From Roseomonas gilardii (GTDB lineage Bacteria; Pseudomonadota; Alphaproteobacteria; Acetobacterales; Acetobacteraceae): 64,000 nucleotides of DNA. The translations under genes and the position numbers were made by a program. Under the pieces are notes generated by a model. The model searched no databases and was not told where the DNA came from. It was given only the letters and a program-made list of their open reading frames with translations. The DNA lies in assembly GCF_001941945.1 (NCBI RefSeq), contig NZ_CP015583.1:733001-797000 (forward strand). The letters are read 5' to 3'. Below are positions 1 to 64,000 of the stretch, one piece after another; position 1 is the stretch's first letter, and every line of letters starts with the position of its first letter.

Positions 1-1
1 C

Positions 2-751
2 GACGGCGTGCGCTGCGTCTTCCTGCCGCGTCACGGCCGCGGCCACCGCGTGCCGCCGAGCGAGCTGAACTACCGCGCCAATATCGACGTGCTGAAGCGT
101 GCGGGCGTGACGGAGATCCTGTCCGTTTCCGCCGTGGGCAGCCTGAACGGCGACCTGCCGCCCGGGCATTTCGTGATCGTGGACCAGTTCATCGACCGCT
201 CCTTCGCCCGCAAGAAGACCTTCTTCGAGACCGGCTGCGTCGCGCATGTGTCGATGGCCCATCCCGTTTGCACCCGTCTCGGCGACGCGATGGAGGCGGC
301 GGCGCGCGAGATCGGCATCCCGCACAAGCGCGGCGGCACCTATCTCGTGATGGAGGGTCCGCAATTCTCCACCAAGGCAGAGAGCGAGCTTTACCGCGCC
401 TGGGGCTGCGACGTGATCGGCATGACCAACATGCCGGAGGCCAAGCTCGCCCGCGAGGCGGAGCTCTGCTACGCCACCGTCGCCATGGTGACGGATTTCG
501 ACTGCTGGCACCCGGACCATGACCACGTCACCGTCGATGCGGTGATCAAGATCATGCACAGCAATGCCGACAAGGCGCGGGCCCTGGTGAAGCAGGTGAT
601 CCCCTCGCTGGGTGCGCCGCGCGGCGCCTGCCCCTATGGCTGCGACCGGGCGCTGGAGATGGCGCTCGTCACCCCGCCGGAGAAGCGAGATCCGGCCCTG
701 ATGGCGAAGCTGGACGCCGTGGCCGGACGCGTGCTGGGCAAGGTCGCGTGA
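2..751 (+). CDS. mtnP: S-methyl-5'-thioadenosine phosphorylase (5'-truncated by window edge)
   Basis: Cleaves 5'-methylthioadenosine with phosphate to adenine and methylthioribose-1-phosphate, the first step of cytoplasmic methionine salvage. The open frame runs in from the window edge. About 249 residues are visible, so roughly the first 40-45 of the usual 290 are missing. Diagnostic family motifs are present: RHGRGH at the start (phosphate/substrate loop), GPQFSTKAES, the MTNMPEAKLAREAE stretch and TDFDCW, which contains the acidic base-recognition residues. The following acetyltransferase overlaps the stop codon by 4 bases (GTGA), so the two are probably cotranslated. An alternative is a related purine nucleoside phosphorylase, but the TDFDCW and NMPE motifs favour MtnP. 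Confidence 0.93.
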   Translation, partial: DGVRCVFLPRHGRGHRVPPSELNYRANIDVLKRAGVTEILSVSAVGSLNGDLPPGHFVIVDQFIDRSFARKKTFFETGCVAHVSMAHPVCTRLGDAMEAAAREIGIPHKRGGTYLVMEGPQFSTKAESELYRAWGCDVIGMTNMPEAKLAREAELCYATVAMVTDFDCWHPDHDHVTVDAVIKIMHSNADKARALVKQVIPSLGAPRGACPYGCDRALEMALVTPPEKRDPALMAKLDAVAGRVLGKVA

Positions 752-1170
752 TCGCGGTGCGGCCCGCGGCGCCGGGGGATGTCCCGGTGCTGGTCGCGCT
801 GATGCGCCAGCTCAGCGGGCACGAGATCGCCCCGGCGATGATCGCCGGGCTGATCGCGCCGGAAAGCGGCCAGGCCGTGCTGGTGGCCGAGGAAGCGGGG
901 CAGGTGCTGGGCGCCCTGGCCATGAACCAGTCCCCCATGCTGCACCGTCCGGCGCCGGACGCGCGGATCACCAGCCTTGTGGTGGATGAGGCCGCGCGGG
1001 GGCGCGGGGTTGGCCGCAGGCTGGTCGATGCGGCGCTGGAAACCGCCCGGGGCTGGGGCTGCGCGCGGCTGGAGCTCACGACGCGGAAGGGGCGCAACGA
1101 CGCCCACGCCTTCTATCGCGCACTGGGCTTCGAGGACTCCTCGATCCGCTTCCATCAGGTCCTGGACTGA
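748..1170 (+). CDS. GNAT family N-acetyltransferase
   Basis: A 140-residue single-domain GCN5-related N-acetyltransferase. The acetyl-CoA pyrophosphate-binding motif A is visible as ARGRGVGRRLVDAA near residues 84-97, and a C-terminal HAFYRALGFE segment matches the family's motif B. The GTG start overlaps the mtnP stop by 4 bases, suggesting translational coupling. The substrate cannot be read from sequence; small-molecule or peptide N-acetylation are both possible. A G+C-rich hairpin follows the stop. Confidence 0.88.
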   Translation: MIAVRPAAPGDVPVLVALMRQLSGHEIAPAMIAGLIAPESGQAVLVAEEAGQVLGALAMNQSPMLHRPAPDARITSLVVDEAARGRGVGRRLVDAALETARGWGCARLELTTRKGRNDAHAFYRALGFEDSSIRFHQVLD

Positions 1171-1207
1171 ATTCCCGGCGCATCGCGCCGGGCCTTGACG
1201 ATGAGGG

Positions 1208-1226
1208 GGGCGGCAAGGCCGCCCTT
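1208..1226. terminator. possible bidirectional hairpin between convergent genes
   Basis: A perfect 7-bp stem GGGCGGC/GCCGCCC with loop AAG, followed by only TT on the plus strand. It sits between the acetyltransferase stop and the converging small membrane gene. The short T run makes it weak as an intrinsic terminator. Confidence 0.35.
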
Positions 1227-1229
1227 CCA

Positions 1230-1391
1230 TCACTCGTCCGTGGGATGCCGCCGCCAGACGAGCGGCAGCGTCGCCAGGAACAGCACGCCCACCATCAGGA
1301 GCGGCGCGTCGCCGAAGCCCTGCGGGGAGGCCATCGGGATCCAGACCAGCAGTCCCAGCAGGATGAAGCAGAGGATGAAGCGCCCGATCAT
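1230..1391 (-). CDS. small two-helix membrane protein
   Basis: A 53-residue protein with two hydrophobic stretches (about residues 4-20 and 30-45) and a basic/acidic tail ending RRHPTDE. Its ATG overlaps the stop of the upstream dienelactone hydrolase by 4 bases (ATGA on the minus strand), supporting a real, coupled gene. No family recognised; likely an inner-membrane protein of unknown role. Confidence 0.6.
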   Translation of the reverse strand: MIGRFILCFILLGLLVWIPMASPQGFGDAPLLMVGVLFLATLPLVWRRHPTDE

Positions 1392-2053
1392 GCGTGCATG
1401 GCCTTGTCGAGGAAGATCCGGGTGCGCTCCGCCGCCACCGAGGCATTGGGCGCACTGAAGGAGGCGCGTTCCTCGCAGGCGAAGCCATGGCCCGCGCCGG
1501 GATAGACATGGACCTCGATCCCGGGCTGCGCGGCCCGGATGGCCTCCACATCGGTGAGCGGGATGCCGTGATCCTCGGCCCCGAAATGTAGCTGCACCGG
1601 GCAGTTCGGCACCGCCTCGCGGCTCGTCGCGATGCCGCCGCCGTAATAGCCCACCGCCGCCGAGAAGCCGGTCATGCGCGTCGCGCCCCACCAGGCGATG
1701 GTGCCACCCCAGCAATAGCCGACGATCCCGCGCCGGGCTCCCGCCGGCAGGGCATCGGCAGCGACCTGGATATCGGCCAGGACGCCTTCCTCCGGGATCT
1801 GCGCGCGCAGCGCCAGGCCGCGCTGGACGTCCTCCTTGGCGTAGCCGAGTTCCACGCCACGCTCGGCACGGTCGAACAGCGCTGGGCAGACCACCGCATA
1901 GCCCAGCGCCCCGAAATGGTCGCTGACATGGCGCATATGGCCGTTGACCCCGAAGATCTCCTGCACGACCACCAGCCCACGGGCGGCATCCTTCGGGCCG
2001 GTGCGGTAGGCGGAGAAGCGGTGCCCATCCCTGGCGGTCAGTTCGATCTGCAT
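1388..2053 (-). CDS. dienelactone hydrolase family protein
   Basis: An alpha/beta-hydrolase of 221 residues, the usual length for carboxymethylenebutenolidase-type enzymes, which hydrolyse dienelactones or related esters in the cytoplasm. The Cys-Asp-His triad is visible: Cys114 in GYCWGG, Asp161 in GAEDHGIP and His189 in GAGHGF, with the conserved Glu32 in VQEIFG. The ATG at 2053 is preferred over upstream in-frame starts because the protein then begins directly with the first beta strand. No aromatic-degradation genes are adjacent, so a role in chlorocatechol catabolism should not be assumed. Confidence 0.88.
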   Translation of the reverse strand: MQIELTARDGHRFSAYRTGPKDAARGLVVVQEIFGVNGHMRHVSDHFGALGYAVVCPALFDRAERGVELGYAKEDVQRGLALRAQIPEEGVLADIQVAADALPAGARRGIVGYCWGGTIAWWGATRMTGFSAAVGYYGGGIATSREAVPNCPVQLHFGAEDHGIPLTDVEAIRAAQPGIEVHVYPGAGHGFACEERASFSAPNASVAAERTRIFLDKAMHA

Positions 2054-2207
2054 GTTGTGCGGTCCTGTCGCTCGGCCGGATGCCCGTACCACGCCGGGTG
2101 GCGCCATTCACTGCCAGTTTTGCGTGCTTTCGGGTCGCCTGTCACGGGCCCGACCGTCCCGGATCTGGCCGATTCCACGGCGCGGCCTGATCCTCTATCC
2201 TGCCCCG

Positions 2208-2399
2208 ATGGGCGATATCGTGAATCTCCGTCAGGTCCGGAAGGCCAGGGACAAGGTGGAAAAGGAAGCGAGGGCCGCGGAGAACCGCATCCGCCATGGC
2301 CGCAGCGGCGCCAGCAAGGCGGCGGACCGGCTGGCCCGGGAAAAGCGGGAGGCGCTGCTGGACGGCGCCCGGCGGGAGGAACCCGGGCGGCCGGAGTGA
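2208..2399 (+). CDS. DUF4169 family small protein
   Basis: A 63-residue, highly charged, mostly helical protein beginning MGDIVNLRQVRKARDK, the hallmark start of DUF4169 proteins of alphaproteobacteria (often annotated amino-acid transporter-like, without evidence). The frame remains open upstream, but this ATG matches the family N-terminus. Function unknown. It is divergent from the hydrolase and convergent with the phasin gene. Confidence 0.72.
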   Translation: MGDIVNLRQVRKARDKVEKEARAAENRIRHGRSGASKAADRLAREKREALLDGARREEPGRPE

Positions 2400-2490
2400 T
2401 GCCGCATGGGGCGCGGCAGGACCGCATGACCGGCCCTGTTCCATGCCAGGACCGGTCGCTTTCCCAGCGGAGGGCTGGTCCAGCCTGCTG

Positions 2491-2934
2491 TCAGCCCTTG
2501 CTGGACATGATGGTCTTGACCTCGTCCATCGCCTCGGTGAAGCGGCGGTTGAGCAGGTTCAGCGCCTCACCGTTCGACTTCTGGATCAGGTCGGCCAGTT
2601 CGCGGATGTTGGAAACCGCCCGCTCATAGGTGGCCTTCAGGATCTCCGCCTGCCGGGCGGCCTTCTCCTTCGGGTCGCCCTGCTCGGTGACGGAACGCAT
2701 GGCGTCCGTCATCTCGGCCATGGACTGCTGCATGATCTCCATGTGCCGCTTGGCCACGGCCTGGGCCCCTTCGAGCGCCACGCGGTTCGCGGCGGACAGG
2801 GCTTCCAGGTTGCGCCGCTGCGCCGCCGCCAGACCTTCCAGGTCGGGCAGTGCGCCGAAGCGCATCTCGGAGAAGATCTTCATGGATTCGCGGAACGGAT
2901 CCAGATCGCCCGGCGGAGTGGGGGACTTAGCCAT
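2491..2934 (-). CDS. phasin family protein
   Basis: A 147-residue, helix-rich amphipathic protein of the TIGR01841/PF09361 phasin type, which coats polyhydroxyalkanoate granules and controls their size. Visible features are LDPFRESMKIFSEM at the start, a long run of heptad-like Ala/Leu/Glu repeats in the middle and the typical ERAVSNIRELADLIQKS segment near residues 108-124. No PHA synthase or depolymerase lies in the window. A purine-rich AAGGAGGAACCAC sits before the ATG. Likely cytoplasmic and granule-bound. Confidence 0.88.
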   Translation of the reverse strand: MAKSPTPPGDLDPFRESMKIFSEMRFGALPDLEGLAAAQRRNLEALSAANRVALEGAQAVAKRHMEIMQQSMAEMTDAMRSVTEQGDPKEKAARQAEILKATYERAVSNIRELADLIQKSNGEALNLLNRRFTEAMDEVKTIMSSKG

Positions 2935-2991
2935 GTTGTGGTTCCTCCTTCGGAAAGGGAGCGCGACAGCCAGGTCCGTCCAGAGATCGCG

Positions 2992-3687
2992 CTAACCCAG
3001 CATAGGGTCCGTGCCGGCCGGTGGCGATGGTGCTGCATCCCGGCCCGGAACGATTCCGGCATGACCGGCCGCGGAAAGATCGCCGTCATCCAGGCGCAGC
3101 GTGCGCGCGATCTGCTCCGCGCGGTCCAGCGCCTTGTCCAGCGCCGCCATGGTCGGTCCCAGATCCAGGCTGTTGTCGTCTGTCCAACTGCGGGAGGTCG
3201 CTAGCCAGACGCCCACGAGGCCCTGCACGCGCATCAGCCCGCGCGCGCCGGAGGTATCGACCTCCGCTCCTTCCAGCATCCAGGCCATGGAGGCCATCAG
3301 CAACGGCGAAAGCGAGAGGGCGAGAAGTGGGTGCCGGCGCAGATCGGCCTGGAGTCGCAGGATGCCCGCCCGGTGCGGCTGCAGCGCATCGAAGCGGCGC
3401 ATCAGCAGGTCGAAGATCCGGTCGCGCGCCGCGCCGCCCTGGCCGGGGATGGTGGTGGAGAGCACCTGCCGGTCCACGGAGCGGGCATGGGCGGCCATCA
3501 GGGCCATCGGCGTGCCGTAGCGCGCCCGTAGCGAATCGAGGCCCACCCCGCTCTCGGCGGCGATGCGGCCGAAGGTCACGCCGTACCAGCCGCGCGTGGC
3601 CACGACCTGCCAGAGCGCATCGAGAACCCGTGCCTCGTCGAAGGTGGGGGAGGGGGGCGGGAGGAGGGGATCAACGGGATTCTGCAT
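2992..3687 (-). CDS. TetR/COQ9-like transcriptional regulator
   Basis: 231 residues with an N-terminal helix-turn-helix at about residues 15-60 (ATRGWYGVTFGRIAAESGVG then SLRARYGTPMALMAAH), where TetR proteins usually have YYHF after the recognition helix. The C-terminal ligand domain resembles the COQ9-like TetR group of alphaproteobacteria. The ATG at 3687 gives the family-like N-terminus; upstream in-frame sequence looks non-coding. It lies between the phasin and proC on the same strand. Target genes and ligand cannot be inferred. Confidence 0.72.
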   Translation of the reverse strand: MQNPVDPLLPPPSPTFDEARVLDALWQVVATRGWYGVTFGRIAAESGVGLDSLRARYGTPMALMAAHARSVDRQVLSTTIPGQGGAARDRIFDLLMRRFDALQPHRAGILRLQADLRRHPLLALSLSPLLMASMAWMLEGAEVDTSGARGLMRVQGLVGVWLATSRSWTDDNSLDLGPTMAALDKALDRAEQIARTLRLDDGDLSAAGHAGIVPGRDAAPSPPAGTDPMLG

Positions 3688-3780
3688 GGGCCCACAATTC
3701 GTCCTGCGCCGCCTGCGCGCCAAGCCCGGGATGCCCCGGCCCGTGCAGTCGTGAAGACCGGCTCCCCAGGTAGCAGGCAC

Positions 3781-4584
3781 TCACGCGGACAGCTCGCGCG
3801 AGCGCGCCGTCGCGGCGGCGATGGCGCGGGAAACCAGCGCGGGCCAGGCATCCTCGGCCATCAGCACGGCCAGGGCCCGTTCCGTGGTGCCCTTCGGGCT
3901 GGTCACGTTGCGCCGGAGCACAGCGGCATCCTCCTGGCTGCGTGCGAGCAGGGACCCCGAGCCGGAGACCGTGGCGCGGGCCATGCGCCGCGCCAGCCCG
4001 GCGGGCAGGCCCTGTTCCAGCGCCGCCTTCTCCAGCAGTTCCGCCAGCAGGAAGACATAGGCCGGCCCGCCGCCCGAGACGGCGGTGACGGCATCGAGCT
4101 GCGATTCCTCCTCCACCCAGGCGACCTCGCCCACGGCGCGGAGCAGGGCATCCGCCAGGGATTTCTGTGCCTCCGTCACCCGCGCCCCGGCGAAGGCAAC
4201 CGTGAAGCCCTGGCCGATCGCGGCCGGGGTATTGGGCATGGCGCGCACCACCGCGGCCTCGCCACCGAGCAGGCGCTCGATCCCGGCCTCCGTCTGGCCG
4301 GCCATGATGGACACGAAGACAGTCCCCGCCTTCGCGAAGCGGGCATAGGCAGGCAGGGTCTCGGACGCCATCTGCGGCTTCACCGCCAGCACCACGGCGG
4401 CGGGGCGGAATTCCGGTGGCAGGGCGCCGGGTTCCGGCAACAGGCGAAGCCCGGCCGGAACCTCGGAAGCATAGGGGTCCACGGCGAGGGCTTCGGAGAT
4501 GCCGCGGGCCAGCCAGCCCGTCAGCATCGCCCCCCCCATCTTGCCATAGCCAACCAGCAGGACGGGCGGCAGCGCCTCGCTCAT
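3781..4584 (-). CDS. proC: pyrroline-5-carboxylate reductase
   Basis: Reduces 1-pyrroline-5-carboxylate to L-proline with NAD(P)H, the last step of proline synthesis. At 267 residues it is of normal length. The N-terminal Rossmann motif VGYGKMGGAML is followed by the conserved MPNTPAAIGQG loop, and the C-terminal dimerisation/substrate signature VSGGGPAYVFLLAELL is intact. It follows the YbjN gene on the same strand with a 19-base gap and may form a two-gene unit with it. Confidence 0.95.
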   Translation of the reverse strand: MSEALPPVLLVGYGKMGGAMLTGWLARGISEALAVDPYASEVPAGLRLLPEPGALPPEFRPAAVVLAVKPQMASETLPAYARFAKAGTVFVSIMAGQTEAGIERLLGGEAAVVRAMPNTPAAIGQGFTVAFAGARVTEAQKSLADALLRAVGEVAWVEEESQLDAVTAVSGGGPAYVFLLAELLEKAALEQGLPAGLARRMARATVSGSGSLLARSQEDAAVLRRNVTSPKGTTERALAVLMAEDAWPALVSRAIAAATARSRELSA

Positions 4585-4603
4585 GGAACCTCCTTACGTC
4601 ACG

Positions 4604-5110
4604 TCAGGCCTCCCCGAGGCAGTCGAGCATGGCGGCCTGCAGCGCATCCTCGGCGCCACGGCCGCCCCACAGCACGAGCTGGAAGGCCGGAAAGAAACGC
4701 TCGCATTCCGTCAGAGCGATGTCCACCATGTCCTCCAGGCTTTCCGCCGAGGCCCCGGGGGCGCCGCGCAGCAGCACCGAGTGCCGGAAGACCGGGGTGC
4801 CGTCGTCGCCCTCGATCCCGAAATGGCCGATCCAGAGCTTTTCATTGGCCAGGGCCAGCAGTTCGTAGAGCTTGCCACGGGCTTCGGGCGGCACCTTCAT
4901 GTCGAAGGCGCAGGTGAAGTGCATGGCGCTGATTTCGGAAGACCACGCGAAATGCAACCCGTAGTCGCACCACTTCCCCGGGGCCTCGGCGGCCATTTCG
5001 CCGGAAGAGCGACGGTCGAACGCCCAGTCGTTGGCGACGACGATCTGCTCCATCACGTCGAGGGGATTGGACGCCTTCTCCCGGCGTCCGAGGGCGAGCG
5101 GAGCGGTCAT
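4604..5110 (-). CDS. YbjN domain-containing protein
   Basis: A 168-residue cytoplasmic protein matching the YbjN family (type III secretion chaperone-like fold) by its layout: N-terminal NPLDVMEQIV, a central DYGLHFAWSSEI strand pair and C-terminal LEDMVDIALTECERFFPAFQ. Molecular function is not established; E. coli YbjN affects stress tolerance and motility. It precedes proC by 19 bases on the same strand. A perfect inverted repeat lies about 40 bases upstream of the ATG. Confidence 0.8.
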   Translation of the reverse strand: MTAPLALGRREKASNPLDVMEQIVVANDWAFDRRSSGEMAAEAPGKWCDYGLHFAWSSEISAMHFTCAFDMKVPPEARGKLYELLALANEKLWIGHFGIEGDDGTPVFRHSVLLRGAPGASAESLEDMVDIALTECERFFPAFQLVLWGGRGAEDALQAAMLDCLGEA

Positions 5111-5149
5111 GTGGCACCTCCTTCCCGTCCTGGCTGGGCCCTGACCACT

Positions 5150-5166
5150 GAGTCTAGATCAGACTC
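5150..5166. promoter_or_regulatory. 6-5-6 inverted repeat upstream of the YbjN gene
   Basis: GAGTCT-agatc-AGACTC is a perfect palindromic operator-like site 40 bases upstream of the YbjN start codon, in a 199-base intergenic stretch that otherwise shows nothing recognisable. The binding protein is unknown. Confidence 0.3.
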
Positions 5167-5309
5167 GCGGACCCAGCCCCTAGAGCTTGATATTGCGTTG
5201 CCATAACCCCGGAACGGCAAGGAATTTCTTCGGCGCCACCACCCACGACCGGGGATGTGTGGCGCCGCCGCCATTCCGCGTGCCGCCGGGGGAATGCCGG
5301 AGGGGCGCC

Positions 5310-5855
5310 TCAGTCGAGCGAGCCGGGTTCGCCGGGCCGGACCTTCGGTGCTTCCGGCTTCGGCTGGGCCTCGGCCTCGCTGGCACCGGCTGGGCCGCCC
5401 TGCGCCGGCCAGGCGGGGCCGGTGCCCGTGCCGCCGCTGCCCTTCAGAGTGTCGGCATCGGCCACCGAAGCCCCCACCTTCGCATCCGGGGGAGAAGCCG
5501 GGGTGCCCGACGTCATGCCAGCCACCAGCCTCTCCAACAGGGTCACCCGCGCGGCCAGGCCCTCGGCATCCTCCCGCGCCCGGCGCGCCAGCTCCATGAC
5601 GGCGTCCAGATCCTCCCGACGCACCAGGTCCAGACGCTGCAACATGCTCTCGGCCTGGCTGCGGAACACCGCTTCGGCCTCGTTCCGCAGGCCGGTCAGG
5701 GCCGAGAAGGCGCCACCCGCCACGCCCGCGAGGTCGTCGAAGATCTTGCCGCCACGTCCGAAACCGGCGCCACCACCACCGGGACCACCACCGGGACCAC
5801 CGCTGGGCCCGCCTTTGGGGCCATTGGCTCCGCCGAAGCCGCCGTCCTGATCCAT
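5310..5855 (-). CDS. BMFP/UbiK-like accessory factor
   Basis: 181 residues. The N-terminal 45 residues are a Gly/Pro low-complexity tract (GGPSGGPGGGPGGGGAG). Residues about 48-120 form the BMFP helical domain (KIFDDLAGVAGGAFSALTGLRNE, then a coiled coil with MLQRLDLVRREDLDAVMELA). The C-terminus is Pro/Ala/Glu-rich. Related proteins include Brucella BMFP, with membrane-fusogenic activity in vitro, and UbiK, an accessory factor of the ubiquinone-biosynthesis complex. The Gly-rich extension is unusual. It is divergent from hldD with a palindrome between them. Confidence 0.78.
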   Translation of the reverse strand: MDQDGGFGGANGPKGGPSGGPGGGPGGGGAGFGRGGKIFDDLAGVAGGAFSALTGLRNEAEAVFRSQAESMLQRLDLVRREDLDAVMELARRAREDAEGLAARVTLLERLVAGMTSGTPASPPDAKVGASVADADTLKGSGGTGTGPAWPAQGGPAGASEAEAQPKPEAPKVRPGEPGSLD

Positions 5856-5904
5856 CACCTGTCTCCCTTGCCGGGCCCGGCCCGCGCTGCCATCACGCAG
5901 TCCA

Positions 5905-5921
5905 CATATGGGCCCCATATG
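5905..5921. promoter_or_regulatory. 8-1-8 palindrome between divergent BMFP gene and hldD
   Basis: CATATGGG-c-CCCATATG is a perfect 17-bp palindrome, AT-richer than its surroundings, placed between the two divergent start codons (50 bases from the BMFP ATG, 100 from the hldD ATG). It has the shape of a dimeric-regulator operator. Confidence 0.4.
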
Positions 5922-6020
5922 GGGAAGGACGCCCCCTTCGTCCAATTTCCTTCAACGGGCCGTCCGGCCGGTGCTCCCCAGGGGAGTTCCCCGAAGCGGC
6001 CAGAGCGGAAAGGCAGCGCC

Positions 6021-7013
6021 ATGTTCCTCGTCACCGGCGGCGCCGGCTTCATCGGCTCCAACCTCCTGGCCGCGCTCTGCGCCCGCGGGGAGGAGGTCAT
6101 GGTCTGCGACCGCCTGCGGGATGGCGGGAAGTGGCACAACATCGCCCCTTACCCTATCGCCGGGATCGTGCCGCCGGAGGATCTGGACCGCTGGCTGGAC
6201 GGCGCCTCCGGACTGGAGGGCATCTTCCACCTGGGCGCCATCAGCGCCACCACGGTGCGCGACGGGGACCTGGTGACCGCCAACAACCTGTCCCTGACCC
6301 TGAGGCTCTGGGACTGGTGCGCCGAATACCGGGTGCCGCTGATCTACGCCTCCTCCGCCGCCACCTATGGCGACGGCTCCGCCGGCTTCGACGACGACAT
6401 GGCGCCGGAGGCCCTGGCGAAGCTGCGGCCGCTCAACCTCTACGGCTGGTCCAAGCATGCCACCGACCGCCGTGTGGTGGACCTGCTGGCGCGCCACCGC
6501 CTCGCCCCGCCGCACTGGGCCGGGTTGAAGTTCTTCAACGTCTATGGCCCTCACGAGGCGCACAAGGACCGCATGGCCTCGGTGGTGCTGCACAAGTTCC
6601 GCCAGATCGCCGGGGGCGAGGCCGCGACCCTTTTCGCCTCGGACCGGGAGGGCATCCCCGACGGCGGGCAGATGCGCGATTTCGTGCATGTGGACGACTG
6701 CGTGGCGGCGATGCTCTGGCTGATGGACCACCCGCATGTCTCCGGCCTGTTCAACTGCGGCTCGGGCAAGGCCCGCAGCTTCCGGGACCTGGTCCTGGCC
6801 GTCTATGCCGCGATGGGGCGGGAGCCCGACATCCGCTACGTGCCGATGCCCGGGGACCTGAAGGGAAAATACCAGTATTTCACCGAGGCGCGCATGGACC
6901 GGCTGCGGCAACTCGGCTTCAACCACCCGGCCACGGAGCTGGAGGATGGCGTCGGCCGCTATGTCCGCCAGCTCATGGCCGAGTCCCCGTTGGAGCCGCA
7001 GAACCGGGCATGA
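6021..7013 (+). CDS. hldD: ADP-L-glycero-D-manno-heptose 6-epimerase
   Basis: Converts ADP-D-glycero-heptose to the L-glycero form used for the lipopolysaccharide inner core. 330 residues, an extended SDR: NAD(P)-binding GGAGFIG at residues 6-12, SSAATYG, the catalytic YGWSKHATD (Tyr-x3-Lys), the NVYGPHE loop and MRDFVHVDDC. The ATG at 6021 puts the Rossmann motif immediately at the N-terminus, as in the family, and GGAAAGG lies upstream as ribosome-binding site. Its stop overlaps the lgt ATG by 4 bases, so the envelope genes are coupled. Confidence 0.94.
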   Translation: MFLVTGGAGFIGSNLLAALCARGEEVMVCDRLRDGGKWHNIAPYPIAGIVPPEDLDRWLDGASGLEGIFHLGAISATTVRDGDLVTANNLSLTLRLWDWCAEYRVPLIYASSAATYGDGSAGFDDDMAPEALAKLRPLNLYGWSKHATDRRVVDLLARHRLAPPHWAGLKFFNVYGPHEAHKDRMASVVLHKFRQIAGGEAATLFASDREGIPDGGQMRDFVHVDDCVAAMLWLMDHPHVSGLFNCGSGKARSFRDLVLAVYAAMGREPDIRYVPMPGDLKGKYQYFTEARMDRLRQLGFNHPATELEDGVGRYVRQLMAESPLEPQNRA

Positions 7014-7840
7014 TCCCCGCCATCCTCTTTCCCGCTTTCGACCCGGTGGCCATCCAGCTCGGCCCCTTCGCCATCCGCTGGTACGCCCTGGCCTATATCA
7101 CCGGCATCCTGCTGGGCTGGTGGATGGTGCGCCGGCTGGTGCAGCTCGCCCCCCAGGCCGCGACGCGGGAGCAGGTGGACGACTTCGTGACCTGGGCCAC
7201 GCTGGGCATCGTGCTGGGCGGGCGCATCGGCTACGTCCTGTTCTACCGCCCCGGCCACTATATCGAGCACCCGCTGGAGGCGCTCTATCTCTGGCAGGGC
7301 GGCATGTCCTTCCATGGCGGTGCGGCGGGCGTGATCCTGGCACTGTACTTCTTCACCCGCTCCCAAAGGCTGGACTTCCTCGGCTTCTCCGACCGGGTGA
7401 CCTCGGTGGTGCCAGTCGGCCTGTTCTTCGGGCGCATTGCCAACTTCATCAACGGCGAGCTCTGGGGCCGCGTCACCGACGTCCCCTGGGGCATGATCTT
7501 CCCGACCGGCGGGCCGGAGCCGCGTCATCCCTCGCAGCTCTATCAGGCCAGCATGGAGGGGGTGATCCTCTTCATCCTGCTGCAGATCCTGGTCCACCGC
7601 TCGACGCTGCGGGCGCGGAGCGGCTTTGTTTCCGGCGCCTTCCTGGCCGGCTATGGCGTCGCCCGCATCGTCGGGGAGCTGTTCCGCCAGCCGGACGCGC
7701 AGCTCGGCTTCCTCTTCGCCGGGATCACCATGGGGCAGCTCCTGTCCCTGCCGATGGTGCTCATCGGGGCCTGGCTGATGTGGCGGTCCCGGCCCGCGAC
7801 GGCCCCCGCCCCGGGCGCCGTGCGGCACGAGGGCGCCTGA
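7010..7840 (+). CDS. lgt: prolipoprotein diacylglyceryl transferase
   Basis: Integral inner-membrane enzyme that moves diacylglyceryl from phosphatidylglycerol to the lipobox cysteine of prolipoproteins, the first step of lipoprotein maturation. 276 residues with about seven hydrophobic segments. The Lgt signature GRIANFINGELWGR contains the essential Arg, and MSFHGGAAG contains the conserved His. The ATG overlaps the hldD stop (ATGA), and the next gene starts 1 base after its stop. Several lipoproteins encoded in this window would be substrates. Confidence 0.96.
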   Translation: MIPAILFPAFDPVAIQLGPFAIRWYALAYITGILLGWWMVRRLVQLAPQAATREQVDDFVTWATLGIVLGGRIGYVLFYRPGHYIEHPLEALYLWQGGMSFHGGAAGVILALYFFTRSQRLDFLGFSDRVTSVVPVGLFFGRIANFINGELWGRVTDVPWGMIFPTGGPEPRHPSQLYQASMEGVILFILLQILVHRSTLRARSGFVSGAFLAGYGVARIVGELFRQPDAQLGFLFAGITMGQLLSLPMVLIGAWLMWRSRPATAPAPGAVRHEGA

Positions 7841-7841
7841 C

Positions 7842-8846
7842 ATGGCGGGGGCCGAACGGCTCGACCGCTTCATGGCCCGCGCCGTGGCCGCCTACTATGC
7901 CGGCCGCGACCCGCTGGGCCGGGAGGGCGACTTCATCACCGCGCCGGAGATCAGCCAGACCTTCGGCGAGTGCCTGGGCCTCTGGGCCGCCGTCTGCTGG
8001 CAGATGATGGGCGCGCCGCGGCGCGTCGTCCTGGCCGAGCTTGGCCCCGGCCGCGGCACGCTGATGGCCGATGCCCTGCGTGCGGTGCGGGAGGTCATCC
8101 CCGCCTTCGCCCAGGCGGCCGAGCCGCATCTGGTGGAGGCCTCACCCGTGCTGCGGGCGGCGCAGCGGGCGAAGCTGCCGGACGCGCAGTGGCACGACCG
8201 GGTGGAGGACCTGCCGGAAGGGCCGCTCCTGCTCCTGGCAAACGAGTTCCTCGACGCCCTGCCGATCCGGCAGTTCGTGCGGCAGGACGGCTCCTGGCGG
8301 GAACGCTGGGTTCGGGACGGCGCCTTCCTCCTCCGCGAGATCGAGGAGCCTCCCCCGCTGCCCCTCTCCGACGACACGCCGGAGGGCACGATCCAGGAGG
8401 CCTGCGCCCCGGCCCTGTCCCTGGCCGCATGGGTCGCGGGGCGTCTGGCCCGGCAGGGTGGCGCCGCGCTCTTCATCGACTACGGCCATACCAGGGGCGG
8501 CAGCGGCGACAGCCTCCAGGCCGTCCGGCGGCATGAGCCGGTTGATCCCCTGGCGGCCCCCGGCACCGCCGACCTGACTGCGCATGTGGATTTCCGGGCC
8601 CTGGCCGACGCCGCCCTTTCCGCCGGCGGCGCCGTGCATGGGCCGGTGCCGCAGGGCATGTTCCTGCGCCGCCTGGGCCTGGGGCAGCGCGCCGCCATGC
8701 TGGCCGCCGCCAACCCCCGGCAGGCCCAGGCGCATCTGGCCGCGGCGAACCGCCTGACGGCGCAGGAGGCGATGGGCCTGCTCTTCCAGGCGCTGGCCAT
8801 CACGCCGCCCGGCTTCCCCACCCCACCCGGATTCGAGAACGCATGA
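7842..8846 (+). CDS. SAM-dependent methyltransferase, MidA/NDUFAF7 family
   Basis: 334 residues of the COG1565 family; the mitochondrial homologue NDUFAF7 dimethylates an arginine of complex I subunit NDUFS2. Family hallmarks are GDFITAPEISQTFGE near residues 29-43, the SAM loop LAELGPGRGTLMAD, ANEFLDALPIRQF and the FIDYGH segment. It starts slightly shorter at the N-terminus than typical members, beginning just before the YYAGRDPLGREGDF region. It overlaps the downstream pgeF start by 4 bases. A role in complex I assembly is a family-based inference. Confidence 0.88.
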   Translation: MAGAERLDRFMARAVAAYYAGRDPLGREGDFITAPEISQTFGECLGLWAAVCWQMMGAPRRVVLAELGPGRGTLMADALRAVREVIPAFAQAAEPHLVEASPVLRAAQRAKLPDAQWHDRVEDLPEGPLLLLANEFLDALPIRQFVRQDGSWRERWVRDGAFLLREIEEPPPLPLSDDTPEGTIQEACAPALSLAAWVAGRLARQGGAALFIDYGHTRGGSGDSLQAVRRHEPVDPLAAPGTADLTAHVDFRALADAALSAGGAVHGPVPQGMFLRRLGLGQRAAMLAAANPRQAQAHLAAANRLTAQEAMGLLFQALAITPPGFPTPPGFENA

Positions 8847-9601
8847 GCACCGCCGAGTTCCTCGTCGCCGCTGGTCTGGCGGGCCTGCCGCATGGCTTCT
8901 TCACCCGCCGGGGCGGTGTCTCCGAGGGGGCCTTCGCCTCGCTGAACTGCTCGCTCTCTGGCGCCGACGACCCGGCCCGCGTGGCGGAGAACCGCGCCCT
9001 GGCCATGGAGGCACTAGGCCTAGCGCCGGCGGCGCTGGTGGGTCTGCACCAGGTCCATGGCGCCGAGGTGGTGGTGGCACGCGAGCCCTGGTCCGACACG
9101 GCGCGGCCGCGCGCGGATGGCGTGGTGACCGACCGGCCCGAGCTGGCCCTGGGGATCGTCACGGCGGATTGCGGCCCGGTGCTCTTCGCCGATGCCGAGG
9201 CCGGAGTGATCGGCGCCTGCCATGCAGGCTGGCGCGGGGCCGTGGCCGGGATCTGCGAAGCGGTGCTGGAAGCCATGGAGGGAATCGGGGCGAAGCGCGA
9301 GCGTGTCGTGGCCGCGCTGGGCCCCTGCATCCGGCAGGCCTCCTACGAGGTCGGGCGCGATCTCTTCGAGGCCGTGGGCAGGCCGGAATTCTTCCAGCCG
9401 GGTATGCGGGATGGGCACTGGCAGTTCGACATGGCGGGCTATATCGCGGCCCGGCTGCAAGGCGCCGGCACCGGGCTGGTGCAGGTGATCGACGCCGACA
9501 CCCAGGCGGACACCGAACGCTTCTTCTCCCACCGCCGCCGTACCCTGACCGGCGGCGGCCCGATCGGGCACCAGCTCTCGGCCATCGCCCTCCAGGGTTG
9601 A
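8843..9601 (+). CDS. pgeF: peptidoglycan editing factor / multicopper-like purine nucleoside phosphorylase (YfiH, DUF152)
   Basis: 252 residues of the laccase-domain (Cu-oxidase_4) family. E. coli YfiH/PgeF prevents misincorporation of the wrong amino acid in peptidoglycan precursors; homologues show purine nucleoside phosphorylase and adenosine deaminase activity. The metal ligands are visible: His in GLHQVHGAE, Cys in TADCGPVLFAD and His in GACHAGWRGAVAG, followed by GPCIRQASYEVG. The start overlaps the upstream methyltransferase stop (ATGA). A stem-loop followed by a T-rich tract lies 37 bases after the stop. Confidence 0.92.
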   Translation: MSTAEFLVAAGLAGLPHGFFTRRGGVSEGAFASLNCSLSGADDPARVAENRALAMEALGLAPAALVGLHQVHGAEVVVAREPWSDTARPRADGVVTDRPELALGIVTADCGPVLFADAEAGVIGACHAGWRGAVAGICEAVLEAMEGIGAKRERVVAALGPCIRQASYEVGRDLFEAVGRPEFFQPGMRDGHWQFDMAGYIAARLQGAGTGLVQVIDADTQADTERFFSHRRRTLTGGGPIGHQLSAIALQG

Positions 9602-9637
9602 AGTTCTTCCGAATCCTTCGCGAGATCGGGCAAATGT

Positions 9638-9678
9638 GAGGACTGAAATCCTCTGGGAAGGATTCAGTTCTCCTTTTG
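9638..9678 (+). terminator. likely terminator of the hldD-lgt-MidA-pgeF unit
   Basis: An imperfect inverted repeat, GAGGACTGAAATCC against GGATTCAGTTCTC, followed by CCTTTTG. Position and shape suit a transcription terminator after pgeF; the stem has two mismatches. Confidence 0.45.
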
Positions 9679-9680
9679 TT

Positions 9681-9697
9681 CCTAGAATCGGTCTAGG
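9681..9697. promoter_or_regulatory. 6-5-6 inverted repeat just upstream of the 9706 start codon
   Basis: CCTAGA-atcgg-TCTAGG is a perfect inverted repeat ending 8 bases before the ATG of the membrane protein gene. It could be an operator or an mRNA hairpin affecting initiation. Confidence 0.3.
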
Positions 9698-9705
9698 ATC
9701 GGGGG

Positions 9706-10473
9706 ATGCCCCCCGATCCCTTGCTCGAACAGCTCGAAAGGACCCTGGCCGACTCCTACAAGCGGGAGATCGAGGCGGAGGAGAATGTCTGGCGCAGCTT
9801 GCCCTTCTTCGCCGCGACCCTTGCCCTGCAATTCGCGGGGCTGGCCCAGGCGCGCGACTGGCTGCTGGCGATGCAGGGCAACGCCGCCCTCGTCGCCATC
9901 GTGCTGCTGGTCCTGGCCGGCGGCTCGACGGCGCTGGGCCTGCTCTTCCTGGCCCAGTCCATCGCTCCCGCCGAGTTCCGCTACCTGTCCCGAGAGACCG
10001 AGCTGCTGCGCTATGCCGGCGCGTTGCGGGAGCAGGAGCGGTCGGTCGGGCGCGAGGTGGCCGAGGCATCCGCCGCGGCCCTGGCCAGCTTCCGCGCGAC
10101 TCTGGTGGCGCAATACGCCATGGCGGTGGATCATAACCGGGCCATCAACCGCCGCAGGGCGACACGGCGAACCAGGGCCGCCCTGGCGATCCTCTGCTCG
10201 GTCCTGCTGGTCACGGCACTGGTGGCGCTGACACTGGGCACCAACATGTCCCATGCCACCGGAGCCGGACCGATCCATGACAGCCAGAAGCCCGCCGAAA
10301 GCACCCGCGCCACCGAAAGCGGAGCCATCCGGCCAGGACTGCTCGGCGAAGACCCGGCAGCAGCCAGGCCCGGAGGAAAAGCCGGCCGAACCGCCGATGG
10401 TGGTGGTGCGCGAGGGATGGTGGAGCCGCAAGGTGGCGGAGCGGCCGCGCGAGGTGCTGCGGCGGGAGGATGA
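9706..10473 (+). CDS. hypothetical membrane protein with C-terminal low-complexity tail
   Basis: 255 residues as the frame stands. Residues 1-185 look genuinely coding: hydrophobic segments at about 30-47, 59-85 and 158-178, with a charged helical stretch at 95-150 (LSRETELLRYAGALREQERS). After about residue 185 the composition becomes Gly/Ala/Arg-rich and resembles a shadow translation, while another frame (10277-10489) acquires better coding character. Either the real end of the first gene is long and unstructured, or two genes overlap, or a frameshift joins them. No family recognised. Confidence 0.6.
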   Translation: MPPDPLLEQLERTLADSYKREIEAEENVWRSLPFFAATLALQFAGLAQARDWLLAMQGNAALVAIVLLVLAGGSTALGLLFLAQSIAPAEFRYLSRETELLRYAGALREQERSVGREVAEASAAALASFRATLVAQYAMAVDHNRAINRRRATRRTRAALAILCSVLLVTALVALTLGTNMSHATGAGPIHDSQKPAESTRATESGAIRPGLLGEDPAAARPGGKAGRTADGGGARGMVEPQGGGAAARGAAAGG

Positions 10474-10489
10474 GGGGAAGAAGCGATAA
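10277..10489 (+). CDS. small charged hypothetical protein overlapping the preceding frame
   Basis: 70 residues, Pro/Lys/Glu-rich, ending VVVREGWWSRKVAERPREVL followed by basic and acidic residues. Codon choice in the last 40 codons (third-position G/C, acidic and basic alternation) looks more like coding sequence than the overlapping frame. It overlaps the membrane-protein frame by nearly 200 bases. It may be the true C-terminal part of that gene displaced by a frameshift. Confidence 0.38.
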   Translation: MTARSPPKAPAPPKAEPSGQDCSAKTRQQPGPEEKPAEPPMVVVREGWWSRKVAERPREVLRREDEGKKR

Positions 10490-10547
10490 GCGGCGGGAAG
10501 GCCCCGGAGGCCCGCCCGCCGCCTGAAATCATATCTGGAGCCGGCTG

Positions 10548-11063
10548 TTACTCCGGGCGGATCCACTCGGGCTCGTCGACGATATCGAGATCGTCGAGGT
10601 TCACGATCACCTCCTCGGTCCCGGAGCGGACCAGGACGCAGTGCAGGTCCTCGGTGTCGGAGGCGTTCAGCTCCTGATGCGGCAGATAGGGCGGCACCAG
10701 CATGAAATCTCCTGCCTTGGCCTCGGTGATGAACTCCAGCCGGTTGCCCCAGCGCATCAGCGCATGGCCCCGCACCACGTAGATGATGCTTTCCAGTGCG
10801 CCATGATGGTGCGGGCCGGTCGGATGACCTGGCCTGATGAGGTTGGTTCCGGCCCAGAGATGCTGGGAGCCGTTGCGGCTGCCGCTGATCGCGACCTCGC
10901 GGTTCATGCCGAGCGTTTCCGGCGTGTCGCAGCTCCGGGCGCCGGCCTTCACCACCTTGATGCCGTTGTTGCGCCAGTCCTGGGTCTGGCCGGGGGCCTT
11001 CGCGATCGTGCCATCGGGCATGACGAGCGTCTCCTTCACGGGAATATTCGTCTCTCGGCCCAT
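10548..11063 (-). CDS. cupin domain-containing protein
   Basis: 171 residues with one conserved double-stranded beta-helix. Cupin motif 1 is visible as RPGHPTGPHHHGALESIIYVVRG (first metal-binding His cluster and Glu), and motif 2 as GDFMLVPPYLPHQE (second His). The family covers dioxygenases, isomerases and ligand-binding regulators, so the reaction is unknown. It is transcribed away from the following lipoprotein genes. Confidence 0.8.
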   Translation of the reverse strand: MGRETNIPVKETLVMPDGTIAKAPGQTQDWRNNGIKVVKAGARSCDTPETLGMNREVAISGSRNGSQHLWAGTNLIRPGHPTGPHHHGALESIIYVVRGHALMRWGNRLEFITEAKAGDFMLVPPYLPHQELNASDTEDLHCVLVRSGTEEVIVNLDDLDIVDEPEWIRPE

Positions 11064-11243
11064 ATTTTAGGGCGTCGCCAGCATCGTGAAATGGGCTGGT
11101 TTTCCAAACTCCCCCGCTTCTCCAGCACAATTCTCTCCCTCTGTCCCGGTGGCGAGGATGGCTTTCCGAAAAGGGTGCCAACCCGCCAAGGTGCCCGAAA
11201 CCGATGCTCGACGTGAGGCGCCGCACGCGATAAGCGGCCTGCG

Positions 11244-11312
11244 ATGCCTTATATGGTCTTCTTCGTGTTCCTGATCTTCCTGACCGCGCTGGCCTCCTGT
11301 GTTGTCGGCTGA
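11244..11312 (+). CDS. possible micro-ORF: 22-residue hydrophobic peptide
   Basis: ATG...TGA encoding MPYMVFFVFLIFLTALAS-CVVG, a single hydrophobic helix ending in a lipobox-like LASC. Its end overlaps the GTG start of the lipoprotein gene at 11299 by 14 bases, in another frame, so it might act as a coupled leader or be a tiny membrane peptide. No strong ribosome-binding site is visible, so this could be chance. Confidence 0.28.
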   Translation: MPYMVFFVFLIFLTALASCVVG

Positions 11313-12351
11313 ACGGCGCGTCCTGGCGGCGCTTCTCCTCCTGCTCCTGCCTCTGGCCGGTTGCGGGGACCTGCCACAGCCCTATCGCGGGCAGCCGGGC
11401 GGCATGGCAGCCAAGTTGGTGCAGCCGCCTGCCTACCGGATCGCCGTGCCTCCCCCGGACGGCGCCATGCTGACCGATGCGGGCAGCAAGCGCTTCGCTT
11501 CCGATCTCGCGGAGGCGCTGGTGGCGGCCGAGGTGCCGGCCGTGGCGAGCCAGCCCTGGCCGCTCGACTGGCGGCTGAAGGTGGTGGCGAGCCGCGAGGG
11601 CCAGACCATCGTGCCGCGCTACACGCTGGAGAACGCCGACGCGCAGTCCGTGGTCGAGGCCCGCGGCAACCCGGTGCGGATCGAGGACTGGGCAGGCGAG
11701 GACCCGAAGATGCTGCAACGCGTGGCCACCAGCGATGCCGGCACCGTGGCCACGCTGCTGGCGCGCGCCGATGCCGCCCGGCGCGCGGCGGACCCCGCGA
11801 CGCTGGTGGCGAACGGCCCGCCACGCCTCCGCTTCATCGGCGTGAAGGGCGCGCCCGGCGACGGCGACACCGCCCTGACCACGCGCATGACCGATTTCCT
11901 GGCGGATAAGGGCTTCCTGGTGCAGCCCCAGGCGGAGGGTTCCCTGTTCAGCCTGGAGGGGCAGGTCAACATGGTGCCCATCCCCGACCGGCAGCAGCGG
12001 GTGGAGATCCAGTGGATCGTGACCCGCAAGGACGGCCAGGAGATCGGGCGGGCCATCCAGATGAACCAGATCCCGCAGGGGACGCTGAACGGGCTCTGGG
12101 GCGATGTCGCCTATGTGGTGAGCCAGGAGGCGGCGCAGGGGGTGCGCGACATCATCTCCAACGCCGGCGGCTTCGGACCGCCGCCCGCCCCGGCCGGCGG
12201 GTCCGGCACGAAAGCGCCCGCCGACAAGGCATCCCCGGGCAAGCCGCAGGCTGGCGTGGCAGCGCCCGGTCCGGCGGGGGGCACGGCCTCCGTGGCCACG
12301 CCGCTCCTCCTGCCACAGGACGACGAATCCCTGCCGCCACCCCGGGGCTGA
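11299..12351 (+). CDS. hypothetical lipoprotein
   Basis: 350 residues. An N-terminal signal with a Leu-rich core ends in the lipobox LAGC (about residues 19-22), so it is an Lgt substrate anchored in the envelope. The middle contains repeated short alpha/beta elements (RIAVPPPDGAMLTDAGSKRFASDLAEAL; LRFIGVKGAPGDGDTALTTRMTDFL) and the C-terminal 60 residues are Pro/Gly/Ala-rich. The start is GTG. No named family recognised. It is followed by a TPR lipoprotein on the same strand, suggesting a joint envelope role. Confidence 0.75.
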   Translation: MLSAERRVLAALLLLLLPLAGCGDLPQPYRGQPGGMAAKLVQPPAYRIAVPPPDGAMLTDAGSKRFASDLAEALVAAEVPAVASQPWPLDWRLKVVASREGQTIVPRYTLENADAQSVVEARGNPVRIEDWAGEDPKMLQRVATSDAGTVATLLARADAARRAADPATLVANGPPRLRFIGVKGAPGDGDTALTTRMTDFLADKGFLVQPQAEGSLFSLEGQVNMVPIPDRQQRVEIQWIVTRKDGQEIGRAIQMNQIPQGTLNGLWGDVAYVVSQEAAQGVRDIISNAGGFGPPPAPAGGSGTKAPADKASPGKPQAGVAAPGPAGGTASVATPLLLPQDDESLPPPRG

Positions 12352-12459
12352 GGCATGGGGAGCAGTGCCGCGCAGCCCCTTTCGTGGGGCCGCGACGGCC
12401 GCGATCCCGTGGCGGAAGATTTGCTCACTGGATCGCGATTGCTCTGGAAGAGACCCGCC

Positions 12460-14175
12460 ATGCCGCCTACGCTGCGTCGCATGATGCCATTCTCCCTGGA
12501 GCCGGGGCTGCGCGCGGTCCTGCTGACCGCCGCGCTCCTCGCGGGATGTGCGGCGGGCGATGGCCCGCGAACCGCGGGCGATGCGCCCCGCGGTGCCTTC
12601 GGACCCTATCTGGCGGGCCGTTTCGCCTCCTCCGAGGCGGACAGTGCCATGGCCGCCTCGCAGCTCGGGGAGGCCCTGCGCCAGGACCCCGACCAGGTCG
12701 AGGTGCTGCAGCAGGCCTTCGGCGCCGCGGTGATGAATGGCCAGTCCGATGCGGCGCGCCTCGCCCGGCGCCTGCCCGAGGACCAGTTGGCGAACCTGCT
12801 GCTCGCCGGGTCGGATGCCCAGGCGGGGCGCTGGGACCGTGCCGAGCAGCGGTTGCGCGCCCTGCCGCGCCGGGGCTCGGCACAGCTTCTCCAGCCTCTG
12901 CTGGTCGCCTGGGCCCAGGCGGGGCGGGGCGATACCGCGCAGGCCCTGGCCCTGCTGCGGCCCTTCATCGAGGACGGGCGGCTGCGGGGCGTGATCGCCC
13001 TGCACGCCGCGATGATCGCCGATCTCGGCGGGCAGCCGCAGGACGCGGCGCGCTACCTCCGTCTGGCGATCGCGGACACCCGAGAGCCGAACCTCCGTCT
13101 GGCGCAGATCGGCGCCGGCATCCTCGCCCGGGCCGGGCAGGAGGCCCAGGGCGCGCGGCTCTTCGACGTGATGGCCCGGGGGAATGACGACATCGCCATG
13201 GTGGTGACGCCGGCGCTGCGCCAGAAGGCGTTGCAGGGCCGCGCGGTGGCGAGCGCGACCGAGGGGATGGCGGAGGCTCAGGTCGCCTTCGGGGCGGCGC
13301 TCCGCTCCCAGGGGGCCCCGGACCTCGCCCTGATGCTGTCGCGCCTGTCGCTCCGCCTGCGCCCGGATTTCGCCCCGGCCCTGCTCCTCGCCGCCGATTC
13401 CCTGGCGGATCAGAAACATACCGACCGCGCCCTGGCGATGCTGGAAATGGTGCCGGAGCGTGATCCCCTGGCGCCGCTGGTGGCACTGCGCCGTGCCGCC
13501 TTGCTGGACGCCGTGGGCCGGACCGCCGAGGCCGAAGGGCTGCTGCGCCAGTTGGGGCAGAGCCATCCGCAGGCCGTGCAGCCCGTGGCGCAACTCGGCG
13601 ACATGCTGCGCACGCGGGGACGCTTCGGCGAGGCCTCGGCGGCCTATGGGGAGGCACTGGCCCGGGCCCGCACGGACGGGTCTGCCGGTTGGCCGCTCTA
13701 CTATGCCCAGGGCATCGCGATGGAACGCGACGGCCGCTGGGCCGAGGCCGAGGCTTCCTTCCGCCGCGCCCTGGCCCTGGCGCCGGACCAGCCCAGCGTC
13801 CTGAACTACCTCGCCTATTCCTGGGCCGAGCGGGGCGAGCGGCTGCCGGAGGCGAAGCGCATGCTGGAACGGGCCGCGGCGCTGCGGCCGCAGGACGGCA
13901 ACATCGCCGACAGCCTCGGTTGGGTCCTGCTGCGCCAGGGGGAGCTGCCGAAGGCCGTTCAGACGCTGGAGCGGGCCGTGGAACTGGAATCGCGCAATTC
14001 CACGATCAACGAGCATCTGGGGGACGCCTATTGGGCGGTCGGCCGGCGGACGGAGGCGCGCTACCAGTGGCGCCGGGCGCTGGATCTTGCTCCGGCATCC
14101 GAGGACGGGCCCCGGCTTTCCGCCAAGCTGCGGGATGGGTTGCAGACCCCGCCCACCGCTTCCGCTATGCGCTGA
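12460..14175 (+). CDS. tetratricopeptide-repeat lipoprotein
   Basis: 571 residues from the ATG at 12460, which has GGAAGAG upstream; an internal ATG at 12481 is an alternative. A signal sequence ends in the lipobox LLAGC. Most of the rest is TPR-like helical pairs; the clearest are GRWAEAEASFRRALALAPDQP, the repeat over LPEAKRMLERAAALRPQDGN and GELPKAVQTLERAVELES. The layout resembles envelope TPR proteins of alphaproteobacteria that scaffold secretion or assembly complexes. The next gene, ispE, begins 3 bases after its stop, so the two are likely cotranscribed. Confidence 0.85.
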   Translation: MPPTLRRMMPFSLEPGLRAVLLTAALLAGCAAGDGPRTAGDAPRGAFGPYLAGRFASSEADSAMAASQLGEALRQDPDQVEVLQQAFGAAVMNGQSDAARLARRLPEDQLANLLLAGSDAQAGRWDRAEQRLRALPRRGSAQLLQPLLVAWAQAGRGDTAQALALLRPFIEDGRLRGVIALHAAMIADLGGQPQDAARYLRLAIADTREPNLRLAQIGAGILARAGQEAQGARLFDVMARGNDDIAMVVTPALRQKALQGRAVASATEGMAEAQVAFGAALRSQGAPDLALMLSRLSLRLRPDFAPALLLAADSLADQKHTDRALAMLEMVPERDPLAPLVALRRAALLDAVGRTAEAEGLLRQLGQSHPQAVQPVAQLGDMLRTRGRFGEASAAYGEALARARTDGSAGWPLYYAQGIAMERDGRWAEAEASFRRALALAPDQPSVLNYLAYSWAERGERLPEAKRMLERAAALRPQDGNIADSLGWVLLRQGELPKAVQTLERAVELESRNSTINEHLGDAYWAVGRRTEARYQWRRALDLAPASEDGPRLSAKLRDGLQTPPTASAMR

Positions 14176-14178
14176 ACC

Positions 14179-15060
14179 ATGTCCGACATGATGACGAACC
14201 GGCCCCGGGCCACGGGGGCCGGGGCGGCTGAATTCGCCCCGGCCAAGGTCAATCTCTTCCTGCATGTCACCGGGCGGCGCGAGGATGGGTATCACCTGCT
14301 CGACAGCCTGGCCGTCTTCGCGGGGGTGGGCGATGAGCTCACGGCCTCGCCGGCGGAAGCGCTGACGCTGGAGATCGACGGGCCGGAAGGCGGTGCCCTG
14401 GCCGCCGAGCCGGACAACCTCGTGCTGCGCGCGGCGCGCCTGCTGGCGGAGAGCCATGGTGTGTCCGGCGGCGCGACGCTGCGGCTGACCAAGCGCCTGC
14501 CGGTGGCCTCCGGCATCGGCGGCGGCTCGGCCGACGCGGCCGCGGCGCTGCGCCTGCTGTCCCGCCAGTGGCGGCTGGCCCTGCCGCCCGAGGCGGCGGT
14601 GACGCGGCTGGGGGCGGATGTGCCCGTCTGCGTCGCGTCCCGGGCCGCGCGCATGGGTGGCATCGGCGAGGAACTGGTGCCGGCGCCGCGTTTCCCGACC
14701 TATGGGCTGTTGCTGGCCAATCCGCGCATCCCCCTGTCCACGCCCGCCGTGTTCCGGGCCAGGGCGCCCGGCTTCACGCCCCCGGCGGAACTGCCCGGGT
14801 CCTGGCCCGATGCCCGGGCCATGGCCGAGGATCTCCGACTCTGTGCGAACGATCTGGAGGCCCCGGCACGGCAGCTTTGCCCCGCCGTGACGGAGGTGCT
14901 TGCGGCGATCGCCACCCGGAAGGACTGCCTGCTGGCACGGATGAGCGGTTCCGGCGCGACCTGCTTCGGCCTCTTTCCCGATCCGGCCGCGGCCCGGGCG
15001 GCGGCTGAGAGCCTGCCCTCCGTCTGGTGGCGCTGGGGCGGGGCACCCGCGGAAGGCTGA
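14179..15060 (+). CDS. ispE: 4-diphosphocytidyl-2-C-methyl-D-erythritol kinase
   Basis: Phosphorylates the 2-hydroxyl of CDP-methylerythritol with ATP in the MEP isoprenoid pathway. 293 residues, a GHMP kinase: N-terminal PAKVNLFLHVTGRREDGYH, ATP-binding loop LPVASGIGGGSADAAAAL near residues 109-126, and a C-terminal MSGSGATCFGLF motif. The start follows the TPR gene by 3 bases. tRNA-Gln follows 120 bases downstream, the same neighbour seen in many alphaproteobacteria. Confidence 0.95.
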   Translation: MSDMMTNRPRATGAGAAEFAPAKVNLFLHVTGRREDGYHLLDSLAVFAGVGDELTASPAEALTLEIDGPEGGALAAEPDNLVLRAARLLAESHGVSGGATLRLTKRLPVASGIGGGSADAAAALRLLSRQWRLALPPEAAVTRLGADVPVCVASRAARMGGIGEELVPAPRFPTYGLLLANPRIPLSTPAVFRARAPGFTPPAELPGSWPDARAMAEDLRLCANDLEAPARQLCPAVTEVLAAIATRKDCLLARMSGSGATCFGLFPDPAAARAAAESLPSVWWRWGGAPAEG

Positions 15061-15180
15061 ATCCTGGCCCCTTGCTGCGACGCGGCGGAAAGAAACCCGG
15101 GCCGGGAGGTCTTTACGGACCCCCTGGGCTCCGATTATCTCCCTCCCCACGCCGAGGCCCGGTTCGCGGGAGCCTGCTAC

Positions 15181-15255
15181 TGGGGCGTAGCCAAGCGGTA
15201 AGGCAGCGGTTTTTGGTACCGCCATTCCCAGGTTCGAATCCTGGCGCCCCAACCA
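15181..15255 (+). tRNA. tRNA-Gln (anticodon TTG)
   Basis: 75 bases with an encoded CCA end. The acceptor stem TGGGGCG pairs with CGCCCCA, the anticodon stem GCGGT/ACCGC encloses loop TTTTGGT with anticodon TTG at 15213-15215, and the T arm contains GGTTCGAATCC. Reads CAA (and CAG by wobble). No integrase lies beside it; the nearby mobile element uses rpsD instead. Confidence 0.95.
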
Positions 15256-15275
15256 GCAATCACGCTTCCGGTTTC

Positions 15276-15488
15276 CTAGCGCATGGGTCCCAGCCGGGCG
15301 GCGAGGCGACGGGCCAGGGCATAGCCCAGCATGCCGCCGACCGGCGCGGCCGGAAGGGCCAGCAGCCAGCCGAGATGAACGCCCTGCACCACCAGCCCCA
15401 GGCCGATGCCGAACATCGTCCCACCGGTCAGGCAGCCGAGGACCCCGGCGGTCAGGCCGAGGATCAGGATCTCTTCGCGTCTCACCAT
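15276..15488 (-). CDS. small two-helix membrane protein
   Basis: 70 residues from the ATG at 15488: basic start MVRREE, then two Gly-rich hydrophobic helices (about 8-32 and 38-58, containing GCLTGGTMFGIGLGLV and PAAPVGGMLGYALA) and a basic tail. A longer in-frame start exists but adds a non-coding-looking extension. It is divergent from rpsD. No family recognised. Confidence 0.55.
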   Translation of the reverse strand: MVRREEILILGLTAGVLGCLTGGTMFGIGLGLVVQGVHLGWLLALPAAPVGGMLGYALARRLAARLGPMR

Positions 15489-15690
15489 CGTATCCCAGCA
15501 GGTGCAGGAAGCCCGTCGCTTTGACAAGCGGGGGTTTGACAAGGGGATGGCGCGCCGTTAAGGGGCGCCCTCCTTCCTGGGAATGTGGACGCGGCACCCT
15601 GCCGTGCGCCCGCTCACGGCCTTCCGGGGCCGGGGGACTACCGGGACAAAACAGGTCCATCGGGCCGACGAAGACGAAAGGACCCGCCGC

Positions 15691-16308
15691 ATGACGAAGC
15701 GCGCGGAAAGCAAGTACAAGATCAATCGCCGCCTGGGCGTGAACCTCTGGGGCCGTGCGAAGTCCCCGATCGCCAAGCGCGAGTATGGTCCCGGCCAGCA
15801 TGGCCAGCGCCGCAAGCAGAAGCCGACCGACTTCGGCATCCAGCTGATGGCCAAGCAGAAGCTCAAGGGCTACTACGGCAACATCGGCGAGAAGCAGTTC
15901 CGCAAGTATTACGAGGAGGCCGTGCGCCGTAAGGGCGACACCTCCGAGAACCTGATCGAGCTGCTGGAGCGCCGCCTGGACGCCGTGGTGTACCGCATGA
16001 AGCTGGCGGTGACGCCCTTCGCGGCCCGCCAGTTCGTCAACCACGGCCACCTGCTGGTGAACGGCAAGCGCGTGAACATCCCCTCCTACCTCGTGAAGGA
16101 CGGCGACGTCATCGAGGTGAAGGAGAAGTCCAAGCAGCTCACCGCCGTGCTCGACGCCGCGCAGTCCGGCGAGCGTGACGTGCCGGAGTATGTGCAGATC
16201 GACCACCGCCAGATGAAGGGCTCCTTCATCCGCGCGCCGAAGCTGAGCGATGTGCCGTACCCGGTGCAGATGGAGCCGAACCTGGTCATCGAGTTCTACT
16301 CGCGCTGA
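15691..16308 (+). CDS. rpsD: 30S ribosomal protein S4
   Basis: 205 residues, the usual length. S4 binds 16S rRNA early in 30S assembly. Visible are the N-terminal [19 protein letters not shown], the [17 protein letters not shown] segment, the S4 RNA-binding domain ([15 protein letters not shown] then [20 protein letters not shown]) and the C-terminal LVIEFYSR. Its last codons are part of the 20-bp attachment repeat of the downstream integrative element, which leaves the coding sequence intact. Its original terminator now appears to lie at 21571-21610, beyond the element. Confidence 0.97.
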
Positions 16309-16309
16309 T
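16290..16309 (+). repeat. attL (20-bp direct repeat inside the rpsD 3' end)
   Basis: CGAGTTCTACTCGCGCTGAT, identical to 21523-21542. The bases on either side of the two copies differ, so the repeat is exactly 20 bp. It encodes the final residues EFYSR and the stop of rpsD. Confidence 0.9.
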
Positions 16310-16316
16310 ATTGATG

Positions 16317-16344
16317 AAGGCGGGGCCAAAAACTCCGCCTTTTC
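16317..16344 (+). terminator. element-borne terminator directly after rpsD
   Basis: AAGGCGG pairs with CCGCCTT, followed by a TTT run, 8 bases after the rpsD stop. It lies inside the element, just past attL, and would replace the host terminator that integration displaced. Confidence 0.7.
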
Positions 16345-16376
16345 AATAATTTATCTAAGACAATAAGAGGCGAATC

Positions 16377-16411
16377 CCCCTCACGCCACCCCTCACGGCA
16401 GCCCCCTCACG
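16377..16411 (+). repeat. left arm: three CCCCTCACG direct repeats
   Basis: CCCCTCACG occurs at 16377, 16389 and 16403 (spacings 12 and 14). The same motif with the same spacings occurs at the right end next to the integrase. These are candidate arm-type integrase or excisionase binding sites. The rest of the 300-base stretch between rpsD and the RNase H gene holds no recognisable gene. Confidence 0.7.
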
Positions 16412-16616
16412 GTACTCCCACCCTTTCTTGCGAGAGGGCGGCACCACTACGTGGATGTGAGCGGGCGTTACGGCGGAACCCTGGATCGCATGGCTGGCGG
16501 CGGTCCGGAGATGCAAGCGAGCGGTTGCACCTAAAAACGAAGCACTCCTGCTCCGTCGCAACCGATACAATGCCACGCTACGAACGCGCGGGCGTACACC
16601 CGAAAGACCACATTTG

Positions 16617-17132
16617 ATGCAAGACCGTACCAGCCTCCCCCCGGAGGCCACCACGGCGCATGTCCCCGATTTCGGCGCACCAATCCACGCTTGGTCGGAT
16701 GGGGGATGCCGCCCCAATCCAGGCTTCGGCGCCCATGCCGCCATCGTGGTTCTGCCAAGCGGGAAAGAAGTAACCTTTGAGGGCACCGAGAAAGACTCAA
16801 CAAACAACCGCATGGAGTTGAAGGCGGCTCTAAGTATCCTCCAAGGCGCCAAGCACGCGCGCCACATCATTATCCATACGGACAGCGAGTATCTGTTTCT
16901 AGGCATCACGCAACGGGTGGAGAAATGGAGGACCAAAGGGTGGATCAACAGCGCAAAAGAGCCTGTCGTGAACCGCGACCTGTGGGAAGCAATTCTGGCA
17001 GAGGCAGCCCGTCACCGCGTTGAATGGGTGCTAACACGCGGTCACGCGGATGATGCCATGAACAACCGCGCCGATGCGGCGGTGCAACGGCTGTTGCGGG
17101 CTGCCTCTGCCCCGAAGAAGGGGGCGAAATGA
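16617..17132 (+). CDS. ribonuclease HI (element-borne)
   Basis: 171 residues. RNase HI cleaves the RNA strand of RNA-DNA hybrids. All catalytic carboxylates can be read: Asp28 in WSDGGCRPNPG, Glu67 in NNRMELKAA, Asp89 in HTDSEYL and Asp153 in NNRAD, with the loop His143 in TRGHADD. The ATG at 16617 follows an in-frame TTG. It is probably not the housekeeping copy, because it lies inside the rpsD element and is coupled (4-base overlap) to the ParB-like gene. A role in element replication or R-loop removal is inference. Confidence 0.9.
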   Translation: MQDRTSLPPEATTAHVPDFGAPIHAWSDGGCRPNPGFGAHAAIVVLPSGKEVTFEGTEKDSTNNRMELKAALSILQGAKHARHIIIHTDSEYLFLGITQRVEKWRTKGWINSAKEPVVNRDLWEAILAEAARHRVEWVLTRGHADDAMNNRADAAVQRLLRAASAPKKGAK

Positions 17133-17860
17133 ACCGCCTCCGAGGGAAGTCGCAGGGGGCAGGAGATGCCCCCCAGACGGTGGCGTTAGCGGATATCGTG
17201 GTGATGCCCGCCTATCGCATCCGGGACCGTCTAGACCGGGCTGCCGTAGCGCAATACCGGCAGGCATATGCGCAGGGGGACGTTCTGCCCCCGCTTAGCA
17301 TCGCCCTGGTGGAAGGCGCATTGATCCTGCGGGACGGTTGGCACCGGTTGGAAGCCCTCCGCGAGATCGGCACGCTGCACACGGAAGCCGTCATCTCGGA
17401 GATGTCGGGCAATGAGGCGCGCTGGCAGTCCGGCAAGCTGAACCTCACTCACGGCGTGCGACTTTCGGCGGGCGAGGTGCGGAAGACCTTCAAGGCGTAT
17501 GTGAGGGCCGGGCATCACAAGAGAGGCGCGCGCGGGTTCAAGACGTACCGCGAAATGGCGGCTGACTTCGGAGGGAACGCCACGCGTTCCAGCCTTCACC
17601 GATGGATGCGCGAGGACTTTCCGGCGGTGGCCCGGAAGATCGGCGGCGAAGAAGGAGGAGGAGATGGCAGCTTGAGAGAGCGTAGCCCCGAGGCAGTCTT
17701 AGCGCAGCAGGCGGCGAAGCACCTTGAGGGCGTCGAAGCGGCCATGAAAGGCATCAAGACCCCGCGCTTGCGTGGCGAGGTGCTGGCACGGATGGCGGAG
17801 GCGCAGCGGAAAGCGAGTGTGGCGTGCCCGTGGACACCGGCAGAAGACGAAACCTTCTAG
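17129..17860 (+). CDS. ParB/Spo0J-like nuclease-domain protein
   Basis: 243 residues. The N-terminal part resembles the ParB N-terminal domain: strand VALADIVVMPAYRIRDRLD, then VLPPLSIALVEGALILRDGWHRLEALREIG, where the usual GxHR box appears as DGWHRLEA. Middle residues 125-160 contain a possible DNA-binding helix pair (TYREMAADFGGNATRSSLHRWM). The C-terminus is charged. The start overlaps the RNase H stop (ATGA). No ParA partner is present, so it may be a regulator or CTP-switch protein rather than a partition factor. Confidence 0.72.
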   Translation: MNRLRGKSQGAGDAPQTVALADIVVMPAYRIRDRLDRAAVAQYRQAYAQGDVLPPLSIALVEGALILRDGWHRLEALREIGTLHTEAVISEMSGNEARWQSGKLNLTHGVRLSAGEVRKTFKAYVRAGHHKRGARGFKTYREMAADFGGNATRSSLHRWMREDFPAVARKIGGEEGGGDGSLRERSPEAVLAQQAAKHLEGVEAAMKGIKTPRLRGEVLARMAEAQRKASVACPWTPAEDETF

Positions 17861-18049
17861 CGGGAGAGCTAACGCACTGTTTCTGCTGCTGAAATGAGAC
17901 ATCCTGTCCCAATAGGACATGTCTAGGCAACGGCAAGGGCGCTAAACCGCTGACTTAGAACGCGTATTTAACGAGAAACGCGCCACCTCGAAAATGGGGA
18001 TGGGGCCGATGCGACGCGGCCCCGCCTCCCGCCCGTGGCGGATACTGGA

Positions 18050-18466
18050 TCAGGAAGACGCGGGGGCCGCATCTCCGTGCCCCTGGCGCAGAGCACGAAT
18101 TTCAGCAGGTGTGCTGCGGACCCACTCACCGGGGCGCGCAAAGACTTCCCCAATGAAGGGTGCGCGTAGCCAAAGGTTGAAGTGACTTGTGGAAGCGTAT
18201 GCCTCCACCTCGAAAGAGCGACCCAGGGTGAACTTGAAGGACGGGATGATGGTCACGGCGTCTGCAACTTTTGGTTGTCGTTCCGGCAGAGAATCACTCA
18301 CGGAATCGTGCGTCAAGAGTGCGTCGGGGTGGTCCGGATAGTTTTGGCGCAAAAATCTGACGGGGCATCCAATAATCGGAGTGCACTCGTTTCCCCCCGC
18401 ACTTCCCCCTGGGAACCCTTGAGGCCAGCCGAAGGGGCCGCGAGAACGGGAGCAGCCTCGCCTCAT
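18050..18466 (-). CDS. hypothetical protein within the element
   Basis: Up to 138 residues, of which the last 90 look coding (strand-rich DAVTIIPSFKFTLGRSFEVE, then FNLWLRAPFIGEVF and a charged tail). The start is uncertain; the first 40 residues are Gly/Arg-rich and may not be translated. No family recognised. It faces the antirepressor remnant, and their 5' ends meet at 18465. The preceding stretch 17861-18049 shows no gene. Confidence 0.42.
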   Translation of the reverse strand: MRRGCSRSRGPFGWPQGFPGGSAGGNECTPIIGCPVRFLRQNYPDHPDALLTHDSVSDSLPERQPKVADAVTIIPSFKFTLGRSFEVEAYASTSHFNLWLRAPFIGEVFARPGEWVRSTPAEIRALRQGHGDAAPASS

Positions 18467-18933
18467 GGCCGCCCCACCCCCCCGCCATCTTCACCTTCCC
18501 CGAAACGCAGCAGACGATCCGCACGGTGTCCCTCGACGGGGCGCCGTGGTTCGTGGCGGGAGATGTAACGCGATGCCTCGGGCTTGTGCGGGGCGGCACC
18601 ACACTATCCCCGCTGTGTGCTACGGAACGTCGCGTTATCCGTAAGTGGGGCCAGACCCCACTTAAGGGACAGGGCCTCGCCCTCATCTCCGAGAGCGGCC
18701 TCTACAAGCTCATCATGCGCTCCGACAAACCCCAGGCGCGCGCCTTCCAAGATTGGGTGACGCGCGACGTGCTCCCCGCGATCCGGAAAGACGGGATGTA
18801 CGTGATGGGCGAGGAGAAGGTGCGCTCCGGATATGCCTGCAGGGAGCATCTGCCAATCACTAGGGCCTGCCCATATGATTCGGTATGGAGGGAACGATTG
18901 ATCGGATCACTAGCATTGTCTTTTGAGTTTTGA
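18465..18933 (+). pseudogene. BRO-N phage antirepressor, frameshifted and C-terminally short
   Basis: The BRO-N domain is clear from IFTFPETQQTIRTVSLDG through APWFVAGDVTRCLGL to RDVLPAIRKDGMYVMGEEK. The best start, ATG at 18465, reads MAAPPP and then leaves the domain frame at a run of seven C (18477-18483). With six C the frame continues as MAAPPPAIFTFPETQQ. The only in-frame alternative, GTG at 18526, would lack the first strand. After the domain the protein ends within about 40 unrelated residues, with no KilA-C domain. Either a decayed gene, a slippage-controlled gene or a base error. Confidence 0.62.
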
Positions 18934-18980
18934 TGCGAATAGATCGCTGCATCTAGGATGTTGTGATCGGATATCGCGCC

Positions 18981-19550
18981 ATGATCGTTGGCTACGCCCG
19001 CACCTCCACCGCCGAACAAGACGCCGGTCTAGAAGCCCAGGAACGCGACCTCCGCGCCGCTGGGTGCGAGCGGCTGTTCTCCGAGAAGGTATCCTCGGGG
19101 GCAAAGCGGGATCGGCTGGAGGAGGCCGTACGCTTCATCCGCGAGGGGGATGTGCTGGTGGTCACGAAGCCGGATCGCTTGGCCCGCTCCACCGCCGACC
19201 TACTGACCATCGTGGAACAGCTTGAGGCCCGCAAGGTGGCGCTGCGCGTCCTCTCCATGGGCGGGCAGGAGGTGGACACCCGCAGCCCTACAGGGCGGCT
19301 CATGCTGACAATGCTGGGCGCCGTGGCCGAGTTCGAGCGCGCCTTGATGCTGGAACGCCAGCGGGAGGGCGTGGCCGCTGCCAAGGCCGAGGGAAAGTAC
19401 AAGGGCCGCGCCCCGACTGCCCGCGCCAAGAGCGCCGAGGTGTTAGCCCTTCATGCCCAAGGGGTGGCGGCGGCCGAGGTCGCACGGCGTGTGGGGATCG
19501 GCGTGGCGTCGGTCTTTCGTATCCTCCGGGACCAGCGGGAAGCAGCGTAG
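18981..19550 (+). CDS. small serine recombinase (resolvase/invertase family)
   Basis: 189 residues. Catalytic Ser9 in MIVGYARTSTAEQD, with the arginine-rich active-site segment KPDRLARST near residues 63-71 and the E-helix region RLMLTMLGAVAEFER. A C-terminal helix-turn-helix (AAEVARRVGIGVASVFRILRD) would bind res-like sites. The ATG at 18981 is chosen because it places Tyr-Ala-Arg-Thr-Ser at the usual position. It may resolve multimers or invert a segment; a second recombinase beside the tyrosine integrase is notable. Confidence 0.92.
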   Translation: MIVGYARTSTAEQDAGLEAQERDLRAAGCERLFSEKVSSGAKRDRLEEAVRFIREGDVLVVTKPDRLARSTADLLTIVEQLEARKVALRVLSMGGQEVDTRSPTGRLMLTMLGAVAEFERALMLERQREGVAAAKAEGKYKGRAPTARAKSAEVLALHAQGVAAAEVARRVGIGVASVFRILRDQREAA

Positions 19551-19675
19551 CGGCAGGGACGTGCCTTCGATCCCCTGCGTTTTTCCCTGCCCCCCCTCGG
19601 CCTTACGAAATGGCAACGTTCTTGACACAACCTTGAATTGTATAGAGCCTGCCGAAGCAATCCTAGGAGGACATT

Positions 19676-20008
19676 ATGGGGGCGGTGGGCGGTGTGTTTG
19701 GTCTCGTGATATGGATTGTTTTAGTTCTTGCCCAAGGGGCGGCCTTTTTCGAGGGGCTTGAGTTGTGGTGGGGAACTACTGGGTTCCTTGCATTCGGTGT
19801 CTTCGTAGTGGCAATCCTATTCAGGCCGCTTGGAACCCTATTCCTCTCTTGCGTAGCCTTTTACGGCATGTGGAAGGGCTGGCATTGGCCCTTCCTGGGC
19901 GCTGTGGCAGCGGCTTTCCCGGCTGTCCTTATGGCTTTTGTCGGGGCAGGAGGAGCGGGCATCCTGGCCCTTTTCGAGCGCATAAAGTCCGGGCTGCGAG
20001 CGACATAG
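19676..20008 (+). CDS. small integral membrane protein in element
   Basis: 110 residues with about four hydrophobic segments (residues 5-25, 35-52, 53-70, 75-97) and a basic C-terminus. A strong ribosome-binding site AGGAGG lies 5-6 bases before the ATG, supporting expression. No family recognised; element-borne membrane proteins can act in exclusion or as toxins, but nothing in the sequence shows this. Confidence 0.65.
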   Translation: MGAVGGVFGLVIWIVLVLAQGAAFFEGLELWWGTTGFLAFGVFVVAILFRPLGTLFLSCVAFYGMWKGWHWPFLGAVAAAFPAVLMAFVGAGGAGILALFERIKSGLRAT

Positions 20009-20037
20009 CGCTTCGAACAGCAGTGGCGCGGCGCCAA

Positions 20038-21432
20038 TTAACCAAGAGCAGGCAGCCTCACCGCCTCCACACATTCCCGTAGCGCTGTCACGAGGTCGCC
20101 ACCGAAGTAAACACCGAGCGTCACGTCTGCCTTCGGCAGCTTGTGCCCTACAACCTGCTTCACCACCCGTTCCGGCCGGTTGGCCCGCAGGGCTTCGGTG
20201 ATGAACCACCGCCGCCACGAGTGAAAGTTGACGCGCGACCGGCGCTGTCCTTCCGCTTTCTCATGCACTTTGAGTTTCACCCGAAAATTGTGGAAGCGGG
20301 CTGTGGCGTTGGTTGACCGCTTCCCGAATCGATTCGGTTCCCCGAATTCCGGAAACAACCACGTTGCCGCATCCTGGCCGCCGATCCGCCGTGCTACGAT
20401 GGCGGCAAGATCAGGATGGATTGGGACCCTTCGGGTGGCTGCTGCGGTCTTCCCTCCACGCACGGTGAAGACATCCCCCTGACAGTGCCCAACGGTAAGC
20501 TGGCAAATCTCCTCCACCCGCATCCCACTTAGCGCTGCGACGCGCATGAGATCGGCCAAGCCGTCATCTGGAGCGTGCGCCAGGAGCGTTTGAACCTCTT
20601 TGGTGGTGAAGGCGCGTTCACTCTCCTCCCCATCCTGCACCACCTCGCGGGGCTTGGAGGGCGCTTGCCGGGGCCACGGGTTTGCTCCTTCAGCCACGAT
20701 GCCGCGCCGCTCCATCCATTGCCAGTAGCCGGAGAGAGCGGAAGCAATGTCGCGGATGCGCGCCGCGCTCCGGCCCTTGTCATGGAGGGCAGTGACGTAC
20801 TGCCCGGCAACGCGGCGGGTGATGCGCTCCACGCCGGAAGGGAAGCCGCTGCTATCCAGCCAAGCGCCCAAGGCCGCCACGTCGCTCCGGTACTGCGCCT
20901 TGGTGCGCTCGTGGCGCTGCCGCCCGCGTGGCCCCGGCTGCGCCAGCCAAGTTTCCATGTGGTGGGGCAAGGGGGTAGTCCGGCCCAGGGCGAGGTCCAC
21001 AAAGTTCTCCGCGCGCTCCCACCCCTCACGACGCCCGATCTCATCATGCCGGGCCGCTACGGTGTCCGTGAGAACATCTGCGGCAAGCTCAGTGTCGGAG
21101 AGTTCCACCCGGCCTCCTTCGGCATCATCTCGAAAGACGTAGGCAGGGCGCCCGGAGGGATCACGGCGGAGGCTATCCAGATTGGCCCGGATCGCCAGCG
21201 CCTCCGCAGTGACGGGATCGGTGGCGGGGCTGCCGCGCCGTGCTGCGTCAATGCGCGCGTGGAGCGTCAGCAAAGCCGCCGCCAGTCGTGCCTTCGCCAC
21301 ATGCTTGTCGCGGGTGCCAAGCCCTTTCCGCAGCCGCTTCCGGCCCACCACAGCCTGTAGCGAAGGAGGAACGTCCACCACCGCCTCCCAGCTTTGGCGG
21401 CGCTGCTCAAGGTATCCAGAAACCTTCGCCAC
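20038..21432 (-). CDS. tyrosine-family integrase of the rpsD element
   Basis: 464 residues. The catalytic set is readable: Arg near 299 in LSGMRVEEI, His-x-x-Arg near 405-408 in FHSWRRWF, His near 429 in VGHKLPKA and Tyr near 441 in LGVYFGG. The middle shows a SAM-like core-binding domain (residues about 150-250), preceded by an N-terminal arm-binding region. The GTG start at 21432 lies on the first right-arm repeat and reads away from attR into the element. It should recombine the 20-bp rpsD repeat; location of the arm repeats over its start suggests self-control. Confidence 0.93.
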   Translation of the reverse strand: MAKVSGYLEQRRQSWEAVVDVPPSLQAVVGRKRLRKGLGTRDKHVAKARLAAALLTLHARIDAARRGSPATDPVTAEALAIRANLDSLRRDPSGRPAYVFRDDAEGGRVELSDTELAADVLTDTVAARHDEIGRREGWERAENFVDLALGRTTPLPHHMETWLAQPGPRGRQRHERTKAQYRSDVAALGAWLDSSGFPSGVERITRRVAGQYVTALHDKGRSAARIRDIASALSGYWQWMERRGIVAEGANPWPRQAPSKPREVVQDGEESERAFTTKEVQTLLAHAPDDGLADLMRVAALSGMRVEEICQLTVGHCQGDVFTVRGGKTAAATRRVPIHPDLAAIVARRIGGQDAATWLFPEFGEPNRFGKRSTNATARFHNFRVKLKVHEKAEGQRRSRVNFHSWRRWFITEALRANRPERVVKQVVGHKLPKADVTLGVYFGGDLVTALRECVEAVRLPALG

Positions 21433-21466
21433 CCCTCGCGGCTCCCCTCACGTTTCACCCCTCACG
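21432..21466 (+). repeat. right arm: three CCCCTCACG-type direct repeats
   Basis: CCCCTCGCG at 21432, CCCCTCACG at 21444 and CCCCTCACG at 21458: the same orientation and the same 12- and 14-base spacings as the left arm at 16377-16411. The first overlaps the integrase start codon. About 57 bases separate the last repeat from attR. Confidence 0.7.
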
Positions 21467-21522
21467 ATGGCTATGAAGCGAAGCGAAAGCAATAGCTTCA
21501 GTATGTTGGGCGGATGGAGTGG

Positions 21523-21542
21523 CGAGTTCTACTCGCGCTGAT
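21523..21542 (+). repeat. attR (20-bp direct repeat)
   Basis: Identical copy of the rpsD-end sequence at 16290-16309. What follows it (from 21543) should be the ancestral rpsD downstream DNA. Confidence 0.9.
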
Positions 21543-21570
21543 CCTGCGGCCCCTTCCGGGACCCTGTCGA

Positions 21571-21610
21571 ACGCCGCCCCTGGGGACGAACCCCCGGGGG
21601 CGGCGTTTCT
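21571..21610 (+). terminator. ancestral rpsD terminator, displaced by the element
   Basis: ACGCCGCCCC pairs perfectly with GGGGCGGCGT (21597-21606), followed by TTCT. It stands 28 bases after attR with no gene of its own immediately upstream, so before integration it would have followed rpsD directly. Confidence 0.7.
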
Positions 21611-21652
21611 CGTTTCTGGGCTATGCTGTGCGTCTTCCCGGGAGAATCGCCT

Positions 21653-22441
21653 GTGCCGAGTGAGCAGACCCGCCGTGTCCTGGCCCTGATCCTGCCGCTG
21701 CTGCAGATCGTCGTGGGGCTTCTGCCGCTGGTGGGGGTGGGGACCTCCATGGCGGTGGTATCCGGGAGCAGCCAGACCCCGGTGGTGCCGGCCTCCTATG
21801 CCTTTCCGATCATGTGGACGGTGCTCTTCGCCCTGTCGCTGGCTTATGGCGTCTGGCAGATCCTGCCGATGAATCACGCGGACCCCCTGCTGAGCCGTGT
21901 CGGCTGGCCGCTGGTCGGGGTCTTCGCGCTGAACACGCTGTGGGAGGCGGTGGCGCAGTTCTCGGGGCGGAACGGCTTCTTCCTGGTGGCGATCATGCTG
22001 CTGAACGTGGTCTGCGCGCTGGCGGCCTTCTTTCTGGCGCGGCGTGGGGTCGAGCCGTCGCGCAGCGGGCGCTGGCTGGTGCTGCCGTTGACCGGGCTGA
22101 TGGCGGGCTGGCTGACGGCGGCCTGCTTCGCGAACATCTCCGGCGCCGCGCGGGTGGCGGGGATCATCCCGGTGGAAGGGATGGTGGCCACGGTGGCGGC
22201 GGTGTTGCTGCTGCTGGCGGCCGGGGGCTTCGCCGCGGCGGTGGTCTGGGCCGCGAAGGGCAGTGTCTGGTATCTGGGCGGCGTCGGCTGGGCGCTGGTG
22301 GCCGTGGTGGTGGCCAATCTGGGGGCGAACCAGCTGGATGTGCTGGCGGCGCTGGCGGCCGCGGTGATGCTGGCCCTGGTGGCGGGCGTGGCCTGGACGC
22401 GGCGTGTGCCGGGGCGGCGGGGAAAGCAGTTCGGCGCCTGA
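21653..22441 (+). CDS. TspO/MBR-like multi-pass membrane protein
   Basis: 262 residues from the GTG at 21653, which has GGGAGA 7 bases upstream; an ATG at 21623 would add ten non-hydrophobic residues. About eight transmembrane helices are predicted by eye. The segment YAFPIMWTVLFALSLAYGVWQ resembles the TspO core FPxxWTxLYxxM, and the family of longer TspO-like proteins fits better than classical 160-residue TspO. Ligand unknown; tetrapyrroles are bound by classical members. Confidence 0.65.
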   Translation: MPSEQTRRVLALILPLLQIVVGLLPLVGVGTSMAVVSGSSQTPVVPASYAFPIMWTVLFALSLAYGVWQILPMNHADPLLSRVGWPLVGVFALNTLWEAVAQFSGRNGFFLVAIMLLNVVCALAAFFLARRGVEPSRSGRWLVLPLTGLMAGWLTAACFANISGAARVAGIIPVEGMVATVAAVLLLLAAGGFAAAVVWAAKGSVWYLGGVGWALVAVVVANLGANQLDVLAALAAAVMLALVAGVAWTRRVPGRRGKQFGA

Positions 22442-22583
22442 GGGCTGAAGGGCGCCGGGAGGCAAGCGGTTGCGTTGTGAGGGCGGGGTGCCCGTGCCGT
22501 CGGGTGAAGCCGGTGCGGCGGAGCCGGAACGTCCTGCCGGGCCGGCTCGGAGATTGGCGGGACGGGCGGCATTCGGACAAAAG

Positions 22584-22617
22584 AAACCCCGGCGAGGGCG
22601 GGCCCTGCCGGGGTTTT
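22584..22617. terminator. bidirectional terminator between convergent TspO-like gene and grxD
   Basis: AAACCCCGGC pairs with GCCGGGGTTT with A-rich and T-rich flanks on the two sides, so it can end transcription from either direction. Confidence 0.8.
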
Positions 22618-22668
22618 CCTTGGCGCCGGGCGTGTGCCCGGTTGGCGGAGGGGGCTCAGCCGGCCCTC

Positions 22669-23004
22669 TCAGGCCGCCTGCCCGGTGGGGATGTTCTTGT
22701 CCTGGAGCAGGGTCTGGAGCTCGCCGGACTGGAACATCTCCATGATGATGTCGCAACCGCCGACGAACTCGCCCTGGACGTAGAGCTGGGGGATGGTCGG
22801 CCAGTTGGTGAAGGTCTTGATGCCTTCACGCAGTTCAGGGTCGGCCAGGACGTTCACGCCCCTGAAGGGCACGCCGACGTGGCTGAGGATCTGCACCACG
22901 CGGGCGGAGAAGCCGCATTGCGGGAAGGCCGGGGTGCCCTTCATGTAGAGGACCACCGGGTTCTCGGTGATCTCCTGCTGGATGCGGGCGCTGACGTCGC
23001 TCAT
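22669..23004 (-). CDS. grxD: monothiol glutaredoxin Grx4 type
   Basis: 111 residues from the ATG at 23004. Monothiol CGFS active site with Cys30 in [12 protein letters not shown], the glutathione-binding [11 protein letters not shown] and GGCDIIMEM segments. CGFS glutaredoxins carry and deliver [2Fe-2S] clusters, usually with a BolA partner, and that partner gene lies 11 bases upstream on the same strand. An upstream in-frame ATG adds five residues. Confidence 0.93.
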
Positions 23005-23015
23005 CGGGGTTCCTT

Positions 23016-23249
23016 TCAATCGGGGGCGGAGGTCTGCAGGGCGAGGGCGTGGAGTTCGCCCCCCATGCGGCCCCGCAGCGCGGCGTAGACGAGCTGGTGC
23101 TGCTGGACGCGGGACTTGCCGCGAAAGGCCTCGGACACGACGGTGGCGGCGTAGTGGTCGCCGTCGCCCGCCAGGTCCTCGATGGTCACGCGGGCGTCCG
23201 GGATGGCGGCGCGGATCAGCGCCTCGATCTCGGCTTGCTCCATGGCCAT
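23016..23249 (-). CDS. BolA family protein
   Basis: 77 residues, complete BolA fold: acidic first helix [17 protein letters not shown], then [18 protein letters not shown] and the DNA/cluster-side helix [16 protein letters not shown], with the conserved His in GELHALAL. Works with CGFS glutaredoxin in iron-sulfur trafficking. It starts 3 bases after the purL stop and is probably translated in series with purL and grxD. Confidence 0.92.
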
Positions 23250-23252
23250 GGG

Positions 23253-25478
<2,226 letters not shown>

Positions 25479-25552
25479 GTTCGCCTTGTGGGAAGGCGCG
25501 GGCGCGATGTCCAGGGGTTCGCGCATCGGGGGAGGGTTGCCGGGACGGGTGC

Positions 25553-26149
25553 TCATGGCCAGGCGTGGCGGAGGCGGTTTGGGAGGCGGGCGCGGCCGCC
25601 GGCGGTGCGGTGGAGGGCGGCGAGGGTTTTCAGCCAGTTCCGGTAGGCGGTGATTGTGCCATAGCGCGTTGGAAAGGGCGGGATTTTCGTCCGGCGCAGG
25701 GTTTCGGACAAATCCGGGTCGGGGAGGAGCCAGGGCGGGCCGGGGAGGGCGGAGCGGAGGCCGAGGCGGCGGGCGAGGAGGATGAGGCGCAGGCCGAGGA
25801 TGCGGTAGGCGCGGCGGGCGGCGCGGCAGATGCGATGCTCGATGGCGCGGAGGGGGTGGCTGGGGTGGGTTTCGGCCAGGAGGGTGAGGAGGCGGGACCA
25901 GAGGCCGTTATGGGTGAGGCGGCGGAAGTAGCGGGAGATGGTGGCGGGGTTGCCGTAGTGGGGCGGGAGGGCGCGCCAGGGGTCGGGGGTGAGAGCGAGG
26001 TGGAAGATGGCGTCCATGCGGAGGCGGAGATCGGCGATGGGGCGGCCAGCGGGTGAGCGCGGGAGGATGTGGGGGAGGAGGGCGAGCCACTCGTCGTCGG
26101 TGAGGGGGCGGAAGGGTTGGGGTGGGGAGAAGCGGGAGGGGTGGCGCAT
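25553..26149 (-). CDS. IS5-type transposase N-terminal (DUF4096-like) protein without DDE core
   Basis: About 198 residues from the ATG at 26149. [40 protein letters not shown] and [23 protein letters not shown] match the DUF4096 domain found at the start of IS5/IS1182 transposases, whereas the remainder is Leu/Arg-rich and contains no recognisable DDE catalytic motif. No flanking inverted repeats are visible. The stop overlaps an alternative purL ATG (ATGA). Either a stranded transposase fragment or a domesticated protein; similar short proteins occur widely in this bacterial group. Confidence 0.55.
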
Positions 26150-26346
26150 GGGTGGGAGTGTAGCATGGGGGTGGGAAATAGGCAAGTTTTCCTAATTCTA
26201 TATGCCGAAAACTGAGAAACACCTCAATACTGGTTGATGATAGACAAACTGTGATTCTATATCATAATTGCGTATTGTATCGATCGCCAAAGACTATGGC
26301 TGCATTGTTTTGCATAGAAATTTTCCGGACATAAATCGGAGAAAGC

Positions 26347-27951
26347 ATGATAAATTTCGAAATCTTGTTGACTTCTGGAGATAAAATAAACTTGCCCCTG
26401 GAGGCAGGGCAGTTGACATTAATTATTGGGCCAAATGGGGCTGGAAAGTCATCGTTAGTAGATGAAATTAACAACGCATTTAGCTCAAGTCATGAAGTAG
26501 AAAGATTTTCTGGATATAGGCAAATACACTTCAATGGAGATGATATTGATCAAATAGGGCAAGGAATGGAAACTTTTTCAAACAACATCCGTATAGGGTC
26601 AAATAGATATCAGAATCATATGAGTGAACAGCATTTAAAGTCTGTTATGAAGAGGATTATGAACAAGCAGACGGAAGCCGCAACAGCAGCTTTAGGCTGT
26701 ATTGAAAGTGGTATGACACTTGCCCAGGCAAATCAAAAGCACCCACAGCCAATTGTTACTATTAATGAGATATTCGTGGCGGCAAAATTGCCGGTTAAAC
26801 TAACTGTCGATACAGTGGGCCTTCGAGCGTCACGAGATGGTGAAATCTATAACATTAGTCAATTATCTGATGGCGAGCGGGCAGCTTTGCTCTTAGCTGG
26901 AGCAACTGTAATTAGGCCGGAAAGTACATTTCTCATCATAGATGAGCCGGAAAGGCATCTCAATCCGAGCATATCGGGTCCGCTGATCGCAGCCGCTGTA
27001 CGATCTCGCCCCGATGTGGGGTTTATTTTTTCAACTCATGATTTACAGTTAATAGAATGGCTTACGGTTAATCATTTAGTGTATGTTAAGAATTCTAAAA
27101 TTACGGCTACCATGCCAGAAAAAAGGAAATATGATGCATTTAATGTAGATTTTAACGCCGAAATTACGGACGACTTGCGGCAGGCAATTTTGGGTAGTCG
27201 TCGCGCGTTGCTGTTAGTTGAGGGCCAAATGTCATCGGAGGATAAAGCCCTCTATGGTATGATATATCCTGGGTGGACTGTGAAGGAACAGGGTGGTTGG
27301 GATTCTGTTGTCAGCAGTGTTCGATCTCTGAGAAAAAATAGACGCTATCACTGGATTGAAGTTGCGGGATTGATTGATTCTGATGGAAAGAATGATAAAG
27401 AGAAAGAAGAATACCAAAAAGATCAAATTTACTCTCTTCCGACACCAACGATAGAAAATTTATTCTTTGACCGAATTGTGGTGCAGCAGATGGCCGAGGC
27501 AATTTATGAGTTGCACGGTGGTGCGTCAGTCAGCGAAAGGCTAGAAATAATTAAAGGCCAAATAAAAATTCTTCTAGACGAAAATAAAGAAGACATTCTG
27601 CTTAAGCAGTTGGTTTGGGCTGTAAATAGAGAATTATCATCACGAAAGGTATCGATGAAATCCGTTCGTGCTGGGCAAAGCGAAATTCATGGCATTAACA
27701 TAGAGGAAATTAGATGTTCCATCGATTTAGCTCTGTGCGAACAGTTGAAGGAAGAGGATGTATTCAAAATCATTGCTGCTATACCGATAAAAAATACAAA
27801 ATTGCCTGCAGGTATTGCTCAGGCTTTAGGTTTTAATGGATATAAGGAGTATGCTAATTCAATTCTAACACAAATGCAGCGAAAATCGGAAAGAGGTCGG
27901 TTAATAGTGGAGTCGCTAGCAAAAAGATTGCCCATTTTGCCCGCTTTGTAG
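26347..27951 (+). CDS. AAA ATPase-DUF4435 (TOPRIM) fusion, PARIS-like anti-phage protein
   Basis: 534 residues with A+T-rich codons unlike every neighbour. N-terminal ABC-type ATPase (AAA_15/AAA_21): Walker A GPNGAGKSS at 28-36, signature LSDGER near 173-178, Walker B LIIDEPERHLNPS near 195-207 and H-loop FSTHD near 226-230. C-terminal DUF4435/TOPRIM-like domain: LLLVEGQMSSEDKALYG with Glu near 291, GLIDSDG near 341-347 and PTIENLFF near 368. This is the domain pair of PARIS (AriA ATPase, AriB effector), which exists in fused form. In studied systems phage anti-restriction proteins trigger AriB, a toxic tRNA nuclease. The 197 bases upstream are A+T-rich and probably hold its promoter. Confidence 0.72.
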   Translation: MINFEILLTSGDKINLPLEAGQLTLIIGPNGAGKSSLVDEINNAFSSSHEVERFSGYRQIHFNGDDIDQIGQGMETFSNNIRIGSNRYQNHMSEQHLKSVMKRIMNKQTEAATAALGCIESGMTLAQANQKHPQPIVTINEIFVAAKLPVKLTVDTVGLRASRDGEIYNISQLSDGERAALLLAGATVIRPESTFLIIDEPERHLNPSISGPLIAAAVRSRPDVGFIFSTHDLQLIEWLTVNHLVYVKNSKITATMPEKRKYDAFNVDFNAEITDDLRQAILGSRRALLLVEGQMSSEDKALYGMIYPGWTVKEQGGWDSVVSSVRSLRKNRRYHWIEVAGLIDSDGKNDKEKEEYQKDQIYSLPTPTIENLFFDRIVVQQMAEAIYELHGGASVSERLEIIKGQIKILLDENKEDILLKQLVWAVNRELSSRKVSMKSVRAGQSEIHGINIEEIRCSIDLALCEQLKEEDVFKIIAAIPIKNTKLPAGIAQALGFNGYKEYANSILTQMQRKSERGRLIVESLAKRLPILPAL

Positions 27952-27971
27952 AGGAGCGAATGTATTAAACT

Positions 27972-28155
27972 GAGGTGCAGGAACCTCAGAGTCCTGCTGG
28001 GGTGCAGGGGCAGAGCCCCTGCGCTGCGACGTTCGGCCAATCAGGCCCCGACCAGGGTTTCCGCGATGCTGTGGGACAGCGGTTGGCCGGCCTCGCCGCC
28101 GTGAGGGAGTCCGTGTAATTCTCAAGGTAAGGCATCATGCCGAGGATGCGGAGGT
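27972..28155 (-). pseudogene. decayed duplicate of the purQ 3' end
   Basis: 184 bases that align with 28656-28839 (end of purQ and its downstream hairpins) at an offset of 684 bases, roughly 80-85% identical by eye, with one single-base gap in each copy. Both begin GAGGTGCAGGAACCTCAG and end CGAGGATGCGGAGGT. The gaps put the purQ frame out of register, so the copy is not functional. It directly follows the PARIS-like gene. Confidence 0.85.
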
Positions 28156-28168
28156 CGGAGATAGGGGT

Positions 28169-28639
28169 CTAGTGATGCATGTGGACTTCGAGAGCTACCA
28201 GGAACGCCCAGGCAAGAAGCGTGATAGTGGCGAGCGGTAGTAGGAGAGATTGGTAGCTGAGCGGCCTCAGCGGCCAGCGGAACGAAGCGGCGCGGAAGAT
28301 CACGAAGGTCGCGGCTCCGAAGAGCAAATTGATGGTCAGGTTGAAACCATCATTCTCGGCGATGTTCAAAGGGATCACTGCGATCGGAAACGCCGCGATG
28401 ATTGCCAGCAGCCGGGGCGGAAGCAGGATGAGGAGTAGAGGAAGGCTGAACTCCTCCATTCCCGAACATCGTATGATGCTCGGATCAAAGAGGTAAGAGC
28501 GAGACGGGCAGGCTGAATTGTCGATGAAGAGAAGCTGGAGCAGGACGCCCAGGAGATTTCCCAGCGTCACATAGAGCAAAAGCCAGCCCGATGCCGCCTG
28601 GAACCAGGTGTGTGAACGGGGTGGTTTGCCGCCGGACAT
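28169..28639 (-). CDS. hypothetical membrane protein between the purQ tail copies
   Basis: 156 residues with about four hydrophobic helices (20-40, 62-82, 84-108, 128-150). Starts MSGGKPPRSHTWFQAA and ends in HMHH. It fills the 500 bases between the two purQ-tail repeats. No family recognised. Its composition is intermediate between the A+T-rich ATPase and the host genes. It may be cargo of the same insertion; a role as partner of the PARIS-like protein is speculation. Confidence 0.6.
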   Translation of the reverse strand: MSGGKPPRSHTWFQAASGWLLLYVTLGNLLGVLLQLLFIDNSACPSRSYLFDPSIIRCSGMEEFSLPLLLILLPPRLLAIIAAFPIAVIPLNIAENDGFNLTINLLFGAATFVIFRAASFRWPLRPLSYQSLLLPLATITLLAWAFLVALEVHMHH

Positions 28640-28655
28640 GAGCGCCCACTCACGG

Positions 28656-28839
28656 GAGGTGCAGGAACCTCAGGTTCCTGCCGGGGTGCAGGGGCAGGGC
28701 CCCTGCGATGCGACGCCCGAACCTCAGGCCCCGACCAGGGTTTCCGCGATGCTCTGGAAGAGGGGTAGGCCGTCCTCGCCGCCGGTGAGGGGGTCCGCGT
28801 AGTTCTCGGGGTGGGGCATCATGCCGAGGATGCGGAGGT
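28656..28839 (-). repeat. purQ 3' end, intact copy of the 184-base repeat
   Basis: Contains the last 39 codons of purQ and its downstream hairpins (AGGAACCTCAGGTTCCTG and GCAGGGGCAGGGCCCCTGC). The second, decayed copy lies at 27972-28155. Confidence 0.85.
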
Positions 28840-29398
28840 TGGGGGAGAGGATGCCGGCGATGTCGCGGACGGCACCGTTGCGGTTGCGGTCGGCGTAGCG
28901 GAAGGCGACGAGGCCCTCGCCCTCCAGCCGGTCCAGCGTCGTGTCATCGGCGAAGTAGTTGCCGTCGCCGTGGGCCATGGGGGCGCGGAAGGTTTCGCCC
29001 TGCTGCCAGCGCGCGGTGTAGGGGGTGCCGGCGCGTTCGACGCGCAGGACGCAGTCCATGGAGAGGAAGCGGAGGCCGGCGTTGCGGAGGAGGGCGCCGG
29101 GGAGGAGGCCGGCCTCGGTGAGGATCTGGAAGCCGTTGCAGACGCCGAGGACGTGGCCGCCTTTGGCCGCGAAGTCCTTGATGGACTGCATGATGGGGGA
29201 CTGGGCGGCCATGGCGCCGCAGCGGAGGTAGTCGCCGTGGGAGAAGCCGCCGGGGAGGACGACGAGGTCGAGGCCCGGGGGGAGGGCGTGCTCGCCATGC
29301 CAGAGCATCAGGGGCTCGCGGCCCGAGGCGCGCCTGAGGGCGAGGGCCATGTCGCGCTCGCGGTTGGTGCCGGGGAAGACGACGATGGCGGCCTTCAT
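28724..29398 (-). CDS. purQ: phosphoribosylformylglycinamidine synthase subunit PurQ
   Basis: Class I glutamine amidotransferase that supplies ammonia to PurL. 224 residues. Triad visible: Cys87 in GVCNGFQ, and His and Glu in MMPHPENY near the C-terminus. The oxyanion loop [14 protein letters not shown] is intact. It belongs to the purC-purS-purQ-purL series on the minus strand, but is now followed by the insertion rather than by purL. The stop region carries the duplicated repeat. Confidence 0.96.
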
Positions 29399-29420
29399 GG
29401 GGGGTGCCTTTCCGTGGAGG

Positions 29421-29675
29421 TCAGTTCTGCCAGAGCTTCAGGTAGTGCAGGCCGCCCATCAGGACGATGGTGAGGCAGGCGGCGATGGCGGCGGCGGTGA
29501 CCCAGCGGTCGAGGGTGCGCTTGCCTTCCCGGAGGAGGGAGGGGCGGCGGGCGCGGCGGGGCCGTGCCGTGGGCTGGGGCGGCGGGGCGGGGGGGTAGTG
29601 GCGTTCCCGCCAGCGCAGGGTCATGGCGACGAGGACGGTGAGGCCCAGCATGAGGAGGAGGGAGGCCTTGATCAT
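29421..29675 (-). CDS. small two-helix membrane protein between purS and purQ
   Basis: 84 residues: helix at about 3-20 ([15 protein letters not shown]), a basic Pro/Arg-rich linker ([17 protein letters not shown]) and a second helix at 58-76. It starts 61 bases after purS and ends 22 bases before purQ on the same strand, so it is likely transcribed with the purine genes. Resembles HIG1/twin-transmembrane-type small proteins only in layout; no family assigned. Confidence 0.62.
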
Positions 29676-29736
29676 GCGCGCGGGGCCCCTCCGGGTGGGT
29701 GGGGGCGCGGCATGGGTAAGGTTCCCTCCGCCGGAA

Positions 29737-29982
29737 TCACGCGGGGGAGACCTCGACGCGGAAGCTCTCGATGACGGTGTTGGCGAGGAGCTTGCGGGCC
29801 ATGTCCTCGGCCTGGGCCTTCGCCTTGTCCGGGTCGGTCTCGGTCAGGTCGAGCTCGATGACCTTGCCGGCGCGGACGTCGTGGACGGCGTCGTAGCCCA
29901 GGTTGGCGAGGGCATGGGCGATGGCCTTGCCCTGGGGATCGAGGACGCCCTGCTTGGGCATGACGGTCACGCGGGCTTTCAC
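29737..29982 (-). CDS. purS: phosphoribosylformylglycinamidine synthase subunit PurS
   Basis: 81 residues, the small bridging subunit of the PurLQS complex that channels ammonia. Typical start KARVTVMPKQGVLDPQGKAIAHALANLGY and the KVIELDL strand. GTG start at 29982, where the first beta strand begins. It follows purC by 56 bases. Required because the PurL here is the small form lacking the N-terminal PurS-like domain. Confidence 0.94.
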   Translation of the reverse strand: MKARVTVMPKQGVLDPQGKAIAHALANLGYDAVHDVRAGKVIELDLTETDPDKAKAQAEDMARKLLANTVIESFRVEVSPA

Positions 29983-30038
29983 GGGGTGGGGTCTCCCAGG
30001 GAGTAAGCGGTGGGGCGGGTGAGGGCCTGGCGGGGCCG

Positions 30039-30803
30039 TCACTGCATCAGTTCGGGGCCCTTGAGGTCGCGGACGCCGGCTTCGGGGAGGATGCCGAGGC
30101 GGCGGGCGACTTCCTGGTAGCCTTCCTCGACCTTGCCGAGGTCGCGGCGGAAGCGGTCCTTGTCCATCTTCTCGCCGGTCTTGCTGTCCCAGAGGCGGCA
30201 GTTGTCGGGGGAGATCTCGTCGGCGAGGACGATGCGGACCTCCTCGTTCTCGTAGAAGCGGCCGAATTCGAGCTTGAGGTCCACGAGGACGATGCCGATG
30301 CCGAGGAAGAGGCCGGTGAGGAAGTCGTTCACGCGCAGGGCGAGCTGGACCATGTCGTCCAGGTCCTGGGTGGAGGCCCAGCCGAAGCAGGTGATGTGCT
30401 CCTCGCTGACCATGGGGTCCTGGAGGGCGTCGTTCTTGTAGTAGTACTCGATGATCGAGCGGGGGAGGCGCTGGCCTTCCTGGATGCCGAGGCGTGTGGA
30501 GAGGGAGCCGGCGGCGACGTTGCGGACCACCAGTTCGAGGGGGATGATCTCGACCTCCCGGATCAGCTGCTCGCGCATGTTCAGGCGGCGGATGAAGTGG
30601 GTGGGGATGCCGATGTCGGAGAGGCGCGTCATCAGGTATTCGCTGATGCGGTTGTTGAGCACGCCCTTGCCGGTGATGACGCCCTTCTTGGCGCCGTTGG
30701 CGGCGGAGGCGTCATCCTTGAAGTACTGGACGAGGGTGCCCGGTTCCGGACCTTCGAAGAGGATCTTCGCCTTGCCTTCGTAGAGTTGCCGCCGTCGGGC
30801 CAT
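30039..30803 (-). CDS. purC: phosphoribosylaminoimidazole-succinocarboxamide synthase
   Basis: Joins aspartate to CAIR with ATP to form SAICAR. 254 residues from the ATG at 30803, with [22 protein letters not shown] at the N-terminus, matching the family start. Motifs: [28 protein letters not shown] and [15 protein letters not shown]. It is the first gene of the purC-purS-purQ block, followed by purS. Confidence 0.96.
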
Positions 30804-31154
30804 CGTCAATCGTCGTCCAGAAATCCGTCGTGGCCGCCGGACCCTGGGTCGTGGGACCGGGGGTCGGGCAGCCTGTGGCGGGTGGGTATAGCAGGGGGTG
30901 GGGGGTTCTTCCACCGCCCAGGGTGTGCCGGCTGACCCGCGTGGCCGTGAGGGCGGTTGGCCCCTTGGGTGACCTGCCGGGTCGTGTCCCGCGCCACGGT
31001 CCGGGCGGCGGGCGCGGTTGCCGCGTGAACGGGCCTTATCACGTTTCGGAAGGGGGGCTGTCAACGGAAGCGGTGCTGGGCCGTTAACCCGGGCACAGGC
31101 GGACGGGCCGGATGCCCGGTCGGACAACGCCGCAGATGGACGAGGAGAGAGCGC
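30804..31154. other. 351-base divergent intergenic region, purC and PepSY-like gene
   Basis: Must hold the promoters for purC (minus) and the secreted PepSY-like protein (plus). It is very G+C-rich with no clear -35/-10 pair, riboswitch or operator that I can recognise. Confidence 0.4.
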
Positions 31155-31655
31155 ATGCGGAACAGTCTCATGGGTGGCATCGGTGGCTTCGCGGTGGCGG
31201 CGGGGCTGATGCTGGGAGCGGTGGGGTTCGTGCCGGCGGCGATGGCACAGAGCCAGACGGGGGCCAGCCAGCAGGGCACGATCGGGACGCCGACAATGCC
31301 GGGCGGCGGCGGGTCCACCATGGCGCAGGGTACGCCCGGGGCCACGCCGGGAACGGCGCCCGGGACGGGGACGGCGGCACCGATGACCGCGCCGCGGCCG
31401 GCGGGCGAGGCGGGTTCGCGGCCGCAGGCCTCGGGGACGCCGGTGACGACGACGCCTGAGGCCGGGGCGAACAGCTTCACGGAAGGGCAGGCGCGGAGCC
31501 GGATCGAGGCGGCGGGTTATTCGCAGGTCTCGGAGCTGAAGAAGGACGATGCGGGCGTCTGGCGCGGGAAGGCCACGCGGAACGGGCAGACCGTGGATGT
31601 GGGACTGGATTTCCGCGGCAACGTGGTGATGGGCACCGCTTCCGTCGCGCGCTGA
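31155..31655 (+). CDS. secreted PepSY-like protein
   Basis: 166 residues. Signal peptide with cleavage near AMAQS (about residue 31), then a 75-residue Gly/Pro/Thr low-complexity linker, then a C-terminal domain ([29 protein letters not shown], then [14 protein letters not shown]) that matches the PepSY/YpeB-like small periplasmic domain. Good ribosome-binding site GAGGAGAG before the ATG. Periplasmic; possibly a modulator of proteases or a stress-response protein. The next gene, 87 bases on, is a stress-protein type. Confidence 0.7.
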
Positions 31656-31742
31656 TGGCTGACCCTTGCGGCTCCCTCAGGGGAGGACCGCAGGGGCGGA
31701 GCGCGCGGATCATGCAAGAACGATACGAGAGGAACGCGAATC

Positions 31743-32567
31743 ATGGCTATGCGGACCATTACCCGGCTGTTCGACACCCACGACCATGCGCTGGCGGCAG
31801 TGCGGGATCTGGAGGCGGTGGGTTTCCGGCATGAGGATGTGAGCATCCTCGCCAACAATACCGAGGGACGTTACGGCACGACCTCCACGGCGGCCGGGAC
31901 GACCACGGAGACCACCACGGACACGGCGGAGAACAGCGAGTCCGGGGCCGGGGTCGGCGCCACGCTGGGGACGGTGCTGGGCGGTGGCGCGGGGCTCGCG
32001 GCCGGACTCGGGGCGCTGGCGATCCCGGGCGTGGGCCCGGTGGTCGCGGCGGGCTGGCTGGTGGCGACGCTGACCGGCGCGGGGGCGGGTGCGGCGGCCG
32101 GCGGGTTGCTGGGCGCGCTGACCGGGGCCGGGGTGAGCGAGAACGAGGCCGGGACCTATGCCGAGGGCGTGCGGCGGGGCGGGACGCTGGTGACGGTGCG
32201 GAGCGAGGATGCGCGCATCGACGAGGCGGAGCGCATCCTGGCCAGCCATGGGCCGGTGGATGCCGCCACGCGCGAGGCGGATTACCGGGCCGGCGGCTGG
32301 GCCGGATACCGGGATGATGACGACCTGAACACGTTGGAGGCTGGGCGGGGCACGGCCTCGGCGCCGGATGGCGCGCCGGGGAACCCACCCGGGACGGCGG
32401 CGACGCGGGCGGCGGATCGCGCGGCGGGCACCAATCTGAGCGGGGCCTATCCCGGGCAGTCGGACGGTACGCCGGAGAACCCGAAGGGCACGATGGCCAG
32501 CCGGGGCTTCGACAAGGTCACGGGCGCGAATACCAGCGGGACCAACCCGACCGGGACGGGGCGCTAA
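31743..32567 (+). CDS. general stress protein 17M-like (YflT-domain) with Gly-rich membrane hairpin
   Basis: 274 residues. The N-terminal MAMRTITRLFDTHDHALAAVRDLEAVGF resembles the general-stress-protein 17M domain of Bacillus YflT relatives. Residues 65-125 are a Gly/Ala-rich hydrophobic segment (GATLGTVLGGGAGLAAGLG, GAGAGAAAGGLLGALTGAG) followed by the second half of the ferredoxin-like fold (GGTLVTVRSEDARIDEAERIL). The C-terminal 80 residues are polar and repeat-like. Ribosome-binding site AGAGGAA. Likely membrane-associated stress protein. Confidence 0.7.
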   Translation: MAMRTITRLFDTHDHALAAVRDLEAVGFRHEDVSILANNTEGRYGTTSTAAGTTTETTTDTAENSESGAGVGATLGTVLGGGAGLAAGLGALAIPGVGPVVAAGWLVATLTGAGAGAAAGGLLGALTGAGVSENEAGTYAEGVRRGGTLVTVRSEDARIDEAERILASHGPVDAATREADYRAGGWAGYRDDDDLNTLEAGRGTASAPDGAPGNPPGTAATRAADRAAGTNLSGAYPGQSDGTPENPKGTMASRGFDKVTGANTSGTNPTGTGR

Positions 32568-32610
32568 GGCCTGTCCGCCGGGGCTCGCCCGGTTGAGGGT
32601 GTGAGGATGG

Positions 32611-32637
32611 GGGCGGACGGTTGGGTCCGCCCCTTTT
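32611..32637 (+). terminator. terminator after the stress-protein gene
   Basis: GGGCGGAC pairs with GTCCGCCC across a 6-base loop and is followed by TTTT. Confidence 0.8.
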
Positions 32638-32715
32638 CCATGTGACGCTGCGGGCGGGCGGGCTCCGGCAGCGCGATAAGCCGGGGATTTCGTGGCCGGC
32701 GTAGCGAGGATCGAG

Positions 32716-32747
32716 GGACCCGTGGTGCCAGGCGGCACCGCGGGTCC
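32716..32747. terminator. 14-bp hairpin downstream of purB
   Basis: GGACCCGTGGTGCC against GGCACCGCGGGTCC (one mismatch), 8 bases beyond the purB stop. It lacks a U-run for the purB direction but has TTT on the plus strand, so it may protect mRNA ends or back up the terminator at 32611. Confidence 0.5.
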
Positions 32748-32754
32748 TTTCGTG

Positions 32755-34098
32755 TCAGGCGCCTTCGCTGGCGAAGACGCGGGCCAGGGTGTCCTGGATG
32801 TGGCGGAAGTCCTTGGCCGGGTCCATGGCGGCGTCGAGCGTCGCGGCGTCGAGGGTGGCGGAGACTTCGGGGTCGGCCAGGAGCTCATCGCGGAAGGAGC
32901 GGCCATTGGGGGTGCCCAGGGCGGTCCAGGTGGCCATGGCGGCGCGCTGGACGGCGGCATAGGAGGCCTCGCGGCTCATGCCGGCCTGGGTGAGGGCGAG
33001 CAGAACCTTCTGGCTGTGGACCACGCCGCCCAGGGCTTCGAGGTTGCGCTTCATCTGCTCGGGATAGACGGTCAGCTTGTCCATCATCGAGGTGGCGCGG
33101 GCCAGGGCGAAGTCCAGCGTGATGGTGGCGTCGGGGCCGATGAAGCGCTCGACGCTGCTGTGGCTGATGTCGCGCTCGTGCCAGAGGGCGACATTCTCCA
33201 GCGCCGGGGTGGCGTAGCCGCGGATGACGCGGGCGAGGCCGGTGAGGTTCTCGCTCAGCACCGGGTTGCGCTTGTGGGGCATCGCGGAGGAGCCCTTCTG
33301 GCCGGGGTGGAAGTATTCCTCGGCCTCCCGCACCTCGGAGCGCTGGAGGTGGCGGACCTCGGTGGCCAAACGTTCGATGGCGCTGGCGGTGATGGCCAGG
33401 GCGCAGAAGAAAGCGGCGTGGCGGTCGCGCGGGATCACCTGGGTGGAGACGGGCTCGGCACGCAGGCCGAGGCGGCTGGCGACGAAGGCCTCCACGCGCG
33501 GATCGACCGAGGCGAAGGTGCCGACGGGGCCGGAGATGGCGCAGGTCGCGACCTCGTCACGGGCGGCGGCGAGGCGCCTGCGGCAGCGGGCGAATTCCGC
33601 CCAGTGGCCGGCGAGCTTGATGCCGAAGGTCGTGGGCTCGGCATGGATGCCGTGGCTGCGGCCGATGGTGGGGGTGAGGGCGTGTTCCTCGGCCCGGCGG
33701 CGGAGCGCGGCGAGGAGGGCGTCCATGTCGGCCAGGAGCAGGTCGGCGGCGCGGGTGAGCTGCACGTTCAGGCAGGTGTCGAGCACGTCCGAGGAGGTCA
33801 TGCCCTGGTGCATGAAGCGGGCCTCGGGGCCGATGCCCTCGCCCAGCCAGGTGAGGAAGGCGATGACGTCGTGGCGGGTGACGCGCTCGATCTCGTCGAT
33901 GCGGCCGACATCGGCGTCGGTGATGTCGGCGGTGCGCCGGTCGCCCTTTTCCCGGATCACGCGCGCGGCCTCGGCCGGGATGGTGCCGAGGTTGCCCATG
34001 GCCTCGGCCGCCAGGGCCTCGATCTCGAACCAGATCTTGTAGCGGGTCGCGGGCGACCAGATCGCGGTCATCTCGGGGCGGGCGTAGCGCGGGACCAT
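32755..34098 (-). CDS. purB: adenylosuccinate lyase
   Basis: Splits SAICAR and adenylosuccinate, releasing fumarate, in purine and AMP synthesis. 447 residues. Fumarase-superfamily signature [22 protein letters not shown] with the substrate-binding region, and [14 protein letters not shown] with the catalytic His. The upstream 204 bases contain a 12-C and an 8-G run. It is separated from purC by two plus-strand stress genes. Confidence 0.96.
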
Positions 34099-34233
34099 GG
34101 GGGGGACCTCTCTGAACGGCGCGGTCCCCCTCGCGCGCGGGGGGCGGGTTCGTCAAGGGAAAGCGGTGCGGGGCTGGGGTGCGGGGGCTGGGCGAGCCTT
34201 GGCGGGGAGGCCTGCCGCCTTCGGGACGGGCTG

Positions 34234-34277
34234 CCCCCCCCCCCCGGACTGGGACCGGAACCGGGACCTGGGGGGGG
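34234..34277. repeat. C12 ... G8 homopolymer pair in the purB leader
   Basis: Twelve consecutive C (34234-34245) and eight consecutive G (34270-34277), 24 bases apart, which can base-pair. They lie between the GFA gene stop and the purB start codon, within the likely purB 5' untranslated or promoter region. Confidence 0.5.
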
Positions 34278-34302
34278 CGGCCCGCTGGCCGTGGGGCGGT
34301 GC

Positions 34303-34731
34303 CTATTCCGGCATGGTCTCGCCGGAACCGCCGAAATCGATCGGGAAGTCCCGCAGCTTCGGCAGGCCGTCGCGCATCGGCAGGACCGTCTCGGCGTAGT
34401 TCACATGCACCATCGGGTCGAAGGGCAGGTCCGGGATCGTCGCGGCGAAGACGTCCACCATGTGCAGGGGCGGGTGGCGGGCCATCAGGTGGCCGCCGCA
34501 GAGGCGGCAGTACTGCCGCTCGCTCATCGGGGTCTTGGCATAGGTGGCCACGTGCTCGCCGCCCTTGGCCACCTGCACGGCTTCGGGCGGCCAGAGGCTG
34601 AAGGCGTTGACCGGCCCGCCCGACCAGGACCGGCAGGAACGGCAGTGGCAGTAGCCCATCGCGTTGGGTTCGCCGGTGACGGTGATCTCGACGGCGCCGC
34701 AGAAGCAGGCGCCGGCATAGGATGTGGCCAT
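34303..34731 (-). CDS. GFA family (Mss4-like) zinc-binding protein
   Basis: 142 residues of the PF04828 family (glutathione-dependent formaldehyde-activating enzyme-like). The zinc ligands are visible: CFCGAVE at 9-15, CHCRSCRSW and CRLCGGHL. The family name comes from the Paracoccus Gfa protein; most members have no proven activity. The ATG at 34731 matches the family start [14 protein letters not shown]. It lies upstream of purB on the same strand, with a 204-base gap. Confidence 0.88.
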
Positions 34732-35003
34732 GGCGTTTCCTCCTGATGTTTCGATTTCATTATGAGTTGCCGCCCGATCCTCCCGGAAGGCAAGGGAAAT
34801 GCGGCCAGGCCAGTCTCCCGCAGGGGCGGGAGGAGCGTGCTGCCGTCCGGCGGAAGGACGGGGTTCGCGGTGATCGCGGCTGGGTCCGCCCCGCACTCCG
34901 CACAAGGCAGGCAAAACCAGATCGTGCAGGCTTGAGGGCCGACGCGGCAGTTTCTTGCGCTACAAAGGCATGACAAGCAACGAAGTCATAAGAGCTGGTG
35001 TCC

Positions 35004-36095
35004 ATGACCATCCCCGCCATCCGAGTGACCCGCACCCTGGCGCCGAAGCAGCGCCCCGACGATGCCGACCTGACCTTCGGCAAGGTCATGACCGACCACA
35101 TGTTCCTGATGGACTACGAGGAGGGGAAAGGCTGGCACGACCCGCGCATCGTTCCCTATGGCCCGCTCAACATGGACCCCGCGACCTCGGTCCTGCATTA
35201 CGGGCAGACGGTGTTCGACGGGCTGAAGGCCTTTCGCGGCCAGGACGGGACGGTGCGCCTGTTCCGTGCGCAGCGGCATGCCGAGCGGCTGAACAGGTCC
35301 TGCGCCGCGCTCTGCATCCCGCCGATGGACCCGGAGCTGATCCGCCGCTCCTTCGAGGCGCTGGTGGCGGTGGACCATGACTGGGTGCCGCACCGGGCGG
35401 GGACCTCGCTCTATATCCGGCCGACGGTGGTGGCGACGGAGGTGCAGCTCGGCGTGCATCCGGCGCACCGGCTCACCTACTTCGTGATCTGCTCACCGGT
35501 CGGCGCCTATTACAAGGAAGGCGTGAAGCCGGTGAAGATCCTGGCCACGGACAAGTATGTCCGCGCCGTGCGCGGCGGGCTGGGCGAGGCCAAGACGGCG
35601 GCCAACTACGCGGCCTCCCTCGCCGCCGCGCAGGATGCCGAGGCGCAGGGCTATACCCAGGTGCTGTGGCTGGATGGCGTGGAGCGGCGCTACCTCGACG
35701 AGGTGGGCACCATGAACATCATGGTGAAGATCGGCGACGAGGTGATCACCCCGCCGCTGGCTGGCACCATCCTGGACGGCGTGACGCGGAACTCCATCCT
35801 GACCCTGCTGCGCGACTGGGGCGTGAAGGCCAGCGAGCGGCCGATCACCATCGACGAGGTGATGCAGGCCGGGCGCGACGGCACGCTGAAGGAGATGTGG
35901 GGCACGGGCACCGCCGCCGTGGTCTCGCCGGTCGGCCTGCTGGGCTACAAGGGCGAGAAGATCACCATCAATGGCGGCGAGACCGGGCCGCTGACGCAGA
36001 AGCTGTACGAGGCGATCGTGGCGATCCAGTACGGCACCGCGCCGGATGCCCATGGCTGGACGAGCGAGGTGAAGGTGCCGGCGGAGGCGTCGTAA
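35004..36095 (+). CDS. ilvE: branched-chain amino-acid aminotransferase
   Basis: PLP enzyme of the fold-IV class that interconverts leucine, isoleucine and valine with their 2-oxo acids. 363 residues from the ATG at 35004; a GTG two codons upstream is also possible. Motifs: DGLKAFRGQDGTVRLFR, the PLP lysine in GLGEAKTAANYAASL, QVLWLDGVERRYLDEVGTMN and GTGTAAVVSPVG. Length and motifs match the eukaryote-like (BCAT-II) bacterial subgroup. Monocistronic in appearance. Confidence 0.95.
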   Translation: MTIPAIRVTRTLAPKQRPDDADLTFGKVMTDHMFLMDYEEGKGWHDPRIVPYGPLNMDPATSVLHYGQTVFDGLKAFRGQDGTVRLFRAQRHAERLNRSCAALCIPPMDPELIRRSFEALVAVDHDWVPHRAGTSLYIRPTVVATEVQLGVHPAHRLTYFVICSPVGAYYKEGVKPVKILATDKYVRAVRGGLGEAKTAANYAASLAAAQDAEAQGYTQVLWLDGVERRYLDEVGTMNIMVKIGDEVITPPLAGTILDGVTRNSILTLLRDWGVKASERPITIDEVMQAGRDGTLKEMWGTGTAAVVSPVGLLGYKGEKITINGGETGPLTQKLYEAIVAIQYGTAPDAHGWTSEVKVPAEAS

Positions 36096-36399
36096 GGCGC
36101 TCCGGTTCGGGCGTTGCGCTGTTCCGGGGGGAAGGCGCTGCCTTCGCCCCCGGACCCCCCATCCGCCAGGACGCTGCGCGCCCTGGACCCGGTTCGTTGG
36201 CGCTTGCCGCGGCCGGATCTCGCCGGAGAGCCATGCTCTCCGGCGGGCTGCCGGCGCCGCGAGTGCGGGCAGGGTGTTTTTCTGTTTTCGGGGCCTCATT
36301 GATCCACCTGCGCTCAGGGATCAGGCCCGGGACCGGCCTTGCCGCGGAGTACCGGCGAAAGGCGGGGTCTGGGGAGGCGGCGCCTCCCCAGGGAGCCGC
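36096..36399. other. 304-base intergenic region between convergent genes
   Basis: G+C-rich, with a hairpin GGGGGAAGGCGCTGCCTTCGCC that can act as terminator for ilvE, then a 16-base element (CCCCCATCCGCCAGGA at 36156-36171) that recurs at 47101-47116. Nothing else recognised. Confidence 0.4.
36156..36171 (+). repeat. dispersed 16-base intergenic repeat, copy 1
   Basis: CCCCCATCCGCCAGGA, identical to 47101-47116. Both copies follow a coding region and a G/C-rich hairpin. Confidence 0.45.
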
Positions 36400-37422
36400 T
36401 CAGCGCCAGCCGAGGGCGGGGGCGACCTGCTTCAGGATGCCCTCGATGACATGGGCGCAGTATTCGACGCCGAGCTGGTTGGGGATGGTCAGCAGCAGGG
36501 TGTCGGCCTCGGCGATGGCCTCGTCCTCGCGGAGCTGGGCGATCAGGGCCTCGGGCTCGGCGGTGTAGCCGCGGCCGAAGATGGCACGGGTGCTGTCGCC
36601 GAGAAGGCCGACCTGGTCCTGCTCCTTGCCGCCACGGCCGAAATACTCGCGGTCCCGGTCGTCGAGCAGGGGGAAGATGCTGCGGCTGACGGAGACGCGC
36701 GGGGCGCGGTCGTGGCCGGCCTCCTTCCAGGCCTCGCGGTAGAGGCGGATCTGCTTCGCCTGCTGGATGTGGAAGGGCTCGCCGGTCTCGTCATCCTTGA
36801 GGGTGGAACTCTGCAGGTTCATGCCGAGCTTCGCCGCCCAGACGGCCGTGGCGTTGGAGCCGGAACCCCACCAGATGCGCTCGCGCAGCCCCTCGGAATA
36901 GGGCTCCAGCCGCAGCAGGCCGGGCGGGTTGGGGAACATCGGGCGCGGGTTGGGGCGGGCGAAGCCCTGGCCCTTCAGCACCTCCAGGAAGACCTCGGCA
37001 TGGCGGCGGCCCAGATCGGCATCCGTCTCGCCCTCGGCGGGGACGTAGCCGAAGTGGCGCCAGCCATCGATCACCTGCTCGGGCGAGCCGCGGCTGAGGC
37101 CGAGCTGGAGGCGGCCGTCGGAGATGAGGTCGGCGGCGCCGGCATCCTCCGCCATGTAGAGCGGGTTCTCGTAGCGCATGTCGATGACGGCGGTGCCGAG
37201 CTCGATCGTCTTCGTCCGCGCGCCCATGGCGGCGAGGAGCGGGAAGGGCGAGGCGAGCTGGCGGGCGAAATGGTGGACGCGGATATAGGCGCCGTCCGTG
37301 CCCAGTTCCTCGGCCGCGACGGCGAGGTCGATGGTCTGGTGCATGACGTCGGCGGCGCTGCGGGTGCCGGAATGCGGCGAGGGCGTCCAATGGCCGAAGG
37401 AGAGGAAGCCGATCTTCTTCAT
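36400..37422 (-). CDS. LLM class flavin-dependent oxidoreductase (luciferase-like monooxygenase)
   Basis: 340 residues of the bacterial-luciferase family, FMNH2-dependent with a TIM-barrel fold. N-terminal KKIGFLSFGHWTPSPHSG, then VHHFARQLASPFPLLAAMGART, GLSRGSPEQVIDG and WWGSGSNATAVWAAKLGMNL. Substrates of this subgroup (monooxygenases or coenzyme F420-like reductases) cannot be assigned by motif. It reads towards ilvE and is divergent from the chemoreceptor gene. Confidence 0.85.
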   Translation of the reverse strand: MKKIGFLSFGHWTPSPHSGTRSAADVMHQTIDLAVAAEELGTDGAYIRVHHFARQLASPFPLLAAMGARTKTIELGTAVIDMRYENPLYMAEDAGAADLISDGRLQLGLSRGSPEQVIDGWRHFGYVPAEGETDADLGRRHAEVFLEVLKGQGFARPNPRPMFPNPPGLLRLEPYSEGLRERIWWGSGSNATAVWAAKLGMNLQSSTLKDDETGEPFHIQQAKQIRLYREAWKEAGHDRAPRVSVSRSIFPLLDDRDREYFGRGGKEQDQVGLLGDSTRAIFGRGYTAEPEALIAQLREDEAIAEADTLLLTIPNQLGVEYCAHVIEGILKQVAPALGWR

Positions 37423-37799
37423 GGATTTCAGGGGTCCGGTGGGGCGGCGGAGCGGCCCCTTGCGCGAGGGTGGTCGGGAGGCGCCGGCCTGGGGAGCCTC
37501 GCCTGTCGCGGGGGATATGGTGCGGGTGCGGGCGGATGGTCATCATCGCGGGTGATGACCGTCATGGCGTGCTTCCGGACGCTGCCATCCTGGAGCGGAG
37601 CCCCGCGCCCCGCCGAGGAGACCTGAGGCCGGATCGCGAAGGTTCCGGCTTTCGCGGCCGCGTATTGGTACGCCGGATCGGTGGGTGGCCGATCGTTCCT
37701 TGTGATCACGAATTCTTGAGGAATGTGGAGCAGGCTTCCTTCCGGAGCTTCGGTGTCCGGGTGCGCCGGAGGCTTTCTTTCTGTCGATAAGGTCTTCTC
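37423..37799. promoter_or_regulatory. 377-base divergent region with an 8-7-8 inverted repeat
   Basis: Lies between the luciferase-like gene and the chemoreceptor. Contains GGTCATCA-tcgcggg-TGATGACC (37538-37560), a perfect inverted repeat, about 120 bases upstream of the luciferase-like ATG and 240 upstream of the chemoreceptor ATG. No convincing gene is seen in the stretch. Confidence 0.4.
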
Positions 37800-39494
37800 A
37801 TGTCACTGAACTTCCTGCGCGGGCTGACGATCCGCGCGCGCATCCTCATGGCGTTCGGCTGCGTACTTCTTTGCACGCTGATCCTGGGCGGCTTCGCCCT
37901 GAAGCAGATAGGGGAGGTGGCCCAGGTCGCGGCCGAGATCCGCGGCAACTGGCTGCCTTCGGTGCGCTACCTCGGCCAACTGGCCAGCAACAGCGAGCGG
38001 CTGCGCGGGGCCCAGAGCTCGCTCTTCCTGGCCCGGGACGAGGAGAACAAGAAGACCTTCCTGGAGGGGGGCCAGGCTGCCATGGAGGCAGCCAACGCCG
38101 CGCTGGAAGCCTACAGGCCCCTGGTCACGCCGGGCGAGGGGGCCATGCTCGCGACGCAGGTGATGGAGGACTGGAAGCAGGTCCTGCGGGCCCGCGACGA
38201 GTTCCTGACGCTCAAGCAGCGTGGCGACGGGGTGGCGCTGTCCGCGCTGCTGGAGGGGCCGGTCTCCCAGACCGCCCAGCAGCTGCGGACGTCCCTGGCC
38301 AAGCTGATCGAGGTGAACCGGCGTGGCGGGGAGGCGGCCTCGGTCTTGGCGGCGGAGGCGGAGCACACCGCCCGGATCGGAATCGCCGCCTCCGCCGCGC
38401 TGGCGGTGCTGCTGTGCCTGGGCTGCGGCTTTTCGATCGTGCGCGGCGTGTCGCGTCCGGTGAGGGACATGACCACCGCCATGGAGCGGTTGGCCGGGCA
38501 TGACCTGTCCGTGACGATCCCGGGCCTGGAGCGCCAGGACGAGATCGGCGGCATGGCGCGCGCCGTGGCGGTGTTCCGCGACAGCATGCAGACGGCGGAC
38601 CGGCTGGCGGCCGAGCAGGCGGCCGAGCACCAGGCGAGGGAGCAGAGGGCGGAGCGGATCGAGCGCCTCGTGCAGGGTTTCGAGACCCGTGCCGGCGGCA
38701 TGGTCGGCGTGCTGTCCGCCGCCGCGACCGAGCTGGAGGCGACCGCGCGCGGCATGCGTGCCACGGCCGAGCAGACCAACCATCAGGCCAGCGAGGTGAG
38801 CGGTGCCGCCGAGCAGGCGGGGCAGGGCGTGCAGACGGTGGCGGCCGCGGCCGAGGAGCTCGCCACCTCGATCCAGGAGATCAGCCGCCAAGTATCGCAG
38901 GCCGCCGGGGTGACCAACAAGGCGGTGGACGAGGCCCGGCGCACCAATGAGACGGTGCGGCTGCTGGCCGAAGGGGCTGCGCGGATCGGCGAGGTGGTGG
39001 GGCTGATCAGCAGCATCGCGGGCCAGACAAACCTGTTGGCGCTGAACGCCACGATCGAGGCGGCGCGGGCGGGCGAGGCCGGCAAGGGCTTCGCTGTCGT
39101 CGCCTCGGAGGTGAAGGCGCTGGCGGCCCAGACGGCGCGGGCGACGGAGGAGATCGGCGCGCAGATCGGCCAGATCCAGCAGGCCACCTCCGGTGCGGTG
39201 GTGGCGATCCAGAACATCGCCGCGACGATCGAGGAGGTGAGCGCGATCACGGTCACCATCGCCTCCGCGGTGGAGGAGCAGAGCGCGGCCACGGGTGAGA
39301 TCTCGCGGACGGTGAACCAGACCGCGTTGGCGACGGATGCGGTCGGACGCAACATCGTCGAGGTCAGTCGAGGAGCGAGCGACACCGGGGCGGCGGCGAC
39401 GCAGGTGCTGGGGGCCGCGGGCGATCTGTCGAAGCAGTCGGAGCAACTGACCCACGAGGTGCACGAGTTCACCACGGGGGTGAGGGCCGCCTGA
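37800..39494 (+). CDS. methyl-accepting chemotaxis protein
   Basis: 564 residues. TM1 at about 12-32, a periplasmic four-helix-bundle sensor at about 33-190, TM2 at about 192-214, a HAMP linker ([20 protein letters not shown]) and a cytoplasmic signalling domain whose tip reads [21 protein letters not shown] with the [16 protein letters not shown] continuation that docks CheA/CheW. The C-terminus lacks a CheB/CheR pentapeptide. No che genes nearby, so it is an orphan receptor feeding a system elsewhere. Ligand unknown. Confidence 0.94.
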
Positions 39495-39572
39495 TCCCCT
39501 GGCAGCTCCCCTGGCGGCGGCTCCGGCCCGCATCGCCCGCGGCCTCCGGCGAGGGCCGTGTGGCGGGGTGGC

Positions 39573-40934
39573 TCAGCCGATGGCGGCGGCGTCGGGGCCG
39601 TTGAGGGCGAGTTCCAGCAGGGTTTCGAGGGCCGGGCGCAGGGCGGCTTCGGCGGGGGCGGCGAGGGCGAGGCGGACGGCATCGGGGGCGTGTCCGGGGC
39701 CGGCAGCGAACTCGGCGGCGGGGGAAACGGCGACGCGGCGGCGGGCGGCGGCGGCCACGAAGGTCTCGGCGTGCCAAGGGGCGGGCAGTTCGAGCCAGAG
39801 GTGATAGGCGCGCGGGTCGCCGCGCAGGGAAAGGCCGGCGCCGCCGAGGAGGCTGCGCGCCAGGGCGTTGCGGCGGCGGGCGTCCTGGCGCTTGCGGCGG
39901 ACAAGCTCCCCGACGCTGTCATCCTCCATCCAGGCGGTGGCGGCGGCGAGAGTGAAGCCCTGCGCTACCCAGCCGCCGACGCGCAGGGCGGCGGCGAGGC
40001 GAGGGCGCAGGGCGGGCGGGGCGGTGAGGATGCCCAGGGTCATGCCGGGGGCGACGCGCTTGGAGAGGCTGTCCACCAGGACGACGCGTTCCGGCGCATG
40101 GGCGGCCAGGGGCGGCAGGATGTCCTCCGCGAGGAAGCCATAGACGGAGTCCTCCACCACCAGGATGTCCAGGCTGCGGCAGAGGGCCGCGATCTCCCGA
40201 CGGCGGGCCTCCGGCATGCTGGGGCCGAGCGGGTTGTGCAGGTCCGGCTGCAGGTAGAGCAGGCGCAGGGGATGGGCGGCATGAGCGGCGGCCAGGGCAT
40301 CGGGGCGCAGGCCCTGCGCGTCCATGGCAATGGGGACGGGGGCGAGGCCGAGGCGAAGGGCGATGCCCTTGGCGAGCGGATAGGTCATGGCCTCCAGCCC
40401 CAGCCGCTCGCCGGGGGCGATGAGGGCGGTGAAGCAGGCGGAGAGGGCCTGCTGGCCGCGCCCGGCGAAGAGCAGGGAATCGGGGTCCGGCGCCCAGCCG
40501 GTTCGGGCGAGGAGACGGGCGGTGGCAGCGCGGGCGGCGGCGTCACCGGCGGCGGCGCCATGGGAAAGCAGGGGTTGCAGCGCCTCCGGCCCCGACAGGC
40601 GGGCGAGGGCGGGGGCGAGGAGGGCGCCCTGCTCGGGGAGGACGGAGAAGTTCACCTCCAGGTCGGTGATGGCGTCGGCATGAGTTTCGCGCGCCGGAAG
40701 GCCGGGCGGGGCGGGGGTGGCGCGCAGGAAGGTGCCGCGCCCGACCTCGCCCACCGCGATGCCGCGCCGGATGAGCTCGGCATAGACGCGGGAGGCGGTG
40801 GAGGGGGCGATGCCCTGGCGGTGGGCGTAGTCGCGGCTGGGGGGCAGGCGTTCGCCCGGCTGGCGGCGGCCGGCGGCGAGGTCCGCCGCAAGGTCATGGG
40901 CGAAGCGGTCGGCAAGGTCGCGGAAGTCGGTCAC
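39573..40934 (-). CDS. MocR/PdxR-type GntR regulator with aminotransferase domain
   Basis: 453 residues. N-terminal winged helix (about 1-75: RLPPSRDYAHRQGIAPSTASRVYAELIRRG) joined to a class-I aminotransferase fold with the PLP-binding lysine in VDSLSKRVAPGMTLG and the conserved NPLGPSMPEARRREIA strand. Such proteins sense PLP or amino acids and regulate neighbouring or own genes. A 5-7-5 inverted repeat lies directly before its start. The divergent neighbours are DUF1127 and PhzF genes, which are its likely targets. Confidence 0.9.
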   Translation of the reverse strand: MTDFRDLADRFAHDLAADLAAGRRQPGERLPPSRDYAHRQGIAPSTASRVYAELIRRGIAVGEVGRGTFLRATPAPPGLPARETHADAITDLEVNFSVLPEQGALLAPALARLSGPEALQPLLSHGAAAGDAAARAATARLLARTGWAPDPDSLLFAGRGQQALSACFTALIAPGERLGLEAMTYPLAKGIALRLGLAPVPIAMDAQGLRPDALAAAHAAHPLRLLYLQPDLHNPLGPSMPEARRREIAALCRSLDILVVEDSVYGFLAEDILPPLAAHAPERVVLVDSLSKRVAPGMTLGILTAPPALRPRLAAALRVGGWVAQGFTLAAATAWMEDDSVGELVRRKRQDARRRNALARSLLGGAGLSLRGDPRAYHLWLELPAPWHAETFVAAAARRRVAVSPAAEFAAGPGHAPDAVRLALAAPAEAALRPALETLLELALNGPDAAAIG

Positions 40935-40940
40935 CGGAAT

Positions 40941-40957
40941 ATTGTACCGAGAACAAT
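40941..40957. promoter_or_regulatory. ATTGT-N7-ACAAT inverted repeat before the MocR gene
   Basis: A perfect 5-7-5 inverted repeat, A+T-rich in a G+C-rich setting, 6 bases upstream of the MocR ATG and 69 bases from the DUF1127 ATG. A candidate MocR operator for both directions. Confidence 0.4.
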
Positions 40958-41025
40958 TGCGCGGTTGAAGGGTAAATCGGTGGCGTGCCAGAAAGTCATT
41001 CAGTGCAATTTGGTGCGATTCTCAG

Positions 41026-41292
41026 ATGTTCGGAGCAATTTTCGGGGTTGATCGGAGCAATCCGCCCTTTGACGGCCTGCCCGGGGCCTCAGCCTGGAGT
41101 GCGGTGGGACGGGCGATCGCGCGGCTTGCCGTCTGGCACCGCAACGCCGCGACGCGGCGGGTGCTGCGGGAGCTTCCGGAGCGGGAACTGGCCGATATCG
41201 GCCTGACGCCCATGGATGCGGCGATGGAGGCGAGCCGGCCCTTCTGGGATGGTTCCGCCGGGATCGTCGCCGAACGGGCGCGCCGGTCATGA
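41026..41292 (+). CDS. DUF1127 small protein
   Basis: 88 residues ending in the DUF1127 signature (WHRNAATRRVLRELPERELADIGLT). DUF1127 proteins in alphaproteobacteria are small basic RNA-binding regulators (for example CcaF1 in Rhodobacter). The acidic C-terminus here is longer than in the shortest members. The PhzF gene starts within its stop codon (4-base overlap), so it is cotranslated. Confidence 0.8.
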   Translation: MFGAIFGVDRSNPPFDGLPGASAWSAVGRAIARLAVWHRNAATRRVLRELPERELADIGLTPMDAAMEASRPFWDGSAGIVAERARRS

Positions 41293-42179
41293 GCGGCGGG
41301 CGCTATCGCTTCGTGACGGTGGATGTCTTCGCCTCGGAGCGCTACGCGGGCAATCCGCTGGCGGTGCTGCCGGATGCGGCGGGGCTGGACGGAGCGGCGA
41401 TGCAGCGCATCGCGCGGGAGTTCAACCTGTCCGAGACGGCCTTCGTGCTGCCGCCGGAGCAGGCCGGGCACCAGGCCAGGGTGCGGATCTTCACGCCGGC
41501 GCGGGAGATGCCCTTTGCCGGGCATCCGAATATCGGCACGGGATTCGTGCTGGCTTCGGAGGTTGCGGCGCGGGGCGAGGCGGTGCCGGAGGCGATGGTC
41601 TTCGAGGAGATTGCCGGGCTGGTGCCGGTGCGGCCGCTGCTGCGGGACGGCGCGGTGGCCGGGGCTTCGCTGGAGGCGCCGCAGGCCCTGTCGCGCCTCG
41701 GCACCTGTGGCGCGGCGGAGGTGGCGGCCTGTCTATCGCTGCGGGCGGAGGATGTGGTGGTGGCGGGCCATGCGCCGCAGGTCGTCTCGGTGGGCACGCC
41801 TTTCCTGGTGGTGGAACTGGCGGGACTGGGGGCGCTGGGGCGCATCCGGCCGGACCCGCTGGCCTGGAGCGGGACGCTGCCGCGCGACGGGGCCGGGTCG
41901 ATCTATGCCTATGTGCGGATGGCGGAAGGCGGGCTGCGTTCGCGCATGTTCACGCGCGAGCTGTATGAGGACCCGGCGACGGGAAGCGCCACGGCGACGG
42001 TGGCGGCCCTGCTGCTCGACCTGTCCGGGGAGGAACGGCTGGCGCTGCCGGTGCGGCAGGGGGTGGAGATGGGGCGGTCGAGCCTGTTGCGGGCGTGGGC
42101 CTGGCGTGAGGGCGGGACCGTCCGTGCCGGGGTAGCGGGGGACTGCGCGAGGGTGATGGAGGGGTGGCTGCTGGCCTGA
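41289..42179 (+). CDS. PhzF family phenazine biosynthesis-like isomerase
   Basis: 296 residues with two similar halves, as in PhzF and diaminopimelate epimerase. The catalytic glutamate is in FNLSETAFVLP near residue 45, the second-half signature in EDPATGSATATVAA. No other phenazine genes present, so the enzyme is one of the many PhzF relatives of unknown substrate. It overlaps DUF1127 by 4 bases. Confidence 0.9.
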   Translation: MSGGRYRFVTVDVFASERYAGNPLAVLPDAAGLDGAAMQRIAREFNLSETAFVLPPEQAGHQARVRIFTPAREMPFAGHPNIGTGFVLASEVAARGEAVPEAMVFEEIAGLVPVRPLLRDGAVAGASLEAPQALSRLGTCGAAEVAACLSLRAEDVVVAGHAPQVVSVGTPFLVVELAGLGALGRIRPDPLAWSGTLPRDGAGSIYAYVRMAEGGLRSRMFTRELYEDPATGSATATVAALLLDLSGEERLALPVRQGVEMGRSSLLRAWAWREGGTVRAGVAGDCARVMEGWLLA

Positions 42180-42310
42180 AGCGAGCGGCGTGGGCCTGTG
42201 CGATGTTGCCGTAAGATTGCCGAGTGTTTAAGTGGCGGCGTGGCGGGCGGTGGCGCCCGGCGGGATTCCGGCCGGGCCGTTTCGGCCGCGAGGGGAGCGA
42301 TTAAACGCCG

Positions 42311-42973
42311 ATGAGTCTGGATTGGTTGTTGGCCCTCGGGCAGGTGTTGTTGATCGACCTGGTTCTGGCCGGCGACAACGCGATCGTGGTGGGCATGGCG
42401 GCGGCCGGGCTGCCGCCGGACCAGCGGCGCAAGGCGATCCTGTGGGGCATCGGCGCCGCGACGATCATGCGGATCGGCTTCGCGGCGATCACCACGCAGC
42501 TCCTGGCGATCGTCGGGCTGACGCTGATGGGCGGCCTGCTGCTGCTCTGGGTCTGCTGGAAGATGTACCGCGAGCTGCGGGCGGGGCATGAGCAGGATGC
42601 CGGGGCCGAGGCCGCGCATGAGGCGGTGTCCGGCCATGCGGGTGCCGCGCCGGGGGCGCCGCGCAAGACGCTGGGCCAGGCGATCATCCAGATCCTGGTC
42701 GCGGATGTGTCCATGAGCCTCGACAACGTGCTGGCGGTGGCCGGCGCGGCGAAGGAGCATCTGGACGTGCTGGTGATCGGCCTTGCCATCTCGGTGGTGC
42801 TGATGGGCGTGGCGGCGACCTTCATCGCGAAGATGCTGGAGCGGTTCCGCTGGATCGCCTGGGTCGGGTTGCTGGTGATCCTCTACGTGGCACTGAACAT
42901 GATCTACGAGGGTTGGCACGAGGTCGGGCCGCATGTCTCGGCCTGGTTCGGCGGGGGCGCCGCCACGCGGTGA
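42311..42973 (+). CDS. TerC/YjbE family membrane protein, copy 1
   Basis: 220 residues with about seven helices. The two metal-site repeats of the family are visible: LVLAGDNAIVVGMAAAG near residues 19-35 and DVSMSLDNVLAVAGAA near 136-151. TerC relatives such as Alx/MeeF export manganese or load metal onto secreted enzymes. A second, related gene follows 393 bases later. A purine-rich GAGGGGAGCG precedes the start. I saw no clear yybP-ykoY manganese riboswitch upstream. Confidence 0.88.
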   Translation: MSLDWLLALGQVLLIDLVLAGDNAIVVGMAAAGLPPDQRRKAILWGIGAATIMRIGFAAITTQLLAIVGLTLMGGLLLLWVCWKMYRELRAGHEQDAGAEAAHEAVSGHAGAAPGAPRKTLGQAIIQILVADVSMSLDNVLAVAGAAKEHLDVLVIGLAISVVLMGVAATFIAKMLERFRWIAWVGLLVILYVALNMIYEGWHEVGPHVSAWFGGGAATR

Positions 42974-43046
42974 GGCCACGAGGCCGGGGGGGGCATGATG
43001 CCCCGGCCGGCGGGGCTCCGGCGGCGGAGTCCGGGATGGGTTCGAG

Positions 43047-43076
43047 GGGCGGGATGCCGGTGCATCCCGCCCTTTT
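43047..43076 (+). terminator. terminator between the two TerC genes
   Basis: GGGCGGGATG pairs perfectly with CATCCCGCCC over a 6-base loop, followed by TTTT, so the second TerC gene needs its own promoter. Confidence 0.85.
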
Positions 43077-43366
43077 CCGTTCCTGGCGGCTTCCGTACCC
43101 AAGGGGGGCTAACCGAGGGGAGGGTGTGATCCTTGCCGGCCGTTCATGCGGAGAAGCGCCGGAAAAGGCCCGGAGATGACGCCGTCGGAGCAGGACGGGA
43201 CCGGCGGATGCCGCGGAAGCGGCCATGCCGCCTTGATTCGGCGCGGCTTTCTGCCCCCGGGTACATTCCAGGCCGCATGGAACCGGTCTAGCTTCGCCGT
43301 CATCTGGGAAGGGCGCTGCACCTCGCCGGGAGGGCTCCCGCACGCGTCCGGTGAGGAAATGCGGAT
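43077..43366 (+). other. 290-base leader of TerC copy 2
   Basis: Holds the promoter and 5' leader of the second TerC gene. I looked for a manganese-type or other known riboswitch core and did not find one I could defend. Confidence 0.35.
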
Positions 43367-44002
43367 ATGGAATCGCTGACCGGGATGCTGCCCGGGCTGC
43401 TGGAGATCATCTGGCTCAACATCATCCTGTCCGGCGACAACGCGGTGGTGATCGGACTGGCGGCGGCGGGGCTGCCGGCGCACCAGCGCGCCAAGGCGGT
43501 GCTGTTCGGCGTCATCGCGGCGGCGGTGCTGCGGATCGTCTTCTCGGTCTTCGCCACGCTGCTGCTGTCGCTGTGGTGGATCGACCTGCTCGGCGGCGCG
43601 GCGCTGCTCTACATCGCCTGGAACTTCTGGCGGGAGCTGCGCAGCAAGGACGAGGAGGAGGAAGGGCACGGCAAGGCCGCCGAGAAGACGATCTGGCAGG
43701 CGCTGTGGCAGATCATCCTGGCCGACGTGTCGATGAGCCTGGACAACGTGCTGGCCGTGGCGGCGGTGGCGCGCAACGACCTGCCGCTGCTGGTCGTCGG
43801 GCTGCTGATTTCCATCATCATGATGGGCGTGCTGGGCGGGCTGCTGGCCAAGCTGCTCGATCGCTGGCGGTGGGTCGCCTATCTGGGCGTCTTCCTGATC
43901 CTCTATGTGGGCCTGCAACTGATCTGGGAGGGCCTTGTGTCGGCCAATCTCGTCTTGAACCTCGGACTGCCGCTGCCCGTTCCGGCGGAGGGGCATTCGT
44001 GA
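43367..44002 (+). CDS. TerC/YjbE family membrane protein, copy 2
   Basis: 211 residues. Same architecture as the gene at 42311: NIILSGDNAVVIGLAAAG and DVSMSLDNVLAVAAVA, with the acidic loop KDEEEEGHGKAAEK between the halves. It starts MESLTGMLPGLLEIIWL. The stop overlaps the GTG of a lipoprotein gene, which suggests the two act together. Roughly half its residues match copy 1 by eye, so the pair is an old tandem duplication. Confidence 0.88.
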   Translation: MESLTGMLPGLLEIIWLNIILSGDNAVVIGLAAAGLPAHQRAKAVLFGVIAAAVLRIVFSVFATLLLSLWWIDLLGGAALLYIAWNFWRELRSKDEEEEGHGKAAEKTIWQALWQIILADVSMSLDNVLAVAAVARNDLPLLVVGLLISIIMMGVLGGLLAKLLDRWRWVAYLGVFLILYVGLQLIWEGLVSANLVLNLGLPLPVPAEGHS

Positions 44003-44619
44003 GCCGGGTGCTGCCGAAGGCGCTGCGGGCGGGGGGCCTCGCGCTGGCGCTGCTGGCCGGGGCCTGTGCCCAGTCGGGCGGGGGCGATCCGGATTCGGTC
44101 GAGGCGGGTTCCCCCCGCCCGGCCATGGCGGAGGTGCTGGCGCGGCTTCCGCCGCAGGCGGCGGGGATGCTGCGGGGCGGGAACGTGGCCGCCCCCGCGC
44201 TGGGCGCCGATGCGCGGACGGTGGACTATGCCACGCCCTCGCGCACCGTGGCGGCGCAGGTCACGCTCTATGACCGGGGCCCGGGTGCCATCAGCGGTGC
44301 GGCGGTGGAGGCGGAGCTGGCCTCGCTGGTGCGGGAATCCACCTCCATCGATGCCGAGGTGACGGGGCGCAGCTTCCGCGAGGTGTCGCGCAGCCAGGTG
44401 CCGCTGGCCAATGGCGGGCCGCTGCGCTGCGCGCTGCTGGAAGGACGGCTGGGGCGCACCCGGATCGAGCGGCATCTCTGCGTCGGCACGGTGGGCGGGC
44501 GCTTCCTGCGGACGCAGTTGACGATGGCGGCGGACGGGGGCGCGTCCAGCGTGGACGCACCACGCTTCGCGCGCGAGGTCGGCGCGGCGCTGCGGGCCGG
44601 AGGCTCCTCGCGGAGCTGA
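43999..44619 (+). CDS. lipoprotein coupled to TerC copy 2
   Basis: 206 residues from a GTG overlapping the TerC stop. Signal peptide with lipobox LLAGAC (about residues 18-23), followed by a Gly/Ser linker and a mixed alpha/beta domain (ARTVDYATPSRTVAAQVTLYD; RFLRTQLTMAADGG) with two conserved-looking Cys (near residues 139 and 154). No family recognised. Coupling suggests a periplasmic partner of the metal-handling TerC protein, which is inference. Confidence 0.72.
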   Translation: MSRVLPKALRAGGLALALLAGACAQSGGGDPDSVEAGSPRPAMAEVLARLPPQAAGMLRGGNVAAPALGADARTVDYATPSRTVAAQVTLYDRGPGAISGAAVEAELASLVRESTSIDAEVTGRSFREVSRSQVPLANGGPLRCALLEGRLGRTRIERHLCVGTVGGRFLRTQLTMAADGGASSVDAPRFAREVGAALRAGGSSRS

Positions 44620-44632
44620 GGGCGGCCCGTTT

Positions 44633-45310
44633 TCAGAGCAGTCCTTCCTGGCGGAAGGACAGTGTGCGGTCGCAGCCGACGATCAGGTGGTCGTGGACGA
44701 GGATGCCCAGCGCCGTGGTGGCGGCGCGGATCGCCGTGGTCGTCGCCAGGTCGGCGCGGGAAGGGGTCGGGTCGCCGCTGGGGTGGTTGTGGACCAGGAT
44801 CACGGCAGCGGCGCCGAGTTCCAGGGCGCGGCGGACGATTTCGCGCGGATAGGCGGGGGCGTGGTCCAGCGTGCCGCGCGCCTGGGCCTCGTCGGCCAGG
44901 AGGCGGTTGCGGCTGTCGAGGAAGAGGATGCGGAACTGCTCCACATCCTCCCAGGACAGGGCGGCCGAGAGATAGGCGGTGAGGCGCGGCCAGTTGTCCA
45001 GGACGGGCCCCTGGCGGGCCTCCTGCGCCAATAGGCGCAGGGCGGCGGCGCGGGCGAGGCGGAGGGAGGCCAGCACGGCATCGCCGACGCCGGGGATGGC
45101 GCGCAGCTCGGCCTCGGGGGCGGTGATGGCGCGGGCGAAGCTGCCGAAGCGGGCAAGCAGGGCCTTGGCCAGGGGCTTGGTGTCGCCGCGCGGCAGGGCG
45201 GCGAAGAGCAGGAGTTCCAGCAGCTCGTAGTCGGGCATGGCCTCGGCGCCGCCGCGCAGGAATCGCTGGCGCAGGCGGCGGCGGTGCCCCTCCGGACCCT
45301 CCGGCGGCAT
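44633..45310 (-). CDS. radC: RadC-like JAB/MPN domain protein
   Basis: 225 residues, RadC/DUF2466. N-terminal helix-hairpin-helix region (LRAIPGVGDAVLASLRLARA near residues 67-86) and C-terminal JAB domain with the metal motif HNHPSGDPTPSRAD near residues 180-193 and catalytic-side Glu before it. The old link with recombinational repair is not supported; function unknown. It is divergent from the ACS transporter gene. Confidence 0.93.
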   Translation of the reverse strand: MPPEGPEGHRRRLRQRFLRGGAEAMPDYELLELLLFAALPRGDTKPLAKALLARFGSFARAITAPEAELRAIPGVGDAVLASLRLARAAALRLLAQEARQGPVLDNWPRLTAYLSAALSWEDVEQFRILFLDSRNRLLADEAQARGTLDHAPAYPREIVRRALELGAAAVILVHNHPSGDPTPSRADLATTTAIRAATTALGILVHDHLIVGCDRTLSFRQEGLL

Positions 45311-45739
45311 GGCCGGCGGCCGGTCCGGCGGAGGTGGGAGGTCGAGCAGCGAGGACTGGCCGGGGGAGGGACCAGGAGGCTGCCCAAGGGGGCGCCCTTG
45401 GGATGGACCGGGGGTGCGGCCGGTACGGGCTGTGATCTTGCGCGCGATGGGGGCGAACCGAATGATTTTTTCGCCTTTAAGTTGAGCATAACTGGCTTTG
45501 TTTCGCCAATGTGCTTTTCTCGGCTATCGCGTTTTGCCGCAAACGCTGAGGGTTCCGCCGGGCGGTGGAGACCCGTTTGACGACCTGTTTCCGGCTTGGC
45601 GCGGCCCTTCCCGTGTCATCTGACATATCACAGAGCAAAAGAGTCTTGACGCTACCGGGGCGGTGAAGGAAAGCAGAAGCCAAGTGCCCGGCAAGAAGGG
45701 TTTCCCGCCTGGGAAATTGCCGCGCAGGAGGAACGGAAC
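45311..45739. other. 429-base divergent intergenic region
   Basis: Separates radC from the transporter gene. A central A+T-rich patch (about 45460-45500: ATGATTTTTTCGCCTTTAAG) and a TTGACG at 45644 could belong to promoters. No gene, repeat or named regulatory element recognised. Confidence 0.4.
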
Positions 45740-47044
45740 ATGGGCAGCAAACCGCCCGGGCAGGGCTTGGCACCCGCCGGAAATTACAGATGGTTCATTA
45801 TCGGTTTACTTTTCGTCATCACGACGATCAACTACATGGACCGCAACCTGCTGGCGGTGCTGAAGCCGACCATCCAGGGTGAACTCCACTTCAACGAGAG
45901 CGAGTACGGCAACATCGTCTTCGCCTTCAGCATGGCCTATGCGGCCGGCTATGCGGGGATGGGTGCCTTCACCGACAAGGTGGGCGTGCGCTGGGGGCTG
46001 GCGGTGGCCGCGATGATCTGGTCTGCGGCCTCGGCCTCGCACGGGCTGGTGACCTCGGTGAGCGGCTTCATCCTGGCCCGCGTCATGCTGGGGCTGGGCG
46101 AGGGCGGCAACTTCCCGACCTGCATCAAGTCGGTGGCGACCTGGTTTCCGGTGCGCGACCGGGCGCTGGCCACGGGCATCTTCAATTCCGGCAGCAATAT
46201 CGGCGGGCTGCTGGCGCCGCTGATCGCGGCTTTCGTCACCGTGCACTGGGGCTGGCAGACGGCGTTCTACATCACCGGCCTGGTGGGCTTCGTCTGGGTG
46301 GCGGTGTGGCTCGCGACCTACCGGGCGCCGGAGGAGCACCCGAAGGTGAACCCGGCGGAGCTGCGCTATATCCAGAGCGACCACGAGGTGGCGCCGCCGT
46401 CGCGGAAAGTGCCCTGGTCGCACCTGCTGCGCTATCCGGGCACCTGGGTCTATCTGGTGGGCGGCATCCTGACCAACCCCGTCTGGTGGTTCTACAACAA
46501 CTGGGTGCCGAGCTTCCTGTTCTCGAAGTTCCACGTGAACCTGATGGCGCTGGGCCTGCCGCTGGTGGTGATCTACCTGATGACGGATGTGGGCTCGATC
46601 GGCGGCGGCTGGCTGTCGGGGCGGCTGATGCGTTCGGGCTTCGGGGTGTTCACGGCGCGCAAGATGGCGCTGCTGGTCTGCGCGCTCTGCACCGTGCCGG
46701 TCTTCCTGGCGCCGATGACGGAGCAGATCTGGGTGGCGGTGCTGCTGATCGGCCTGGCCATGGCGGCGCACCAGGGCTTCTCGGCCAACCTGTTCACGCT
46801 GGTTTCCGACACCATGCCGAAGGAGGCGGTGGCCGGGGCGGTCGGGCTGGGCGGCTGCATCAGCTCGATCCTGGGCGGCTTCTCGGCCGTGGTGGTGGGG
46901 CATGTGCTGGATGCCACGAACAACAACTACACGCTGGTCTTCTTCGTGGGCGCCGGGGCCTATGTGGTCGCGGTGACGCTGATCCACTTCATGCTGCCGA
47001 AGGACAAGGCGGTGAGCCTGGACGCGGCGCGCGCCCGGGTCTGA
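45740..47044 (+). CDS. MFS transporter, anion:cation symporter (ACS) family
   Basis: 434 residues, twelve helices. The ACS hallmark TTINYMDRNLLAVL near residues 31-44, MFS motif A as FTDKVGVRWGL, and VMLGLGEGGNFPTC in helix 4. Closest in layout to hexuronate/glucarate transporters (ExuT/GudP). No sugar-acid catabolic genes are adjacent, so the substrate is open; organic acids are most likely. AGGAGGAACGGAAC before the ATG is a good ribosome-binding site. Confidence 0.9.
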   Translation: MGSKPPGQGLAPAGNYRWFIIGLLFVITTINYMDRNLLAVLKPTIQGELHFNESEYGNIVFAFSMAYAAGYAGMGAFTDKVGVRWGLAVAAMIWSAASASHGLVTSVSGFILARVMLGLGEGGNFPTCIKSVATWFPVRDRALATGIFNSGSNIGGLLAPLIAAFVTVHWGWQTAFYITGLVGFVWVAVWLATYRAPEEHPKVNPAELRYIQSDHEVAPPSRKVPWSHLLRYPGTWVYLVGGILTNPVWWFYNNWVPSFLFSKFHVNLMALGLPLVVIYLMTDVGSIGGGWLSGRLMRSGFGVFTARKMALLVCALCTVPVFLAPMTEQIWVAVLLIGLAMAAHQGFSANLFTLVSDTMPKEAVAGAVGLGGCISSILGGFSAVVVGHVLDATNNNYTLVFFVGAGAYVVAVTLIHFMLPKDKAVSLDAARARV

Positions 47045-47100
47045 AGGCGGGGGGCATCCCCCCGGGTCGTCGTGCTCGTGGCCCCGGGGGAGCCCCCGTT

Positions 47101-47116
47101 CCCCCATCCGCCAGGA
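47101..47116 (+). repeat. dispersed 16-base intergenic repeat, copy 2
   Basis: CCCCCATCCGCCAGGA, identical to 36156-36171, 57 bases after the transporter stop. Confidence 0.45.
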
Positions 47117-47177
47117 GCCGGTGGCTCCTGGAGCTGCCTGTGGTTGGCTTCTGTCGCGGCTGGGCGGACCGAATGGA

Positions 47178-47645
47178 TCAGCGCGCGGCCGGGCTGGCCT
47201 CGTAGCGGAAGGTGCCGCAGAGCCCGGGGCTGTCGGTCCCCGTGGGTGGGGTCGTGCCGGAAAAGGCGGCCAGGCTGCGGGGGGCGGTGTCGCCCGCGAA
47301 TTTCCGGGGTGTCCACAGGACGATGTAGGTCACGGGGACCGGTGTCCTGCCGCCGCAGAGGCGGTTGCCGTTCAGCAGGATGGGGTCGGCCGGGCTGGCG
47401 ACGCGGTAGCGCGTGGCGGCGACCGGGCTGCCTTCCGCCCGGAAGCGCGGCAGGGCGGTGGGCTGGGACAGGATGAGGGCGTGGCCGCCGGCGAAGGTGA
47501 TCCGGTCCGGTGTGACCGTGATGTCGCCGGTGATGGAGGCGGCGGTGTTGCTGATGGCCTGCCATTGCCGCCCGGCCGGGTCGGCCCGGCCCGTGGCGCA
47601 GAGGATCGGCAGGACCAGCAGTGCGGGAAGCAAGTGTCGGTGCAT
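47178..47645 (-). CDS. hypothetical secreted protein
   Basis: 155 residues with an N-terminal signal peptide (MHRHLLPALLVLPILCATGRADP). The rest is strand-rich and contains two Cys (LCGGRTPVP and GLCGTFRYE) that could form a disulfide. No family recognised. Convergent with the transporter gene; upstream lies the end of the efflux operon. Confidence 0.65.
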   Translation of the reverse strand: MHRHLLPALLVLPILCATGRADPAGRQWQAISNTAASITGDITVTPDRITFAGGHALILSQPTALPRFRAEGSPVAATRYRVASPADPILLNGNRLCGGRTPVPVTYIVLWTPRKFAGDTAPRSLAAFSGTTPPTGTDSPGLCGTFRYEASPAAR

Positions 47646-47718
47646 CGGCTTCGTCCCTGGCGGTGACCGGGGGGAGGGTAGCCGATGCGGGGTGGCCGTG
47701 TCCCCCCGGCGGCAGGCC

Positions 47719-49419
47719 CTAGCGCCCTGCGGCGGGGCCGGTGGCGGGGGTGAGGGGGACGATGGTGCCCGGCTTGTCGATGCCGGCGAGGCTGTCGGGC
47801 GAGAGGGATTCGATCGGGGTGGATGGACCGCGAGCGGTGGCTGGCGGGGGAATGGCCGCCACCTGCGGCAGGGCGACGTCCTGCCAACCGCCGCCCAGCG
47901 CCTTGTAGAGCGAGACGAGGTCCGAGGTCAGGGAAAGCGTGGCCTGGAGGCGCTGCTGCCGTGCCTGGACGAGGCTGCGCTGGGTGTCGAGCACGTCGAT
48001 GAAGTTGGAGAGGCCGCTGTTGTAGCGGCTGCGGGCCAGGGAAAGGGCGGTCTCGGCGGAGCGGACCGACTGGTCGAGGCTTTCGAGCTGGGCGCGGTCG
48101 GTGCGGTAGGCGACGAGGCTGTCCTCGACCTCCCCCAGGGCGTTCAGCACGGCGCCGCGATAGGCCAGCGCGGCCTCGGCCTGCTGCGCGCGGGCGGTGC
48201 GGAGGTTCGCGGTGAGGCGGCCGCCCTGGAAGATCGGCAGGGAGATGCTGGGGCCGAAGGAATAGAAGTGGTTCGACCAGTTGGTGAGCGAGCTGGCTTC
48301 CAGCCCACGGGCGCCCAGGCTGCCGGTCAGCGAGATGTCCGGGTAGAAATTCGCCACCGCGACGCCGACGCCGGCGGTGGCGGCGTGCAGCCGGGCCTCG
48401 GCCTGCCGGATGTCGGGGCGGCGGCGGGCCAGGGAAGCGGGCAGGCCGACCGGCACGGCGGGGGGCGTAGGCGGAATGGGGCGGGCCATCTCCAGTTCCG
48501 CATCCAGGGCGCCGGGGGGCTGGCCGGTGAGGATGGCGAGGCGGTTCATCGCCTGGCGGACCTGCCGCTCATAGGTGGGGAGCTGGGCGCGGAGGGTGAA
48601 GAGCTGGGTGCGCTGGTTCTCCACGTCCAGCTCGGTGACGAGGCCCTGGCGGCGCTGGCGCTGGGTCAGGTCCAGGATGTCCTGGGCGGTCTGGACGTTC
48701 TCGCGCTGTGACTGGGCCAGGGCCTGGGCGCCGCGCAGCCCGGCATAGGCCTGGACCACCTCCGCCTGGAGGGTGACGAGGGCGTCGTTGACGGCCTCGG
48801 CCTGCGCCTGGGTCTGGGCCTGGCTCTGCTCCACCGAGCGGCGGACGCGGCCGAAGAGGTCGAGTTCCCAGGAGGCGTCGAAGCCCGCCTGGAAGAGGTC
48901 GACCGGGCCGTTCAGCTTGTCGATCAGGGTGTCGCCGGCGGAGGCGGCCTCGCCGCCCAGCCCGTCGAGGCGCTGGGCCAATCCGCTGCGGCGGATGGTG
49001 CCCTGCAGGCCGAGCTGCTGACGGGTGTAGCTGCCGGTGCCGTTCAGGCTGGGCAGGCCGGCGGCGCGGGCGGCGGCCTCGCTCTGGCGGGCCTGGACGA
49101 CGCGCAGCACGGCCTGTTGCAGGTCGAGGTTGCCGCTGACCGCGCGTTCCACCAGCGAGGTGAGGATCGGGTCGTTGAAGCCTGTCCACCAGTGCGGGTC
49201 CGGATCGGCGCGCAGGGTGACGGCCTGGGTGGGCGCGCGGGTGGCGTCGTTCCAGGCCGGTGGGGCTTCCGCCTTGGGCGGGGTGAAGTCGGGGCCCACG
49301 GTGCAGCCGGCGAGGAGCGAGAGAGCCAGGGGGAGGGCAAGCGGGGCGGCCGTCAGGCGGGGGGTCCGCCGGGGGACGGCCTGACCGGGCACGGGGCGGG
49401 GAGGGCGTGTGGGATGCAT
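47719..49419 (-). CDS. NodT family RND/MFS outer-membrane efflux lipoprotein
   Basis: 566 residues. Signal with lipobox LLAGC, then TVGPDFTPPKAEAPPAWND, the classic start of NodT/OprM-like channels. Two repeats of the TolC-like helical domain (EAAARAAGLPSLNGTGSYTR; LARRRPDIRQAEARLHAATAGVGVA). Forms the outer-membrane trimer of a tripartite pump. The gene lies 5 bases after emrB. The N-terminal signal is unusually long and basic. A Pro-rich tail follows the second repeat. Confidence 0.92.
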   Translation of the reverse strand: MHPTRPPRPVPGQAVPRRTPRLTAAPLALPLALSLLAGCTVGPDFTPPKAEAPPAWNDATRAPTQAVTLRADPDPHWWTGFNDPILTSLVERAVSGNLDLQQAVLRVVQARQSEAAARAAGLPSLNGTGSYTRQQLGLQGTIRRSGLAQRLDGLGGEAASAGDTLIDKLNGPVDLFQAGFDASWELDLFGRVRRSVEQSQAQTQAQAEAVNDALVTLQAEVVQAYAGLRGAQALAQSQRENVQTAQDILDLTQRQRRQGLVTELDVENQRTQLFTLRAQLPTYERQVRQAMNRLAILTGQPPGALDAELEMARPIPPTPPAVPVGLPASLARRRPDIRQAEARLHAATAGVGVAVANFYPDISLTGSLGARGLEASSLTNWSNHFYSFGPSISLPIFQGGRLTANLRTARAQQAEAALAYRGAVLNALGEVEDSLVAYRTDRAQLESLDQSVRSAETALSLARSRYNSGLSNFIDVLDTQRSLVQARQQRLQATLSLTSDLVSLYKALGGGWQDVALPQVAAIPPPATARGPSTPIESLSPDSLAGIDKPGTIVPLTPATGPAAGR

Positions 49420-49424
49420 GGGGC

Positions 49425-51008
49425 TCAGTGGGCTCCGCCGCCGCCCTGGACCTTCACGCCCGACAGCATCAGGGCGAAGGGGACGATGCAGGCGGCGATG
49501 GCGGCGGTGATGATGAAGACGTCGGAATAGGCGAGGATCGCGGTCTGGGTGCGGAGCTGCTGGAACATCCAGCCCTCCGCCTGCTGCATGGCCTCGGCCG
49601 CGGGGATGCCGTGGCTGATCATCGCGCCCTGCACCTGCTGCATGGTCGTGTTGAAGGGCTCGTGCAGCGGCGTCAGGTACTGGACCAGATGGGCCTGCCG
49701 GATCTGCTGGTGGTCGGTGATCAGCGCGGTGGAGACCGAGATGCCGGTGGAGCCCAGCACGTTGCGGAACATGGAGAAGAGCGCGGTGGCGTCGCCGTTC
49801 AGCTCGCGCGGCAGGGTGGCGTAGGCGATGGTGCTGATCGGCACGAAGAGGAAGGCGAGGCCGACGGTCTGCGAGGCGCGGATGATGACCAGGCTACGGA
49901 AGCTGAGGTCCGGGGTGAGGTGGCTGGAGTACCAGAAGGAGGTGGCGAGGCAGAGGCCGCCGAAGGCGATCAGCCACTTGGCCGGGATGAAGCCCATCAG
50001 CCGGCCGGAGATGGGGATCAGCATCACCAGCAGCACGGCGCCGGGTGCCAGGACGAGGCCGGACCAGGTGGCGGTGTAGCCGAGCTGCTGCTGCGCGAGC
50101 TGGGGGATCATCACCGCGCTGCCGTAGAGGGCGAAGCCCATCACCGAGATCAGGACGCAGCCCAGGGTGAAGTTGCGGTCGCGGAAGACGCGCAGGTTCA
50201 CCATCGGGCGCTTGGCATAGGCGAACCAGTAGGCGCCGCCGACCCAGCCGGTGATGGCGGCCAGGGCCGAGATCCGGATGAAGTTGGAGTCGAGCCAGTC
50301 GTAGTTCTCGCCGCGGTCCATGGCGAGCTCCAGGCCGCCCAGGGCGAGCACGATGAAGCCGAGGCCGATGAAGTCGAAGCGCGGGGTGGTCTTGCGTTCC
50401 TCGGCCACATGCGGCGGGTCCTCCACCACCGTGAGGACGCCGAAGACGGCGATGAGGCCGATGGGCACGTTGATCAGGAAGATCCAGTGCCAGGAATAGG
50501 TGTCGGTGAGGTAGCCGCCGACGACGGGGCCCAGGATGGGGGCCACGATGATGGCCAGCGCGGTGACGGCGAAGGCGGTGCCGCGCTTCTCCGGCGGGAA
50601 GGTGTCGAGGATGATGGCCTGCTGCGTCGGCTGCAGGCCGCCGCCGAAGAAGCCCTGCAGCGCGCGGCAGACGAGGAGTTGCCAGAATTCCTGCGAGATG
50701 CCGCAGGCGAGCGAGGCGACGGTGAAGGCGGCGAGGCAGATGGTGAAGTAGCGCTTCCGCCCCAGCCAGCGGCTGAGATAGCCGGAGATGGTGAGCACGA
50801 TGCCGTTGGCGACGAGATAGGTGGTGAGCGCCCAGGTGCTCTCGTCGTTGGAGACGGACATGCTGCCGGCGATGTGCGGCAGGGAGACGTTGACGATGGT
50901 GGTGTCGAGCACCTCCATGAAGGCGCCCATGGTGACGACCAGCGTCACCAGCCAGGGATTGTAGCTGGGCTTCCAGTCGCCGCCGGATTTCGCCGCGCTG
51001 CCGCTCAT
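49425..51008 (-). CDS. DHA2 family drug efflux MFS transporter (EmrB type)
   Basis: 527 residues, fourteen helices. Motif C and D1 signatures are present: LDTTIVNVSLPHIAGS near residues 38-53, LSRWLGRKRYF (motif A) and PILGPVVGGYLTDTYSWHWIFLINVP. Proton-driven export through the inner membrane. 40 bases after the HlyD/EmrA gene and 5 bases before the NodT gene. Substrates of such systems include uncouplers, antibiotics and bile-like compounds; none is specified here. Confidence 0.93.
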   Translation of the reverse strand: MSGSAAKSGGDWKPSYNPWLVTLVVTMGAFMEVLDTTIVNVSLPHIAGSMSVSNDESTWALTTYLVANGIVLTISGYLSRWLGRKRYFTICLAAFTVASLACGISQEFWQLLVCRALQGFFGGGLQPTQQAIILDTFPPEKRGTAFAVTALAIIVAPILGPVVGGYLTDTYSWHWIFLINVPIGLIAVFGVLTVVEDPPHVAEERKTTPRFDFIGLGFIVLALGGLELAMDRGENYDWLDSNFIRISALAAITGWVGGAYWFAYAKRPMVNLRVFRDRNFTLGCVLISVMGFALYGSAVMIPQLAQQQLGYTATWSGLVLAPGAVLLVMLIPISGRLMGFIPAKWLIAFGGLCLATSFWYSSHLTPDLSFRSLVIIRASQTVGLAFLFVPISTIAYATLPRELNGDATALFSMFRNVLGSTGISVSTALITDHQQIRQAHLVQYLTPLHEPFNTTMQQVQGAMISHGIPAAEAMQQAEGWMFQQLRTQTAILAYSDVFIITAAIAACIVPFALMLSGVKVQGGGGAH

Positions 51009-51048
51009 GCCCGGATGCCTCCTCCCGGCGCGTCCGTCCCGCCGGGGC

Positions 51049-52299
51049 TCATTCCAGCGTCACCGTGGGGACGACGGAGAGGCCGAGGGGCATGGGCATG
51101 TCGGCGGGCAGGCCGCTGTCGATGACGATCTTCACCGGCACGCGGCGGACGATCTTCACGAAGTTGCCGGTGGCGTTCTCGGCCGGGAAGGTGCTGAAGC
51201 GGGCGCCGCTGCCCATCTGGATGCTGTCCACATGGCCGTGCAGCTCCAGGCCGGGGAAGGCGTCCACCTCGATCGCCACGCGCTGGCCGGGGCGCATGCC
51301 GTCGAGCTGGTTCTCCTTGAAGTTGGCGACGACCCAGACCTCGGGCGTGACCAGCGACATGACGGACTGGCCCTGTTGCAGGAAGCCGCCCTGTTCCACG
51401 TTGCGGCGCGTGACGCGGCCGTCCTGCGGGGCGCGGATCTCGGTGTAGGAGAGGGTGACCTCGGCCTGGGCGAGGTTGGCCTTGGCCTCGTCGATCTGGG
51501 CCCGGCGCTGGCGGACGGCGGCCTCGGCCTGGTCGATGTTCTGCTGCGCCAGATTGGCGATCTGGAGCTGCGCCTGGGCCTGGTTCACCTGGGCGGTGGC
51601 GGATTGCAGCGTGGCGGTGGCGGTGTCGATGTTGGTCTGGGTGGTGGCGCGCGGGTCCACCGAGCGCTGGCGGCGGTAGTCCGACTGCGCCTGGGTCTGG
51701 CTGGCGCGGGCGGCGGAAAGCTGGGCCTCGGCGCTCTTCTGTTCCGCGGGGAAGCGGGTGCGGGCGATGTCGAGGTCGATCTCGGCGCTGTGGAGCTGGG
51801 CCTCGGCGAGTTCCAGGTTGGCCGCGGCCTGGTCGCGGCGGGCGATGTAGTCGCGCGGGTCGATGCGCAGGATCACGTCGCCGGCATGGACGAACTGGTT
51901 GTCCCGGACGCGCAGCTCGGTGACGTAGCCCGAGACCTGGGGCGCGATGGTGATGGCGCGGCCCTCGGTATAGGCATCGTCGGTGGAGGCGAGGTTGCGC
52001 GTCGTCCACCAGTACCAGGTGCCGCCGATGATGGCGATGAGGAGCAGGACGCCGCCGATGATCAGCGGCAGGCGGTTGGTCTTCTGCTTCCCGTCGTCCT
52101 TGTCCTTGCCTTTCTGCGGCGCCGGGTCCTTGCGTTCCTCGCTGCCATCCGGCTTGCCGTTGCCGCCATTCTCGTCCGGGCGGTCACGCCGGATGCGGGC
52201 GCGGCCACGGGCGGGTTCCTCCAGGTGGCTGGCCCGGACGTGCTGGGGATCGGCCGGATGCGTGAGGGGATGCGAGCCATCCTGTTGCCGGTCAACCAC
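51049..52299 (-). CDS. HlyD/EmrA periplasmic adaptor
   Basis: 416 residues with a GTG start. A cytoplasmic basic N-terminus, one helix (about residues 75-95: LPLIIGGVLLLIAIIGGTW), a biotinyl-lipoyl hinge (GYVTELRVRDNQFVHAGDVIL), a long coiled-coil hairpin and beta-barrel (APQDGRVTRRNVEQGGFL). Joins EmrB to NodT across the periplasm. Its upstream region carries an AcrR-like operator candidate. The cytoplasmic N-terminal 70 residues are longer than in E. coli EmrA. Confidence 0.93.
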   Translation of the reverse strand: MVDRQQDGSHPLTHPADPQHVRASHLEEPARGRARIRRDRPDENGGNGKPDGSEERKDPAPQKGKDKDDGKQKTNRLPLIIGGVLLLIAIIGGTWYWWTTRNLASTDDAYTEGRAITIAPQVSGYVTELRVRDNQFVHAGDVILRIDPRDYIARRDQAAANLELAEAQLHSAEIDLDIARTRFPAEQKSAEAQLSAARASQTQAQSDYRRQRSVDPRATTQTNIDTATATLQSATAQVNQAQAQLQIANLAQQNIDQAEAAVRQRRAQIDEAKANLAQAEVTLSYTEIRAPQDGRVTRRNVEQGGFLQQGQSVMSLVTPEVWVVANFKENQLDGMRPGQRVAIEVDAFPGLELHGHVDSIQMGSGARFSTFPAENATGNFVKIVRRVPVKIVIDSGLPADMPMPLGLSVVPTVTLE

Positions 52300-52372
52300 G
52301 AACTACCTCGTTGCTCAGGTCCATGCGCGCCCGATTCCGGCCGTATGGGAGGCCGGTGGTGCGCTGCGGAAT

Positions 52373-52396
52373 TACATACCGTCGAGAATGTATGAC
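52373..52396. promoter_or_regulatory. AcrR-like operator upstream of the efflux operon
   Basis: TACATAC at the left and GAATGTATG at the right of a 24-base site that lines up with the E. coli acrAB operator (TACATACA ... TGAATGTATGTA). It lies 74 bases before the EmrA GTG, between it and the TetR gene, so repression by that TetR is the simple reading. Confidence 0.5.
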
Positions 52397-52448
52397 AGAC
52401 ACTCTTCGTTGATTTTCATTGCCGGCTGTTTAACCGGGCATGTGCCGC

Positions 52449-53147
52449 CTACCCGGCCGGCGGGGGGCGTTCCGCCGGATTTTCGGGATTCCGGGGCGTT
52501 TTCAGGTCTGTCTTCAGGGGGCCGCCCCGGAAGGAGGCGAGCAAGGCCCGCGCCAGTTGCAGGCCTTCCTCGCTCAGGCGGTAGACCTCCGGCTCGCGCA
52601 GCCAGAGCTGCATCATGCCCCGGATCTGCACGAAGAGGGCGTCGGCGGCGGTGTCCGGCGTCCAGGGCGGGGCGAGGGGGTGGCGCCTAGCGGCGAGGTG
52701 CAGGAGTTCGCGGAACTTGGCGCGCAGATCCTCGTCCGCCTTCTGCAGCCGGTGCAGGGCGGGGGCCATCTCGTCCACGTATTCGCAGCGCTGGTAGAAG
52801 ATGGTGAGGAGGCGGCGGCGGCGCTCGTCCCGCTCGAACTGCCGCTTGGTGTCGGCCATGACGGTGTCGAGCTCTTCCAGCGGGTCGAGCTCGGGATTCT
52901 CGGCGAGGCGGGTGACCAGGTCCTCGTGCGGCAGTTCGGCACGCTCGTTCAGGGTGAGGAAGAGATCGAGCTTGTCGCGGAAGTGCCAGTAGATGGCACC
53001 ACGGGTGACGCCAGCGACGCGGGCGACTTCCTCCAGTGTGGAGCGGGCCACGCCGCGTTCGTAGAAGACCTTCTCGGCGGCGTCGAGGATCGCCTCGCGC
53101 GTCTGCTCTGCCTGAGCCTTTGTATGCCTTGCCACTCCCCCGCCCAT
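52449..53147 (-). CDS. TetR/AcrR family repressor of the efflux operon
   Basis: 232 residues from the ATG at 53147; an upstream in-frame start adds nine residues. N-terminal helix-turn-helix (TREAILDAAEKVFYERGVARS, then VAGVTRGAIYWHFRDKLDLF) is close to AcrR/TtgR. The C-terminal TetR_C_2-like domain carries DTVMADTKRQFERDERRRR. Same strand and directly upstream of emrA-emrB-nodT, with an AcrR-like operator in the gap, so autogenous repression and drug induction are likely. Confidence 0.9.
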   Translation of the reverse strand: MGGGVARHTKAQAEQTREAILDAAEKVFYERGVARSTLEEVARVAGVTRGAIYWHFRDKLDLFLTLNERAELPHEDLVTRLAENPELDPLEELDTVMADTKRQFERDERRRRLLTIFYQRCEYVDEMAPALHRLQKADEDLRAKFRELLHLAARRHPLAPPWTPDTAADALFVQIRGMMQLWLREPEVYRLSEEGLQLARALLASFRGGPLKTDLKTPRNPENPAERPPPAG

Positions 53148-53287
53148 CCGCTGCCCGTGCTTACAACCGCGCATGTATGCTGATGGGGGAGATTATGCCA
53201 GCATTAAGCACCATGCACAGGCCGCATGGGGGCGCGAAAGAGTATTCTGTTCTCCCTTTCATCTTCCGGTCCGGAAAAGGGCGGGGA

Positions 53288-53989
53288 TCAGTCCTGGGTG
53301 AGGGGGCCCGCGGGGACGGGGTGGAAGCGGCCTTCGGCCTCGTCCAGCGCGCTGAGGGTGCCGTCGGCCACGTCGAACCAGACGCCGTGCAGGCTGATCT
53401 GGCCGGCGGCCTCGCGTTCCGCCAGCCAGGGGAAGGTGCGGAGGTTGCGCAGGGACTGGCGGATGGCGGCGTGTTCCATGGCGCGCTGGTCGTCCAGCGG
53501 GTCCACGCCGTCGCAGCGCAGGACGTGGTCGCGGGCGGGGGCGATCAGGTCCATCCAGCGGGCGACGAAGTCGCCATGCGCCGCGTCCACATGGTCGCGC
53601 TGGTTGGTGCGGAAGGCGTTGATGCCGCCGCAGGAGGCATGGCCCAGGACGACGACGTGCTCGACCTCCAGCGACCGGACGGCGAACTCGATGGCGGCCG
53701 AGGTGCCGTGGTAGTTGGCGTCGGGCTGGTAAGGGGGGACGAGGTTCGCGACGTTGCGGACCACCACCATCTCGCCGGCATCGGCGTCGAAGACGACCTC
53801 CGGCGCGACGCGGCTGTCCACGCAGGCGATCATCAGGATACGCGGGTGCTGGCCGGCCTCGGCAAGCTGGGCGTAGTGGTGCCGCTCGCGCCGGAAGCGC
53901 GTGTAGCGGAAGCCGCGGTAGCCCTCCACCAGCCGGGAGGGCAGGGGGGAAGACGGGGCGGGGGCGGAGGGCTTCGTCTGGCCGGACAT
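53288..53989 (-). CDS. beta-carbonic anhydrase
   Basis: Hydrates CO2 to bicarbonate in the cytoplasm. 233 residues. Zinc ligands and dyad visible: Cys56, Asp58 and Arg60 in ACVDSR, His117 and Cys120 in GHASCGG. NLVPPYQPDANYHGTSAAIEFAV matches the family. The 12-base gap to the preceding map gene suggests map and the anhydrase are separately expressed or loosely coupled, with map located downstream on the same strand. Confidence 0.95.
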   Translation of the reverse strand: MSGQTKPSAPAPSSPLPSRLVEGYRGFRYTRFRRERHHYAQLAEAGQHPRILMIACVDSRVAPEVVFDADAGEMVVVRNVANLVPPYQPDANYHGTSAAIEFAVRSLEVEHVVVLGHASCGGINAFRTNQRDHVDAAHGDFVARWMDLIAPARDHVLRCDGVDPLDDQRAMEHAAIRQSLRNLRTFPWLAEREAAGQISLHGVWFDVADGTLSALDEAEGRFHPVPAGPLTQD

Positions 53990-54000
53990 GCTGGCGGGGT

Positions 54001-54813
54001 TCAGGCGGGCAGCGCGTAGGGCGGCTTGTGCAGCCCGGCGGGGGAATAGGTGAAGACCTCGCAGCCCGTGGCGGTGACGCCGAGCATGTGCTCGAACTGG
54101 GCCGAAAGGGAGCGGTCGCGGGTCACGGCGGTCCAGCCGTCGTCGAGCACCTTCACCTCCGGACGGCCGGCATTCACCATCGGCTCGATGGTGAAGAACA
54201 TGCCTTCCTTGAGCTTCGGGCCTTCGCCGGGGCGGCCGAAATGCAGGATGTTGGGCGGGGCGTGGAAGGTGCGGCCGACGCCGTGGCCGCAGAAGTCGCG
54301 CACCACGGAGAAGCGCTGCTTCTCCACATAGCTCTGGATGGCGTGGCCGATGTCGCCGAGGGTGGCGCCGGGCTTCACCGCGGCGATGCCGCGCAACAGG
54401 CTTTCATGCGTCACGTCCATCAGCAGCGCGGCCTTCCGGCTCGGCTCCCCCGCCACGTACATGCGGGAGGTGTCGCCGTACCAGCCGTCGAGGATGGGGG
54501 TGACATCGATGTTGAGGATGTCGCCCTCCACCAGCCGCCGGTCGCCGGGGATGCCGTGGCAGACGACGTGGTTGATGGAGATGCAGGAGCTTTTCGGATA
54601 GCCGCGGTAGCCCAGCGTCGCCGGGACGGCGCCGTGATCGAGCATGAAGTCGTGCAGCAGCTTGTCCAGGGCCTCCGTGGTGATGCCGGGCACCACGTGG
54701 GGTGTGATCATGTCCAGGCAGGCGGCCGCGAGCTGCCCCGCCTTGCGCATGCCCTCGAAATCCTCCGGCCCATGCAGCGGTATCCGCCGCGCCTCGCCCG
54801 CTGACTGTTCCAT
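54001..54813 (-). CDS. map: methionine aminopeptidase, type I
   Basis: Removes the initiator methionine from nascent proteins. 270 residues from the ATG at 54813. All metal ligands visible: Asp in LNIDVTP, Asp in YGDTSRM, His in GHGVGRTFH, Glu in FFTIEPMV and Glu in SAQFEHML; the substrate His is in INHVVCHG. The open frame extends far upstream through the neighbouring gene but that part is antisense to an MFS transporter and is not coding. Confidence 0.96.
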   Translation of the reverse strand: MEQSAGEARRIPLHGPEDFEGMRKAGQLAAACLDMITPHVVPGITTEALDKLLHDFMLDHGAVPATLGYRGYPKSSCISINHVVCHGIPGDRRLVEGDILNIDVTPILDGWYGDTSRMYVAGEPSRKAALLMDVTHESLLRGIAAVKPGATLGDIGHAIQSYVEKQRFSVVRDFCGHGVGRTFHAPPNILHFGRPGEGPKLKEGMFFTIEPMVNAGRPEVKVLDDGWTAVTRDRSLSAQFEHMLGVTATGCEVFTYSPAGLHKPPYALPA

Positions 54814-55014
54814 GAAGGCGAAAATGCGGCGGCGGCGCGTGGCTTGCAAGGCTTGGGCATGCGGCGCAAGGGAGGATTGCGCTGGTGTCGGGATTCCGCG
54901 TTGCCGGATACCGGGGGGAGGCGGGCGGGACCGGTCCGGGCGCCCCCGCCCCTTCTCCTGGGGCCGTGGCCTCCGGATGTCGCGGCACGGGGGGCGGCAA
55001 GGGGAGGAATGTGC

Positions 55015-56526
55015 ATGGCGGCAGGCGGGCGCGCGGAGACGGGGGCCGGGGGCGGCGGGGTGCCGGAGCGGCCTGCCATCGGCGGCGGCGCGGGGCAGGA
55101 GGCCGGCAAGGCGGCCGCCCGGCGCGGCTGGGTGGACGATCCGCGCTTCACCGCGGCGATCGTGGCCAGCGCGCTGATCATGCAGAACCTGGACAGCAGC
55201 GTGATCGCGACGGCGCTGCCGGCCATGGCGCGGGACCTGGGCAGCGAGCCGCTGCATCTTTCGGCGGCGATCACCTCCTATCTCGTGGCGCTGACGGTCT
55301 TCGTGCCGGTAAGCGGCTGGGTGGCCGACCGGTACGGGGCGAAGCGCGTGTTCCTGTGGGCGATCGCGGTCTTTGTCGCCTCCTCCGCGGCCTGCGGCAT
55401 GGCGCAGGGGCTGACGGAGCTGATCCTGGCGCGGGTGGTGCAGGGCATCGGGGGCGCGATGATGGTGCCGGTGGCGCGGCTGCTGCTGCTGCGCCGGGTG
55501 ACCAAGGAGGAGATCGTGCGGGCCACCACTTGGCTGACCATGCCGGGGCTGCTGGGGCCGATCATGGGACCGCCGCTGGGGGGCTTCCTGACCGACCAGC
55601 TTTCCTGGCGCTGGGTGTTCTGGATCAACCTGCCGATCGGGCTGCTGGGGCTGTTCCTGGCCTGGCGCTTCATCAATGCGCCGGAGCAGGAACGGCCGCC
55701 GAAGCTGGACGTGTCGGGGATCACGCTGGTGGGGCTGTCGCTCGCCTGCCTGATGTTCGGCTTCGAGACGGTGGGGCGCGGGGTGGTGGAGCCCGTCTGG
55801 AGCTGGGCGGCGCTGGCGGCGGGCGCCGGGCTGGTGGTGTGGGCGGTCCGGCACTGCCTGCGGGCGGAGCATCCGGCGCTGGACCTGAGCCTGCTGCGTA
55901 TCCCGGCCTTCCAGGTGACGGTGACGGCGGGGACGATGTTCCGCGTCGGGGCGGGGGCGATCCCCTTCCTGGTGCCGCTGGCGATCCAGCTCGGCTTCGG
56001 AGCCTCGGCCACCACCTCGGGGCTGATCACGCTGGCCTCGGCGCTGGGGGCCTTCGGCATGAAGCCGCTGATCCACCGGGTGCTGCGCTGGCTGGGCTAT
56101 CGCGGCACGCTGGTCTGGAACACGGTGATGCAGGGGGCGATCATCCTGCTGCTGGCGACGCTCTCGCCCGGCTGGCCGCTCTGGGGGGTGTTCATCCTGC
56201 TGGCGGTGAACGGGATCTTCCGCTCGCTGCACTTCACCTCGCTGAACTCGCTCGCCTATGCGGAGGTGCCGCAGAAGGCGCTGTCGGCGGCGACCAGCCT
56301 CTATTCCACGGCGCAGCAGCTTTCCATGGCGCTGGGCGTGGTGATGGGCTCCTCGGTGCTGGCGGCCTCCACGGCGCTGCATGGGCATGGGGAGCCGGCG
56401 CTGGGGGATTTCTCGCTCGCCTTCATCGCGGTGGCGGTGGTGGTGCTGGCCTCGCTGCCGCTCTGTCTGCGCCTGCCGCGGGATGCGGGCGAGGCCGTGT
56501 CGGGTTACCGGCGGCGCGGAGGGTAG
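55015..56526 (+). CDS. DHA2 family MFS transporter
   Basis: 503 residues. A 40-residue Gly-rich cytoplasmic N-terminus, then about fourteen helices. MQNLDSSVIATALPAMARDLG matches the LDxTIVNVALP motif, VADRYGAKRVF is motif A and GPIMGPPLGGFLTDQLSWRWVFWIN is motif C. Ribosome-binding site GGGGAGGA 7 bases before the ATG. Related to the EmrB-type transporter at 49425 but with no adaptor gene beside it, so probably a stand-alone exporter. Divergent from map. Confidence 0.92.
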   Translation: MAAGGRAETGAGGGGVPERPAIGGGAGQEAGKAAARRGWVDDPRFTAAIVASALIMQNLDSSVIATALPAMARDLGSEPLHLSAAITSYLVALTVFVPVSGWVADRYGAKRVFLWAIAVFVASSAACGMAQGLTELILARVVQGIGGAMMVPVARLLLLRRVTKEEIVRATTWLTMPGLLGPIMGPPLGGFLTDQLSWRWVFWINLPIGLLGLFLAWRFINAPEQERPPKLDVSGITLVGLSLACLMFGFETVGRGVVEPVWSWAALAAGAGLVVWAVRHCLRAEHPALDLSLLRIPAFQVTVTAGTMFRVGAGAIPFLVPLAIQLGFGASATTSGLITLASALGAFGMKPLIHRVLRWLGYRGTLVWNTVMQGAIILLLATLSPGWPLWGVFILLAVNGIFRSLHFTSLNSLAYAEVPQKALSAATSLYSTAQQLSMALGVVMGSSVLAASTALHGHGEPALGDFSLAFIAVAVVVLASLPLCLRLPRDAGEAVSGYRRRGG

Positions 56527-56636
56527 GCGTTGCTCGCGGCGGTTGGGGAGGCGGGCCAGGCTGGTCCGGAAAGAGTGGGATGATCCCGGGCGGTGATGCC
56601 CGAATGCCGTCGCGATTGTCGCGATTTTTGTTATCG

Positions 56637-56655
56637 TATCATTAGAACAATGATA
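56637..56655. promoter_or_regulatory. 7-5-7 inverted repeat upstream of the EAL-PAS gene
   Basis: TATCATT-agaac-AATGATA is a perfect inverted repeat in a short A+T-rich island, 104 bases before the ATG. Candidate operator overlapping a promoter. Confidence 0.4.
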
Positions 56656-56758
56656 AACTTGCGGTTGTAGGCATCCCATCCCACTGGATCTTTTGCGGCG
56701 GACTTGGCCGGCTGCGGAGACCGTCGTTTGCGAGCCATCTCATCAGCCGGACCGATGG

Positions 56759-58786
56759 ATGTTTTCCACCGCAGCAGAATTCCGCTCAGCCTTCCTGGCC
56801 GCTCTCCGGAGAGGCGAGGTGTCACCGCATCTTCAGCCCATCATCGCGTTGCGGGATGGTGCCATCGCCGGTTTCGAGGTGCTCGCGCGCTGGCATGATC
56901 CGTTGCGGGGGGCCATCAGCCCCGGGCAGTTCATCCCCTGGGCCAGCGAGGCGGGGCTGCTGGGGCCTTTGCTGGAGAGCCTCATGCGGGGATGCTTCGC
57001 CGCGGCCGGGGAGTGGCCCTCTTCCTGTTTCCTGGCCTTCAACGTTTCGGCGGAGCAGTTGCGGGAGCCGGATCTTCCCGACCAGATCGGCCGGCTCGCG
57101 GCGCAGCATGGCTTTCCGCTCGACCGCCTGCATATCGAGATCACCGAGACCGCGCTGATCGACGATACCGCGGCCGCCGGCGCCGTGCTGGAGCGGCTGG
57201 TCCGGATGGGATGTCCCATCTCGATGGACGATTTCGGCACCGGCTATTCCAGCCTCACCTGGCTGCGGACGCTGCCTTTCTCGAAGATCAAGATCGATAC
57301 CAGCTTCACGCTCACCATGGGGGAGGCGAAGGAGAGCCGGAAGATCGTGGCCGCCGTGGTCGGGCTGGGGCAGAGCCTGGGCCTGGACGTGGTCGCCGAG
57401 GGGGTCGAGACGGTCGCTCAGGCGGAACTGCTGCGGCGCATCGGCTGTCCCTATGCGCAGGGATATCTGTTCGGGCGGCCGATGCCGCTCGCGCAGGTGC
57501 CCGGGCTGTTGCGGGACCATGTCCGCGTCGAGTTTCGGACCGGGCTGGAAAGGATGTCGCTGGAGCAGCGGGCCGGCCAGATCTCCGCCCTGTACCGCTC
57601 CCGGCAGACCTCGATCGGCTTCCTGACGCCGGATTTCAGGGTGGTGGAGGCCAGCGCGACCTTCGCCGAGCGGGTGGGCGTGCCGCTGGCCGATCTGATC
57701 GGCATGTCGGTCCGGGATTTCGCGCCGGGCAGCGACGAGCGTATCGAGTGGCTGCATTCCTTCAGGGTCCGGGGATTGCCCTACCCGTCCTTCGAACTGG
57801 CCCTGCCCGGCGGGCGAACGGATCTTGTCGTGCTCGACCGTGCCGAGGACGAGGTGGGGGAGTTGCTGGGCTATTCCGTCCTGGGGATCGACATCACCGA
57901 CCGCAGGAAGGCCGAGGAAGCCCTGCGCGAGAGCGAGGAGTATCTCCGGATCACGGCGGCGCTCAGCCCGCGCATCGCCTGGCAGGCGGATAACCAGGGC
58001 CGGCTGATGAGGATCGACGCCCGCCATGCCGAGGCGATCGGCCTGCCTGTCGAGGAACTGCTCGATTTCCGCTGGATGGAAAGGCTGCATCCGGACGACC
58101 GGGACAGGACCCTGGCCGACTGGCAGCGCTGCATCACGACCGGCGGGATACACGACAATGAAGGCCGCTTCAGGATGAACGACGGCGCCTATCGCTGGGT
58201 TCGTGCCTATGTCGTGCCGCAGAAGGATGCGGAGGGCAACGTTCTGCGGTGGTTCGGGCAGGTCGAGGATATCGATGCCCGCAAGCGGCGGGAGATTGCG
58301 TCGGAAGAGGCGGTGCGCCGGCTCCATGCCATCACCGAGAGCAGCGTGAATCTGATCTGGGCGGCACCGCCGGATGGAGGGGTGATCGAGTTCGGCCCAC
58401 GGGTCGGCCGGCTGTTCGCCCCCTTCGGCACGGGTCTCTGCAGGGCGGGCTGGCGGGAGGTGGCGCATCCGGAGCATGGCGCCATCGCCGAGGAGCGTTG
58501 GCGGGCCAGCCTTCGCGACGGCACGCCCTATGACATCGATTTCCGGCTGGGCCTGCGGGGTGCCGAGGATCTCTGGGTCCGCGTGCAGGGGGCGCCATAC
58601 CGCGACCGGCAGGGCGGGATCGAGATCTGGCACGGCACGATGATCCTGCTCGCGCCGCATCGCGAGCCTGCGGGACCGAGGGTGTCATGCCCGGGTTTGC
58701 GCGAGGTGTTCGCCGGGCATCTGGCCGCCGCCGGGCCGTTGGAGGAAGCCGGGCCGTGCCGGGGCGGTTCGCCACCCTGGTCCTGA
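56759..58786 (+). CDS. EAL-domain c-di-GMP phosphodiesterase with three C-terminal PAS domains
   Basis: 675 residues. EAL domain at about 15-255 with the core E40-V-L-A-R, NVSAEQL, EITETAL, DDFGTGYSS near 157-165, KIDTSF and VAEGVET near 211, all expected for an active enzyme that opens cyclic di-GMP. Three PAS/PAC modules follow (about 285-400, 405-530, 540-650); GIDITDRRKAEEAL and DIDARKRREIA are their PAC ends. No GGDEF domain and no membrane helix. The EAL-first order is unusual because PAS sensors usually precede it. The ATG at 56759 is preferred over an in-frame TTG. Confidence 0.88.
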   Translation: MFSTAAEFRSAFLAALRRGEVSPHLQPIIALRDGAIAGFEVLARWHDPLRGAISPGQFIPWASEAGLLGPLLESLMRGCFAAAGEWPSSCFLAFNVSAEQLREPDLPDQIGRLAAQHGFPLDRLHIEITETALIDDTAAAGAVLERLVRMGCPISMDDFGTGYSSLTWLRTLPFSKIKIDTSFTLTMGEAKESRKIVAAVVGLGQSLGLDVVAEGVETVAQAELLRRIGCPYAQGYLFGRPMPLAQVPGLLRDHVRVEFRTGLERMSLEQRAGQISALYRSRQTSIGFLTPDFRVVEASATFAERVGVPLADLIGMSVRDFAPGSDERIEWLHSFRVRGLPYPSFELALPGGRTDLVVLDRAEDEVGELLGYSVLGIDITDRRKAEEALRESEEYLRITAALSPRIAWQADNQGRLMRIDARHAEAIGLPVEELLDFRWMERLHPDDRDRTLADWQRCITTGGIHDNEGRFRMNDGAYRWVRAYVVPQKDAEGNVLRWFGQVEDIDARKRREIASEEAVRRLHAITESSVNLIWAAPPDGGVIEFGPRVGRLFAPFGTGLCRAGWREVAHPEHGAIAEERWRASLRDGTPYDIDFRLGLRGAEDLWVRVQGAPYRDRQGGIEIWHGTMILLAPHREPAGPRVSCPGLREVFAGHLAAAGPLEEAGPCRGGSPPWS

Positions 58787-58807
58787 GAGTTCCGGGGCGT
58801 TCCGTCC

Positions 58808-60499
58808 TCAGCGATCCTCGCGGCAGATCAGTGCGCCGCAGGCGTCGAGCCGGACGCGGTGGTGCCGGAGACCGGCGTTGCTCCGCCAGAGCGGCTTCGC
58901 CGGCATGTCCGATGGCAGGTCGAGTTCCTGTGGCGCCTGGCCCAGGTTGAAGACGCAGAGCAGGGATTCCTCCGCGCTTTGACGGCGGAAGCAGATCAAG
59001 GGCTCGGGCGCCGCGACCTGCGTGAGGGCGCCGTGGACCAGCGCCGGGTGGTTGCGGCGGAAGCGCAGGAAGTGCCGCCAGGCGTTCAGGGTGGAGGCGG
59101 GGTCCCGGCGTTGGGCCTCGGCGGCGAGGGGGCGGTGGGCTTCCGGCATGGGTAGCCAGGGTGTCGCGCCGGAGAAGCCCAGATTCGGCGCGTCCTGCCG
59201 CCAGGGCATGGGGGTGCGGCTGCCGTCGCGGCCCTTGTAGTCGGGCCAGAAGGCGATGCCGAAGGGGTCGCGCAGGTCCTCCTGGCGGAGCTCCGCCTCG
59301 GGCAGGCCGAGTTCCTCGCCCTGGTAGATGCAGACGCTGCCGCGCATGGTGAGCAGCATGGCCATCAGCAGGCGGAGGAATTCCAGGCCGGGCTGGCCGG
59401 GTCGGCCGCCGATCGGGCTCCAGCGCGAGGCGACGCGCTCCACGTCATGGTTGCTGAAAGACCAGCAGGGCCAGCCCTCCTGGTGCTCCGTCATCCAGTG
59501 CAGGGTGGAGGCGACGGTCTCGTGGGTGAGGTTCCCCTTCATGAAGCGCAGCGTATAGGCCATGTCGAACATGCCCGGCGCGGTGTAGCGGCGCAGGCGG
59601 TCGAAGGCGCCGTCCTGGCTGGAGATCTCGGCCAGGGTGGCGGTGCCGGGGTATTCGTCCTGCAGGCCGCGGATGCGGGCGATGACCTCCAGCGTGCGGG
59701 GATGCAGCAGGTCGTGCTGGTGCCGTTGCATGCCGAAGGGCTTGGCCGGGATGGGCTGGCCGGGGCGGTGGGTGGCCGGATTGTCGCGCAGATCGGGGTC
59801 GTGGCACATCCAGTCCACGGCATCGAGGCGGAAGCCGTCCACGCCGCGGTCCAGCCAGAAGCGGCCGGTCTGCAGGAGGGCTTCCACCACCTCCTCGTTG
59901 TGGAGGTTGAAGGCGGGCTGGCTGCCGAGGAAATGGTGCAGGTAGTACTGCCGGCGCCGGGGTTCCCAGCTCCAGGCCGGGCCGCCGAAGACGGAAAGCC
60001 AGTTGGTGGGCGCGGTGCCGTCGGGGGACGGGTCGGCCCAGACGTACCAGTCGGCCTTCGGGTTGTGGCGGGAGGCGCGGCTTTCCTGGAACCAGGGGTG
60101 CCGGTTGCTGGAATGGGACCAGACCTGGTCCATCAGCACCCGCAGGCCGAGCCGGTGGGCGCGGGCGAGGACGCGGTCGAAATCGGCCAGCGTGCCGAAG
60201 AGCGGATCGACGTCGCAGTAGTCGGAAACGTCGTAGCCGTAGTCCTCCTGCGGCGAGCGCTGGAAGGGGGAGATCCAGAGGGCGTCGGCGCCGAGATCGG
60301 CGATGTGGCCGAGGCGGTCGTGCAGGCCGGGCAGGTCGCCGATGCCGTCGCCGTTCCCGTCGGCGAAGCTGCGGGGATAGACCTGATAGATAACGGCACC
60401 GCGCCACCATTCGGCCTTGGCGGCGGAGGGGGAGAGGAAGCGCCCGGACCGCGACGGGCGAAGGGAGGCGTTATCGAAGCCAGCGGTGACGTGATTCAA
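58808..60499 (-). CDS. GH13 alpha-glucosidase (oligo-1,6-glucosidase type)
   Basis: 563 residues. (Beta/alpha)8 barrel with the GH13 motifs: region I DQVWSHSSNRHPW, nucleophile Asp near 226 in GFRLDAVDW, acid/base Glu near 291 in LAEISSQDG and transition-state Asp near 352 in FSNHDVER. Resembles GH13 subfamilies 23/30/31 that hydrolyse short alpha-glucosides. No signal peptide, so it is cytoplasmic. No transporter or LacI gene adjacent. Upstream inverted repeat at 60596 may be its operator. Confidence 0.92.
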   Translation of the reverse strand: MNHVTAGFDNASLRPSRSGRFLSPSAAKAEWWRGAVIYQVYPRSFADGNGDGIGDLPGLHDRLGHIADLGADALWISPFQRSPQEDYGYDVSDYCDVDPLFGTLADFDRVLARAHRLGLRVLMDQVWSHSSNRHPWFQESRASRHNPKADWYVWADPSPDGTAPTNWLSVFGGPAWSWEPRRRQYYLHHFLGSQPAFNLHNEEVVEALLQTGRFWLDRGVDGFRLDAVDWMCHDPDLRDNPATHRPGQPIPAKPFGMQRHQHDLLHPRTLEVIARIRGLQDEYPGTATLAEISSQDGAFDRLRRYTAPGMFDMAYTLRFMKGNLTHETVASTLHWMTEHQEGWPCWSFSNHDVERVASRWSPIGGRPGQPGLEFLRLLMAMLLTMRGSVCIYQGEELGLPEAELRQEDLRDPFGIAFWPDYKGRDGSRTPMPWRQDAPNLGFSGATPWLPMPEAHRPLAAEAQRRDPASTLNAWRHFLRFRRNHPALVHGALTQVAAPEPLICFRRQSAEESLLCVFNLGQAPQELDLPSDMPAKPLWRSNAGLRHHRVRLDACGALICREDR

Positions 60500-61078
60500 C
60501 AGGTCGTCCTTCGGGCCCGGCCGGCGCGAGAAAGGTCTGGTTGCCAGACGTCACGGTTGTTCTAGGGACCGGAATCCAGGCTGGTCAACGCTCTTATCAC
60601 GATCGCGTGATCATTGTTGGGGAGGCGGAATGCCTGCCCTCCCTGCCAGAGGAAACGGAAAATTCCCTCGCTTTCAGCACTCTGACCCTTCGCTGCGGGG
60701 TGGAGGCGGAAAGGAGTACCGCAGGGGGCCGGGGTCAGCGGGGCGGGACAGGCCGGGCTCCGGGCGGGGCGGGTGAGGCGGTTGCGGCCGGAGGCCCCCG
60801 CCGATGGTGTCCGGGGCCGTTTCGGCGCGGTGCCGCGTGGGCGGCACAGGAAGGGCGCGATGGGTGCCGCGGGCCAGGGCCGCCAGGAAGCTGCCGGGCC
60901 AGAAACCGTGTTCCGTCATGGGGGAGGCTTCTGGCCTGTCCCTCCGGGTGGCGGATGTGACGGCGGATACGGCGCGGGCCGTCATGGCGCTCCGGACGCC
61001 GGGTCTGGGGAGGAGGCCTGTGCTTCCGGGTGGTGCGGCGGCTGGTGCACCCTGGGGCGCGCCAGCCGCCGGGCGGGG
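60500..61078. other. 579-base region without a defensible gene, holding an inverted repeat
   Basis: Between the GH13 gene (minus) and the end of the LpxO-like gene (minus). ATCACG-atcg-CGTGAT at 60596-60611 is a perfect 6-4-6 inverted repeat about 97 bases upstream of the glucosidase ATG. Short open frames elsewhere lack codon bias or start signals. Confidence 0.45.
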
Positions 61079-61912
61079 TCAGCCGGGCTGGTTCCGGAGC
61101 TTCTCGGCCTCGGCGTAGAAGCGCTTCTCCCAGGCGTTCTGGTTCTCCAGCCCTTCGCGGATGAAGGGGGTGAAGGGGGCGAGGTTGAGGAGGAGCCAGT
61201 TCACCAGGCTCGCGGGGAAGCGCAGCGGCTTCACGAAGTCCACGAAGAGAACGACGCGGGTCCGGTCCGTGTGGTTCCAGGCCTCGTGCTCATAGGCGTC
61301 GTCGAAGATGAGGGCCTTGCCTTCCTGCCAATGGCAGACCTGCTTGTCCACGCGGATGGCGAGCTGGTCGTCCCTCGATTCCGGCACGATCAGGCCAAGA
61401 TGCAGGCGCAGCACGCCGTTGTAGGGGCCGCGATGGGGCGGCAGGTGCTTGCCCGGCTCGAAGATCGAGAACATCGCGGTCTTGAGGCCGGGGATCTTCT
61501 GCACGATGCGCCAGGTCTCGGGGCACTGCTCGATGTTCTGCTTCGAGGAGAGGCCGTAGCCGGTGAGGAAGAAGGTCTTCCAGGCGCGGTCCGTGCTGAT
61601 GGTGCGGACATCGGCGGAGAGCTCGTGGAAGCCGGGGAGGTCTTCCTGGCGCAGGAGGACGCGGTCGAGCTCCTTGCGGATGGCGGGCCATTCGCGCTCG
61701 ATCTCCGCCGCCCAGGGGAAGGTGGCGTTGCTGTAGACGGGCGGGTTGCCGACCTTGGTGTGGCGGAGGTTCAGCCGTTCCGCCCAGGCGACGATGGACA
61801 TGAAGAAGCGTGTCGTGCGGCTGGGCCGGTCCATCGCGGCCATGCCTTCGGTGCCGAAGGTCTGCTGGGGGGAGGTGGCCGCGGCGGGGGGCTTGGTCGT
61901 GGTGTGGTTCAT
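61079..61912 (-). CDS. aspartyl/asparaginyl beta-hydroxylase family, lipid A hydroxylase LpxO-like
   Basis: 277 residues from the ATG at 61912, which has AGGAGGA 10 bases upstream. An Fe(II)/2-oxoglutarate dioxygenase: first iron His and 2-OG region in PPHRGPYNGVLRLHLGL, second His in AYEHEAWNH, and Arg in TRVVLFVDF. C-terminal hydrophobic helix LVNWLLLNLAPF could anchor it at the membrane. LpxO hydroxylates the lipid A secondary acyl chain; the family also contains peptide hydroxylases, so LpxO is an assignment by similarity only. Confidence 0.8.
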   Translation of the reverse strand: MNHTTTKPPAAATSPQQTFGTEGMAAMDRPSRTTRFFMSIVAWAERLNLRHTKVGNPPVYSNATFPWAAEIEREWPAIRKELDRVLLRQEDLPGFHELSADVRTISTDRAWKTFFLTGYGLSSKQNIEQCPETWRIVQKIPGLKTAMFSIFEPGKHLPPHRGPYNGVLRLHLGLIVPESRDDQLAIRVDKQVCHWQEGKALIFDDAYEHEAWNHTDRTRVVLFVDFVKPLRFPASLVNWLLLNLAPFTPFIREGLENQNAWEKRFYAEAEKLRNQPG

Positions 61913-62112
61913 GACGTGTCTTGTCCTCCTGCGCGGCGGGTCAGCCAAGTTCCCCGGGGGCGGCGGTGTGGCGGGGCGAATCCCCGAACGCGGAATAGGC
62001 GCGCGCAGGTTACAACCCTATGACGGTGAGATTGAGTCGCAATGCCGTGGGCAGGCATTCGCGGGCTGCGTGGCGCCGTTGCGGGACGGGGTAGGTCCGG
62101 CGGGAAAAAGGC

Positions 62113-62244
62113 TCAGCCTTCGCGGATCATGGGAGGGCGCGCGCAGGCAGCCGGAAGCTGGCGGGCACGCTCCTGCGAGGTGTCCTTTCCCCAACCGATC
62201 TCGGTCCAGATGGTGTGGCGGAGGTGCAGGGCGCGGTGAGGCAT
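62113..62244 (-). CDS. possible small basic protein
   Basis: 43 residues beginning MPHRALHLRHTIWTEIGW and rich in Arg/Ala. Codon choice is reasonable and the frame ends cleanly, but there is no strong ribosome-binding site and no family. The rest of the 417-base gap between the LpxO-like and ene-reductase genes shows nothing else. Confidence 0.3.
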   Translation of the reverse strand: MPHRALHLRHTIWTEIGWGKDTSQERARQLPAACARPPMIREG

Positions 62245-62330
62245 GGAGGCCAAGAAGCGATCACGGCGGCCCTGGCAGCAGGCCCGGGACACAGCCGGGA
62301 AAGGCGCGAGGCCTTTCCCGGTGGAGTGCT

Positions 62331-63389
62331 TCAGGCGGCCTCGGCCAAGGCCGGGTAGTCCGTGTAGCCGTGCGGGCCGGGGGCATAAAAGGTGGCCGGG
62401 TCCGGCGTGTTCAGCGGCAGGCTGCGGGCGAGGCGTTCCGGCAGGTCGGGGTTGGCGATGAAGAGCTTGCCGAAAGCCACGGCATCGGCGTCGCCGCTGG
62501 CGAGGATGGCCTCGGCGCTGTCCTTCGTGAATCCCTCGTTGGCGATGTAGGCACCGCCGAAGGCGCGCTTGAGCTGCGGGCCGAGGCTGTCGGGACCCTG
62601 GGATTCCCGGGCGCAGAGGAAGGCGATCCGGCGCTCGCCGAGGGCCTGGGCGACATGGGTGAAGAGGGCCGCCGGGTCGCTGTCGCCCATGTCGTGCGTG
62701 TCGCAGCGCGGGGCGAGGTGGACGCCGACGCGGCCCGGGCCGAAGACGGAGGCGGCGGCGTCGGTCGCCTCCAGCAGCAGGCGGGCGCGGTTCTCGATGG
62801 AGCCGCCGTAGCGGTCGGTGCGGCGGTTGGTGCTGTCCTGCAGGAACTGGTCGAGCAGGTAGCCGTTGGCGCCGTGCAACTCCACGCCGTCGAAGCCGGC
62901 GCGCTGGGCATTGGCGGCAGCCTGGCGGAACTGCTCGACGATGGAGGCGACCTCCTCCGTTTCCAGGGCGCGGGGCGTGACATAGGGACGCTGCGGGCGG
63001 AGCAGGCTGACATGGCCCTTCGCGGCGATGGCACTGGGGGCGACGGGCGTCTGGCCGCCGAGGAAGGACGGGTCGGAGATGCGGCCGACATGCCAGATCT
63101 GGGCGAGGATGCGGCCGCCGGCCTCGTGCACGGCGCGGGTGACGGGCTTCCAGCCCTCGACCTGCTCCTCGCTCCAGAGGCCGGGGACATCGGCATAGCC
63201 GACCGCCATGGGGGAGACGGGGATGCCCTCGCTGATGATCAGGCCGGCGGAGGCGCGCTGGCGGTAGTATTCGGCCACCAGGGGGCCGGGCACATGGCCG
63301 GGCGAGCGGGCGCGGGTGAGGGGCGCCATGATGACGCGGTTGGGCAGGGCGAGGTCGCCCAGGCGGATCGGGTCGAAGAGATTCGGCAT
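62331..63389 (-). CDS. Old Yellow Enzyme family alkene reductase (NemA-like)
   Basis: 352 residues from the ATG at 63389 (MPNLFDPIRLGDLALPNRV). FMN TIM barrel: APLTRAR, the substrate-binding HGAN in FDGVELHGANGYLLDQFL, and the DRYGGSIENRARLLLE motif with the flavin-phosphate loop at KLFIANPDLPERL. Reduces activated C=C bonds of enones, nitro-esters and similar electrophiles with NAD(P)H. Cytoplasmic, often induced by reactive electrophiles. No NemR-like regulator adjacent. Confidence 0.94.
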   Translation of the reverse strand: MPNLFDPIRLGDLALPNRVIMAPLTRARSPGHVPGPLVAEYYRQRASAGLIISEGIPVSPMAVGYADVPGLWSEEQVEGWKPVTRAVHEAGGRILAQIWHVGRISDPSFLGGQTPVAPSAIAAKGHVSLLRPQRPYVTPRALETEEVASIVEQFRQAAANAQRAGFDGVELHGANGYLLDQFLQDSTNRRTDRYGGSIENRARLLLEATDAAASVFGPGRVGVHLAPRCDTHDMGDSDPAALFTHVAQALGERRIAFLCARESQGPDSLGPQLKRAFGGAYIANEGFTKDSAEAILASGDADAVAFGKLFIANPDLPERLARSLPLNTPDPATFYAPGPHGYTDYPALAEAA

Positions 63390-63711
63390 CGGCCGGTTCC
63401 CATGCTGGCCCGTGGCGTGATTGCCGCGGACGTATGGGAATTGGGCTGTCTGCTGCGGCGCAAAAGGCGGCGGGACGGATGGGTGCCATGTGCAGCCCGC
63501 ATACTCGCCCGTGGGTCCGGACATGGCGTCCGGCGCGAGGGTGGCGGGCGGGCCGTTGCCCTTGGGTTGCGGGTGCGGGCGAGAGCGTCCTCCATGCGGC
63601 TTTGCAGCATCACGGGGAGTCTAAATTTCCTGCCCTGCATCTCGTGCATGGACACGCTTCGGTGAGGTTGCTATCCCGCAGCGCGCCTCCCCCCTCCAAG
63701 GCTGCCCCCAC
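63390..63711. other. 322-base divergent region between OYE gene and prs
   Basis: Expected to hold promoters for both genes. An A+T-richer patch (about 63620-63645) lies before prs. No gene, operator or riboswitch recognised. Confidence 0.4.
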
Positions 63712-64000
63712 ATGAAGATCATCGCCTGCAACAGCAACCGCCCTCTCGCAGAGGCCGTTGCTGCATCCCTGAACCTGCCGCTGACCCAGGCCTCGGTCCG
63801 CCGCTTCGCCGACATGGAGATCTTCGTCGAGATCCATGAGAACGTGCGTGGCGAGGACGTGTTCGTGGTGCAGTCCACCTGCTTTCCCACGAACGACAAC
63901 CTGATGGAGCTGCTGATCACGCTGGACGCGCTGCGGCGCGGCTCGGCGCGGCGCATCACGGCGGTGATCCCGTATTTCGGCTATGCCCGGCAGGACCGGA
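63712..64000 (+). CDS. prs: ribose-phosphate pyrophosphokinase (3'-truncated by window edge)
   Basis: Makes PRPP from ribose-5-phosphate and ATP, the precursor of purines, pyrimidines, histidine and NAD. The first 96 residues are visible: [41 protein letters not shown], the [16 protein letters not shown] helix and [10 protein letters not shown], the ATP-binding loop. The remaining two thirds lie beyond the window. It feeds the purine genes clustered at 23-34 kb. Confidence 0.96.

Follow-up and report, generated by a model that had tools for sequence, protein, structure and literature searches.

Among the described systems that come closest to the element analysed here is SGI1, whose integrase is a tyrosine integrase. 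The cited sections on SGI1 report a Tn3-like resolvase with res upstream, often broken by insertion (PMC12217951), and the island thus described resembles ours in combining an integrase at the 3' end of a conserved gene with a Tn3-like resolvase; it differs in its target (trmE, the insertion site of the SGI1 family, where ours is rpsD), in its far larger size and in its mobilisation by IncA/IncC plasmids. Insertion at rpsD itself is known from the islands SagCI and PICI1-3 of Streptococcus agalactiae (PMC4129442, PMC7487436, PMC9504112). The remark in a preliminary description of our locus that an rpsD target is rarely noted is fair, but the target is not new. According to the passages of these reports drawn on here, SagCI likewise targets the rpsD 3' end and leaves the gene unimpeded, PICI1 and PICI2 measure about 15 kb and encode a DNA primase, and PICI3 measures 13.7 kb; these are Firmicute islands, whereas our element is 5.2 kb long, resides in an alphaproteobacterium and has a DUF6538 integrase, a serine recombinase and no recognised primase (the integrases being compared by their descriptions only). 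The tmRNA-linked islands (I55 type, jumbo phages) share with it an integrase, direct repeats, cargo and the lack of recognised autonomous-transfer genes, but they have another target, and the cited part of their description gives defence cargo and does not mention a resolvase (PMC12595487). Lambda-type two-handed integrases, as far as covered by the cited sections (PMC8138268), resemble our integrase in the catalytic residues, the core-binding domain, an extra N-terminal domain and repeats on both arms; ours differs in that the N-terminal domain is DUF6538 and in having three repeats per arm, which are alike in orientation and always span 26 nt.

The insertion site

In the window (the whole stretch of DNA analysed, 64,000 nucleotides), the target gene rpsD, encoding ribosomal protein S4, is an intact reading frame (15691..16308, + strand). 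As had been described, the identical 20-bp sequence CGAGTTCTACTCGCGCTGAT occurs as a direct repeat at 16290-16309 (attL, + strand) and 21523-21542 (attR, + strand) and consists of the final rpsD codons; the window element comprises 16310-21542. The left copy encodes these codons and the stop, so that rpsD is uninterrupted, and by eye it contains the inverted repeat CGAGT-TCT-ACTCG. The pattern GAGTTCTACTCNCGCTRA has two occurrences genome-wide, which are the two att copies, and the exact att pattern is found in 189 of 397 genomes of the family.

Empty sites were recognised by a homologue of the gene 3' of the window's right repeat, in a sample of one genome per species. In the genus, each of the 14 other genomes, whose rpsD is 98-89% identical, has an empty site, with the next gene starting 62-225 bp after rpsD. 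The locus thus has what marks a genomic island targeting a 3' end (a repeat that equals the end of the target, a restored target and existing empty sites), and the empty loci in relatives, the comparison that had been proposed, support the original claim that the element integrates site-specifically at the 3' end of rpsD.

The integrase and its putative arm sites

The right repeat is adjoined, as first reported, by an intact tyrosine integrase gene (20038..21432, - strand), the product of which has DUF6538, SAM-like core-binding and catalytic domains. Residues R305, K328, H404, R407 and H430 and Y442, which we take to be the catalytic R, K, H, R and H and the tyrosine nucleophile, are invariant in 8 and in 15 aligned integrases, and DUF6538 is present in 15 of 15 integrases. 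The integrases compared are 49-57% identical and relatives in Devosia and Methylobacteriaceae 29-37%; outside the family none of 384 other genomes of the class gave a match at 1e-50 (at most four candidates were scored per genome in the class-wide and the family scans, and both counts may be low). A clade of integrases that always sits beside rpsD, which had been envisaged, was rejected, as only two of the 17 loci have rpsD for their target: in the integrase tree, which omits G318 and the G004 relic, the two rpsD integrases are sisters (88/72, moderate support), but they are nested among integrases of tRNA genes and other sites. An origin of the integrase from phages was rejected (none of 50,697 phage records matched it); in IMG/VR two stretches match a peptide pattern, one of them encoding a relative, and the att pattern is absent. 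Carriage by plasmids was also rejected, the 16 records found being all below 60% identity and one of them covering at least 80% of the query.

Close to either att site stand three direct repeats (a triplet), a probable set of arm sites: on the left CCCCTCACG three times (16377..16411, + strand) and on the right CCCCTCGCG/CCCCTCACG/CCCCTCACG (21432..21466, + strand), which reaches the integrase start, both with spacings of 12 and 14 and with scores of 27 and 26 out of 27, respectively. Triplets with a score of at least 23 of 27 were found beside 13 of the 17 integrases of the group in the family (window included), and in 8 of 1000 random stretches drawn from the same loci, triplets themselves included. 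They stand at both ends and in the same orientation in 10 elements, and recur across different targets: tRNA-Ser (as in G328), tRNA-Glu, a thioesterase gene and rpsD. Scores of only 19-21 were obtained for L080, L082 and L085, and L086 falls outside the rule of 12/14 and 13/13 spacing (score 14, best spacing 14/14). In the tRNA-Glu relatives the repeats read CCCCCACA.

Repeated sites flanking the core, as arm-binding integrases have them, are accordingly present as putative sites predicted from the sequence. We infer that DUF6538, at the N-terminus, binds the triplets as arm-type sites, in which case the integrase would work as a two-handed (lambda-type) integrase. The structure comparison aligned mostly residues 151-435 and hardly covered the N-terminal domain; it is the position of DUF6538 together with the triplets that suggests its arm-binding role. 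DUF6538 is named in no paper of the open-licence PMC collection searched.

Cargo and serine recombinase

Three parts of the cargo listed in the preliminary description were recovered by Pfam: RNase HI (16617..17132, + strand; PF00075, 1.4e-29), a small serine recombinase (18981..19550, + strand, in a frame open from 18963; PF00239, 4e-43, and HTH_7, 6e-7) and a BRO/antirepressor remnant (18526..18933, + strand) with Bro-N only (PF02498, 7.4e-16; phrog_130). By eye, N-terminal codons of this remnant lie in another frame. The ParB-like protein (17129..17860, + strand) had no Pfam match and owes its assignment to PHROGs alone (phrog_1033, 3.5e-8); its homologues are in the G177 element (35%) and the G072 locus (38%). 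A further small protein (19676..20008, + strand) matches phrog_3075, of unknown function, at 4.4e-4 and looks membrane-like by eye, its function being unassigned. The statement that structural and conjugation genes are lacking held for what could be recognised in the window element: its seven proteins gave no match (Pfam, PHROGs) to virion structural genes or to the primase/replication and packaging-interference genes of PICIs, no relaxase, secretion or coupling genes, as in ICEs and IMEs, were matched among the proteins scanned, no packaging, capsid or excisionase gene was recognised in the element, and PADLOC found no defence models in it.

The serine recombinase, small and with catalytic and HTH domains like those of Tn3-type resolution, occurs at 14 of 17 family loci and in all 10 elements of which both ends were located, against a background of 116 PF00239 matches in 17 genomes. 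Pfam was taken as the independent count, because the resolvase profile had recovered 13 loci, 9 of which were its own seeds. Its job is likely the reduction of tandem or multimeric copies to monomers, which has been shown for the resolvase of SGI1 (PMC12217951). A 34-bp inverted half-site pair (Tn3-type res subsite) was found in 5 of 12 upstream regions (those of 12 of the 14 serine recombinases, L086 and L087 being left out and the L076 start being off by 2 bases), while any pair of 26-38 bp occurred in 50 of 3000 random stretches. A scan for 12-mer half-sites gave 31 against 16-30 in shuffles, hardly an enrichment, and therefore only the paired-site test was used for res. The 34-bp pair is missing in 7 of the 12 regions, and none was found upstream of the window's own resolvase; a lone half-site at 17905..17916 (- strand, opposite to the resolvase gene of the window) resembles the last half-site before that gene in relatives, and the res of the window copy is probably non-functional.

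Related elements

A second rpsD element was found in another genus (G177). It is 5.5 kb long, has the same design and uses the same codons, its repeats lying at L076:3633-3652 and 9134-9153, 5501 bp apart; the identity with the window is 57% for the integrase, 70% for the resolvase and 35% for the ParB-like protein, and there the stop codon of rpsD comes from the element (TAA at attL, TGA at attR). All four congeners lack the element directly after rpsD, with the same next gene within 100 bp in two, at 1.1 kb in one and the contig ending too soon in one, an empty-site picture less clear than that for the genus of the window.

Seven of the ten two-ended elements measure about 4.3-5.6 kb and have the integrase, the serine recombinase and both triplets. 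Next to a broken integrase, a related island of 13.5 kb in G004 contains Bro-N, RNase H and a protein of 793 aa that has a transglycosylase domain (SLT, 3.5e-5) and a weak tail-protein match (2.7e-4); the G004 integrase is split by an insertion sequence, and that of G318 has an internal stop. Since the triplets and the serine recombinase are shared across targets, the window element is, as judged from these sequences, one member of a family of compact integrase-plus-resolvase islands (about 4.3-13.5 kb), in which rpsD represents a target switch. The shared anatomy of this family lends support to the earlier suggestion that the island is compact and of a type not described before.

Nature and significance of the element

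We read 16310-21542 as a compact integrative island, with a probability of roughly 0.8. The att repeats, empty sites, intact rpsD end, catalytic residues, triplets, hairpin (see below) and second element are all seen in the sequences and fit this reading. A DUF6538-type tyrosine integrase would have recombined attP of a circular form with an attB made up of the last six rpsD codons, in the family a serine recombinase travels with the integrase and in several relatives has a Tn3-like res subsite upstream, and transfer between cells would have to rely on outside machinery: a helper phage, a conjugative element, transduction or DNA uptake.

That no transfer genes of its own were recognised, and that it holds an antirepressor-type remnant and phage-type genes, would suit a phage satellite that excises upon infection by a helper, which then packages it, in the manner of PICIs or of the tmRNA-linked islands moved by jumbo phages. 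Such a satellite, one of the two possibilities raised at the outset, is conceivable but doubtful: PICIs of S. agalactiae use rpsD as a site, and the cited part of the work on jumbo phages indicates that these can move islands of integrase plus cargo with no recognised transfer genes (PMC12595487), but the window element gave no match to a small terminase, a capsid-size factor or a primase, no relative was found in the phage records and IMG/VR lacks the att pattern. It is rather unlikely that a co-resident conjugative element nicks an oriT on the circular form and carries the element along, as for SGI1; such an integrative mobilizable element would accord with the target, the 3' end of a conserved gene, and with the pairing of integrase and Tn3-like resolvase, which resembles SGI1 in the cited sections (PMC12217951), yet no relaxase or coupling protein was found among the proteins scanned, and SGI1, at 42.4 kb (cited part of PMC3285670), far exceeds our element in length.

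The broken antirepressor gene and the resolvase without a res pair, and the dead appearance of the G318 and G004 relatives, would be expected if the repeats were genuine and the element an immobile relic with family features by mere inheritance; we consider this unlikely in view of an intact integrase frame with its catalytic residues, exact att repeats, two triplets and rpsD loci that are empty in all 14 further genomes from the genus. A decayed prophage, of which RNase HI, the antirepressor remnant and the ParB-like protein would be the last genes, is improbable: Bro-N, RNase H and the ParB-like protein match phage families and the G004 island adds a transglycosylase-domain protein to Bro-N and RNase H, but the compact size and common set of genes and triplets in seven of ten elements speak against it, as do the integrase results in the phage records and IMG/VR (one stretch with a relative), the absence of capsid, portal and terminase matches among the cargo proteins scanned (part of the frames of the relatives) and the G177 rpsD sister, which gave no match to the RNase H of the window.

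Taken as a compact integrative island, the element may, quite tentatively, stand for an undescribed minimal class of mobile elements in this bacterial family, 'Int-Res islands', of about 5 kb with a DUF6538 two-handed integrase, fixed triple arm sites and Tn3-like resolution. These would exist for a time as plasmid-like circles (different members have resolvase, ParB-like and AAA_25 helicase-type genes). With similar arm sites retained, they would have moved from tRNA genes to targets that encode proteins (rpsD, thioesterase), and the tandem att copies that follow rpsD in sister species would be scars of theirs. The system is compact and well delimited, and as the integrase target changed between tRNA gene and protein-coding gene with like arm triplets kept, the basis of target choice could be tested with integrases that are 49-57% identical. 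It also suggests arm binding as a role for DUF6538 and shows that even islands of no more than 4-5 kb regularly pair the integrase with a serine recombinase; because of the conservation of the rpsD site (189 of 397 genomes in the family), the integrase might become a genetic tool for these bacteria.

Termination of rpsD

Just inside the left repeat, at about 16309..16348 (+ strand), the element bears a hairpin followed by TTTT, with which it likely brings a replacement terminator for rpsD; the original rpsD terminator, at 21569..21608 (+ strand), is displaced by 5.2 kb. The fold of 16300-16350 has -20.3 kcal/mol (z -4.1) and none of 200 shuffles was equally good, while a terminator consensus scan did not list the hairpin at 16309-16348. 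By substituting for the displaced terminator, the hairpin would make the insertion of little cost to the host. The left hairpin and the triplets did not figure in the preliminary description. By eye, a hairpin sequence similar to that of the original terminator follows rpsD in the empty sites L012 and L013.

Attachment sites at the end of rpsD

The island (16310-21542) is bordered by the 20-bp direct repeat CGAGTTCTACTCGCGCTGAT, present in two exact copies (attL, 16290-16309, and attR, 21523-21542); as the preliminary description had it, this repeat forms the end of rpsD, the left copy being the end of the gene, whose reading frame is kept to its stop. In the whole genome (5.4 Mb, 5 contigs; the window is part of contig C1) an 18-base degenerate form of this site was found only twice. 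By eye, the att core holds an inverted repeat (CGAGT-TCT-ACTCG). Directly inside attL is a strong hairpin followed by a T run (z -4.1), and the native rpsD terminator now lies 5.2 kb from the gene.

Comparison of rpsD loci for empty sites had been proposed, and these were found throughout the genus: rpsD is present in 15/15 genomes, and in all 14 others a homologue of the gene past the right repeat (protein 52-98% identical) begins 62-225 bp after rpsD. Only one of these 14 contains an integrase relative at 1e-20, namely G004, as a relic at another site.

The exact site pattern occurs in 189 of the 397 genomes of the family (Acetobacteraceae), and four of these have more than one copy according to our reading of the table: the window genome, G177, and G001 and G013 with tandem copies. 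In G177, which belongs to another genus, the copies are 5501 bp apart and enclose an integrase, a resolvase and a ParB-like protein that are 57%, 70% and 35% identical to those of the window. The identical block stops short of the stop codon, so that the element supplies the rpsD stop (TAA), with TGA left at the far end. The structure inside attL is weaker here (z -1.9; 10/200 shuffles equally good). None of the four congeners has the element directly after rpsD; in two, the same next gene begins less than 100 bp on, a partial match to it lies at 1.1 kb in another, and in the last the contig ends after 665 bp.

The tandem copies of the rpsD end in G001 and G013 lie directly 3' of rpsD, without an intervening element. 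G001 (L023, ~2099-2240) has four 27-bp units (TAA in two, TGA in the other two) and the decayed remains of a fifth, and G013 (L019) has two copies; fainter traces (6/20 mismatches) were seen in G010 (L018) and G008 (L021). Such repeats were found in 2/14 other genus genomes at ≤ 1 mismatch and in 4/14 at ≤ 6, as compared to 0/37 other rpsD ends (G068 counted twice) and, for control genes, 0/123 at ≤ 4 and 3/123 at ≤ 6 mismatches. They could be either scars of past integrations or products of slippage.

Integrase and probable arm-site triplets

The window integrase contains PF00589, a SAM-like core-binding domain and DUF6538, and its AlphaFold model (pLDDT 76.8, pTM 0.43) matches the structures of lambda Int, Tn1549 Int and Xer. 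A 35-nt block with three CCCCTCACG-type repeats (spacings 12 and 14) is found ~67 bp inside attL and, in the same orientation, ~56 bp inside attR. Integrase relatives at 1e-30 were recovered from at least 17 of the 397 family genomes, window genome included, and the neighbourhoods of all 17 loci were compared. A span-26 triplet (12/14 or 13/13) scoring ≥ 23 of 27 adjoins the integrase start at 13 loci, a score reached by 8/1000 random stretches of the same loci; the others scored 21 (L082, L085), 19 (L080) and 14 (L086). DUF6538 is present in 15/15 aligned integrases (all but the broken ones of G318 and G004). The triplets may be arm sites recognised by DUF6538, and the element may excise.

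None of six more distant relatives (Devosia, Methylobacteriaceae) scored above 17 in the span-26 test. The Devosia loci L007, L008 and L010, with integrases ~30% identical, show GTACCCC-type triplets at 12/13 spacing, not significant in that test, which hint that a triple arm-site rule extends outside the family.

Extent and cargo of the island family

Triplets were found at both ends in 10/17 loci (far-end threshold 20 of 27 for nine; G004 established separately). These elements measure ~4.3 kb (G396, G112), 4.9-5.6 kb (G214, G031, window, G177, G068), 7.7 kb (G328), 10.3 kb (G099) and 13.5 kb (G004). As far as the cargo of the relatives is known, which is from part of their open frames, G328 encodes an Abi_alpha protein, and G031 and G099 encode AAA_25 ATPases (L081:8297-9391 and L082:11595-12617) that match phage helicase/primase families and are possibly replication genes. 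The G004 relative (L091:6053-17001 plus L101:1-2669), located at tRNA-Ser, has an integrase interrupted by an insertion sequence (ALIL pseudoknot), a resolvase, RNase H, a protein with a transglycosylase domain, and two Bro-N genes, of which Pfam recognised one and the other was seen by eye. The PD-T7-4 defence model also gives a weak match there (2.1e-6).

A serine recombinase lies between the triplets in 10/10 two-ended elements, and a PF00239 match was found downstream of the integrase within ~12 kb at 14/17 loci (Pfam; positions cross-checked). Such a match is missing at three loci: the contigs of G206 and G239 run out within 0.8 kb, and the G318 integrase has an internal stop. For reference, the 17 genomes have 116 PF00239 matches (~1.3 per Mb, with rounded genome sizes), and in the window genome 1/17 other PF00589 places has one within 13 kb. 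The G318 locus (L080), with its broken integrase, weak triplet and no resolvase nearby, is probably a dead member.

Upstream of the resolvase gene, inverted half-sites are paired over exactly 34 bp in 5/12 regions examined; L081 also has a 30-bp pair, L088 has pairs of 26 and 37 bp, and six regions, that of the window included, have none. Any pair of 26-38 bp occurred in 50/3000 random stretches. The window retains a single half-site at 17905, on the opposite strand, which the Bro-N remnant separates from the resolvase. In SGI1, the resolution system is disrupted by an insertion that lies 71 bp upstream of res, and multimers are eliminated once the system has been restored (PMC12217951). By analogy, the resolvase of these islands, if active as predicted, likely serves multimer control.

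Target sites

Targets were assigned for all loci except G072, G081, G239 and G318. G328 (18-bp repeat) and G004 (3' end repeated) are located at tRNA-Ser(GCT), and tRNA-Ser-like ends were recognised by eye beside the integrase in G282 and G387 and in G068 (14-bp repeat; no tRNA gene called). A tRNA-Glu gene adjoins the far triplet in G031 (14-bp repeat), G396 and G112, and a tRNA-Glu-like 3' end is repeated over 21 bp in G099 (no gene by ARAGORN). An integrase clade bound to rpsD, as envisaged in the preliminary description, was recovered in so far as the two rpsD integrases group together with moderate support (88/72) as sisters, but rpsD is the target at only 2/17 loci, the other assigned targets being tRNA genes, tRNA-like ends or thioesterase-like genes. 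Next to this pair in the tree come first the tRNA-Ser integrase of G328 (99/98) and then the G072 integrase (100/99). In the G004 relic, which is located at tRNA-Ser, the triplets are of the CCCCTCAC type and resemble those of the window, and thus like arm sites accompanied a changed target.

That rpsD is rarely noted as a target agrees with our literature search, in which no rpsD-targeted island was found beyond S. agalactiae, but for the islands of that species it had already been published. The search also returned no description of the anatomy of integrase, serine recombinase and triplets. We place the island among the integrase islands.

The sister integrases (99/99) of G214 (L083) and G206 (L084) have the initial portion of a thioesterase-like gene (4HBT_2 in G214) as target, with an imperfect repeat in G214 and, in G206, a right end only, which is like that of G214; at this 5'-end target, insertion might swap the N-terminus of the protein.
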